The notes beneath the pieces are model-generated. The model did no database searches and had not been told where the DNA came from. It saw nothing but the letters and a program-made list of their open reading frames with translations. Shown here one piece after another: positions 1 to 40,191 of a DNA stretch of 40,191 nucleotides. The number at the start of each line of letters is the position of its first letter. Position 1 is the stretch's first letter. The DNA comes from a virus: IMG/VR virus record IMGVR_UViG_3300042914_002429, positions 1-40,191 of that record. One strand, written 5' to 3'. Made by a program: the position numbers and the translations under genes.

Positions 1-1013
1 ATTCTGGAACATATAGTTTATACGCACCAACAGCAACATCATCTGGAAATGGTAATGGTGCAACATTCACATTTGAGTTTGATGGTGGTGGTACATTAAC
101 CGCAACAACAATAAACACAATTGGTTCAGATTATGTAAATGGTGATACATTATATTTTACTGGGACAGCATTAAATGATTTAACATTACAAATTAATACA
201 CAAGATTTGGGTTATTTTTCAACAATAAGTGGTGGTTATTGTAATACAACAAGCGGTCGTTATTCAATAATTGGTGGTGGAGAGGGCAACACAACAAGTG
301 GAAATTATTCATTTATTGGTGGTGGTTTAGGAAATACAACAAGTGGATACTTCTCAACTATAAGTGGGGGTAATAGTAACGAATCAAACGGAAATTTCTC
401 AACTGTAATTGGTGGTCAACTTAACACAACAAGTGGATGTTTCTCAACTGTAAGTGGTGGTCAAAATAACACATCAAGTTGTTCTAGTTCAACTGTAAGT
501 GGTGGAGAGAATAATATAACTAATGGTGATTACTCATTTATTGGTGGTGGAAGACAAAACCAAAATTTTAAAAGAGGTTCATTTATTGGTGGTGGTTGTT
601 ATAATACAAACATTATAGAAGATTCTGTAATTGGTGGTGGTTGTTATAATACGACAAATGGTAATTTAACTACAATAGTCGGTGGTTCTGGAAATACGGT
701 AAGTACTTCATATTCTATTATTGGTGGTGGTTCATTTAACACATCAAGTGGTTATTCTTCAATTATTGGTGGTGGTTGTTACAATTACACTTGTGGAATG
801 CTTAGTGGTATTTTAGGTGGTTCTGGTAATACAATCAATAACGATTATTCTTTTGTAATTGGACAAGGAATCCCAACCGCATGTCCAAATACAACATATG
901 TAAATTGTTTAAATATTTTTAATTTACCAACTGAAGCAAGTTTACCATTACCACCTGGAACATTATATAGATGTACTTCAGGTACCGGAACACAAATTCA
1001 CGTTGTACCATAA
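1..1013 (+). CDS. Tail fibre/adhesin with YadA-like head repeats (5' end outside window)
   Basis: The reading frame is open from base 3 with no stop until 1013, so the gene starts upstream of the window; the first possible internal start (TTG at 207) lies inside a repeat and is unlikely to be real. About 336 residues are visible. From base 207 to about 870 the protein is a run of degenerate 14-16 residue units of the form N-T-T-S-G-x-Y-S-x-I-G-G-G, the pattern of the beta-roll head of trimeric YadA-type adhesins, which phages use in fibre shafts and receptor-binding tips. The non-repetitive end (about 60 residues, ending in QIHVVP) may be a cap or a joint. A homotrimer at the tail tip that contacts the host surface is inferred. 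Two glycosyltransferase genes lie close downstream. A TATTTAT-led unit starts just after it. Confidence 0.75.
   Translation, partial: SGTYSLYAPTATSSGNGNGATFTFEFDGGGTLTATTINTIGSDYVNGDTLYFTGTALNDLTLQINTQDLGYFSTISGGYCNTTSGRYSIIGGGEGNTTSGNYSFIGGGLGNTTSGYFSTISGGNSNESNGNFSTVIGGQLNTTSGCFSTVSGGQNNTSSCSSSTVSGGENNITNGDYSFIGGGRQNQNFKRGSFIGGGCYNTNIIEDSVIGGGCYNTTNGNLTTIVGGSGNTVSTSYSIIGGGSFNTSSGYSSIIGGGCYNYTCGMLSGILGGSGNTINNDYSFVIGQGIPTACPNTTYVNCLNIFNLPTEASLPLPPGTLYRCTSGTGTQIHVVP
207..870 (+). repeat. Degenerate in-frame repeats encoding YadA-head-like units
   Basis: About 14-15 imperfect copies of a roughly 45-base unit, each with a GGTGGT(GGA/T) core (Gly-Gly-Gly) followed by an AATACAACAAGTGG-like stretch (Asn-Thr-Thr-Ser-Gly). 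The copies vary too much at DNA level to be recent duplications, so selection on the protein fold is the likely cause. Confidence 0.8.
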
Positions 1014-1026
1014 TAAAACTAAAACA

Positions 1027-1033
1027 TATTTAT
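1027..1033 (+). promoter_or_regulatory. TATTTAT leader motif, 18 nt before the 1052 start
   Basis: TATTTAT in gene orientation, inside the 12-base palindrome TATTTATAAATA. It is followed by an A-rich leader without a Shine-Dalgarno sequence. See the finding on the genome-wide motif; its role as a promoter element is inferred. Confidence 0.5.
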
Positions 1034-1051
1034 AAATAAAAATAAAAAATT

Positions 1052-2014
1052 ATGGCAAATTTACCAATATCAGTATTGCCTAATGTATTAGCAAGTGGTG
1101 TAACACCAAATGACCTTTTGATTATTGTAAATTCTGGTGAAACAAAGAACATTAAAACTTTTGATTTTCAAACTTACATAAACAACCAAGAAATAACATC
1201 AATAGGTGGACCTATTGGTGAACAAGTAATAGTTCCAAATTCTGGAGTAGAAACAATAATTTATAGTTTTAGGGTTCCTGCAAACTTTTGGAAGGCGGGA
1301 CAATTATTTATACCCCCTTATGTTGCATTTCAATTTCAAGTTTTACCTGAAAACGCACCTGGTGAGATTTCAAACAATTTTTCTGCTATTGATTTTAATT
1401 ACCCTGGAAATCCAAATAGTTTTCCTACTGGTTATGGAAACTCAACTTTGACTTTTTCACAAGCATCAACAACAGGTACTGGAAATGGAGTTCAAATTCA
1501 GATACAATTTAATAGTGGCAATATAAATAGTTTTTCAATTTTAAATGGTGGTTCTGGTTATTTTTATAATGATATTATAACAACAAATAATTTAGGGTTT
1601 GGTTCATTATCTTTTCGTGTTAATGAGATTTTTCCACTAGATACAACATATACTTTTTATTTAGGTTCTTCAGAAAATGACATTTCAAATACTGCATTAT
1701 ACCAAGAAACAATACAAGATGGTTCTGGGGTTTTTTCAGCTCCAATATATTTTAATGGTTTTTCAACAGTGTCTGGATTCGGTGTTGGTAGTGGAACAAA
1801 AATCACAGATAATACAACACTTGTTTATACTACATTTGAATATAACCCAATTTATAATCTGTCTCAACTTAAAATAAACACAACAACAATTCCAGATATT
1901 ACCCAAGATATTTGGATAACAATAACTGCTGAAACACAAGTAAATAATTTACCTATTGATTTATTTTGGGTTGGGACAACAAATTCATCTATTTTATTCA
2001 ATGCGTATACATGA
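1052..2014 (+). CDS. Probable tail-fibre-associated structural protein
   Basis: This 320-residue protein has no recognisable enzyme motif. Its N-terminus (MANLPISVLPNVLASGVTP, then DLLIIVNSGETKNI) resembles the short anchor regions at the start of many phage fibre proteins. The rest is rich in Gly, Ser, Thr, Asn and aromatic residues and predicted mostly beta, as expected for fibre or receptor-binding domains. It follows the YadA-repeat fibre after 38 bases and overlaps the next gene by four bases (ATGA), so fibre and glycosyltransferase genes are probably translated together. The start is the ATG after the A-rich leader. Function is inferred from composition and position only. Confidence 0.5.
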   Translation: MANLPISVLPNVLASGVTPNDLLIIVNSGETKNIKTFDFQTYINNQEITSIGGPIGEQVIVPNSGVETIIYSFRVPANFWKAGQLFIPPYVAFQFQVLPENAPGEISNNFSAIDFNYPGNPNSFPTGYGNSTLTFSQASTTGTGNGVQIQIQFNSGNINSFSILNGGSGYFYNDIITTNNLGFGSLSFRVNEIFPLDTTYTFYLGSSENDISNTALYQETIQDGSGVFSAPIYFNGFSTVSGFGVGSGTKITDNTTLVYTTFEYNPIYNLSQLKINTTTIPDITQDIWITITAETQVNNLPIDLFWVGTTNSSILFNAYT

Positions 2015-2580
2015 AAATTAAAGTTCTCACATTACCGAAGGCAGAACAAAGACAAAGATATATTAAAGAAAATATAAAATTACCATATGAGTTTTTTTGG
2101 GCAATAGACGGTTCAAAATTTAGATTCAAACATTCAATTTTAAATACCCCAGCTGTTTGTACTTTTTTATCTCACACAAATTTAATGTTACAATCACTAA
2201 ATGATGAAGATGATTTATGTTTGGTTTTAGAAGATGATGTAAGTTTTAATGGTAGTTTAGATTTAATAAATGAAAAAATACAAACACTTCCAGAAGATTG
2301 GGATATAGCATTTTTTGGTTGGTATGCGGTCCAATTCCCAATGAAAAAAATAGACGTAAATAACGATTGGTTTATTGTTGATAAATTTTGGGGTATGCAC
2401 GCTTATCTTATAAAAAAAGATAAAATAATGAAATTGTATAATACAATATTAAATATTGATTCTCATATTGATATTCAAATTTCAAAATATATTTCACAAA
2501 AAAAATTAAATGGTTATTTTTTAAAAGTACCATTATTCCATCAAAACGGAAAATTTGAGAGCCAAATAAAAAATTTATGA
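2011..2580 (+). CDS. Glycosyltransferase family 25-like protein
   Basis: A 189-residue protein of the GT25 (LPS glycosyltransferase) type. The N-terminal strand MKIKVLTLPKA is followed by a short sequence around Phe29-Trp30-Ala31-Ile32-Asp33-Gly34, the A-V-C-T-F-L-S-H motif at residues 48-55 (compare the family's GCxLSH) and L-V-L-E-D-D at 71-76, the metal/nucleotide-sugar-binding DxD-like site. I chose the ATG at 2011, which overlaps the upstream stop, over an upstream ATG at 1966 that would lie wholly inside the preceding gene. It probably transfers a hexose from a nucleotide sugar. The target could be fibre proteins, phage DNA or host surface glycan; position next to the fibre genes favours the first or last. 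It overlaps the next gene by four bases. Confidence 0.8.
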   Translation: MKIKVLTLPKAEQRQRYIKENIKLPYEFFWAIDGSKFRFKHSILNTPAVCTFLSHTNLMLQSLNDEDDLCLVLEDDVSFNGSLDLINEKIQTLPEDWDIAFFGWYAVQFPMKKIDVNNDWFIVDKFWGMHAYLIKKDKIMKLYNTILNIDSHIDIQISKYISQKKLNGYFLKVPLFHQNGKFESQIKNL

Positions 2581-3329
2581 AATTATCTTTATATGTTTTG
2601 TCGTTTAATACACCAAAACAATTTAATTTACTTATAGAATCAATAAATTCTTACGATAAGTCATTGATTGAGAACACAAGAAAGATTTTAATCAATAACA
2701 CAACAGATTCTTCATTGTTTAGTGAATACGATGAAATTTGTAAGAAATGGAATTTTGAGGAAATTCGTCAAGACAATATTGGTATTATACCGGCAAAAAA
2801 ATTTATTGCAAATCATTTTAATTCCACTGATTCTGATTTTTATATCACATATGAAGATGATATGTTAATGGGGTTATACGGAAGTTGTAAAAATGGATTT
2901 AATAGATTTACACCAAAATTTTATGAAAAAATTTTAAAAATAATGACAAAAGAAAATTATGATTTTTTAAAATTAAATTTTTCAGAAATATATCTTTCAA
3001 ACGATGTAAATTATCCAGATACATTACAATACGGGGATTATCACAAAAAAAAGTTTATAAAGACAAAGTTTAATAATATGTCATTTGAGAATGGTCTTGG
3101 TTATATTGATGGTGAAGTTTATTTATGTAATTGGCCTATTTTATTTTCAAAAGAAGGGAATAAAAAATGTTATTTGGGAAACGGAAATAATTTAATCTTT
3201 GAAAGTACAATCTCAAAACATATTATGACTCTTACAAGAAAAGGCAAAGTAAAAAGTGCGGTATTACTTTTAAGTCCAATAACTCATATTAGAACATATC
3301 GCTATGATAAAACATTAAGAAAAATATAA
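2577..3329 (+). CDS. GT-A-fold glycosyltransferase-like protein
   Basis: A 250-residue protein that starts MKLSLYVLSFNTPKQF, the usual first strand of a GT2/GT-A glycosyltransferase. An acidic D-F-Y-I-T-Y-E-D-D-M segment around residues 87-96 looks like the metal-binding DxD site, with Glu93-Asp94-Asp95 as candidate ligands. N-N-T-T-D at 40-44 and Q-D-N-I-G at 65-69 also fit the nucleotide-sugar half of this fold. The rest is unlike any family I can name. It is translationally coupled (ATGA overlap) to the GT25-like gene, so the two may add successive sugars to one acceptor. It ends the fibre/glycosylation unit; the next gene has its own promoter. Confidence 0.6.
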   Translation: MKLSLYVLSFNTPKQFNLLIESINSYDKSLIENTRKILINNTTDSSLFSEYDEICKKWNFEEIRQDNIGIIPAKKFIANHFNSTDSDFYITYEDDMLMGLYGSCKNGFNRFTPKFYEKILKIMTKENYDFLKLNFSEIYLSNDVNYPDTLQYGDYHKKKFIKTKFNNMSFENGLGYIDGEVYLCNWPILFSKEGNKKCYLGNGNNLIFESTISKHIMTLTRKGKVKSAVLLLSPITHIRTYRYDKTLRKI

Positions 3330-3346
3330 ATGTTTAAAATTTTTAT

Positions 3347-3375
3347 TTGACATTAATTAAACAATCAAATATATT
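3347..3375 (+). promoter_or_regulatory. Sigma70-like promoter for the DNA polymerase gene
   Basis: TTGACA at 3347-3352, a 17-base spacer, then TATATT at 3370-3375: a full -35 and a one-mismatch -10 for a host sigma70-type polymerase. It overlaps a TATTTAT motif at 3372-3378. The site would give a leader of about 55 nt containing the hairpin at 3393-3409. Confidence 0.6.
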
Positions 3376-3378
3376 TAT
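3372..3378 (+). promoter_or_regulatory. TATTTAT leader motif overlapping the -10 of the polymerase promoter
   Basis: TATTTAT in gene orientation, 59 nt before the ATG at 3438, the longest spacing seen in the window. A second copy at 3433-3439 overlaps the start codon and is probably fortuitous. Confidence 0.35.
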
Positions 3379-3392
3379 TAAGGTAAGGTAAA

Positions 3393-3409
3393 TTTCGTAA
3401 ACTACGAAA
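3393..3409 (+). promoter_or_regulatory. Leader hairpin of the DNA polymerase gene (candidate operator)
   Basis: TTTCGTA-AAC-TACGAAA: a perfect 7-bp stem with a 3-nt loop, ending 28 nt before the polymerase ATG. It has no T-run after it, so it is not a terminator. T4-type polymerases (gp43) repress their own translation by binding a hairpin in the leader; this hairpin sits in a comparable place. That it binds the polymerase is inference. Confidence 0.45.
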
Positions 3410-3437
3410 GCTAATACACCACTCAAAAAATATATTT

Positions 3438-6227
3438 ATGATTACAGCAGAAGAAATTAAATCGTTTCTAGAAGGAAACGACCCTGAAGAACACATTGTG
3501 GCAATTGAATTTGATTATCAAAAAGACCACATCTATAAAATAAAAGAAGTTCCAGGAAAAGGAAAATCAATCGTAAGAGATAGTTTAATTGCGTTTGCTT
3601 GGGTTGGTGACCTAAGAGGTCTTAATTTCTATCAAGGATCCAAGGCGTTACAAAAAGAAGCAATGTCAAAATATGGTATTGTTATTGAGAAATTAAGAAC
3701 TGATGGTAACGAACAATTAGAAAAGGGACTTACATTTTTAGTCAAGTCTTTAAAAGGATACAGAGCTCTTTCACAGTTTTTTAGAGATGGTGGAATTGAT
3801 CCTTGGGGTGAAAAAGCAAAAGATAAATTCTTAATGCTTACCCCAACAGAACAGTTTCTAATTTCAAAAGAAAAAAGATTATTTAAAGGATTTGAGGATT
3901 ACAATGATATTACAAGACTTGTATTTGACCTTGAGACGACATCTTTAGAACCTAAAGATGGTAGGATATTTATGATTGGAATTAAAACAAATAAAGGATA
4001 TAAAAAAGTAATTGAATGTACAAATGATGATGAAGAAAGAAGAGGTATTGTTGAGTTCTTTAAAATCATTGACGAGATAAAACCTTCAATTGTTTCCGGA
4101 TACAATTCAGCAAACTTTGACTGGTATTGGATTTATGAGAGATGTAAAATCTTAAATCTTGATATTAAAAAAATTGCAAAGTCACTTCACGGAGATAAAT
4201 CAATTACACAAAAAGAATCAATATTAAAATTAGGAAACGAAGTTGAGAGTTTTACTCAAACTCAAATGTGGGGTTACAACATTATTGATATTATCCACTC
4301 GGTTCGTAGAGCACAAGCAATTAATTCATCAATAAAAGAAGCAGGACTTAAATACATTACAAAATTTATTGACGCTGAAGCTAGTGACCGAGTATATATT
4401 GACCATGATAAAATTGGGTCAATGTATAGAGAAAAGAATTTATATTGGTTGAATATTGAAAACGGTAAATATAAAAAAGTTGGTGTTGATGAAAAGGTAG
4501 ATGAAATATGTTCAAGAAGAACTGATATCTATATTCAAACTACTGGTGATGACATTGTGGAACGGTACCTTGACGATGACTTAGAAGAAACCCTACTTGT
4601 TGACGAAGAGTTCAACCAAGGATCATTTCTTCTTGCATCACTCCTTCCAACAACATATGAAAGAGTTTCAACAATGGGAACGGCCACAATTTGGAAACTT
4701 GTAATGCTTGCTTGGTCTTATAAGAATGGTCTTGCAATTCCAGCAAAAAAAGAAAAAAGAAACTTTGTTGGTGGATTATCAAGATTGTTGAGGGTTGGGT
4801 ATTCTAAAAATATTTTAAAGTTGGACTATTCTTCACTTTATCCTTCTATTCAGTTGGTTCATAATGTATTCCCAGAATCGGATATAACAGGTGTTATGAA
4901 GGGTCTATTATCCTATTTTAGAAATTCCAGAATTACGTATAAAAATTTGGCTGAAGAATATAGTAAAGTTGATCCAAAAAAATCAAAATCTTTTGATACT
5001 AAGCAGTTACCAATTAAGATATTCATAAATTCACTTTTTGGTGCTTTATCTGCACCACAGGTTTTTCCTTGGGGGGATATGGACAAAGGAGAAATGATTA
5101 CAACAACAGGAAGACAATATCTACGAATGATGATAAATTTTTTTGGTGAAAGAGGATATTCTGCGACCGTGATGGATACTGACGGCGTTAATTTTTCTAT
5201 TCCAGACGGTGTTGAGAATAGACGGTATGTTGGTAAAGGTCTTAATTGGAAAGTAACGGAAGGTAAAGAATATTTTGGTGAGGAGGCAGATGTTATGGAA
5301 TTTAATGATTTGGCAATGAAAGGTGAAATGGCGCTTGATACGGATGGGCAATGGCCAGCATGTATTAATCTTGCTCGTAAGAATTACGCATTAATAACAG
5401 AAAAAGGTAAAATCAAACTAACTGGTAATTCAATTAAATCTAAAAAAATGCCAAAATACATTGAGTTATTTTTAGATAAAGCAATTAAATTATTACTTAA
5501 TGGCGATGGACAAGGTTTTGTTGAGTGGTATTATGAATATTTACAAAGAATATTTGATCAAAAAATCCCCCTTATTGATATAGCAAACAAAGCAAAGGTT
5601 AAGCAAACAATTGATGATTATATTAAAAGAAGTAAAACAACAACAAAGGCTGGTTCTTTAATGTCAAGACAAGCACATATGGAGCTTGTAATTAAAAAAA
5701 ATTTAAATGTTAGTCTTGGTGATGTTATTTATTATGTTAATAACGGAACAAAAGCGTCTCACGGTGACGTTCAAAAGGTTAATAAACCAAAAAAAGGGTG
5801 GAATGAAGAACAGTTAAACACCTTCTTTTCAAACACAAAAATAAATCCGGATACAATAGAATCTGTAATCCAACTTAATTGTTATAGAATTGACCCCCAG
5901 GAATTAGAGAGTAATCCAGGTTTAACCGGCGAGTATAATATCCAAAGAGCAATTGCAACTTTTAATAAAAGAGTTGAACCATTACTTGTTTGTTTTAAAG
6001 AAGAGGTTAGAGATGGACTACTTGTCAAAAACCCAGAAGAACGACCTTTCTTCACTAAAGATCAGTGTGAACTAATAAATGGTGTTCCATTTGAGGAAGG
6101 TGATCAGGATAAATTAGAAGATGTTATGACAATATCCGATGAAGAATTAAAATTTTGGGAAAGTATTAATACCTCACCTTACCATATGTATGATGGTATT
6201 GACCCATATATGCAAAAATTTATTTAA
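3438..6227 (+). CDS. Family-B DNA polymerase with 3'-5' exonuclease (gp43-like)
   Basis: A 929-residue replicative polymerase (T4 gp43 has 898). The 3'-5' exonuclease is intact: Exo I V-F-D-L-E-T-T at 162-168 (Asp164, Glu166) and Exo II around G-Y-N-S-A-N-F-D (Asp228). Polymerase motif A is L-D-Y-S-S-L-Y-P-S-I with Asp463; motif B is K-x-x-x-N-S-L-F-G from Lys527; motif C is M-D-T-D-G with Asp580 and Asp582. Motif C ends in Gly where most family members have Ser (DTDS), and motifs A and B are only 64 residues apart, much closer than in T4 gp43, so the fingers are short. It copies phage DNA with the gp32-like and UvsX proteins encoded at 37518-39468. A sigma70-like promoter and hairpin precede it. 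No intein or frameshift is seen. Confidence 0.96.
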   Translation: MITAEEIKSFLEGNDPEEHIVAIEFDYQKDHIYKIKEVPGKGKSIVRDSLIAFAWVGDLRGLNFYQGSKALQKEAMSKYGIVIEKLRTDGNEQLEKGLTFLVKSLKGYRALSQFFRDGGIDPWGEKAKDKFLMLTPTEQFLISKEKRLFKGFEDYNDITRLVFDLETTSLEPKDGRIFMIGIKTNKGYKKVIECTNDDEERRGIVEFFKIIDEIKPSIVSGYNSANFDWYWIYERCKILNLDIKKIAKSLHGDKSITQKESILKLGNEVESFTQTQMWGYNIIDIIHSVRRAQAINSSIKEAGLKYITKFIDAEASDRVYIDHDKIGSMYREKNLYWLNIENGKYKKVGVDEKVDEICSRRTDIYIQTTGDDIVERYLDDDLEETLLVDEEFNQGSFLLASLLPTTYERVSTMGTATIWKLVMLAWSYKNGLAIPAKKEKRNFVGGLSRLLRVGYSKNILKLDYSSLYPSIQLVHNVFPESDITGVMKGLLSYFRNSRITYKNLAEEYSKVDPKKSKSFDTKQLPIKIFINSLFGALSAPQVFPWGDMDKGEMITTTGRQYLRMMINFFGERGYSATVMDTDGVNFSIPDGVENRRYVGKGLNWKVTEGKEYFGEEADVMEFNDLAMKGEMALDTDGQWPACINLARKNYALITEKGKIKLTGNSIKSKKMPKYIELFLDKAIKLLLNGDGQGFVEWYYEYLQRIFDQKIPLIDIANKAKVKQTIDDYIKRSKTTTKAGSLMSRQAHMELVIKKNLNVSLGDVIYYVNNGTKASHGDVQKVNKPKKGWNEEQLNTFFSNTKINPDTIESVIQLNCYRIDPQELESNPGLTGEYNIQRAIATFNKRVEPLLVCFKEEVRDGLLVKNPEERPFFTKDQCELINGVPFEEGDQDKLEDVMTISDEELKFWESINTSPYHMYDGIDPYMQKFI

Positions 6228-6256
6228 TAAAAGTGAAACTTTAATAAACTAATAGA

Positions 6257-6263
6257 TATTTAT
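6257..6263 (+). promoter_or_regulatory. TATTTAT leader motif, 3 nt before the 6267 start
   Basis: TATTTAT in gene orientation directly before the ribbon-helix-helix gene. The 3-nt spacing would make a nearly leaderless mRNA if the motif is a -10 element. Confidence 0.4.
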
Positions 6264-6266
6264 ATT

Positions 6267-6422
6267 ATGGGGAGACCGAAGATTAAACAAGAAGATAAAA
6301 AGGTAAAATTTGGGATAAGTTTAGACCCAAAACTATACCAGAAAATTAAAAATGATGGTCATAAGGTCTCCAGATTAATTGAGAAATTAGTTAGGGATTA
6401 TTATGGAAACAAAGATTTGTAG
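6267..6422 (+). CDS. Small ribbon-helix-helix DNA-binding protein
   Basis: A 51-residue protein beginning MGRPKIKQEDKKVKFGISL. The pattern of one strand (K-V-K-F-G-I-S-L at 12-19) and two helices (P-K-L-Y-Q-K-I-K and V-S-R-L-I-E-K-L-V-R-D-Y-Y) is that of Arc/CopG/MetJ ribbon-helix-helix repressors, which dimerise and insert a two-stranded sheet in the DNA major groove. The gene ends inside the HNH gene (20-base overlap), so the two are made from one mRNA. It may regulate the HNH gene, the polymerase or itself. It is unrelated by eye to the other ribbon-helix-helix gene at 15732-15896 beyond the fold. Confidence 0.7.
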   Translation: MGRPKIKQEDKKVKFGISLDPKLYQKIKNDGHKVSRLIEKLVRDYYGNKDL

Positions 6423-7053
6423 TAAATGTAAAGAGGAAAAAGAATTATGTTTTTTTGGTGTTGACAAAAAAAGGAAAGATGGTTTGAGAGTTTATTGTAA
6501 TGATTGTAGAAAAATAGAGAGTCTTGAATACAGAAAAATAAATCCGGAGAAAAGAAAAGAAACCATAAAAAAATATTACGAAAATAATAAAGAAAAAATC
6601 AAAAAAAAAGATAAAATTAGGTTTTTAGAAAATCAAGAAAAAATTAGGGCTATTAAATTAAAATCTTACCATAAAAATAAAACTAAAGACGAACAAATTG
6701 ATAGACGGAGGAAGTATCGTAAATACAAACGAAAAACCGACGTAAAATATAGATTGGCGGACGTTGTTAGACGGAGGATAAAAGATTATATGCAAATAAA
6801 CAACATAACAAAAAAGAATAAAACTTTTGACATTGTCGGTTGTACCCCAGAATTTCTAAAAGAACACATAGAAAAACAATTTAAAGAGGGGATGTCTTGG
6901 GATAATTATGGTTTTTATGGGTGGCACATTGATCATATAATACCATTATCTTCCGCTAAAACCGATGAAGAATTATATAAGTTGTGTCACTATTCAAACC
7001 TACAACCATTGTGGGCTAATGAAAATTTAAGTAAAGGTTCTAAAATCTTATGA
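6403..7053 (+). CDS. Free-standing HNH endonuclease (homing type)
   Basis: A 216-residue protein with an N-terminal zinc-finger-like pair C6-x2-C9 and C32-x2-C35, a long Lys/Arg-rich helical middle (residues 40-120) and a C-terminal HNH core. The core reads W-H-I-D-H-I at 174-179 (His175, Asp177, His178), then N-L-Q-P-L-W at 199-204 and N-E-N at 206-208, the usual end of phage HNH enzymes. Such genes are mobile: the enzyme cuts an allele lacking it and is copied in by repair, often next to replication genes as here, directly after the polymerase. It overlaps the ribbon-helix-helix gene upstream by 20 bases and the converging - strand gene by 6 bases. Nicking versus double-strand cutting cannot be told. 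Confidence 0.88.
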   Translation: METKICSKCKEEKELCFFGVDKKRKDGLRVYCNDCRKIESLEYRKINPEKRKETIKKYYENNKEKIKKKDKIRFLENQEKIRAIKLKSYHKNKTKDEQIDRRRKYRKYKRKTDVKYRLADVVRRRIKDYMQINNITKKNKTFDIVGCTPEFLKEHIEKQFKEGMSWDNYGFYGWHIDHIIPLSSAKTDEELYKLCHYSNLQPLWANENLSKGSKIL

Positions 7054-7422
7054 CATTTTAAGACCGTCAGAACTAACAATATACCAGTTACCTCCAACAA
7101 ATTTAAATTTAACACAAGCACCTTTTTCCAAAAGGAGTTCATCCCACTCTTCATCAATATGACCAACATCTGATTTAACAACAACACTTGTTAATGATTT
7201 AATTGTTATTTTTGATGTTGTTTTAGAGTTAAGTGTAACTTCAGAATTCTCAACATTTTTAACAATTAAAAATGTTTCATCGGTAGTTGTATAAACAGAT
7301 TCGGATATTATTTTATGAACCTCAACCGGTTTTTCAATAATAACTTTTGGTTCAACAACTGTTTGTGTTTGGTATTTAACCACATTTTTTCTTTGTGTAA
7401 GATTATCAATTTTAATACTCAT
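7048..7422 (-). CDS. Uncharacterised protein, probably virion-associated
   Basis: A 124-residue protein that I do not recognise. It starts MSIKIDNLTQRKNVVKYQTQ, has a Val/Ile/Lys/Thr-rich centre likely to be beta strands, and ends with V-G-G-N-W-Y-I-V-S-S-D-G-L, a small beta unit like those at the ends of phage tail or head-decoration proteins. Its ATG overlaps the stop of the connector-like gene by four bases (ATGA), so it is translationally coupled to that gene and probably works with it. It ends the - strand operon and converges on the HNH gene with a 6-base overlap. Confidence 0.45.
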   Translation of the reverse strand: MSIKIDNLTQRKNVVKYQTQTVVEPKVIIEKPVEVHKIISESVYTTTDETFLIVKNVENSEVTLNSKTTSKITIKSLTSVVVKSDVGHIDEEWDELLLEKGACVKFKFVGGNWYIVSSDGLKMS

Positions 7423-8546
7423 ATTACATAAATTTGTCTTGGCATAGCCCTAAATTTAAGGGTTTTATTTAAGTTTTCAGCAAGTAAGGCCTCACGCTCC
7501 ATTACTTTTTCAGGTTTCAATCTTGTAAGTCTTCCTTCAGCACCGATAAGTTCCTCAATTAGTTTTGCTTTTTCATCTTTTGCTTCAGTTGCAAGTGATT
7601 GCCATTCTAATGTTAAATCACCATCTGGTGTTTTCAAATTACCACTAAACTTACCACGAACTTTAGAAAGTGTTTCTTTACAATATGCGATAAACCATCT
7701 TCTAACCCAAACTTGTGCCGGATTATTTAATTCATGCCAACTAATTTTATCAAAAGGCACATCGGAAGGAAGTTTAATAATATCTGGATTGTCTTTTAAA
7801 CATTTATCCCTATCACCAGGACCAACATCATAATACCAATACCAAACCTTACCCTTTGATAATGCCGAATCACCAAAGTCAAATTTACCCCCAGGTGTGT
7901 TCATAAGGTGTATTGCTTTTTTACCATCAGGAAGTGCGGTAATTCTATAAGTTAAATCACCAACAATAATTCTTCTTTGTATGTTTATTTCTTGTTGTCT
8001 TAATAACATATCAAATACTGGCATCATAAAATAACTTCCAGCCATATTACCCATCTGAGCAAGACCTCCACCACCACCAAGACCACCACCAACGCCTAAA
8101 GCACCAAAAGACCAAGGGTCAAACATTGTGTTGTTTAGTGTTGCCGGAGTAAACCACAATAATTCATTTAATTCTCTATTTGCTGGAATTTCATAAATTT
8201 GTTGACCTTTTACTAATTGGATATAATCTTTTTTTAGAACATAATCACCACCAGCCTGTAAACCAACAATTTTAGAATAGGCATATGTATATCTTGTTTC
8301 ATAATCTAAACTTCTTGTTGTGAAAGCTTTTGATAAAGATTGAGTATCAAGATTTAAATTATTTAACGCGGTCCATTGAGATTCAATAAGCCAATCTTGA
8401 ACATACTGTGAATACTCATCAATTGAAAACTCTAAAAGAGTGTCCATTTGCTCATCTTCTAATTCAATACTTCTTAACGGAGCACCAAGTATGTGTCTTA
8501 CTTTTTTATAAAGGTCACTTCTTCCTGGTTCAGATATAATTGCCAT
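7419..8546 (-). CDS. Virion structural protein, neck/connector type
   Basis: A 375-residue protein. The N-terminal 60 residues form acidic helices (L-Y-K-K-V-R-H-I-L-G-A-P-L and D-E-Q-M-D-T-L-L-E-F-S-I-D-E-Y-S-Q-Y-V) like those of head-tail connector proteins. Then comes K-G-Q-Q-I-Y-E-I-P-A-N-R-E-L, a Gly-rich loop (residues about 150-165, with G-G-G-L-G-G-G-G-G-L), a W-Y-W-Y-Y-D-V-G strand and a helical C-terminal third with W-V-R-R-W-F-I-A-Y-C-K. No catalytic motif is seen. The assignment to the neck between head and tail rests on this fold impression and on tail-completion-type genes nearby on the other strand. It is the only large structural gene pair on the - strand here. Confidence 0.45.
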   Translation of the reverse strand: MAIISEPGRSDLYKKVRHILGAPLRSIELEDEQMDTLLEFSIDEYSQYVQDWLIESQWTALNNLNLDTQSLSKAFTTRSLDYETRYTYAYSKIVGLQAGGDYVLKKDYIQLVKGQQIYEIPANRELNELLWFTPATLNNTMFDPWSFGALGVGGGLGGGGGLAQMGNMAGSYFMMPVFDMLLRQQEINIQRRIIVGDLTYRITALPDGKKAIHLMNTPGGKFDFGDSALSKGKVWYWYYDVGPGDRDKCLKDNPDIIKLPSDVPFDKISWHELNNPAQVWVRRWFIAYCKETLSKVRGKFSGNLKTPDGDLTLEWQSLATEAKDEKAKLIEELIGAEGRLTRLKPEKVMEREALLAENLNKTLKFRAMPRQIYVI

Positions 8547-8560
8547 AATGATTTTTTTAT

Positions 8561-8567
8561 ATAAATA
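8561..8567 (-). promoter_or_regulatory. TATTTAT leader motif (- strand), 14 nt before the 8546 start
   Basis: ATAAATA on the + strand, so TATTTAT in the direction of the gene. It abuts the stop codon of the upstream SOD-fusion gene, so transcription of the connector-like gene may start anew there. Confidence 0.5.
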
Positions 8568-10673
8568 TCACGCTTTTGTATTAACTAATCTTCTAAGGTC
8601 TAATTTAAACCTTTCATTCTTAGATAAATTTCTGATAATATCTTGTGGAATGTTGTCACCAAGTCTTGATACACCATATTTATCACCAAGTTGATTAAAA
8701 AGCATTAAAATTTCTTTTGTTTTATCATCACCTAATAAAAATGACTTATAATCATCAATTGATAACGTTGGGAACTGGATTTGACCAGTTAAAACATTTG
8801 AGTCTACAAAAGAAAAAATACCTTTTGAGAAAGTAATTGTTTGTGAACCCTTTTGTTTTGGCGCTCTAAAAATACCTGGAATTTTACATAATTTAACTAA
8901 AGTTTCTCTTGTAAAATAAAACAATTTAATTTGTGTTTTATCTGGTTCTGGAATACCAACTAACATCCCGGTAATTTCTTTAAGTAAATAATTTATTAAA
9001 TCTTCACCAACATTTTTAATATCTGTGTTAGAATGTGTTAAAATTTTCTCAACAAAATCTTCATGTTTAGACAACTCATAAAGTGTTTCTCTATTTTCTT
9101 CACTTCCATTATAATTTTTAATAAATTGAACGACTGATTTTTTTATACTTTTTAAACCAATTTTTTCTGTTGTTAAATTTCTTACAGTTTTACAAGAGAT
9201 AAAATCACCATTAGGTGTCTCAACATCAAAAGGTGAAGTTTGTGAAATTGCTAATTGACCATCTAAAAGACCTGCAACAAGGGCCTCAAAGTCAAAACCT
9301 CTTGTTCTACTTTTAACCCACCTTTGGTAATAATTATTAAATCTATATTTTGATCTTTCACTAACATTATTTAAATCAAGACTCATAAGACCAGATATTT
9401 GTCTATTAAAATTTAAACCCCTCTCAATTTCTGCGGAAATAATATTATCTATTGCTTCTCTTGACGCTTCAGCATCTAAAGGAATAAGACGAATTTTTTG
9501 TAACTCACGACTCATGGCCTTTTTTAAATCTTGATCCATTGTGTCGTTCTCAACGATAATTTGTTTTATGGATTCATTTAATTTCTTTTTTGATTTTGTA
9601 CCATAAAGGTCATTTACAAAATCCCAATTTATATGGTTCCAGAAATTATTTATATACTCGTCTCTTTTATTTTGATATTTTAAATAATAAGCGTGTTCCC
9701 AAAGGTCAAGACCTAATAATGGATATCCACCACCTTTAACAACATCCATAAGTGGATTATCTTGATTTGGTGTAAACATTATTTTTAATTGATTATTTTT
9801 TGTAAGAACTAACCAAGCCCAACCAGAACCAAAACCATCTTTTGCAACCAAATTAAATTCATCTTTTAAATTTTTTAAATTACCAAAATCTTTTTTAATT
9901 TTATCTAAAATTGGCCCATCTGGCTTTTGTTTTTTTGGTGATAACATTTTCCAAAATAATGCATGATTAAATGCACCACCGGCATTGTTTCTAACTTTTG
10001 TATCAAATTTTGAAATAGACTTAACAATGTCCTCAAGTTCCATTTCACCTTTTTTATTAACTAAAGCTGTGTTTAATTTTTTAACATAACCTTTGTAATG
10101 TTTATTATAATGAACGTCCATAGTTTTTGGGTCTACAAACTGTTTCATTGACGCGTAAGAATATGGTAGTTTCTCAATACCAATTCTTTTCATTTCATTT
10201 ATAAAATTATTATGATAGTTAGTTTTTTCAGTTTTTAGAATTTCTTCTTTTAACAAATCCAATTTATTTATAATTGGTTTTGAATTTTCAAAAACAAGTT
10301 CATTATAATCTGGGTATTCCTTCTCAAACATTTTAATTAATCTTCCAGAAAAAGCATTTGCCTCATCTTCATTTTGACCGCCAATGTCTGGACCTCTTTC
10401 TCTACCTAGTACAAGTCTTTGGTATGCATGAACCCATTCGTGACCCAAGGTTCTCATTATATCCCTATTTAATCTATTTTTTGATAAAACTTTAATTTCA
10501 CCATTAATGTTTTGACTACCGGTTGACATTTGACCGATTTTTTTTCCAAGAAAATAAATTTTTAACTCATTCGGAACTGGATAATGTCTATTTATAAATT
10601 TTATAAAATCATTATACATTCTTTTGTCTTCTGGTGTAAGACCAGAATCAATATGTTTAACTTTAACTTTCAT
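8568..10673 (-). CDS. Fusion: zinc-protease-like domain, Mn-type superoxide dismutase, unknown C-terminal domain
   Basis: A 701-residue protein with three parts. Residues 1-130 hold H78-E-W-V-H82 and, 20 residues on, E104-A-N-A-F, the HExxH...E zinc site of gluzincin-like (ImmA/IrrE-style) proteases. Residues 168-357 are a complete Fe/Mn superoxide dismutase: H188 (in V-H-Y-N-K-H), H237 (N-N-A-G-G-A-F-N-H), D323 and H327 (D-L-W-E-H-A-Y-Y) are the four metal ligands, with gate residues H192 and Y196. Gly233 and Gln304 (N-Q-D-N-P-L-M) are the Mn-type choice. Residues 380-701 are unknown; E463, D483 and S493-C-K495 weakly suggest a PD-(D/E)XK nuclease. Between them, L365-N-E and I373-V-E fit (L/I)xE prohead-protease sites. 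It may be a packaged polyprotein. It lies between the helicase and a structural gene, on the same strand. Confidence 0.88.
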   Translation of the reverse strand: MKVKVKHIDSGLTPEDKRMYNDFIKFINRHYPVPNELKIYFLGKKIGQMSTGSQNINGEIKVLSKNRLNRDIMRTLGHEWVHAYQRLVLGRERGPDIGGQNEDEANAFSGRLIKMFEKEYPDYNELVFENSKPIINKLDLLKEEILKTEKTNYHNNFINEMKRIGIEKLPYSYASMKQFVDPKTMDVHYNKHYKGYVKKLNTALVNKKGEMELEDIVKSISKFDTKVRNNAGGAFNHALFWKMLSPKKQKPDGPILDKIKKDFGNLKNLKDEFNLVAKDGFGSGWAWLVLTKNNQLKIMFTPNQDNPLMDVVKGGGYPLLGLDLWEHAYYLKYQNKRDEYINNFWNHINWDFVNDLYGTKSKKKLNESIKQIIVENDTMDQDLKKAMSRELQKIRLIPLDAEASREAIDNIISAEIERGLNFNRQISGLMSLDLNNVSERSKYRFNNYYQRWVKSRTRGFDFEALVAGLLDGQLAISQTSPFDVETPNGDFISCKTVRNLTTEKIGLKSIKKSVVQFIKNYNGSEENRETLYELSKHEDFVEKILTHSNTDIKNVGEDLINYLLKEITGMLVGIPEPDKTQIKLFYFTRETLVKLCKIPGIFRAPKQKGSQTITFSKGIFSFVDSNVLTGQIQFPTLSIDDYKSFLLGDDKTKEILMLFNQLGDKYGVSRLGDNIPQDIIRNLSKNERFKLDLRRLVNTKA

Positions 10674-10678
10674 TAATT

Positions 10679-10685
10679 ATAAATA
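10679..10685 (-). promoter_or_regulatory. TATTTAT leader motif (- strand), 5 nt before the 10673 start
   Basis: ATAAATA on the + strand. It lies in the 30-base gap between the helicase stop and the SOD-fusion start, so that gene may have its own transcript. Confidence 0.45.
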
Positions 10686-10703
10686 CTAAATAGACCTAAA
10701 AAA

Positions 10704-13565
10704 CTATTTTCTTTTATTTATTAGATTAAGTATTTCCTCCACAACATCAACAGACTCCGAAACCTCATCACCCATTACGGTTCCAATGATTTTCTTTTTG
10801 GTGTTTAATATATCATAGATAACACCTTCAATAGTATTTTCAAAAATTGGATAATATACTAGAACATTATTTTTTTGACCATAACGGTAAGCCCTATCTT
10901 CGGCTTGAGCGTGTTCGGCCGGAACAAAAGATAAGTCATTCATAATTACAGCTTCTGCTGATGTTAATGTGAGACCAACTCCGGCCGCTTTTAAGTTTCC
11001 AACAAAAACTTTTATTTTTTCATTTTCTTGAAATTGGTCAACAGCGTGTTGTCTTTGTACTTTATTACAACTACCATCTAAATACACAGATTCTTTCCCA
11101 AAATGATTATGAATAAGTTGTAACGTATCTGTAAAATTTGTAAAAATAATAACTTTTTTTCCTTGATCTATAATGTTTTGTGCAAACTCAATTGTTTCTT
11201 TTACCTTTTCATTTGCAATTACTTTTCTTACTTTCATTAGTTTTGAAAACTGAACACTAAGTGATGATGACTCTTCTTTTTTATTTTCTAACCATTCGTA
11301 GTATTCACCCATCAAATCTTTATAATCTTTTGATGAGGTTCTCAAATAAACAGGTGTAATAATCTTATCTGGTAAATCAAGGACATCTTCTTTTAATCTA
11401 CGAAGAATTTGACCTGATGTTCTATCTCTCAACTCTTCCAAGTTTGACGCACCCGTAACATTCCATACCTTTCTATTTCCCGCTCTAAATTGATAACCTT
11501 GACAATAACGAATAGCATAAGCCATCCAGTTTTGTGCTACAGGACTTTCAATTATGTTTAATAGGTTGTAATAATTCATCGGACGAGAAGTCATTGGTGT
11601 TCCGGTTAATAACCAAACTCTTTTAACATCTTTTACAAAATTATTTATGATTTTTGTTCTTTGGGCTTGAGCATTTGAAATCATGTGAGCCTCATCCAAT
11701 ATTACTAATTCAAAACCGGATTTTACAAGTAATGAATTTTCTTTATCCTTTGGGTCGTGAAAGTTTTTTAGGATATCGTAATTTACAATAACAAAATCGT
11801 GTTCAGTTGAAAATTTTTTACCTTCAGCAATAAAAACAGATCTATCTGAATAATTTGCAATTTCTCTTTCCCAATTTATTTTAAGTGATGCCGGACAAAT
11901 AATCAAAATCTTTTTTGCCCCAGTCTCAAGAGCTGCGATAATTGTGGAAGTAGTGTTATGTGTTACAATACAATGTTCTGTAACATATAATTTATCTGGA
12001 GCGTCAACTGAAATACAAACACTTTCTTCAAATCCAACCTTTTCAATATTTTTAATATATCTCCCAGTTGGGTATTTTGTTGGTTCAACATATCGTTCAG
12101 CTTTTCGTTTTAATCTAAATGGATTCATTCCAGTTGGTAATTTAATATTAACCCTATACGCTAATTTACCTTTCTTTTTTTCACCTTTATATGTATAAGT
12201 TGGAATACAAGTTTTGACTCTTGCGATACCTCCTAATGTTTGGGTAATCTCAACAACATCATCACAGAGTTGTTTTGACACAGTACAAAATTCAGTTCCT
12301 AAAAACTTCCCACCACCATTAAACATACAATGTCCATCAGTGTCCATTAATCCTTGTAGAATTGATAATCTATTTTCAATTGATGAATATTTGTATATTT
12401 CTGGAATAAATTTATTAATTGACCTAGTGTGTTCAATACCTAACTCATATAAAGATAACCCCACATTAATAGACCCAATTCTTTTATTACCTTGTGGTTT
12501 ATTTTCTTTTAAATTTAATAAGGTGAATAAGTTATCATAATCATCTTTATGGGCTGAAAATCTAATATTTTTTTTATTAAATGAACCATCACCTAATGCA
12601 AGTCCTAACAAATACGGGTCAATAGGAAGATTATCATTTCGTTCAAATTGTATTGGTTTTACGATTGGGATTTGCCATTTATTATTTCCGTTTGGTGATT
12701 TATAATAGGTTTCAATTTCATATTCCTTATTTTTATTATAGTTAATACCTTTAACTGTAATTTTACCCCCCTCATACATTTGTTTTGTTGATAAAACTAA
12801 AGATTTTTTTATTCTTTCGTTTTTTCTATTTTTACCATAATTGGGGGATGAAACAGACCATAAATGTTCGTCTCCGGATAAAATTGAAAATCCATCATTG
12901 AATGTAATTCTATAAGTTTCCTTTATACCTTGTGGGAATACACCAATTACATTATGTGGTTTACCATCACTACCAATAACCTTATCACCAATTTTTATAT
13001 CACCAATTTTTTTAGTACCTTTAGGTGTATAAACAGGAGTATTAACAGGTAAGAACTTACCCAGCCCCATATCATCAGCCAGAATAAATCTTTTTGACCC
13101 AACAAGTTTTTCAACAGCTTCTTTTTGGTGTGAGAGTGGTGGTCTATGTTCATATTTAGAATAATCAACATCAACTTTCTCAACTGAATGTGTTTTAATT
13201 AAAGATGATTTTGGAACCCAAAATTCAGATAAAACATCTTTCTCAAAAAATTTTCCCCAAATGTGATACGATTTATCTTTTTCAACCAGTAATTTTTCAA
13301 TATAAACTTTTTCTGGGGTTTCAAGCAAGTATCTTTCTGTTGCGAACTTTTTTGCAAAGTAAGTATCAAGAAAAACCCACTTACGAGCTACCTTTGGTTT
13401 TGTGTCAAAATAATTAACAATATAATCTGCTTGGGTTCTTGTTGGATAAAACTTTTTGTTTGTTTCTTTTTTGGATTTCATATAAAGGATATAGTTGTTA
13501 GCCCCACTATATGAGTCCAACAATTCCAAAGCCTTCTGCTCTATTATTTGTTTTTGAATTTCCAA
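10704..13565 (-). CDS. SNF2-family DNA helicase/translocase interrupted by a class 3 intein
   Basis: A 953-residue precursor; removing residues 171-537 leaves a 586-residue SNF2 enzyme. Extein motifs in order: motif I D-D-M-G-L-G-K (164-170) continued by T538, motif II V-I-L-D-E-A-H (621-627), motif III L-L-T-G-T-P (652-657), motif V A-A-G-V-G-L-T-L-T (860-868) and motif VI Q-A-E-D-R-A-Y-R-Y-G-Q (887-897). This is an ATP-driven duplex-DNA translocase, probably for replication-fork or recombination repair. The intein splits the ATP-binding P-loop, so the enzyme is inactive until spliced. The start is a TTG: no ATG lies in frame upstream and a TATTTAT motif sits 10 nt before it. The N-terminal 140 residues are a poorly conserved accessory domain. 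It shares a divergent 85-bp promoter region with the 13651 gene. Confidence 0.93.
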   Translation of the reverse strand: MEIQKQIIEQKALELLDSYSGANNYILYMKSKKETNKKFYPTRTQADYIVNYFDTKPKVARKWVFLDTYFAKKFATERYLLETPEKVYIEKLLVEKDKSYHIWGKFFEKDVLSEFWVPKSSLIKTHSVEKVDVDYSKYEHRPPLSHQKEAVEKLVGSKRFILADDMGLGKFLPVNTPVYTPKGTKKIGDIKIGDKVIGSDGKPHNVIGVFPQGIKETYRITFNDGFSILSGDEHLWSVSSPNYGKNRKNERIKKSLVLSTKQMYEGGKITVKGINYNKNKEYEIETYYKSPNGNNKWQIPIVKPIQFERNDNLPIDPYLLGLALGDGSFNKKNIRFSAHKDDYDNLFTLLNLKENKPQGNKRIGSINVGLSLYELGIEHTRSINKFIPEIYKYSSIENRLSILQGLMDTDGHCMFNGGGKFLGTEFCTVSKQLCDDVVEITQTLGGIARVKTCIPTYTYKGEKKKGKLAYRVNIKLPTGMNPFRLKRKAERYVEPTKYPTGRYIKNIEKVGFEESVCISVDAPDKLYVTEHCIVTHNTTSTIIAALETGAKKILIICPASLKINWEREIANYSDRSVFIAEGKKFSTEHDFVIVNYDILKNFHDPKDKENSLLVKSGFELVILDEAHMISNAQAQRTKIINNFVKDVKRVWLLTGTPMTSRPMNYYNLLNIIESPVAQNWMAYAIRYCQGYQFRAGNRKVWNVTGASNLEELRDRTSGQILRRLKEDVLDLPDKIITPVYLRTSSKDYKDLMGEYYEWLENKKEESSSLSVQFSKLMKVRKVIANEKVKETIEFAQNIIDQGKKVIIFTNFTDTLQLIHNHFGKESVYLDGSCNKVQRQHAVDQFQENEKIKVFVGNLKAAGVGLTLTSAEAVIMNDLSFVPAEHAQAEDRAYRYGQKNNVLVYYPIFENTIEGVIYDILNTKKKIIGTVMGDEVSESVDVVEEILNLINKRK
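11955..13055 (-). mobile_element. Class 3 intein with LAGLIDADG endonuclease
   Basis: A 367-residue protein intron, residues 171-537 of the precursor, placed exactly between Lys170 and Thr538 of the SNF2 P-loop. Its first residue is Phe (TTC), not the Cys, Ser or Ala of standard inteins. It carries the triplet that defines class 3: Trp236 two residues after block B His234 (G-D-E-H-L-W), Cys517 at block F position 4 (S-V-C-I-S-V) and Thr535 in block G (V-T-H-N), with Asn537 last. In this class the block F Cys replaces the N-terminal nucleophile. Two LAGLIDADG-type motifs, L-G-L-A-L-G-D-G-S (320-328) and L-Q-G-L-M-D-T-D-G (403-411), mark a homing endonuclease domain, so the element is potentially mobile. 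Confidence 0.9.
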
Positions 13566-13575
13566 AATTATAGTT

Positions 13576-13582
13576 ATAAATA
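13576..13582 (-). promoter_or_regulatory. TATTTAT leader motif (- strand), 10 nt before the helicase TTG start
   Basis: ATAAATA on the + strand, half of the divergent regulatory region 13566-13650. Its position supports the TTG at 13565 as the helicase start. Confidence 0.45.
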
Positions 13583-13629
13583 AAAATAATGTAAAAACAT
13601 AAAAAAATCAATTTTTTTTTTCAACAGCA

Positions 13630-13636
13630 TATTTAT
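13630..13636 (+). promoter_or_regulatory. TATTTAT leader motif, 14 nt before the 13651 start
   Basis: TATTTAT inside the palindrome TATTTATAAATA, followed by AAAATTATT and the ATG. A T-rich stretch precedes it. Confidence 0.5.
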
Positions 13637-13650
13637 AAATAAAAATTATT

Positions 13651-14091
13651 ATGAAAAGAATAGTTAGATTAACAGAATCAGATTTAACTCGTATTGTTAA
13701 AAAAATCTTAAAGGAACAAAATGGTTTATTACAATCAGTGGATATTGAAAAAGAAAATAAGTTAAACAAAGAAGCAGAAAAATGTGGTTATATTGGTAAT
13801 AACGCTGGTCTTACATATAAGAATAGAAAATGGAGGTGTCTTACTAATGAAAATATTGCTTGTTATGATTTAAACTATAGTAATATTAATCCTAAATTTA
13901 TTATAAAAAAAATTGAGTCAAAAAAAGACGAATCAAGTAATAAAGATCCATATTCTTATGCTAAATTATCAAATGGAAAATATTGTTTTGCGTATGATTA
14001 TAAAATGGGTAATGTTAAGGATTCTGAAGGGTGGGCTGAACCAAAAACCTCAAAACAATTGCAAACAATAAAAAAAGTATTAGGTGTTTAA
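13651..14091 (+). CDS. Small unknown protein with capsid-targeting-like N-terminus
   Basis: A 146-residue protein. The first 23 residues (MKRIVRLTESDLTRIVKK, then ILKEQ) form a basic amphipathic helix with two (L/I)xE sites, L-T-E at 7-9 and L-K-E at 20-22, the cleavage consensus of the T4 gp21 prohead protease. T4 internal proteins carry such an N-terminal capsid-targeting peptide that is removed in the head. The rest is unknown: Lys-rich, with five Cys (positions about 50, 63, 70, 71-75 region and 112) and a W-R-C and Y-C-F-A-Y-D-Y pair that could form a small disulphide- or metal-stabilised domain. It may be packaged with the DNA and injected. It stands alone between its own TATTTAT motif and a strong terminator. 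Confidence 0.55.
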   Translation: MKRIVRLTESDLTRIVKKILKEQNGLLQSVDIEKENKLNKEAEKCGYIGNNAGLTYKNRKWRCLTNENIACYDLNYSNINPKFIIKKIESKKDESSNKDPYSYAKLSNGKYCFAYDYKMGNVKDSEGWAEPKTSKQLQTIKKVLGV

Positions 14092-14112
14092 AATAAAAAA
14101 TTATATGATATC

Positions 14113-14137
14113 CCCACCTCATAAAGGTGGGTTTTTT
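14113..14137 (+). terminator. Rho-independent terminator after the 13651 gene
   Basis: CCCACCT-CATAA-AGGTGGG, a perfect 7-bp GC-rich stem with a 5-nt loop followed by TTTTTT. It isolates the small gene from the structural genes that follow. Confidence 0.9.
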
Positions 14138-14160
14138 ATTTTATAAAATAACCATTAGAA

Positions 14161-14167
14161 TATTTAT
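14161..14167 (+). promoter_or_regulatory. TATTTAT leader motif, 13 nt before the 14181 start
   Basis: TATTTAT in gene orientation directly after the terminator, marking the start of a new unit and helping to fix the ATG at 14181. Confidence 0.5.
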
Positions 14168-14180
14168 CAATAAAACAGCT

Positions 14181-14693
14181 ATGCAAAACAAAGTTCCAAT
14201 AACAAGACTCGGTAAATTTTTTGGTGATAGTGATTTTAAACTTGAGATTGAAATGGGTCAAGAGTGGTTAATTGGTGATATGAATTACACTTGTGTTCTA
14301 TATCGTGTTGATAGAAATAAAACAAAAACCGACGATGTTTATGGTGAAACTGTTTCAGATGGGATTAAGTTTTTACCACCAGTTGAATTTAATGCTTATG
14401 TTGCAATTGCGGCTCCTGAAAATAAATTTCTTGGAACCACAAAAATGGATCAAGTAGAACCTGGAAATATTACAATGTCAGTTTATTTGAAAACTTTGGA
14501 GGACCTTGAAATTGATATTAGTTTCGGTGATTATGTTGGATATTACGATAATGAATCATTTGTAAGATATTATACGGTTGTAAATGACGGTCGTGTAACA
14601 TCAGATATTAAACACACATATAAAGGGTTCAAACCTTTTTATCGTACCATTATTGCTGCTCCAGTTGGACCTAACGAATTTAGAGGATTATAA
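14181..14693 (+). CDS. Virion protein, probable neck/head-closure type
   Basis: A 170-residue protein from the ATG at 14181. An earlier in-frame ATG at 14127 lies within the terminator hairpin and ahead of the TATTTAT motif, so I reject it. The sequence (MQNKVPITRLGKFFGDSDF, then a D-D-V-Y-G-E motif near residue 52) is mainly beta; D-x-Y-G-E loops occur in head-closure and tail-terminator proteins of several phage families. No enzyme motif is seen. It is followed after one base by the 14695 gene, and both precede the sheath gene, the position of neck and tail-completion genes in T4-like phages. The exact T4 counterpart cannot be named. Confidence 0.45.
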   Translation: MQNKVPITRLGKFFGDSDFKLEIEMGQEWLIGDMNYTCVLYRVDRNKTKTDDVYGETVSDGIKFLPPVEFNAYVAIAAPENKFLGTTKMDQVEPGNITMSVYLKTLEDLEIDISFGDYVGYYDNESFVRYYTVVNDGRVTSDIKHTYKGFKPFYRTIIAAPVGPNEFRGL

Positions 14694-14694
14694 T

Positions 14695-15735
14695 ATGGGA
14701 TTACCAAAAAAAATTAAAAAAAATATTGACCTTATAGAAAAGAAAACTCTTCTACCAAGAAGACATGAGATTGCTGATATGATTTCTCAAGATGGGACGT
14801 ATCTACCAAAATCTTTACTACACCCAGATTTGGATAGAGGTTTTTTAGATTTTGTTCGTGATGAATTAAAATTAACTGTTGAGGGTAAGGTTGTTCCTAT
14901 GGTTGATATTTTAATCACAACACAAAACTGGGCACAATTTACTGAAACTTGGGATTTCCAAAACATAGATAAAAATGTGGAACCACCATTTATTGCGGTT
15001 GTTAGGTCGCCAGAGGTTACATTTGGAAATAACCCATCTATTATGACATATAACATACCAAATAGGAGACAATATTTTTATGCTAAAGTCCCAACTTGGG
15101 ATGGTCAAAGACACGGTTTTGATATTTATAAAATCCCACAACCAGTCCCTGTTGATATAAAATATACAGTTGTAATTGTTTGTAATAGAATGAGAGAATT
15201 AAATAAGTTTAATCAAAATGTTATAACAAAATTTGCATCTAAACAAGCGTATCAAGTAATCAAAGGTCACTACATTCCTATTATTATGGGTAATATTTCT
15301 GACGAATCCGTTTTGGATTTAGAGAAAAGAAAAGTTTATTTACAAAAATATGAAATGACATTACAGGGTTTTTTAATTGACGAGGATGAGTTTGAGATTA
15401 GACCAGCAATTACAAGAACATTTCAAATCTATGAAACGGATTTACAAACTAAAAGAAAAAAACAAAAAAAACAAAACCCTCAGATACCACCAACTTATGT
15501 ACCAACATATAAAGTGGGAAATTTGGTTTCAGTTGAAAAATTCAATTATACGGTAAATTTAAAATTATCAACAAATCAAAATGTTGATGAATATCAAATT
15601 TTTATAAATGATGATTACTATGGTAGTAATTTAACTGAAATCCAAATAAACACTGGGGATCAATTAAGAATTACAATAACAAAAGACGACGATACAAAAG
15701 AAGCTGAAATAATCTTTACACAAGAACTTATTTAA
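14695..15735 (+). CDS. Virion protein, probable tail-completion/neck type
   Basis: A 346-residue protein from the ATG at 14695, one base after the previous stop; the upstream in-frame ATG at 14653 would overlap that gene by 41 bases. The main part (residues 1-255) contains W-D-F-Q-N-I-D near 80, D-I-K-Y-T-V-V-I-V-C-N near 155 and a helix N-K-F-N-Q-N-V-I, then R-P-A-I-T-R-T-F-Q-I. This looks like a tail-tube-end or sheath-terminator protein, though I cannot match a named family firmly. A Lys/Gln-rich linker (about 265-275) leads to a 70-residue beta domain with Y-Q-I-F-I-N-D-D-Y-Y that could be an Ig-like surface domain. It converges on the - strand ribbon-helix-helix gene with a 4-base overlap. 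Confidence 0.45.
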   Translation: MGLPKKIKKNIDLIEKKTLLPRRHEIADMISQDGTYLPKSLLHPDLDRGFLDFVRDELKLTVEGKVVPMVDILITTQNWAQFTETWDFQNIDKNVEPPFIAVVRSPEVTFGNNPSIMTYNIPNRRQYFYAKVPTWDGQRHGFDIYKIPQPVPVDIKYTVVIVCNRMRELNKFNQNVITKFASKQAYQVIKGHYIPIIMGNISDESVLDLEKRKVYLQKYEMTLQGFLIDEDEFEIRPAITRTFQIYETDLQTKRKKQKKQNPQIPPTYVPTYKVGNLVSVEKFNYTVNLKLSTNQNVDEYQIFINDDYYGSNLTEIQINTGDQLRITITKDDDTKEAEIIFTQELI

Positions 15736-15896
15736 TCTTCACCATATATATCTCTTTTTTCTTTACATTTTTCAATAATTAAACTTTCAAGAAACTTATA
15801 CATTTTAAGTCCACGTTTATCACAATACTTTTTTAAAATATTATGAACGTCCTTATCAATCTTTAAATTTTTAATCTTTTTTGAGTCTTGTTCCAT
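15732..15896 (-). CDS. Tiny ribbon-helix-helix-like protein
   Basis: A 54-residue protein starting MEQDSKKIKNLKIDKDVHNI. A strand (I-K-N-L-K-I) is followed by two helices (D-V-H-N-I-L-K-K-Y-C-D-K-R-G and Y-K-F-L-E-S-L-I-I-E-K-C), the Arc/MetJ fold of phage transcription regulators. I chose the ATG at 15896 over a TTG 11 codons upstream that would add a Phe-rich leader. It is transcribed away from the sheath gene; the shared 122-base gap holds TATTTAT motifs in both directions and a TTACGTAA palindrome, so it may repress itself and the tail operon. It overlaps the end of the convergent 14695 gene. Confidence 0.65.
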   Translation of the reverse strand: MEQDSKKIKNLKIDKDVHNILKKYCDKRGLKMYKFLESLIIEKCKEKRDIYGED

Positions 15897-15932
15897 AGGT
15901 AGAAAAAAGGTAGAAAAAAATCTCACCAAAAT

Positions 15933-15939
15933 ATAAATA
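15933..15939 (-). promoter_or_regulatory. TATTTAT leader motif (- strand) for the small ribbon-helix-helix gene
   Basis: ATAAATA on the + strand, 36 nt before the ATG at 15896. Confidence 0.4.
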
Positions 15940-15941
15940 GT

Positions 15942-15955
15942 TTTACGTAAGTAAA
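15942..15955. promoter_or_regulatory. Overlapping dyads in the divergent promoter region (candidate operator)
   Basis: The palindrome TTACGTAA (15943-15950) overlaps a second dyad TTTAC-N4-GTAAA (15942-15955). It sits between the two divergent TATTTAT motifs. Binding by the adjacent ribbon-helix-helix protein is inference. Confidence 0.35.
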
Positions 15956-15975
15956 GTTTTTGACAAAAACAACAA

Positions 15976-15982
15976 TATTTAT
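15976..15982 (+). promoter_or_regulatory. TATTTAT leader motif for the tail sheath gene
   Basis: TATTTAT 36 nt before the sheath ATG. A TTGACA lies at 15960-15965, but only 10 nt upstream of the motif, and no good -10 is found 16-18 nt after it. The leader is A-rich (AAAATTAAAACATAAAATT) with no Shine-Dalgarno sequence. Confidence 0.5.
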
Positions 15983-16018
15983 ATGTAAAATAAAATTAAA
16001 ACATAAAATTAAAAATCT

Positions 16019-19000
16019 ATGGCAACTAACAGTAAAGTATTTGTTTCACCAGGTGTTTATACTTCAGAAGTTGATTTAAGTTTTGTTGCACAAAGTGTTG
16101 GTGTAACAACTTTGGGTATTGCAGGAGAAACTTTGAAAGGTCCTGCTTTTGAACCAATCTTTATCAAAAACTACGATGAATTTCAAGCTTACTTTGGCGG
16201 AACTTCACCTGAAAAATTTGTGAACACACAAATTCCAAAATATGAAGCAGCATATATTGCTAAAGCATATTTACAACAATCAAACCAATTATTTGTTACA
16301 AGAATATTAGGATTATCTGGTTATGATGCCGGACCATCTTGGTCAATTGTTACAAAAGCAAATGTTGACCCATCAACCGTAGAATTCCAATGTTTAAGCG
16401 GTGGAACAGCACCAGAAGATCCTTGTACACCTATTTGTTTGGTACCAAAAACAATTCCATTTATGGTTCCTTTTACAGCTTGTACAAATTCTGAGGATAC
16501 TATCTTATATGGTACATTCCCAACTGTTATTGAAGATATGTTGACTGAACAATATGAAAATTTTGATGGTTCAATTTCAACATTTGATACAAATATTAGA
16601 GATCAAATTTTTAACATTATTACAGATGTAAACCCGTATACCGCTGAAACTGAAAGTATAAATTATTTTGGTACAATATGGGGTGATGATTATGATAATT
16701 TAGTTAGTATTGGATATTCAGCAGAAACAAATGTATTTAATGTTCCTTCACCATCAAGTGATTTAACAGATTATACATCATCATTTAATGATGCTTGGTA
16801 TTATGGTTTGTTTGATAATACAAATAATGGATTATATTCTGGTTATTCTTTCTTTACATTTATTAGTGGATTAACTGAAGTGTTTCCTGTGACCACAACA
16901 ACTACTACATTAGTTCCACCGTCACCAACACCATCAGCAACGCCAATTAACCCTTGTATTACACCAACACCTTTTGCATCCCCAACACCAACACCAACAC
17001 CAGTAAATGTTAGTTGTTATGAAGGAGTTATTGTTGGTCAAGTTTATTTGTATTCTGGTGTTTGTTATACAGACTATGATGATTTGGTGGTTGCAACTTT
17101 AAGATCAAGAGGTATTGCAACATATTCTGATTCTAATAATCCAGTATATGAAGTATCTGATACATCAAATGTAACACTTGATATGACTGGTCAATATAGT
17201 GGTGTACTTAAAAACCCATATTTACCGTTTTCTGTAAATGTTACAAATGATTCTGGGACTAACTTTATTTTTGAAACATCATTTAGTCAATCAGATTCAC
17301 AATATATATCAAAAGTATTTGGTAGTACTAATTTTGGAAAACCAAGAACCTCAACACCATTATTCTTAGAAGAAAGATTCCAAGCTCTTTTAAATTATGG
17401 ATGGAGAAAAGGTTTTATTAGAGGTTTAAGTTCTCAACTTACAGCTCTTGATTCCGCACAAAGTGGTGACCCTAACTCAATTGGTTGGTACTTAGATAAG
17501 TTCCAATCTCCAAGTTCTCCTTGGGTTGTGTCAGAGTTAAGAGGTACTAAAACATTTAACCTATTTAAGTTCTACACAATTTCAGATGGTAACTCAGCAA
17601 ATAGTGAAGTTAAAATTTCAATTATTAATATTTCATTTGCTAACAGAACATTTGATGTGTTAGTAAGAGATTACTTTGATGTTGATTCAAACCCAGTTGT
17701 GATTGAGAAATTTACAAACTGTTCTATGGACCCATCTCAAAATAACTTTATCGCTAAAAAAATTGGTACATTAGATGGTGAGTATGAATTGAATTCTAAA
17801 TATATTATGGTTGAAATGAACGAGGACGCACCAGTTGATGCTGTAGCTTGTGGTTTTGACGGATATACATTTAGAGAATATGTTGGAGTTAGACCGCCAT
17901 TCCCAGTTTATAAAACTAAATATGATTTCCCAGGTGAAGTAATTTATAACCCACCATTTGGTTTAGCCTCTGGTGCTGATGATGCAATTACAAGTTCTGG
18001 TGATAATATTAGAAGAACATATCTTGGTATGTCAAGCAATATTGGGTTTGACACTGATTTCTTTGAGTACTACGGAAAAAGAAACCCAATCTCAACTTGT
18101 GATTTAGAAGGTGGTGAGTGGACTTATAAAACAAGAGGTTTCCATATGGACCAATTTGCAAGTGGAATTACAATTTCAAGCGCTTTTGCAACAAGTGGGA
18201 CACCTAAATATTATGCTGGTGCCGCACCATTCTCTTCTGAACCAACAGAACCAGAGAGTCCATACTACAGATTGTTCTCAAGAAAATTCACTTTATTTGT
18301 GAGTGGTGGATTTGACGGATGGGATATTTATAGAGAGTTTAGAACAAACGGTGATAATTACGTATTAGGTCGTAGAGGTTTCTTAAATGGTGCTTGTGTT
18401 TCTGATAGATACCCAACGGCATCAGGATGGGGTGCGTTTAAACAAATTGCTGTTGGTGATGGAACTGTTGATTACGCAAATACAGATTACTATGCTTATT
18501 TACTTGGTATTAGAACGTTTGCAAATCCAGAAGCTGTAAACATTAATGTATTTGTGTCTCCAGGAATTGATTACGTTTATCATAGTGATTTAGTTGAAGC
18601 TACAATTGATATGATTGAAAACGATAGAGCGGATTCACTTTATATTACAACAACACCAGACTACAATATGTTTGTAGCATCAACAACTGAAGGTGATAAC
18701 TTGATTTATCCTCAAGAAGCTGTTGATAATTTGGAGACAACTGGAATTGACTCTAACTATACTGCAACATATTATCCTTGGGTATTAACAAGAGATAGTG
18801 TAAATAATACACAAATTTATATTCCAGCAACGGCTGAAGTTACAAGAAACTTGGCACTTACTGATAATATTGCATTCCCTTGGTTTGCAGCAGCTGGTTA
18901 TACTCGTGGTATTGTAAATGCAGTTAAAGCTCGTAAAAAATTAACACAAGAAGATAGAGATGTTCTTTATATTGGAAGAATTAACCCAATTGCAACATTT

Positions 19001-19372
19001 GCAGATGTTGGTACTGTAATCTGGGGTAATAAAACCCTCCAAATTAGAGAATCTGCTTTAGATAGAATTAATGTTAGAAGATTGTTATTACAAGCTCGTA
19101 AATTAATTTCTGCTGTTTCAGTAAGATTATTGTTTGACCAAAACGACGAACAAGTAAGACAAGATTTCTTAAACGCAGTTAACCCAATCTTGGATGCAAT
19201 CAGAAGAGACCGAGGTTTATACGATTTCCGAGTTACAGTTTCAAGTGATACGGCTGATTTGGATAGAAACCAATTAACAGGTAAAATCTATATCAAACCA
19301 ACTCGTTCATTAGAATTTATTGATATTACATTCTACATTACACCAACAGGTGCTTCGTTTGATAATATCTAA
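16019..19372 (+). CDS. Contractile tail sheath protein (gp18-like) with large insertion
   Basis: At 1117 residues it is much longer than T4 gp18 (659). The N-terminus (S-P-G-V-Y-T-S-E-V-D at 10-19, then G-T-S-P-E near 62) and the C-terminal third are classic sheath: I-P-A-T-A-E-V-T-R-N, then F-P-W-F-A-A-A-G-Y-T-R-G, and a final G-K-I-Y-I-K-P-T-R-S-L-E-F-I-D. These form the conserved core and the arms that link subunits around the tube. The excess lies between, including a Thr/Pro linker (residues 292-328, T-P-T-P-T-P type) that probably flexibly joins surface-exposed domains. Sheath contraction drives the tube through the host envelope. The gene is followed by a strong terminator; tube and tape measure are downstream. 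Confidence 0.96.
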   Translation: MATNSKVFVSPGVYTSEVDLSFVAQSVGVTTLGIAGETLKGPAFEPIFIKNYDEFQAYFGGTSPEKFVNTQIPKYEAAYIAKAYLQQSNQLFVTRILGLSGYDAGPSWSIVTKANVDPSTVEFQCLSGGTAPEDPCTPICLVPKTIPFMVPFTACTNSEDTILYGTFPTVIEDMLTEQYENFDGSISTFDTNIRDQIFNIITDVNPYTAETESINYFGTIWGDDYDNLVSIGYSAETNVFNVPSPSSDLTDYTSSFNDAWYYGLFDNTNNGLYSGYSFFTFISGLTEVFPVTTTTTTLVPPSPTPSATPINPCITPTPFASPTPTPTPVNVSCYEGVIVGQVYLYSGVCYTDYDDLVVATLRSRGIATYSDSNNPVYEVSDTSNVTLDMTGQYSGVLKNPYLPFSVNVTNDSGTNFIFETSFSQSDSQYISKVFGSTNFGKPRTSTPLFLEERFQALLNYGWRKGFIRGLSSQLTALDSAQSGDPNSIGWYLDKFQSPSSPWVVSELRGTKTFNLFKFYTISDGNSANSEVKISIINISFANRTFDVLVRDYFDVDSNPVVIEKFTNCSMDPSQNNFIAKKIGTLDGEYELNSKYIMVEMNEDAPVDAVACGFDGYTFREYVGVRPPFPVYKTKYDFPGEVIYNPPFGLASGADDAITSSGDNIRRTYLGMSSNIGFDTDFFEYYGKRNPISTCDLEGGEWTYKTRGFHMDQFASGITISSAFATSGTPKYYAGAAPFSSEPTEPESPYYRLFSRKFTLFVSGGFDGWDIYREFRTNGDNYVLGRRGFLNGACVSDRYPTASGWGAFKQIAVGDGTVDYANTDYYAYLLGIRTFANPEAVNINVFVSPGIDYVYHSDLVEATIDMIENDRADSLYITTTPDYNMFVASTTEGDNLIYPQEAVDNLETTGIDSNYTATYYPWVLTRDSVNNTQIYIPATAEVTRNLALTDNIAFPWFAAAGYTRGIVNAVKARKKLTQEDRDVLYIGRINPIATFADVGTVIWGNKTLQIRESALDRINVRRLLLQARKLISAVSVRLLFDQNDEQVRQDFLNAVNPILDAIRRDRGLYDFRVTVSSDTADLDRNQLTGKIYIKPTRSLEFIDITFYITPTGASFDNI
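16892..17002 (+). repeat. Thr/Pro-rich linker coding region in the sheath gene
   Basis: Encodes six consecutive Thr, then Pro/Thr/Ser/Ala alternations ending T-P-T-P-T-P. The DNA has runs of ACAACA and CCAACA triplets. Two Cys lie near it (one inside, one shortly after). It marks the border of inserted sheath domains. Confidence 0.7.
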
Positions 19373-19389
19373 TAAAATAAATTAAAGGA

Positions 19390-19416
19390 AAAGGGAGACA
19401 AGTTCTCCCTTTTTTT
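19390..19416 (+). terminator. Rho-independent terminator after the sheath gene
   Basis: AAAGGGAGA-CAAGT-TCTCCCTTT, a 9-bp stem with 5-nt loop running into seven T. It separates sheath transcription from the phosphatase gene. Confidence 0.9.
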
Positions 19417-19426
19417 ATTTATCTAA

Positions 19427-19433
19427 TATTTAT
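19427..19433 (+). promoter_or_regulatory. TATTTAT leader motif, 4 nt before the 19438 start
   Basis: TATTTAT directly before TATT and the ATG, 10 nt after the terminator T-run. Confidence 0.45.
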
Positions 19434-19437
19434 TATT

Positions 19438-20271
19438 ATGAGTCAAAAAAAATATATAAAAAAATTAATTAGTGAGATTATTGACGAATCATCATCACCA
19501 GTAATGAAATATTACGCTTTTGATTGGGACGATAACCTAATGTTTATGCCGACAAAAATTTATTTATTAGATGATAATGATGAAACAGTTCCTATGTCAA
19601 CAGAAGATTTTGCAGAATATAGAACTGAAATTGGTAAAGAACCTTTTAACTATAAAGGTCATAAAGTTGTTGCTTTTGATAAAGAACCATTTAAAGATTT
19701 TGGTGTTAAAGGAGATGACAAATTTTTAAAAGACGCAATGAAAGCTCCGACAGGTCCAGCGTGGTCTGATTTTGTAGAAGCAATTAACAACGGCTCAATA
19801 TTTGCAATTGTAACCGCAAGAGGTCATACACCTTCTGTGTTAAAAGAAGCTGTCCATAAACTTATAGATTCAAACAAACACGGTTTAAATAAAAGTGAGT
19901 TGGTAAAAAACCTAAAAAAGTATAGAGATTTAGCAGATGAGGAAGATTTAACTGATGATGAACTTGTTGAGGTTTATTTAGATATGTGTAGATTTCATCC
20001 AGTTTCTTTTGGTGTTGGTTCTGCTACAAATCCAGAACAAGGAAAAATTGATGCTATGGAGGAATTTATAAGATATGTAAAATTGTTATCACATAGATTA
20101 CAGAAAAAAGCTTTTATGAAAAACAAAATTTCAAATTATTTTACACCATTTATTGGTTTTTCAGATGATGATGTTAGAAATGTAGAAAAAATGAAAAGTC
20201 ATTTTGATAAAAAGAAAGATAATATTTTACAAACTTATTTAACAGCAGGAGGTAAAAAAACTAAATATTAA
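19438..20271 (+). CDS. HAD-superfamily phosphatase-like protein
   Basis: A 277-residue protein with the four HAD signatures. Motif I is F-D-W-D-D-N-L (28-34; nucleophile Asp29, acid/base Asp31). Motif II is A-I-V-T-A-R-G-H (about 122-129). A Lys of motif III is possible in E-Q-G-K-I-D-A-M. Motif IV is G-F-S-D-D-D-V-R-N (about 239-247). It should remove phosphate from an unknown substrate; the fold is shared with the 3'-phosphatase half of T4 polynucleotide kinase, but no kinase domain is present. The first 18 residues (MSQKKYIKKLISEIIDES) form a basic helix with I-S-E and I-D-E sites like the capsid-targeting-like peptide of the 13651 protein, so it may be packaged. It stands alone between sheath and tube genes. 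Confidence 0.75.
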   Translation: MSQKKYIKKLISEIIDESSSPVMKYYAFDWDDNLMFMPTKIYLLDDNDETVPMSTEDFAEYRTEIGKEPFNYKGHKVVAFDKEPFKDFGVKGDDKFLKDAMKAPTGPAWSDFVEAINNGSIFAIVTARGHTPSVLKEAVHKLIDSNKHGLNKSELVKNLKKYRDLADEEDLTDDELVEVYLDMCRFHPVSFGVGSATNPEQGKIDAMEEFIRYVKLLSHRLQKKAFMKNKISNYFTPFIGFSDDDVRNVEKMKSHFDKKKDNILQTYLTAGGKKTKY

Positions 20272-20343
20272 GTTAATTCTTACTTATTATAATAATATTT
20301 TGAAAATATATTAAAGTAAATAGAAAAATTTTTTATATAGTAC

Positions 20344-20350
20344 TATTTAT
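20344..20350 (+). promoter_or_regulatory. TATTTAT leader motif for the tail tube gene
   Basis: TATTTAT 31 nt before the ATG at 20382; the leader between is nearly all A and T with AACAAAAAAAATTTGAACT before the start. Confidence 0.5.
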
Positions 20351-20381
20351 AATAAAATAAAAAACAAAAAAAATTTGAACT

Positions 20382-20870
20382 ATGGCTGATTTGTTAATGA
20401 AAATGCCTATACCTTACGAACCAAAGCGTAATAATAGGTGGATCTTAAGATTCCCTTCTTCTTTGGGGATAAATGAATGGTATGTTGAGAGTACATCAAG
20501 ACCAAAATTAAAAATTAACTCTGTCGCAATTCCATTTTTAAATACAGAAGTTTATGTTGCTGGTAAATTTAACTGGGAATCATTACCAGTTACTTTTAGA
20601 GACCCAATTGGTCCTTCTGCTACACAAGCTGTTATGGAATGGATTAGAACTTGTGCTGAGTCTGTAACTGGTCGTATGGGTTATGCCGCTGGTTATAAGA
20701 AAAATGTTGATTTGGAAATGCTTGACCCTACCGGTGTTGTTGTTGAAAAATGGATATTAGAAGGTGCATGGCTTACTGGATATGATGGTGGCGCATTAAA
20801 ATACGGTGGTGATGAGGTTGCAACAATTTCTTCAACAATCGTTATGGACCGTTGTATATTAGTTTACTAA
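20382..20870 (+). CDS. Tail tube protein (gp19-like)
   Basis: A 162-residue protein, essentially the length of T4 gp19 (163). Recognisable features are N-R-W-I-L-R-F-P near residue 18, the S-T-S-R-P-K-L-K segment near 38, L-P-V-T-F-R-D-P-I-G-P-S near 67, and the C-terminal L-E-G-A-W-L-T-G-Y-D-G-G and I-V-M-D-R-C-I-L. Hexameric rings of it stack inside the sheath to form the tube through which DNA passes, with length set by the tape measure. It has its own TATTTAT leader and a terminator after it, fitting the high copy number needed. Confidence 0.95.
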   Translation: MADLLMKMPIPYEPKRNNRWILRFPSSLGINEWYVESTSRPKLKINSVAIPFLNTEVYVAGKFNWESLPVTFRDPIGPSATQAVMEWIRTCAESVTGRMGYAAGYKKNVDLEMLDPTGVVVEKWILEGAWLTGYDGGALKYGGDEVATISSTIVMDRCILVY

Positions 20871-20890
20871 AAAAATTTACTTTTATATTT

Positions 20891-20924
20891 AACCGTATAT
20901 TATTGTATAGTATACGGTTTTTTT
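20891..20924 (+). terminator. Rho-independent terminator after the tube gene
   Basis: AACCGTATA / TATACGGTT, a perfect 9-bp stem with an 11-nt loop (20900-20910), followed by seven T. The next gene lacks a TATTTAT motif, so some readthrough probably supplies it. Confidence 0.85.
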
Positions 20925-20953
20925 ATACATATAAAATTTTTTAATTTAAAGAT

Positions 20954-21718
20954 ATGAGTGATGATATTATAACATATGGGCAGATGGATTTTAATTTACC
21001 ACACGACGTGGTTCAACTACCTTCAAGTGGTGTATTTTATAAATCTAAAAAGAAAAGTGTTAAAATAGGTTATCTAACTGCTAGCGATGAAAATATCTTA
21101 GTTAATATTGACGGAACAAAAACAATTAAAGAAACAATTATTGTACCTCTTTTAAGAAATAAATTATATGAAAGAGATATTAGACCAGAAGAATTGTTGG
21201 AAGGTGACGTTGAAGCCATTTTATTATTTTTAAGAAACACATCTTTTGGTCCGGAATATAATATTGTTGTGAATGACCCAAAAACAGGAAAATCTTTTGA
21301 AACATCAATAATGTTAGATGAGTTAAATATCGTTCAACCAAAAGTACAACCAAATAACGAGGGATTATATGAAGTAGTTTTACCAACATCTGGTGCTCAC
21401 GTAAAATTAAAAATATTAAGTTTAATGGACACAATGGAAATTGATAGGATTGTTGATTTATATCCTATTGGATATAACGCACCTATTGTTACAACTCGTT
21501 TAAGTAAAATGGTTGTTGAACTTAATAATGATAAAGACCCAAACAAAATCGCAACCTTTATTCAAAATATGCCAATCAACGATTCAAAATTCATAAGAAA
21601 TTTTATGAGAGAAAATGAACCAAGATTAGATCTTAAACGAACAGTTATAGCCCCGTCTGGAGAAAAGGTAGATGTAAATATCGCCTTTGGGGTGGAATTT
21701 TTTCGGCCTTTCTTCTAA
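20954..21718 (+). CDS. Tail assembly protein, gp26-type (T4_baseplate family), short form
   Basis: A 254-residue protein. The signature P-H-D-V-V-Q-L-P-S-S-G-V-F-Y (16-29) followed by Y-L-T-A-S-D-E-N-I-L and the ending A-F-G-V-E-F-F-R-P-F-F are those of the Pfam T4_baseplate family (T4 gp26). It sits between tube and tape-measure genes, where other phages encode a tail chaperone with a frameshifted long form. The gene ends in such a shift site: TTT TTT CGG at 21698-21706 (Phe249-Phe250-Arg251) inside a 39-base overlap with an open +1 frame. The short form probably coats the tape measure during tube assembly, or acts at the baseplate hub as in T4; the sequence cannot decide. Confidence 0.8.
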   Translation: MSDDIITYGQMDFNLPHDVVQLPSSGVFYKSKKKSVKIGYLTASDENILVNIDGTKTIKETIIVPLLRNKLYERDIRPEELLEGDVEAILLFLRNTSFGPEYNIVVNDPKTGKSFETSIMLDELNIVQPKVQPNNEGLYEVVLPTSGAHVKLKILSLMDTMEIDRIVDLYPIGYNAPIVTTRLSKMVVELNNDKDPNKIATFIQNMPINDSKFIRNFMRENEPRLDLKRTVIAPSGEKVDVNIAFGVEFFRPFF

Positions 21719-21866
21719 ATACTCAAAATTTTTATTAGACGAATATTATTATCTTGCAAAATATATACATATGCAATATAAAGAATTTTTGTCAATTCCT
21801 ACTTATGTTAGAAAGTATCTAATTGAAAAACTTTTAGAAGACTTACAACCTCAAAAAACAACTTAA
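20954..21866 (+). CDS. Predicted +1 frameshift product: tail assembly chaperone, long form
   Basis: A +1 slip at 21704 (skipping C after TTT TTT) joins residues 1-250 of the short form to 53 codons of the next frame, giving about 303 residues. The added part includes L-L-D-E-Y-Y-Y-L-A-K-Y and F-L-S-I-P-T-Y-V-R-K-Y-L-I-E-K-L, a helical segment like the 'IP-x-x-x-R-K/R' region in second-frame parts of tail chaperones. The frame is closed by a stop at 21675-21677, so the switch must happen in 21678-21716. A separate start at ATG 21771 would give only 31 residues and has no leader motif. Confidence 0.65.
21698..21706 (+). other. Candidate +1 ribosomal frameshift site
   Basis: TTT TTT CGG in the short-form frame. 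tRNA-Phe (anticodon GAA) on UUU can re-pair with UUC one base on, a better match, while CGG is an uncommon Arg codon in this AGA-preferring genome. A -2 slip on the T run would give the same frame with one more Phe. Confidence 0.6.
21771..21866 (+). CDS. Small ORF, more likely the C-terminal part of the frameshift product
   Basis: Encodes 31 residues from MQYKEFLSIPTYVRK. Its frame is open upstream through the end of the gp26-type gene back to 21678. No A-rich leader or TATTTAT precedes its ATG, so independent translation is doubtful. Listed because it would be annotated as a separate gene by most programs. Confidence 0.3.
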   Translation: MQYKEFLSIPTYVRKYLIEKLLEDLQPQKTT

Positions 21867-21870
21867 AATA

Positions 21871-21877
21871 TATTTAT
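21871..21877 (+). promoter_or_regulatory. TATTTAT leader motif, 14 nt before the tape-measure start
   Basis: TATTTAT followed by TTAAAAACTCAAT and the ATG at 21892. Confidence 0.5.
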
Positions 21878-21891
21878 TTTAAAAACTCAAT

Positions 21892-23856
21892 ATGGGTATA
21901 TACGATGAAATATATGATTTATTTGCTAAAAAAATTGGTAAAAAAGGTGAATTAACAAAAGAAGAAAAAAATGCTGCTGTAGAACTTTATAATGCTGGTC
22001 AACAAAAAGCAAAAAACGAGCAAAAAGATGTTCCAGAATCTAGTCCATCATCACTTCAAGTAAGTGATAAACCAGTTTCAGGTGCTTTAGATTTAAAAGG
22101 TATCAAAAATGATATTGTAGGTGGACTTGAAGCTACGACAGGTCCATTTCTAGGTTTAGAAACGGTTACAAATGATGTAAACGCTCTAATTACTGAAGCA
22201 CAAAAACTAGGAAACACAATGGGTCTTGGTCGTGCTAGGGCTGATGAATTAAAAAGTACGATAGCCGATACCATCCCAGAAATGCTTAAATTGGGAATCA
22301 CTACTGATGAGGGCATGAAAGTATTGAGCGACATCCCAAACACATTAAAAACAAACACAACCGTTGCAAATGAAACAATTATTGAACTTGGTGCAACATC
22401 AAAAGCAACAGGTGTTGATGTTAAGGATTTAGTAAAAGAATTTTCACAAGTTGGTACTCAACTATCAAGTGTTGGTGATGAAATGACTTCTGTTGCAAAC
22501 TACGCAAAAAGTGTTGGTGTTAATGTTAAAGAAGTTACAGCAGGTGTTGTTAATAATTTAAAAAATCTTAATTTATTTAATTTTGAAAATGGTGTGCAAG
22601 GGTTGGCAAAAATGCAAGCCCAATCAGCAATGCTTGGTGTTAATATGGGCAAAGTATTTGATAAAGCTGAAGACTTATTAAACCCAGAAAATGCAATTGA
22701 ATTTACATCTGCATTACAAAGATTAGGTGTAACCTCAACAGAACTTTTGGACCCACTTTCAGCTATGGATATGGCTCTTAATGACCCAGCAAAACTCCAA
22801 GACGAAATGACCAAGGTAGCTCAACAGTTTACAAGATTAAAAGCTGATGGTACTGGTTTTGAAATATTACCTGGTGCTAAATTACAATTAAGAGAAGTTG
22901 CTAAAACATTAGGTATGAATGCCGATGAATTAGCAAATATGGCAATTAAAAGTTCTGATTTGGATATGAAATTAAAACAAATTAGATTTCCAAGTTTTGC
23001 TGCTAGTGAAGAAGATAGAATGTTAATTGCTAATATGTCTCAAATGAAAGACGGAAGAGCTGTTGTTCAAATAACAGATGATAAAGGAACTAAACAAGAA
23101 GTTGCTGTTGAAGACTTAACTGCTGACCAATTAGAAAAAATAAAAGAAGAGCAATCTAAACAAGCAATGTCAGCTGAGGATCTTGCTAGAAGTCAATTAA
23201 CTGTTCAGGAAGAAATTAAAAATATATTAAAAGGAAGTGAGTTTGCCGTGAGAATGGGTGTAGCTAGTCAAGGTCCAGTACAAAGATTAGCTGAAGCAAA
23301 TATGGCAATTAGAGGTGCTACAGCTAAAAATTTATTTGGTAAAATTAAATCAGAAGATGTTAGAGGTGGATTAACTGGTGTATCGTCACCACTTGAAGAT
23401 TCGGCAGCATCATTGTTAACTGGTGGGCTTACACCAGAAAATATAAATAAAATAACAACAAGTTTAAATGAAATACCTGGAAATATAATTAAGAGTATTT
23501 TTGGAATTACTGGTGGTGCACTTGAAGGATTAAAAGGTGCTTATAAAGAAGGTGTTTCAGGTGTTTCAGGTGTTTATGATGGTATTGGTGGTGTACAAAA
23601 AATTGAAGGCTCAACAGTCAATACCACTTTTATTGATCAAATACAAAAATATTTTACTGAAGGTAAAAACCTTGTTGAGTCTAATATTAATAAAAATTTT
23701 AATGTTACTCAAAAAATAGATATTACAAATTCAGATAATTCATTAAGAAATATGACACCAGAACTTTATAATGCTCTAATAGATAAACTTAAAAATGACC
23801 CTCAGAAACTTAACGAAATTTTTAGTGGTATAGAAAAGGTTACTGAAGGTATATAA
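21892..23856 (+). CDS. Tail tape-measure protein
   Basis: A 654-residue, mostly alpha-helical protein (T4 gp29 has 590). It starts MGIYDEIYDLFAKKIG and has long Ala/Leu/Asn/Lys/Glu-rich helices, with turns such as G-L-G-R-A-R-A-D-E-L and G-T-Q-L-S-S-V-G-D-E-M-T-S-V. A Gly/Val-rich stretch near residue 540-570 (G-V-S-G-V-S-G-V-Y-D-G) may be a membrane-active or hinge segment. The place directly after tube and chaperone genes supports the role: it sets tail length and is ejected ahead of the DNA. No lytic domain is visible in it. The Asn/Asp-rich end probably binds the baseplate hub. Confidence 0.8.
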   Translation: MGIYDEIYDLFAKKIGKKGELTKEEKNAAVELYNAGQQKAKNEQKDVPESSPSSLQVSDKPVSGALDLKGIKNDIVGGLEATTGPFLGLETVTNDVNALITEAQKLGNTMGLGRARADELKSTIADTIPEMLKLGITTDEGMKVLSDIPNTLKTNTTVANETIIELGATSKATGVDVKDLVKEFSQVGTQLSSVGDEMTSVANYAKSVGVNVKEVTAGVVNNLKNLNLFNFENGVQGLAKMQAQSAMLGVNMGKVFDKAEDLLNPENAIEFTSALQRLGVTSTELLDPLSAMDMALNDPAKLQDEMTKVAQQFTRLKADGTGFEILPGAKLQLREVAKTLGMNADELANMAIKSSDLDMKLKQIRFPSFAASEEDRMLIANMSQMKDGRAVVQITDDKGTKQEVAVEDLTADQLEKIKEEQSKQAMSAEDLARSQLTVQEEIKNILKGSEFAVRMGVASQGPVQRLAEANMAIRGATAKNLFGKIKSEDVRGGLTGVSSPLEDSAASLLTGGLTPENINKITTSLNEIPGNIIKSIFGITGGALEGLKGAYKEGVSGVSGVYDGIGGVQKIEGSTVNTTFIDQIQKYFTEGKNLVESNINKNFNVTQKIDITNSDNSLRNMTPELYNALIDKLKNDPQKLNEIFSGIEKVTEGI

Positions 23857-23885
23857 TTTTTAATTTATAAAATCATATTTTTTTG

Positions 23886-23892
23886 TATTTAT
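23886..23892 (+). promoter_or_regulatory. TATTTAT leader motif, 14 nt before the 23907 start
   Basis: TATTTAT followed by TATTAAAATAACAT and the ATG; starts the baseplate unit 23907-36440. Confidence 0.5.
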
Positions 23893-23906
23893 TATTAAAA
23901 TAACAT

Positions 23907-26900
23907 ATGGCTGATAGTTTTTTATCTTTTGCTAATTCATCAAGTTTTAGAAACCAATTGGTCGCTAGAAATTTACAACCATATGTCGTACCAGGTGTGT
24001 TCTCAAGTCCACCTACAAATGTAAATTACGAAACAAATTTAACAGTATCAAGTGTAATTGATTCACCAGATACTTTAATTTCATCAAATCAATTTGCCGA
24101 TAGTTTATATCCGCTTAATGAATATGGTCCAGAAGGTGGATTTGAAGGTAAATACTCTGTTCCTGGTTCACCATATCCAGTTGAGTCAAATTCTGGTCCA
24201 TATGACCCTAATGATACACAATTAGATATTATAAATGAATTTTTTATTGATGCGGCATACGTACAAAATATTTATGGACCAGAAGGTGGTTATTCCGATT
24301 TAATTGTTATAACCGATGTTGTTGGTAACCCAAAGTTATATCAACCTTATTGGGATCCATCATCATTTGTTTCATCAACATACACAACATATGACATTGT
24401 ATTTAGTCAAAATCCATCCGGTTCAAACGGTCCGTTATCACAAGATACATTTTTAGCTAGATTAGGTGCCGAAAGATTAAAAAGTGCTTTTGAAGAAAGA
24501 ATTGCGGACCAATTAAGAAAAGAAACTATAGGAAGGATAAATCTAGATTCTTTAGAAGACCCTTTTAGTGCTAGTCTTGTTGCTGCAGGAAAACAACCAT
24601 TTGTTGAAAAAAACTGGACAATTACACAACCAGAAAATCCAGTTGAGGCGGCAGCCGCTTTTGCATTAAGGTTATCTGGTACTTATTTTCCAGTATCAAC
24701 AATACCTGGTGATTATTTTAACGACACAAATATACAAGCACCATTACTTGAAAAAGCTTTAAATGTTGGGAACTCGGTTACAGGTGGCTTATTAGGACCA
24801 ATACTTGATGTTTTTAGAAATCCGTCAGAAACATTTGTTGCAAATACTGGAAATGGACAAAGGTCCATTTTATTTTCATCTTTAGATTATAACAAATATA
24901 GACCAAAATATGTAAGAGGTCCACTACAAAGTATTACAACTGGTCTTGATAGAATATTAGACCCAGATAAACCAAATACTGGTGGTTATTATGTTGGTAG
25001 TCCAGAAGCTGAACCATCACAAATTGATTCACCGGCAAATCAAATACCAGTTGGGCCAGGTGGTAAACAGATAAACACAATTGTTTATGGTCCACAAGAA
25101 TTAGGAATACTATACGAAGGTAATCAAAATAAATTATTAAATGGTTTAAAAGGTAAATCACTTTCAGATGGTGGTGGTATTTCCGGACAATTTGTTTGGA
25201 CATCACCAAAATATAAAGACAACGCTGGTTTCAAACAAGGACCAGGTGGTGTACCAAAATCATTAGACCAAGAATTTGAAACTATTAGAAGTGATTATTC
25301 TAGTTATCAATCTACTGATATACCATTTAAAGAAGGTTCAATTTTAGACGACACACAAAGACTAATTGACTCCGCCGATAAAGTAACTGGTCAATCAAGA
25401 TTAAAACACGTAGGTAATGCGATTAATCAAGTATCAAAAGTTTTCAATGATGGGTATAAAGAACTAACAAAAGGTTCACAAGTTTTATCATATAAAAATG
25501 ATTCAGATGGTAGTGAAGAAGGAATTGAATATTGTAGAATTTTTACAAAAGACACACCTTATTACACTTATGCTGATTTACAAAAATCAGATGGTATAAC
25601 AACAGAAGGTAGAAAATTTTCATACTCTATTTTTGATAAGACGTATAATTTAAATATTGCTCCTTTAAAAAATCCTGGGTCCACAAATATCGTTGATAAC
25701 AAGGTTAAAAAATATATGTTTTCAATTGAAAACCTTGCTTGGAGAACATCAGATAGACCTGGATTTACATATGATGATTTACCAGTATGTGAAAAAGGAC
25801 CAAATGGAGGTAGAATAATGTGGTTCCCACCATATGACTTATCATTTTCTGATGATAGTTCACCTGAATTTAATAAAACTTCATTCCTTGGTAGACCAGA
25901 ACCAATATATACATATAAAAATACATCAAGAAAAGGTACCATTAGTTGGAAAATAATTGTGGATCATCCGGCTGTTATGAATACAATTGTTCAAAAACAA
26001 CTTAAAAAAATTGACCCTAAAAAAGTTGATTCTATGTTAGATTCATTTTTTGCTGGTTGTTTAAAATATGATTTATATGAACTAGGAATTAAATTTAATA
26101 CAATTCCAACAAGAGATTTATTTACATATCAACAAGTTTTAAATAACCCAAGATTAACTTCTGAAGAGTTAGGTCAAGTTGCGTTTGAAATACCAAAACA
26201 ACCAGAACAAGCTGATAAAAATGTTGGAAGTAGTGTTGGTGCTGATACTAATATAACAGACAATAAAACAAAAGTTGAAAATAACACAACAAATGCACTT
26301 GAAGATGTAGACTTATCAAAATTTATAAATTATGGATTTTATTTTGATAATGATTGTCCTGAGTGTAAGGGTAGTTGGAGTAAAACCGCAAGTCAACCAT
26401 ATGATAGTTGGTATAATGGATATGTTGGAAATAAAGGAAAATATGACACATCAGCACCAGAAATAACTTACTCAAAAGAAAGTGACGGTACATATAAAGA
26501 GTGGAGTAGGGCTGGTATACCAAATTTTTTCACACAAGTAGTTGAGGGTAATTTTACAGTAATTAAGGATACACTTATAACTAAGATTGGTGAAATATTA
26601 CTTAATGGTGGAGAAGTGTCTGTTGATTTAGTAGGCTCAGCTTCTGCCGTTCAAACAGTTGCTTACAACCAAACACTATCTGAAAGAAGAATTGATTCCG
26701 TTCAACAATGGTTTAAAAAACAAAAAGATAAAAACGGAAAATCTTTTGAAGATTATATCACAAATAAAAAACTAATATTAAAGGGAGACCCAAGAGGTGA
26801 AACTATTGCAATCCCAAAAACAAGTTCTGAGGTAACAACAGACGCAACGGTTGTTAATGCGTCTGGTAATGATGGTGTCTTAGCTGATAGTGTAAATTGT

Positions 26901-28967
26901 AATGCAAACTTAAATATAAAAGTTGGTAATACATATAAAATAACTTCAGCGGCTGAAATTTATTCAATACCAGCAATGTCTTGTAGGAGAGTTACAATTA
27001 AAGACATTAAAGCAAAACAACCACCAAAAAAAGATACCGGTGGTGGTGGTGAAAAAACACCAGAACCAGAAAAAGAAACAAAAAAAGAAGAAGCAGTAAA
27101 TATTCAAAAAAACCCGGCTCAAACAATTAAACCATCACCAAATATAACAATTGAACAAAAAATTAAAGATGGTATTTCTAAAAAAGTTTTAAGAACATTA
27201 TTTTCTGAGTGTGATTATTTTGAGGTTTTAAAAGAATCGGACCCAATGATTTTCCAATCAATTAAAGATAAAATAAAATACTTTAGTCCTATTTTCCACG
27301 CTATGACACCAGAAGGTTTAAATGGTAGATTAACATTTTTAAATCAATGTGTTAGACCAGGACAAACAATACCAATTATTGGTGCTGACGGAAGACCAAA
27401 ATATAATGACGCTTTAAACACGTCTTTTGGCGCACCACCAATTTTAGTATTAAGAGTTGGGGATTTTTATCATAGTAAAATTGTTCCTAATAGTCTCCAA
27501 TTTGCATATGAGGAAGCAAAATACGATTTAAATCCTGAAGGTATTGGTGTACAACCTATGATTGTAAAAGTCACATTAAGTTTTGATTTTATTGGTGGAC
27601 ACGGATTAAAACAACCAGTTGAAGAATTACAAAACGCCCTTTCTTTTAATTTTTATGCAAACACTGAAATTTATGATGAAAGAGCAACAGCAACTGAAGA
27701 TGTTAGTGCTAGAGACAAATATGTTGTTGAAAAAATATTATCACAACAACCACCAGTTACAACATCCGAGGTTCAGAACACCCAACCTAAAAAAGGTGGT
27801 AATACAATTGGAACAATATTAAGTGATACCCAAATTGACTATACTAGTCAGATAAATGATTTTTGGAAAAAAACAACAGAGTATTTTGATGCGGTGATAG
27901 ATACTCATACAACATTAGTTAAAAATTTTAATAGAGGTATTGTTGATTTACTTTTTAATGAAAGAAATTTTAATGTTGGAAAGTTTGACGAATATGGGAC
28001 ATCATCTGAATTACCAATTTACGGAAAACCAAATAATGTAGAAAATAAAGTTAATAAACTTTTTGAAAAAACAGTTTCTGATATTAAAAAAAGAAATGAC
28101 CCTTTTATGTTTACTATTGACAATAGTAATAATTTAAAAAATTCAGATAAAAAAGAAATTGAAAGACGATTAATAAATTTTGTTGAAGATAGTAAAACAG
28201 AGTTCTCTTTAAATTTAAATAATGATTTATCAAATTTAATAAACATCCAGCAAGACTATATTCAAAATATAAGGAAATTTAATTTAATCTTAACTAAAAC
28301 AGATGGGTCTTTAACATCTGATAATAAACCTTTAACTTATAATTTGTCGGCAGACACTAGTTCTGGTGATACGTATAATCTTTTAAAAACAAGTTACACT
28401 AAAATAAAAGATAAACATATAACTTTCTTTAACGAACCATCTAATATAATACAAAATGAAGGACTTTTGTATCTCGCAAATAATAAATATTTACCAAAAG
28501 ATGCCCTATTTAATGATGGTAGAACATTACCAGCAGGTACCAGTTGGGTAAAAAGTAATTCAAACACGAATAACGAAGATGCTAAAAATAGGTTTTATCA
28601 AGTTATGGCACAAATATTTTATAGTGACACAAAAAAAAGTACACTAAAAGAATTTATATTAAATAGTCAAGTCTATTCAAACAAAACAGTAGTTGGTAAT
28701 GAAATTGATAATGCAATAGATATTTGTGTAATAGAATATAGTGCGTACACAAAAAATAACATAGAAGTTTATGGTAAAATAAAAGATTCACCAGCATACA
28801 AAGATTTAACTCAATCACCACTTAATGATGCTGATAAATATGTTTTTGGTTATGTAACAACAAATAGTGGTACAAACGACCAAAATAAAAGAATTTCAGA
28901 TTTGTACTCAACAAATAATTTGAACAATGATTTTAAAACTTTTGATGGAAAAGTAAAATTTAATTAA
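23907..28967 (+). CDS. Giant baseplate/tail protein with OmpA-like domain
   Basis: A 1686-residue protein. Residues 1-880 are a long structural region rich in Tyr, Pro, Gly and Ser with repeated Y-G-P-E-G-G (near 72 and 126). Residues about 885-1030 resemble the OmpA-type peptidoglycan-binding fold: strand V-S-V-D-L-V-G-S-A (904-912), then Y920-N-Q-T-L-S-E-R-R928, matching N-x-x-L-S-x-x-R, and a later G-D-P-R-G-E loop. The family's acidic residue in the first loop (HTD) is replaced by S-A-S, while Arg928 is kept. A charged P-E-P-E-K linker (about 1040-1075) leads to a third domain with L-R-V-G-D-F-Y-H (about 1180-1190) and a helical end. It probably forms the baseplate near the hub and touches the cell wall. 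The next gene begins three bases after the stop. Confidence 0.65.
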   Translation: MADSFLSFANSSSFRNQLVARNLQPYVVPGVFSSPPTNVNYETNLTVSSVIDSPDTLISSNQFADSLYPLNEYGPEGGFEGKYSVPGSPYPVESNSGPYDPNDTQLDIINEFFIDAAYVQNIYGPEGGYSDLIVITDVVGNPKLYQPYWDPSSFVSSTYTTYDIVFSQNPSGSNGPLSQDTFLARLGAERLKSAFEERIADQLRKETIGRINLDSLEDPFSASLVAAGKQPFVEKNWTITQPENPVEAAAAFALRLSGTYFPVSTIPGDYFNDTNIQAPLLEKALNVGNSVTGGLLGPILDVFRNPSETFVANTGNGQRSILFSSLDYNKYRPKYVRGPLQSITTGLDRILDPDKPNTGGYYVGSPEAEPSQIDSPANQIPVGPGGKQINTIVYGPQELGILYEGNQNKLLNGLKGKSLSDGGGISGQFVWTSPKYKDNAGFKQGPGGVPKSLDQEFETIRSDYSSYQSTDIPFKEGSILDDTQRLIDSADKVTGQSRLKHVGNAINQVSKVFNDGYKELTKGSQVLSYKNDSDGSEEGIEYCRIFTKDTPYYTYADLQKSDGITTEGRKFSYSIFDKTYNLNIAPLKNPGSTNIVDNKVKKYMFSIENLAWRTSDRPGFTYDDLPVCEKGPNGGRIMWFPPYDLSFSDDSSPEFNKTSFLGRPEPIYTYKNTSRKGTISWKIIVDHPAVMNTIVQKQLKKIDPKKVDSMLDSFFAGCLKYDLYELGIKFNTIPTRDLFTYQQVLNNPRLTSEELGQVAFEIPKQPEQADKNVGSSVGADTNITDNKTKVENNTTNALEDVDLSKFINYGFYFDNDCPECKGSWSKTASQPYDSWYNGYVGNKGKYDTSAPEITYSKESDGTYKEWSRAGIPNFFTQVVEGNFTVIKDTLITKIGEILLNGGEVSVDLVGSASAVQTVAYNQTLSERRIDSVQQWFKKQKDKNGKSFEDYITNKKLILKGDPRGETIAIPKTSSEVTTDATVVNASGNDGVLADSVNCNANLNIKVGNTYKITSAAEIYSIPAMSCRRVTIKDIKAKQPPKKDTGGGGEKTPEPEKETKKEEAVNIQKNPAQTIKPSPNITIEQKIKDGISKKVLRTLFSECDYFEVLKESDPMIFQSIKDKIKYFSPIFHAMTPEGLNGRLTFLNQCVRPGQTIPIIGADGRPKYNDALNTSFGAPPILVLRVGDFYHSKIVPNSLQFAYEEAKYDLNPEGIGVQPMIVKVTLSFDFIGGHGLKQPVEELQNALSFNFYANTEIYDERATATEDVSARDKYVVEKILSQQPPVTTSEVQNTQPKKGGNTIGTILSDTQIDYTSQINDFWKKTTEYFDAVIDTHTTLVKNFNRGIVDLLFNERNFNVGKFDEYGTSSELPIYGKPNNVENKVNKLFEKTVSDIKKRNDPFMFTIDNSNNLKNSDKKEIERRLINFVEDSKTEFSLNLNNDLSNLINIQQDYIQNIRKFNLILTKTDGSLTSDNKPLTYNLSADTSSGDTYNLLKTSYTKIKDKHITFFNEPSNIIQNEGLLYLANNKYLPKDALFNDGRTLPAGTSWVKSNSNTNNEDAKNRFYQVMAQIFYSDTKKSTLKEFILNSQVYSNKTVVGNEIDNAIDICVIEYSAYTKNNIEVYGKIKDSPAYKDLTQSPLNDADKYVFGYVTTNSGTNDQNKRISDLYSTNNLNNDFKTFDGKVKFN

Positions 28968-28969
28968 TT

Positions 28970-29293
28970 ATGAATTTACAATATTACAACAGATATAATC
29001 AATTTTTAATAAATGGAGAACAACAAGTTGTTCCTTATATAACAATTCCGACAAAAGTTACGGATAAAAATTACATTTACATTGTTGGTCAATCAAGATT
29101 GGATAAAATATCACAACAATTTTATGGTTCACCATTTTTTGGTTGGTTAATACAACAAGCCAACCCACAATATTCTGGTTCTGAATGGAGTATACCTGAT
29201 GGTGCAATATTGACAATTCCATTTCCTTTACTAACATCATTACAAGATTACAATAACGAATTAAACAACCATTTCTTTTATTATGGTAGATAA
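28970..29293 (+). CDS. Baseplate LysM-like protein (gp53-type)
   Basis: A 107-residue protein. The middle part, Y-I-V-G-Q-S-R-L-D-K-I-S-Q-Q-F-Y-G (37-53 region) to W-S-I-P-D-G-A-I-L-T-I-P, follows the LysM pattern: a strand, two helices with a D-x-I-x-x-x-F-Y-G start, and P-D-G-x-x-L-x-I-P at the end. Baseplate wedge proteins such as T4 gp53 and tail protein X of other phages have this fold and clamp baseplate parts or bind glycan. It begins right after the 23907 gene's stop and overlaps the next gene by 11 bases, so it is translationally coupled to both. Confidence 0.75.
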   Translation: MNLQYYNRYNQFLINGEQQVVPYITIPTKVTDKNYIYIVGQSRLDKISQQFYGSPFFGWLIQQANPQYSGSEWSIPDGAILTIPFPLLTSLQDYNNELNNHFFYYGR

Positions 29294-32200
29294 TGGAGAA
29301 AATATTTTAGTAGAATTTGATTACGATAATGTATCCCTTATAGACCCAAACAAAGTAATAGATCAAGACGGTAAAGTAAGAGATAGATTAGTCAAACAAG
29401 AAAACTTGGTAATATATGCTAACCTTGAGTGTAGTGTTGTACCAAGAACTAAACTGGCTATTGGTGCACCATTAAATGATAATGTAAGAACAATATCTGT
29501 TGGAAAAATAAATTTCCTTAATCCAGGTTTTAAAAAATTTTTAAATAATAATTGGACAGACGAAATTACTGGTAAAGGTGCAATAAAAGGTGAAGGTGTA
29601 AATCAACCTAAACTTAATGCAGTACAAAACCCAAAAAAATCAGACGACTTTTATATTTCACAATCATTATACTCAAACGGTACACCAGGTGCTGTTGATA
29701 ATGGACTATTAGGTATTAAAAGTATTGAGACAATTATTGATACAAATTTTTACCCACAAGTAACAATACAATTAGAAGATGTAAAAGGTAGAGGATTATT
29801 TGAAGGTGGTAATAGTTCGCCTTATGCGGCTTTTTTCCAATTACCTTACCCAATATTTTATTTAACATTAAAAGGGTATTACGGAAAGGCAGTTAGAATG
29901 CCACTTATGTTACAAACTTTTAACTCAACTTTTGATAATACATCTGGAAACTTTAAAGTTACTTTAAAACTATATGGGTACAAATACGGTGTGATGTCAT
30001 ATATAAATTGGGGACACATGTTAGCGGTTCCACATATGTATAATTCATTTGTAAGTACAGGACAAGTATCACAAGGAACACCACAATCAAATGGAACTGT
30101 ATCAAAACAATCTTCAGATAATGTCAAACCAATTTCAGTTTCTAGAGGATACCAAAAAATGAAAGAATTATATTCGGAATATAAGTCAAAAGGTTTAATT
30201 GATGATGACTTTCCTGAATACAGTCTTTTCCAATTAAAAAGTAAGTTAGATACTTTTATTAAAGATATATTAGAAAAATTTACAAAAGAAAATTTAGGTT
30301 CATTAACTGAACTTGAGAATTTTCAAACACTACTTACAGAGTTCCAAAAAAAAGTATTTTTTGATACCAACTCTTGGTATAGAACTTATATGGATTTTAA
30401 ATTTCCATTGGTTCTAACCGACAACACAAAAGTATATACATTTAAAAAAGATTATGATACTGCTCAGAAAAAAAGTGAAGCAATAACTGAACTTGATGGT
30501 ATAATAAAAGATTTTGTAAAAAAATTAGAATCAAATAGTGTTGCCGGTAAAGATGGTAGTTATACTGTTGGTGGAAAACAAACAAAGAGTCAAGTCCCAG
30601 TAAATGTTACAATAGATAAGTTTAAAAAAACAATCACAGTAAATGATGTTGATTTTACTAAATCATTTAATGAAGCATATGGTAAAACAACTTCCGGTGG
30701 GACTTTAGTCCAAGAATTTACAGTTGCAAAATCAACCGAAATACCAACAAATCAATATTTTGTTTTTGACGGAAAGGGAACATTTAATGATATTTGTAAC
30801 CAAGCTGCAAAAGAATTAACAACGTTAAGAACCGAAATTGAAAAACAAATTACGGATAATTTAGCAGAACAATTAGCAAAAAAAGATAGTGGTATTGGTT
30901 TTAAACCAACAATTAGAAACATACTTGCAGTTTTTTACGCACAAGGTGAGGCATTTTTAAGGTTAATGGATGATGTTCATAATTCAGCGTGGGAGGTAAG
31001 AGATGACCCATATAGAAGAGCCTCTGTGTTTGGAACAACTACAGCACAAAGTGTTGATGTTAAGAATGCACAACAAGCAACAGAACCAATTTATCCTTGG
31101 CCACAAATTATCTTAGAAAATCAAGGAGATGATTCTCAAGAAAAATTTGCATTAAAATATCCTGGAGACCCAAAATTATCATCAATAACAAAAGCATATA
31201 TTCCAGAACTATGGCCTGAAGTTGAGTTTGTTGAAGAATACATTAAAGGTTTTATTGAAAGGGAAGCTCAAGAACCAGATTTAGGTGATTCAAATAATTC
31301 TGAACAACAACCTTTAAGGTTGAGTTTGAATGCTGTTGATTTCCCAATATCAAACGAGGTTTTCCAAAATAAGGAAGAAGTTAAGTATTACTACGAAATT
31401 TATGAAAGAGTTATGGTTAATACATTCTTTTCTAAATTAAGTAGAGTTGATGGTTATCAATCAAGTGTTTATTTGGTTGAATCTGAAAATGAAAAAATAA
31501 ACGCACTTAAATCTTTAGGTGTTGATAATCCATTTTTAATTAAAAAACTAAAACAATATTTAATTGATGGAAATAACTATCAAACATTTTTAAGACATAT
31601 CTCAAATCAGGGCGAAGGAGAAAGTTGGCAAAAATTTATTAGAGGTGAGTTTGTTACACCATACATTAAAAACAAAACAAATACACCGTTTCAGTTGTTT
31701 AATAAAAACATATTACTAAGTCCTTCATCACAACCAAATGTTTCTGCAACACAACAAAATAAAATTGAAGATTATGTCCAAGTAAAAACATATAGTAATC
31801 AGTTTGATTTTACTGATATGTACCCAATTACAAATCTTGATTGGTGTAAAAATTATTTGGCAAATGGTAAAGGAACAAATGGGACTAACGACATTTTTAA
31901 CACAAATAAAATTTTGGTTTATAATACAACTCATAAATCAATTACGAGTTTTAAAAATGATGATACAACAGATACAAAAAGACCAATTACAAATTTTAAT
32001 TACACAACAGACATTTTTAACCAGACAATAAATTCAAACCTTAAACAATTCTATAACAATAGAAAAATTGAAGAACAATTTATTACTGAGGGTAACATAT
32101 ATTATTCTGGGTATACCGGTTATTTAACTGAAAATCAAACAACATCAATGATGAATACACCATATTTTGTAAATGCAATACAAAATGGTGTGTTTAATTT

Positions 32201-35200
32201 TAGATATAACTCAAAAGATTTAAATCCATATAAAGCAGCTGCTTATCTTTTTGTTAATAGTTTACCAGTTGCAACATTAAGAGAAAGATTTAAAACAAAA
32301 AACGCTTCAGAAGATTTAGATTATATTATTTCAACAATTAAAAAGTTTGGTGCCGTACATAAATTACCGTATACTTGGATATTAAAATACGGGTCAATCT
32401 GGCATAGATATAAAACTTGGAATAGAGAAGGTAAAGATATTTTAGATGGTAGTTGGAAAGACTTTAACTATCTTGGAAATTATGATCCAGTTAATTCGGC
32501 AACAACAAAAACATATAATTTAAACATTGATGGAACACAAAGAAATATTGTTTTAAGTCAAAATTTTGGAACTGGTTCATACACGTCATACGTCAATACT
32601 GGGTTCTACCCAAAACTTATTGATGATATGAATGTATTTTTACAAGGACTTAAACTGTTTAGTGGGTCAACCCAATTAAATGGAACTTGTGATATATTCA
32701 ACGACACAATGGTCGTATACACGGTTAATGACAACACATTAAGTCCTGGATATACATTATCCGGACCAAATGTTGATTTAAACACAACTATTGTTTCACA
32801 ATTAAGTGGTACAACTGGAGGTCCTGGGATTTATCAAATAACACCTATACAAAATTTAACAAAGATAAATGGAACTTGTAACATATCTGGCACAACACTT
32901 GAACTTACATTTATAACTGGTGGAACATTAGATGTTAATGCAAAAATTGCGGGACCAAATATTATACCAGGAACTAAGATTATATCAAAAATTACTGGAA
33001 GCTCAAATCCAAATTTAGTATATACAATTGATACTCCACAAAATTTTTCTGGAGCAACATTTTTTGTGTCAACACCAAGTGATTTCTTTGTTACTAACTC
33101 TCAAACATCTGGGTATGGTCAAGCAGAAGTACAATCATTAATAAATGATAAAAAATTAGTTTTATCAACAAATACTAATTCTAAAATTATAAAGACAAAT
33201 GGTTTTGATCCTAATAACCCAAATAGAAATTTAAATTTAACACCTTGGTCAGTATTATCAAAATTGACAAATGAAGATAAATATTATGTGTTTCCTTCAT
33301 TTGGTAACACAAAAAATCAAGTATCTGATGAGTGTTTTAAAAATGGTAATTTAAAATTAGAAATCACTGGAAATACCGCAGTATTTAATGGTTCGGCTAG
33401 AATGTTTTGGGGTGCACCAAATTATGGTTATTTTGATAATAATAGTTTACAAATCCCAGATCCAGATTCTTATTTAAAACAAATTTTTAATGATAAAAAA
33501 ATACAAGAAAATTTCTCAATAAATGGGGATAAATCAAAATATACAAAAATATCTGAAATTTTTACAACGTTTGAAACAAAAGTTTTAGATGTTTTTGAAG
33601 AAGAGTTTTTAAATTATAGTAGGTCAATATACGATTATAAAACACTAATTGCCGCCGAAGAAGGTGAAGAAACTGAAACTGAAATTGCAATTAAAAACTT
33701 CCAATATTTTATGAGGTTGTTAATGAAAATTGAAAAACCAACTTCAATTGGAACAGAAGGATTGATTGATGAGGTTATCACAAAACAAAATTTAAATTTC
33801 CAATCTTTGTTCAATAGTTTAATGACTTATGATACTGTATTTAGATTTGGTAACCCAACAATGTTTGACAAAAGATTATTTTATACTTTTTCTACAAAAT
33901 TTATTGAAGAACCAATAACATATCAAGGATACAACCAAAGTATGGCCGGATTTTTACCAACAGCTGGAGGTACGGTTACATTAGCACAATCAAAAGCCGC
34001 ATATCCAGAAACTTGGAAAGATTTAGAATATTATGTTGGGTTTTCTGAAATACCAGAACTTGTTTATTCAGATAATGGTTCATACATTACCGATTTTTTT
34101 GTTGATATGAATGTACAATTTTCACAAAAAAATGTGAAAGATTTTGCACCAATAATAAAATTATATGCAACACATAAACTAAATAAATTTAAAAAATTTA
34201 GTTCAGGTCAAGCACAAAATACACCAAGTGTGCCACCACCTAGTCCAGTGCCACCACCAAATCTTCCACCACCTAGTCCAACACCATTACCTAACCCTTA
34301 TGGTGATTTAGTTGAGGTGGCAACATTAACAAGTGGTAATACAGTTTCAATATACACACTAGGACCAAAATTAAATTCAGTCCTACGAGATACTTCAAAT
34401 ACCGTATTAGCAGATGAGGGTCCAACCTTTACATCAGATAGAACCGCTATGAGAAATGCTGTAATTATTAATTATTACGGATCAACCTCAACAAATCAAA
34501 ACGACCCACAATTTGTTAAAACAATACAAAATATATTACCATCGTCACAAAATGTGGTAGTACCTCAACCAACTCAAAATATTAGTCCAGTACAAAACTC
34601 AGTAGTACAACAAAATAATCAAAATGTAAATCTTGGGGATTTTTTCAATCTAATGAATGAGTATTTAGATACTTGTGAATTATATCTTACAAATGTAGTA
34701 AATGATTTAATGAGTGGTATTAGAAATGAATTACCAGATGTTGCAATTGTAAAACAAAATCCAGACCAAAAAGCACCTCTTGTTGGTGACCAAAGTAGAG
34801 ATGAATTATGGGACTCATTTAAATCGTTGAATGATACTTGGATTTCTGGGATTGACCTTAAAACAAAAACATTATTTGAAGATATACTTTTATTTGATAG
34901 AGCGTGTAGAGATGTTGGTCAAAAAGTGCTTGTTGATATTTTTAAAATTAAAGATTTAATTGAAACTTCACTACCAAACAATAAAATGGAGAATTTAATT
35001 AAAACAATTTTACAAGAAAATAATTTTAGTTTCTTTCCACTGCCAGCTTATAGTAATTTTTATAATGCTCAAGAAGTTGTAAAAAACCCAGTACCACAAC
35101 CAGAGGGAACAACTGAGTTTGCTAGTTCTATGTGGGGAACATTTCTAAATGTTGATTATAGAAATACATCACCAAAATATTTGTGTTATTATAGAAGTGT

Positions 35201-36440
35201 ACCAAGTAACCATCTTGCAATGAACGATAATGTTGATTATAAATTTAGAGATGACGCATTTGATTTAAGGAGAGCTAGTGATAACCCATTACTTGAAAAC
35301 CAATTAAATAAAACAAATTGGGATAAGTCAAATAAAGTTTGTGGGTTTAATGTAGACTTTAGTAATCAAAACCAACAAATATTTTATCAAATTAACCTTC
35401 AACAAAGTGTCGGTAAACCAACCGCAGAATCACTTGAAATGATAAATCAAATGGCAAATGCTAGTAGAAACAGAGGAACTGGTTCTCAAAGTGTTTCACT
35501 ATATAACATTTACAAAAACAGAAGTTATGAGTGTACAATTGATATGATGGGTAACGCTTTAATGCAACCAATGATGTATTTTAATCTAAGAAATGTACCT
35601 ATGTTTAGCGGTCCATATATGATTACTAAAATATCACATAGTGTTAGTGAGGGAGATTTTAAAACAAGTATAACAGGAACCAGACAACCCTTCTATGATT
35701 TACCAAAAGTAGATAACTTTATTCAAGCCCTAAGTTTTAAAATTATTGATAAACTAAAAGACCAATTACAGAAAAAAGAAACAGCAGAATTATCATCAAG
35801 TGGTAATGTTATATCACAAATAAATAACGTTGTTTCAACAGTATCAGAAAAAGATGTTTTAACAACAAATCAAAATTGTTCTACTAAATTAAATGCTACA
35901 TACCAAGGATTTACAAATGTTGCAAACCCAACATTAACAACAATTAGTGCAAATGAATTTAACGTTTTATTACGAGATAAAGTTAGAGCAAATGGATATA
36001 CAGCACAAACCGAAAAAGAAGTTTATTTAAGACAACTATTATTTGTTTTAATTTTTATGGATTCTGGAAGTGGGAATAATTTAAAAGCATATGAAAATAA
36101 TTTTTCTTCAGTTTCATTAGACCAAACATATGGTCCGGCATTTATATCATTTGTTGATAAAAATTACTATTGTGTTAATAGAGGAACAATTAAAGACATA
36201 CCTATGGTTAAATTTACGTCAACCGCAAAATTTTTAGATTTTGTTATATCAAAAGCACCATCAATTTTACAAACATATATGAGTAAACTAGATTTAGAAA
36301 CTGTTGTAAAAATATACGTAACTTCTTGGCCAACAATTAAAAATGGTAATGTTTATGATAAATTGACAGAACAAGATAAGAAAAAATTAGAAAATGCCGC
36401 AAAACAAGCAAATGATTTATTTAATTCCGTTAATAGTTAA
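29283..36440 (+). CDS. Giant baseplate hub protein with gp27/gpD-like domain and possible muramidase-like end
   Basis: At 2385 residues the largest protein here. The N-terminal half has no motif I can name. Residues 1133-1258 are two tandem 63-residue units, each starting N-G-T-C and ending in Y-Q/T-I, of a type common in fibres. A poly-Pro linker (about 1648-1675, P-P-P-S-P-V-P-P-P) splits the protein. Near residues 2085-2135, N-A-L-M-Q-P-M-M-Y-F, F-S-G-P-Y-M-I-T-K-I-S-H-S-V and F-K-T-S-I-T-G-T-R match hub proteins (T4 gp27, P2 gpD). The last 150 residues, with F-M-D-S-G-S-G-N-N and Y-E-N-N-F, resemble muramidase-like ends but with Asp where a catalytic Glu is expected. It likely fuses several baseplate parts that are separate in T4. 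Confidence 0.65.
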   Translation: MVDNGENILVEFDYDNVSLIDPNKVIDQDGKVRDRLVKQENLVIYANLECSVVPRTKLAIGAPLNDNVRTISVGKINFLNPGFKKFLNNNWTDEITGKGAIKGEGVNQPKLNAVQNPKKSDDFYISQSLYSNGTPGAVDNGLLGIKSIETIIDTNFYPQVTIQLEDVKGRGLFEGGNSSPYAAFFQLPYPIFYLTLKGYYGKAVRMPLMLQTFNSTFDNTSGNFKVTLKLYGYKYGVMSYINWGHMLAVPHMYNSFVSTGQVSQGTPQSNGTVSKQSSDNVKPISVSRGYQKMKELYSEYKSKGLIDDDFPEYSLFQLKSKLDTFIKDILEKFTKENLGSLTELENFQTLLTEFQKKVFFDTNSWYRTYMDFKFPLVLTDNTKVYTFKKDYDTAQKKSEAITELDGIIKDFVKKLESNSVAGKDGSYTVGGKQTKSQVPVNVTIDKFKKTITVNDVDFTKSFNEAYGKTTSGGTLVQEFTVAKSTEIPTNQYFVFDGKGTFNDICNQAAKELTTLRTEIEKQITDNLAEQLAKKDSGIGFKPTIRNILAVFYAQGEAFLRLMDDVHNSAWEVRDDPYRRASVFGTTTAQSVDVKNAQQATEPIYPWPQIILENQGDDSQEKFALKYPGDPKLSSITKAYIPELWPEVEFVEEYIKGFIEREAQEPDLGDSNNSEQQPLRLSLNAVDFPISNEVFQNKEEVKYYYEIYERVMVNTFFSKLSRVDGYQSSVYLVESENEKINALKSLGVDNPFLIKKLKQYLIDGNNYQTFLRHISNQGEGESWQKFIRGEFVTPYIKNKTNTPFQLFNKNILLSPSSQPNVSATQQNKIEDYVQVKTYSNQFDFTDMYPITNLDWCKNYLANGKGTNGTNDIFNTNKILVYNTTHKSITSFKNDDTTDTKRPITNFNYTTDIFNQTINSNLKQFYNNRKIEEQFITEGNIYYSGYTGYLTENQTTSMMNTPYFVNAIQNGVFNFRYNSKDLNPYKAAAYLFVNSLPVATLRERFKTKNASEDLDYIISTIKKFGAVHKLPYTWILKYGSIWHRYKTWNREGKDILDGSWKDFNYLGNYDPVNSATTKTYNLNIDGTQRNIVLSQNFGTGSYTSYVNTGFYPKLIDDMNVFLQGLKLFSGSTQLNGTCDIFNDTMVVYTVNDNTLSPGYTLSGPNVDLNTTIVSQLSGTTGGPGIYQITPIQNLTKINGTCNISGTTLELTFITGGTLDVNAKIAGPNIIPGTKIISKITGSSNPNLVYTIDTPQNFSGATFFVSTPSDFFVTNSQTSGYGQAEVQSLINDKKLVLSTNTNSKIIKTNGFDPNNPNRNLNLTPWSVLSKLTNEDKYYVFPSFGNTKNQVSDECFKNGNLKLEITGNTAVFNGSARMFWGAPNYGYFDNNSLQIPDPDSYLKQIFNDKKIQENFSINGDKSKYTKISEIFTTFETKVLDVFEEEFLNYSRSIYDYKTLIAAEEGEETETEIAIKNFQYFMRLLMKIEKPTSIGTEGLIDEVITKQNLNFQSLFNSLMTYDTVFRFGNPTMFDKRLFYTFSTKFIEEPITYQGYNQSMAGFLPTAGGTVTLAQSKAAYPETWKDLEYYVGFSEIPELVYSDNGSYITDFFVDMNVQFSQKNVKDFAPIIKLYATHKLNKFKKFSSGQAQNTPSVPPPSPVPPPNLPPPSPTPLPNPYGDLVEVATLTSGNTVSIYTLGPKLNSVLRDTSNTVLADEGPTFTSDRTAMRNAVIINYYGSTSTNQNDPQFVKTIQNILPSSQNVVVPQPTQNISPVQNSVVQQNNQNVNLGDFFNLMNEYLDTCELYLTNVVNDLMSGIRNELPDVAIVKQNPDQKAPLVGDQSRDELWDSFKSLNDTWISGIDLKTKTLFEDILLFDRACRDVGQKVLVDIFKIKDLIETSLPNNKMENLIKTILQENNFSFFPLPAYSNFYNAQEVVKNPVPQPEGTTEFASSMWGTFLNVDYRNTSPKYLCYYRSVPSNHLAMNDNVDYKFRDDAFDLRRASDNPLLENQLNKTNWDKSNKVCGFNVDFSNQNQQIFYQINLQQSVGKPTAESLEMINQMANASRNRGTGSQSVSLYNIYKNRSYECTIDMMGNALMQPMMYFNLRNVPMFSGPYMITKISHSVSEGDFKTSITGTRQPFYDLPKVDNFIQALSFKIIDKLKDQLQKKETAELSSSGNVISQINNVVSTVSEKDVLTTNQNCSTKLNATYQGFTNVANPTLTTISANEFNVLLRDKVRANGYTAQTEKEVYLRQLLFVLIFMDSGSGNNLKAYENNFSSVSLDQTYGPAFISFVDKNYYCVNRGTIKDIPMVKFTSTAKFLDFVISKAPSILQTYMSKLDLETVVKIYVTSWPTIKNGNVYDKLTEQDKKKLENAAKQANDLFNSVNS
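32679..33050 (+). repeat. Two tandem 63-codon domain repeats in the hub gene
   Basis: Units start at 32679 and 32868 with the identical 12 bases AATGGAACTTGT. Protein patterns align along the full length (G-x-x-L-x-G-P-N-x-x-x-x-T-x-I-x-S). The DNA otherwise differs, so the duplication is old. Confidence 0.8.
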
Positions 36441-36458
36441 TTTTATTCATTAACGATA

Positions 36459-36465
36459 TATTTAT
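36459..36465 (+). promoter_or_regulatory. TATTTAT leader motif, 13 nt before the 36479 start
   Basis: TATTTAT followed by AGAAAAAAAAGAT and the ATG. Confidence 0.5.
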
Positions 36466-36478
36466 AGAAAAAAAAGAT

Positions 36479-36703
36479 ATGAATACAAAACTAATTTTAG
36501 ATAATTACTTAGGTAAAAATACTAGAACTTCTGAAAAAGATTTAGGAGATGGTACAAAACAAGTTTGTGACTTGGATAGTGGTGAGTGTTATGTTGTAAG
36601 AGATAAAGATGGTCTAATTGAAAGAGTAGACAACACTATGAGAACGAATAAAAAAATCCAAGTTGAAACAAAAACTGGAATAAAACAACTTTTAAACGGA
36701 TAA
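36479..36703 (+). CDS. Small unknown protein
   Basis: A 74-residue hydrophilic protein that I do not recognise, starting MNTKLILDNYLGKNTRTSEK. It has a Q-V-C-D-L-D-S-G-E-C-Y-V-V-R-D-K-D-G stretch with two Cys eight residues apart, likely a beta hairpin. It has its own TATTTAT leader and ends two bases before the DPAAP-repeat gene, with which it forms an operon. It is followed by replication genes but belongs by motif to the late-type units. Confidence 0.4.
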   Translation: MNTKLILDNYLGKNTRTSEKDLGDGTKQVCDLDSGECYVVRDKDGLIERVDNTMRTNKKIQVETKTGIKQLLNG

Positions 36704-36705
36704 AA

Positions 36706-37410
36706 ATGGGTATTGATAATAAAATATTAGAAGAAATTTATAGATTTAAAAATATAAATAAATATATATCTGAACAAGCAGACCCTTTAGCCGCCCCAGC
36801 AGATCCAGCTGCAGACCCTTTAGCCGCCCCAGCAGATCCTTTAGCAGCACCAGTTGACCCAGCAGCACCAGTTGACCCAGCAGCACCTGCAGACCCCGCG
36901 GCGGCACCAGTTGACCCAGCAGCAGGTGGAGCAGCTCCAGCGGCACCAGCACCACCAGTTGATGTTGCGGCAGACGCTGATGTTGAAGTTGTTGATGACG
37001 AAGGTAAACCAGAAAAAGAAGAATTAGAAATTACAGATCTTGTTGATGCTCAAAAATCAATGAAAGAAAAACAAGATGAGTATTTTGACAATTTATTTAA
37101 CCAATTAAAAACATTAGAAGATAAACTATCTGAAATGGACCAACTAGTTTCAAAAATAGATAATTTAGAAACTAAAGTTGAAAAAATGAGACCAAAAACC
37201 GCTAAAGAAAAACTTGAACTAAGGTCTTTAGATTCTGGTCCATTTAATCAAAAACTTTCTGATTTTTTTACAGATAAAGAACAAGATTTTGAAAAAACAG
37301 GAAAAGAATACGAATTGACAGCTGATGATGTTAAACAATATTCATCAAACGAAATTGAAGATTCTTTTGAAGATTATGAAGACGATGAAAATGATACTGA
37401 TATAATGTAA
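36706..37410 (+). CDS. DPAAP-repeat, coiled-coil, acidic protein
   Basis: A 234-residue protein in three parts. Residues 1-24 (MGIDNKILEEIYRFKNINKY, then I-S-E-Q) form an amphipathic start with L-E-E and I-S-E sites like capsid-targeting peptides. Residues 25-85 are repeats of D-P-L/A-A-A-P and D-P-A-A-P. Residues about 100-170 are a Lys/Glu/Leu coiled coil (T-L-E-D-K-L-S-E-M-D, then I-D-N-L-E-T-K-V-E-K-M), and the end is very acidic (S-F-E-D-Y-E-D-D-E-N-D-T-D). The layout suits a scaffold or prohead-core protein, but head genes are outside the window and function is not established. The repeat DNA is far more GC-rich than its surroundings. Confidence 0.5.
   Translation: MGIDNKILEEIYRFKNINKYISEQADPLAAPADPAADPLAAPADPLAAPVDPAAPVDPAAPADPAAAPVDPAAGGAAPAAPAPPVDVAADADVEVVDDEGKPEKEELEITDLVDAQKSMKEKQDEYFDNLFNQLKTLEDKLSEMDQLVSKIDNLETKVEKMRPKTAKEKLELRSLDSGPFNQKLSDFFTDKEQDFEKTGKEYELTADDVKQYSSNEIEDSFEDYEDDENDTDIM
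36778..36950 (+). repeat. GC-rich in-frame repeats (DPAAP coding)
   Basis: Two near-identical 33-base units start at 36778 and 36811 (GCAGACCCTTTAGCCGCCCC), followed by 18-base units of GTTGACCCAGCAGCACCA type. High identity indicates recent slippage or unequal recombination. Confidence 0.85.
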
Positions 37411-37416
37411 TTTGAT

Positions 37417-37436
37417 AGGGACATTCGTGTCCCTTT
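37417..37436 (+). terminator. Hairpin terminator after the DPAAP gene
   Basis: AGGGACA-TTCG-TGTCCCT, a 7-bp stem closed by a stable UUCG-type loop, followed by only TTTC. Likely a weaker terminator or an mRNA 3'-end stabiliser. Confidence 0.65.
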
Positions 37437-37455
37437 CAAAAATTTAAATATTTTA

Positions 37456-37484
37456 TTGACTGCGACACAAATTTTAATTATAAT
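37456..37484 (+). promoter_or_regulatory. Sigma70-like promoter for the gp32-like gene
   Basis: TTGACT (37456-37461), 17-base spacer, TATAAT (37479-37484): a nearly perfect host-type promoter 33 nt before the ATG. No TATTTAT motif lies here, which fits early expression. Confidence 0.7.
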
Positions 37485-37517
37485 TTCTATTGTAAACTTT
37501 TAAAAACAAATATAAAA

Positions 37518-38384
37518 ATGGCGACAAACAATGTTTTAGATGCGGTTTTGGCACAGTATGAGAGTTCAAAACAAAGTGGTTCTTCTTCCACTGCAAAGAT
37601 GTCACAAGAAGAAAGAATGAAAAAGTATTTTGCTGCAATACTTAAAGACAACGAAAAACAAGCACAAAAGAAAATCCGTATTTTACCAACTCCAGACGGG
37701 TCTTCACCTTTTAAAGAGGTATGGTTCCACGAAATTCTTGTGGACGGAAAATGGCAGAAATTCTATGATCCAGGAAAAAATGACAATGAGCGTTCACCTT
37801 TAAGTGAAGTTTATGATGTCCTTATGTCAACTGGTAAAGAATCTGACAAAGAATTAGCAAAACAATACAAACCTCGTAAGTTTTATATTGTTAAGGTAAT
37901 TGACCGTGACAACGAACAGGATGGACCTAAATTTTGGAGATTCAAACACAATTACAAACAAGAAGGAATTTTTGATAAAATTATTCCAATCTATAAAGCA
38001 AAAGGTGATGTTGCTGATGGTGAAAAAGGAAGAGATTTAATCCTTGAATTAACAAAAGCAAAAACTCCAAAAGGAGCTTTCTACACTGTAATTCAAACAG
38101 TTATGTATGATGACCCAACTCCAGTTCACGAAGACGAAGAAACAATGACATCTTGGTTGGAAGACGAACTTACTTGGGAAGATGTATACTCTAAAAAACC
38201 AGCTGAATACCTTGAAGCTATTGCTCGTGGTGAAACACCAAGATGGGATTCTGATGCTGGAAAATATATCTACAGTAACACATCTGAAGAAGAACTTACA
38301 ATTATTGGTGGCAAAACAAAAACTCAAACAAAAGTTGAGGACCCACAAGCCAATGATGAAGTTGACGAAGAATTACCATTCTAA
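37518..38384 (+). CDS. Single-stranded-DNA-binding protein (gp32-like)
   Basis: A 288-residue protein (T4 gp32 has 301). It follows the gp32 plan: a flexible N-terminus with S-S-S-T-A-K, K-K-I-R-I-L-P-T-P-D-G near residues 51-61, an aromatic/basic core with F-K-E-V-W-F-H-E-I, K-F-Y-I-V-K-V-I-D-R-D and F-W-R-F-K-H-N-Y for binding DNA, and an acidic C-terminal tail. It contains no cysteine, so the T4 zinc site (H-C-C-C) is absent. The last residues, D-E-V-D-E-E-L-P-F, end like the D-D-x-P-F tip of bacterial SSB, which recruits repair proteins. It coats single strands for the polymerase and UvsX. The gene lies in front of uvsX, separated by a terminator. Confidence 0.88.
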   Translation: MATNNVLDAVLAQYESSKQSGSSSTAKMSQEERMKKYFAAILKDNEKQAQKKIRILPTPDGSSPFKEVWFHEILVDGKWQKFYDPGKNDNERSPLSEVYDVLMSTGKESDKELAKQYKPRKFYIVKVIDRDNEQDGPKFWRFKHNYKQEGIFDKIIPIYKAKGDVADGEKGRDLILELTKAKTPKGAFYTVIQTVMYDDPTPVHEDEETMTSWLEDELTWEDVYSKKPAEYLEAIARGETPRWDSDAGKYIYSNTSEEELTIIGGKTKTQTKVEDPQANDEVDEELPF

Positions 38385-38399
38385 ATTTTATTAAAAAAT

Positions 38400-38433
38400 G
38401 TGGGTATATTAATACACAATGTACCCACTTTTT
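38400..38433 (+). terminator. Rho-independent terminator after the gp32-like gene
   Basis: GTGGGTA / TACCCAC, a 7-bp stem with a 15-nt loop, followed by TTTTT. Only 24 bases separate it from the uvsX start and no clear promoter lies between, so partial readthrough would set the SSB-to-recombinase ratio. Confidence 0.75.
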
Positions 38434-38457
38434 CTTATCTTTTTATAAAAATAAAAT

Positions 38458-39468
38458 ATGGCAATTAAAAAAAACGACTTTAGCTCAATCAAGAAGAAAT
38501 TTTCTTCTGATGCAAAATACAAACCACAAAGATACTTTGATTTAGGACCAGCATTTTTAGATGCGGTAGGACTTCCAGGTCCTGCAATGGGACACATAAA
38601 CATGTTTTTAGGACACTCAGATACTGGTAAAACTACAGCACTTGTTAAAACTGCTGTTGATGCACAGAAAAAAGAAATTCTTCCGGTTTTTATTATTACA
38701 GAACAAAAATGGTCTTTTGAACACTCAAAACTTATGGGTTTTGAATGTGAGGAAGTTGTTGATGAAGAGACCGGTGAGTTAACCTGGGATGGTTTCTTTC
38801 TATTCAATAACAATTTTAGTTATATTGAACAAATTACAGATTATATCAATGATTTGTTAGACGCTCAAGAAAAAGGTGAATTAGATTATTCATTATGTAT
38901 TATGTGGGATTCAGTTGGTTCAGTTCCTTGTAAAATGACTTATGAAGGTAAAGGTGGTAAACAACATAACGCAAGTGTTTTAGCCGACAAAATTGGTATG
39001 GGAATTAATCAAAGAATTTCTGGATCAAGAAAAGCTGACTCAAAATTTGAAAATACTTTAATTATTGTAAACCAACCTTGGGTTGAATTACCAGATAATC
39101 CATTTGGTCAACCAAAAATTAAAGCTAAAGGTGGTGAAGCAATTTGGTTAAACTCTTCATTAGTATTTTTGTTTGGAAATCAAAAAGGTGCTGGTACAAC
39201 AAAAATTACTGCAACAAAAGATAAAAGAACTGTTAAATTTGCATCAAGAACAAAAGTATCGGTTATGAAAAACCATATTAATGGACTTGGATTTGAAGAT
39301 GGAAAAATTATTGTAACTCCACATGGATTTTTACCTGGAAAAGATACAACAGAAGAAAAGAAGTCTATTGAGACTTACAAAAGTGAGTACGCCGAATATT
39401 GGAAAACAATTATAGGTGTGGATGGTGAATTTGATTTAAAAGAAGAAAAAGTATATGAACAAGAATAA
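38458..39468 (+). CDS. uvsX: UvsX/RecA-type recombinase
   Basis: A 336-residue RecA-family protein. Walker A is G-H-S-D-T-G-K-T-T at 52-60 (T4 UvsX has a similar non-standard P-loop). The Walker B-type strand is Y-S-L-C-I-M-W-D-S-V-G near residue 153, and N-Q-P-W-V near 207 fits the sensor region (NQ). The DNA-binding loop region follows with K-I-K-A-K-G-G-E-A-I-W-L. It forms filaments on ssDNA, displacing gp32, and promotes strand exchange for recombination-dependent replication. The leader has TTTTTAT instead of TATTTAT. The final 14 bases overlap the methyltransferase gene, so the two are translationally coupled. Confidence 0.95.
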   Translation: MAIKKNDFSSIKKKFSSDAKYKPQRYFDLGPAFLDAVGLPGPAMGHINMFLGHSDTGKTTALVKTAVDAQKKEILPVFIITEQKWSFEHSKLMGFECEEVVDEETGELTWDGFFLFNNNFSYIEQITDYINDLLDAQEKGELDYSLCIMWDSVGSVPCKMTYEGKGGKQHNASVLADKIGMGINQRISGSRKADSKFENTLIIVNQPWVELPDNPFGQPKIKAKGGEAIWLNSSLVFLFGNQKGAGTTKITATKDKRTVKFASRTKVSVMKNHINGLGFEDGKIIVTPHGFLPGKDTTEEKKSIETYKSEYAEYWKTIIGVDGEFDLKEEKVYEQE

Positions 39469-40191
39469 ATTAAAAGTTGTTTCTTTATTTTCCGGTTATG
39501 GAACACAAGAATTAGCACTTAAATATATTGGGGTTGATTATGAGAATGTTGCAAATTGTGACAATTTCAAACAAGCGAATGAGTGTTATGATGTGTTACA
39601 CACAACAACAAATGGAAACTTAGGTGATATAACAAAAATTGATGAGAACAATTTTCCAGCGTGTGATTTATTAACATATTCATTTCCTTGTCAGGACATT
39701 TCAATTTCTGGTGTACAAAGAGGAATTAAAGAAGGGACAAGAAGTGGATTGTTATTTGATGTTGAAAGACTTTTATCGGCAAATAGACCAAAGTTTTTAT
39801 TAATGGAAAATGTTAAAAACTTAGTTTCAAAAAACCACTACGAAAATTTTAAAAAACATATCTATTTTTTAAGGGGACTTGGTTATAGTTCATATTGGAG
39901 AGTTCTTAATGGTGCCGACTTTGGTTGTCCACAAAATAGAGAAAGAGTTTTTATGATGTCAGTTTTAAATAGTAGTATTGATGAAGTACAAGAAAAAATG
40001 ATGAACGTTGACAATCATAAAAAAACACGAGTACCTATGAGACAATTTATTGATGAAAACTTTAGTGAATCTTTGATTGTTGATTGTCCATTTACACCGC
40101 ACGAACCAAAAAAACATACAATATGTAAGTTAATTGGAAGACGAGATGATATAAAATATGATCAAACAAGAAGAATTTACTCTATTGACGG
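39455..40191 (+). CDS. C5-cytosine DNA methyltransferase (3' end outside window)
   Basis: 245 complete codons are visible with no stop. Starts MNKNKLKVVSLFSGYGTQEL: motif I F-S-G-Y-G (SAM binding, with GYGTQ instead of the usual GxGG). Motif IV is S-F-P-C-Q-D-I (catalytic Cys in Pro-Cys-Gln, near residue 81), motif VI is M-E-N-V-K-N, and motif VIII is Q-N-R-E-R-V-F. The target-recognition domain is cut off. It transfers a methyl group from S-adenosylmethionine to C5 of cytosine and may shield phage DNA from host restriction. It overlaps uvsX by 14 bases, and no restriction gene is visible. Confidence 0.92.
   Translation, partial: MNKNKLKVVSLFSGYGTQELALKYIGVDYENVANCDNFKQANECYDVLHTTTNGNLGDITKIDENNFPACDLLTYSFPCQDISISGVQRGIKEGTRSGLLFDVERLLSANRPKFLLMENVKNLVSKNHYENFKKHIYFLRGLGYSSYWRVLNGADFGCPQNRERVFMMSVLNSSIDEVQEKMMNVDNHKKTRVPMRQFIDENFSESLIVDCPFTPHEPKKHTICKLIGRRDDIKYDQTRRIYSID

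Follow-up and report, generated by a model that had tools for sequence, protein, structure and literature searches.

A superoxide dismutase polyprotein of uncultured T4-like phages as candidate internal head cargo

Results

The locus

The DNA analysed here, called the window throughout, is a fragment of ~40 kb covering positions 1 to 40,191 of IMG/VR record IMGVR_UViG_3300042914_002429, and its main features are collected in Table 1. An earlier note on this DNA had described an uninterrupted frame of 701 residues; the frame is there, but on the minus strand, running from 10673 down to 8568. A frameshift or assembly join between its parts, which the note had named as a refutation, is ruled out because the same fusion recurs across many independent contigs, with more than 100 distinct viral HExxH-SOD fusion sequences, including contigs of 257-304 kb. 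No RNA families or tRNAs were found in the window, and neither a protease gene nor a capsid gene is present in the 40-kb fragment.

Table 1. Features of the window around the 701-aa gene (the arrow marks a candidate cut)
Feature	Position	Strand	Basis or remark
Whole gene, 701-aa polyprotein: HExxH domain, superoxide dismutase, C-terminal nuclease-like domain	8568..10673	-	open frame; architecture common to 33 distinct viral proteins
HExxH metallopeptidase-like domain, aa 1-129	10287..10673	-	invariant HExxH and E102; stand-alone copy beside capsid gene in G003
HExxH motif	10428-10442	-	
Linker 1, aa 130-160, disordered; candidate prohead-protease site INE160↓M161	10194..10286	-	pLDDT; P1 Glu and P3 I/L/V kept
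Fe/Mn superoxide dismutase, Mn-type, ligands all intact, aa 161-359	9597..10193	-	Pfam, PDB, model, conservation
Linker 2, aa 360-377, disordered, tag-like KKLNESIKQIIVEN; candidate sites LNE↓S and IVE↓N	9543..9596	-	pLDDT; match to N-terminal tag MNLQESIRRILREE
C-terminal domain Cw, aa 378-701, PD-(D/E)XK restriction-endonuclease-like	8571..9542	-	model, Foldseek, invariant residues
TATTTAT, 5 nt before start codon of the 701-aa gene	10679..10685	-	enriched upstream of ORFs, fixed spacing
Neighbour: head-tail adaptor (Ad2-like)	7419..8546	-	PHROG 211, E=1.8e-9; conserved order beside SOD
Neighbour: small protein with N-terminal tag MKRIVRLTESDLTRIVKKILKEQ	13651..14091	+	TATTTAT 14 nt upstream

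The SNF2-like helicase of the window (10704-13565) is split by an intein with a LAGLIDADG homing endonuclease and measures 953 aa, against 581 aa for its homologue in the 294-kb relative G003; the T4-type portal gene of the 257-kb relative G001 (14400-18422, locus L086) holds an intein with an HNH endonuclease; and a probable HNH homing-type endonuclease, recognised by eye, lies between DNA polymerase B and the neck genes of the window (6403-7053). An ORF of imperfect YSxIxGGxxNTxSG repeats, open at its 5' end (window 207-1013), probably encodes a tail or appendage protein.

Three enzyme-like domains

The middle domain is a superoxide dismutase beyond doubt. The profile search that the earlier note had called for finds both Pfam halves above cut-off, in order and at full length (Sod_Fe_N, PF00081, E=1.1e-18; Sod_Fe_C, PF02777, E=2.4e-38), and the closest PDB match is the MnSOD of Sphingobacterium (5e-60, aa 168-357). 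All four ligands that the note had listed (H188, H237, D323 and H327), the second-shell H192 and Y196, and the Mn-type pair G233/Q304 are invariant in 32/32 diverse relatives, and the fold of the AlphaFold model agrees with MnSOD 6gsc (TM(target) 0.88). The enzyme should be active, and the note's idea of a protection from superoxide would be compatible with this. Bacterial MnSOD has the same full domain, ligands and Gly/Gln pair, whereas the phage enzyme has a propeptide and a fusion partner at either end. The nearest bacterial sequences found come mainly from Bacteroidota, mostly at 44-52% identity; none of 83 bacterial SOD ORFs has the HExxH domain, and the 80 bacterial loci, Bacteroidota in their majority, carry the SOD without it. 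An origin of the whole fusion in bacteria is rejected, as it is not present in any of those 80 loci. Among cultured phages, the nearest capsid belongs to a Microcystis phage, and Flavobacterium phages are also among the nearest; since the bacterial SOD loci are also mostly from Bacteroidota, the host of the phage group is probably to be sought in that phylum.

The first domain has the hallmark of clan MA metallopeptidases (M78/ImmA, SprT), an HExxH followed by a downstream Glu. The earlier note had read H78, H82 and E104 as the zinc site, and the first part of that reading stands, the motif (H78-E79-H82) being present in 118/118 relatives; the third ligand is likelier to be E102 than E104, because position 104 is Phe in the sole stand-alone copy of the domain, where, as in the aligned relatives, E102 is kept. 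Assignment to a family is another matter: the ImmA/IrrE-type peptidase profile that the note had suggested gave no match above the family cut-off, nor did any other Pfam peptidase family; the best scores, obtained with some of the relatives, were those of DUF6055 (E=4e-4) and of SprT-like (E=6e-3). Matches in Pfam, PHROGs, padloc and a PDB profile search were all sub-threshold, with no credible PDB sequence match. The stand-alone protein, encoded in G003 directly after the capsid (MCP) gene, has 130 aa and ends at the equivalent of Glu129 (..KIFE stop).

For the last domain, Cw, the description "no clear family" holds for sequence, where no family match was found, but can be refined from structure: the predicted fold (pTM 0.79) resembles PD-(D/E)XK restriction endonucleases, weakly but consistently. 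The first Foldseek hits in the PDB were NhoI, Eco15I and PvuII, with E of about 0.01-0.05 and none at or below 0.001; for the first two families the probability was 0.98-1.0. Identity is about 12% and TM(target) about 0.5. E463, D483, S493 and K495 are invariant among 24 Cw sequences. Cw differs from these enzymes in its invariant Ser-x-Lys, with Ser where (D/E)xK normally has an acidic residue, although acidic D483 and E463 are present. Its D-x9-SxK spacing equals that of PvuII D58-x9-E68xK70. Two alternative C-terminal types show E...D...QxK, another known form of the PD-(D/E)XK active site; nuclease-like modules thus seem to recur in this position, but with its Ser substitution Cw itself is at most a putative nuclease.

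Relatives and module history

Scanning IMG/VR with the 701-aa protein gave 86 confirmed stretches, 80 of which were kept; with the SOD profile there were at least 589. The distinct proteins comprise 38 with HExxH and SOD alone, 33 with the window-type HExxH+SOD+Cw, and 22, 13 and 8 in which the third place is taken by Cq, Cl and Cs; to these come one four-module protein of 958 aa, four of SOD+Cr and three of SOD only. Three modules, HExxH, Cw and, in many copies, Cs, also occur as stand-alone proteins; the stand-alone Cw, of 343 aa, comes from a 281-kb record (G012) that yielded no SOD and no HExxH. The earlier note knew of no described phage protein so arranged and had proposed a search for the fusion in other phages. 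Its statement fits the isolated-phage collection, in which there is no HExxH-SOD fusion and nearly all matches are to the SOD part only, but the arrangement is widespread in uncultured viruses.

In a tree of 75 SOD domains, the phage enzymes form one clade apart from the bacterial ones. The presence of HExxH needs one change on this tree and the C-terminal type at least 23; with the root on the bacteria, the SOD-only and SOD+Cr proteins fall outside the clade that has HExxH (support 92, not starred). From these changes and the root, it seems that the SOD came first, that HExxH was fused to it once and that the C-terminus is a slot in which modules are swapped. The same history bears on the idea that the protein is a neck- or tail-associated structural component, an intact part of the connector in which the SOD serves mainly for dimerisation. 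The gene does adjoin that of the head-tail adaptor, and the order helicase-SOD-adaptor is kept at all loci inspected, including the window and G003; a C-terminal slot swapped at least 23 times and missing in many relatives, and an HExxH domain missing in others, are nevertheless unlike a structural part, and the SOD ligands are all conserved. We regard this role as very unlikely.

Joints and N-terminal tags

In the predicted structure of the window protein, pLDDT falls below 50 only at aa 129-174 and 363-379, that is, at the two joints. The first carries (I/L/V)-x-E↓M directly before the SOD: in 97/97 distinct proteins P1 is Glu, with I, L and V at P3 in 54, 42 and 1 of them and P2 free, although the regular expression used for this count selected for the site; only three proteins fell outside it, and all three also carry one by eye, making 100 distinct. 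The same segment is the N-terminus of the SOD-only relatives, which makes linker 1 look like the former N-terminal propeptide of an ancestral SOD; it stands at the N-terminus only in SOD-only and SOD+Cr relatives, whereas the window protein begins with HExxH and has its candidate targeting peptide inside. The second joint contains (L/I)xE in 65/65 distinct linkers after the SOD and at least two copies in 51 (shuffle controls gave means of 36 and 10 and maxima of 49 and 22, in tests that ignore shared ancestry). The objection of ancestry weighs less here because the motif recurs ahead of several unrelated C-terminal domains. In 101/101 proteins the P3 residue of Glu129 is hydrophobic (M, V, I or L), but as this residue is mostly M or V, we grade Glu129 as only a possible additional site. 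(L/I)xE is short and common, at about 1.2 times expectation proteome-wide, and the scaffold proteins of these phages show no enrichment of it (p 0.44 and 0.21).

Many small proteins of G001 and G003 begin with tags, of the types MKKIVRLTESDLxRIVKRVIxE, MNLQESIRRILREE and MK(I/Y)(I/L)ITESQ; the second of these heads seven consecutive genes in G001. The pattern LxES[IL][RK]x[IV]xxE occurs in the G001 proteome at four N-termini and at only two internal places, one where two tagged modules are fused in tandem, the other at the second joint of the polyprotein (KKLNESLRKIIVEN). Stand-alone Cs modules begin with tags, and at locus L204 the fusion linker KNIITENQSDKIN is nearly identical to the tag MKIIITENQSDKIN of the adjoining stand-alone paralogues; the stand-alone Cw starts ...HVLNE↓IEGEDLKRLMSREL. 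Because they match the tags of stand-alone or neighbouring proteins, the linkers look like N-terminal tags left over from a time when the genes were separate.

Tandem arrays of unrelated-looking small proteins, each array with one tag, lie at 83916-88128 of G001 (L090; MNLQESIRRILREE) and 1186-2844 of G003 (MKYLITESQ), and their products are candidates for packaging in the head or for injection. Not every protein with a tag need be targeted to the head, since one of them (G001 94481-95479, L090), with peptidoglycan-binding and GH19 domains, resembles a lysin. A tblastn search of phages with a 23-aa tag gave no match, the query being probably too short. Flavobacterium phage immuto, considered as a possible cultured model of tag use, has a gp21-type protease, a Gp23 head and somewhat similar N-termini; the same tags are absent in the 50 kb covered, and it was set aside.

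Head genes and a common upstream motif

T4 gp21 cuts after L/I-X-E (PMC9026906). A gene for a Peptidase_S77, the T4 gp21-type protease, was found in eight relative records, a Gp23 capsid in both records checked (G001 and G003) and a T4-type portal in G001. The capsid N-termini of G001 and G003 end in LINE↓A or LINE↓S, at the position that corresponds to the cut site of T4 gp23.

The heptamer TATTTAT stands 5 nt ahead of the SOD gene not only in the window but also in G001 and G003. About a quarter of ORFs have it in the 40 nt ahead of them (78/272 in G001, 84/329 in G003 and 9/24 in the window, where ~2% is expected), an enrichment of about 15-fold that is strand-specific, with sharp peaks of spacing at 4-6 and 13-15 nt from the start codon. 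Tagged genes have it far more often than others: 18/24 (75%) vs 60/248 (24%) in G001 (p=1e-6) and 12/17 (71%) vs 72/312 (23%) in G003 (p=8e-5). The motif, which on the opposite strand reads as the core of the T4 late promoter TATAAATA, is probably a late promoter element of this phage group and could give near-leaderless mRNAs.

The start signals also bear on a release of the SOD by internal translation from M161, with no proteolysis. M161 is indeed kept in 95/97 distinct proteins, but 81 distinct DNA sequences have no ribosome-binding-like sequence ahead of it (a feature that real starts of the family lack as well), none of the 25 of these inspected for TATTTAT has it there, and in SOD-only relatives the equivalent Met is internal, after the propeptide. 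An internal start is, to us, the least probable of the explanations weighed here and hardly to be expected.

Discussion

We think it rather probable that the 701-aa protein is an internal head cargo polyprotein of a T4-like jumbo phage, which the prohead protease cuts within the capsid and which enters the host by injection along with the DNA. The earlier note had offered, among other possibilities, a virion component on which a prohead protease might act, and this suggestion has gained in support from the conserved (L/I)xE motifs at both joints, the tag shared with other proteins and the gp21-type protease of relatives. From the domains and their conserved sites, the homology of the tags, the T4-type head genes and protease of relatives and the common upstream motif, we infer the following course. 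The polyprotein would be made late in infection, and its capsid-targeting peptides, now internal, would co-assemble it with the prohead core. On maturation, the gp21-type protease would cut after (L/I)xE at INE160, at LNE366/IVE376 and possibly at Glu129, yielding an HExxH metallopeptidase-like domain, a Mn-type SOD of roughly 200 aa and a PD-(D/E)XK-like domain, and the freed domains would be injected together with the DNA. The SOD could then remove superoxide at the very start of infection, before phage gene expression, while the exchangeable C-terminal domain may act on DNA or on host defence. Foreign enzymes furnished with T4 capsid-targeting peptides do enter the head and are delivered to the host (PMC9958956).

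The main rival is an unpackaged enzyme: a soluble, multi-domain auxiliary metabolic protein, made during infection, in which the SOD would shield the host cell from reactive oxygen and the joints would be ordinary flexible linkers. Such a role has been proposed for phage Fe/Mn SOD as an auxiliary metabolic gene (PMC12542629), and the intact SOD residues agree with it. It leaves unexplained, however, why P1 Glu and P3 Ile or Leu should be fixed and P2 free at the start of the SOD, and it accounts neither for the tag homology of joint 2, nor for the propeptide-like N-terminus of SOD-only relatives, nor for the upstream motif common to tagged genes. We consider it unlikely, though still deserving of attention.

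Packaged cargo of this kind would resemble the internal head proteins of T4 (IPI, IPII, IPIII and Alt, with their CTS and gp21 cleavage) in its propeptide-like segments ending in (L/I)xE and, counting relatives, in a gp21-type Peptidase_S77, Gp23 capsid, T4-type portal and exchangeable cargo set. It differs in that its signals would lie inside one chain, where they separate three enzyme-like domains, and in a cargo of SOD, HExxH and nuclease-like modules. Many head proteins of phiKZ-like and SPN3US-like giant phages are cut after Glu by a gp21-like protease and some are ejected; the motif of the ejection proteins is (S/A)xE or AxE, and the parts of these accounts drawn on here do not mention a SOD polyprotein (PMC9026906, PMC5694885). 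Recorded phage SODs (the Pseudomonas phage PA5oct group, Vibrio phage 2.275.O and the freshwater phage MW462191) are likewise of the Fe/Mn family but only 26-34% identical to that of the window, with no match to the flanking modules. The SOD of Megavirus, also reported among packaged virion enzymes (PMC9405923), belongs to another enzyme family (Cu,Zn) and to a eukaryotic virus, and is no polyprotein. Phage SODs as auxiliary genes (PMC12542629), a packaged giant-virus Cu,Zn-SOD (PMC9405923) and T4-type head cargo are thus already known, whereas the collections and literature searched yielded no polyprotein that combines internal targeting peptides with a SOD and a swappable module; a literature search for phage-encoded SOD under that phrase found no papers.

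More tentatively, and with somewhat less than even confidence, we suggest a head-delivered enzyme kit, in which one chain of a protease-like domain, a SOD and a swappable nuclease-like module is packed via its internal targeting peptides, cut in the capsid by the prohead protease and injected as part of a large set of similarly tagged, injected proteins. If this is true, T4-like phages could deliver several enzymes through a capsid-processed polyprotein rather than with one targeting tag per protein, and the polyprotein would have a slot into which new modules drop. The SOD would be, as far as the literature searched shows, the first proposed as phage head cargo, and superoxide at the moment of infection would become a testable factor in the conflict between phage and host. 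The tag rule would, moreover, predict candidate injected proteins of uncultured phages from sequence alone.
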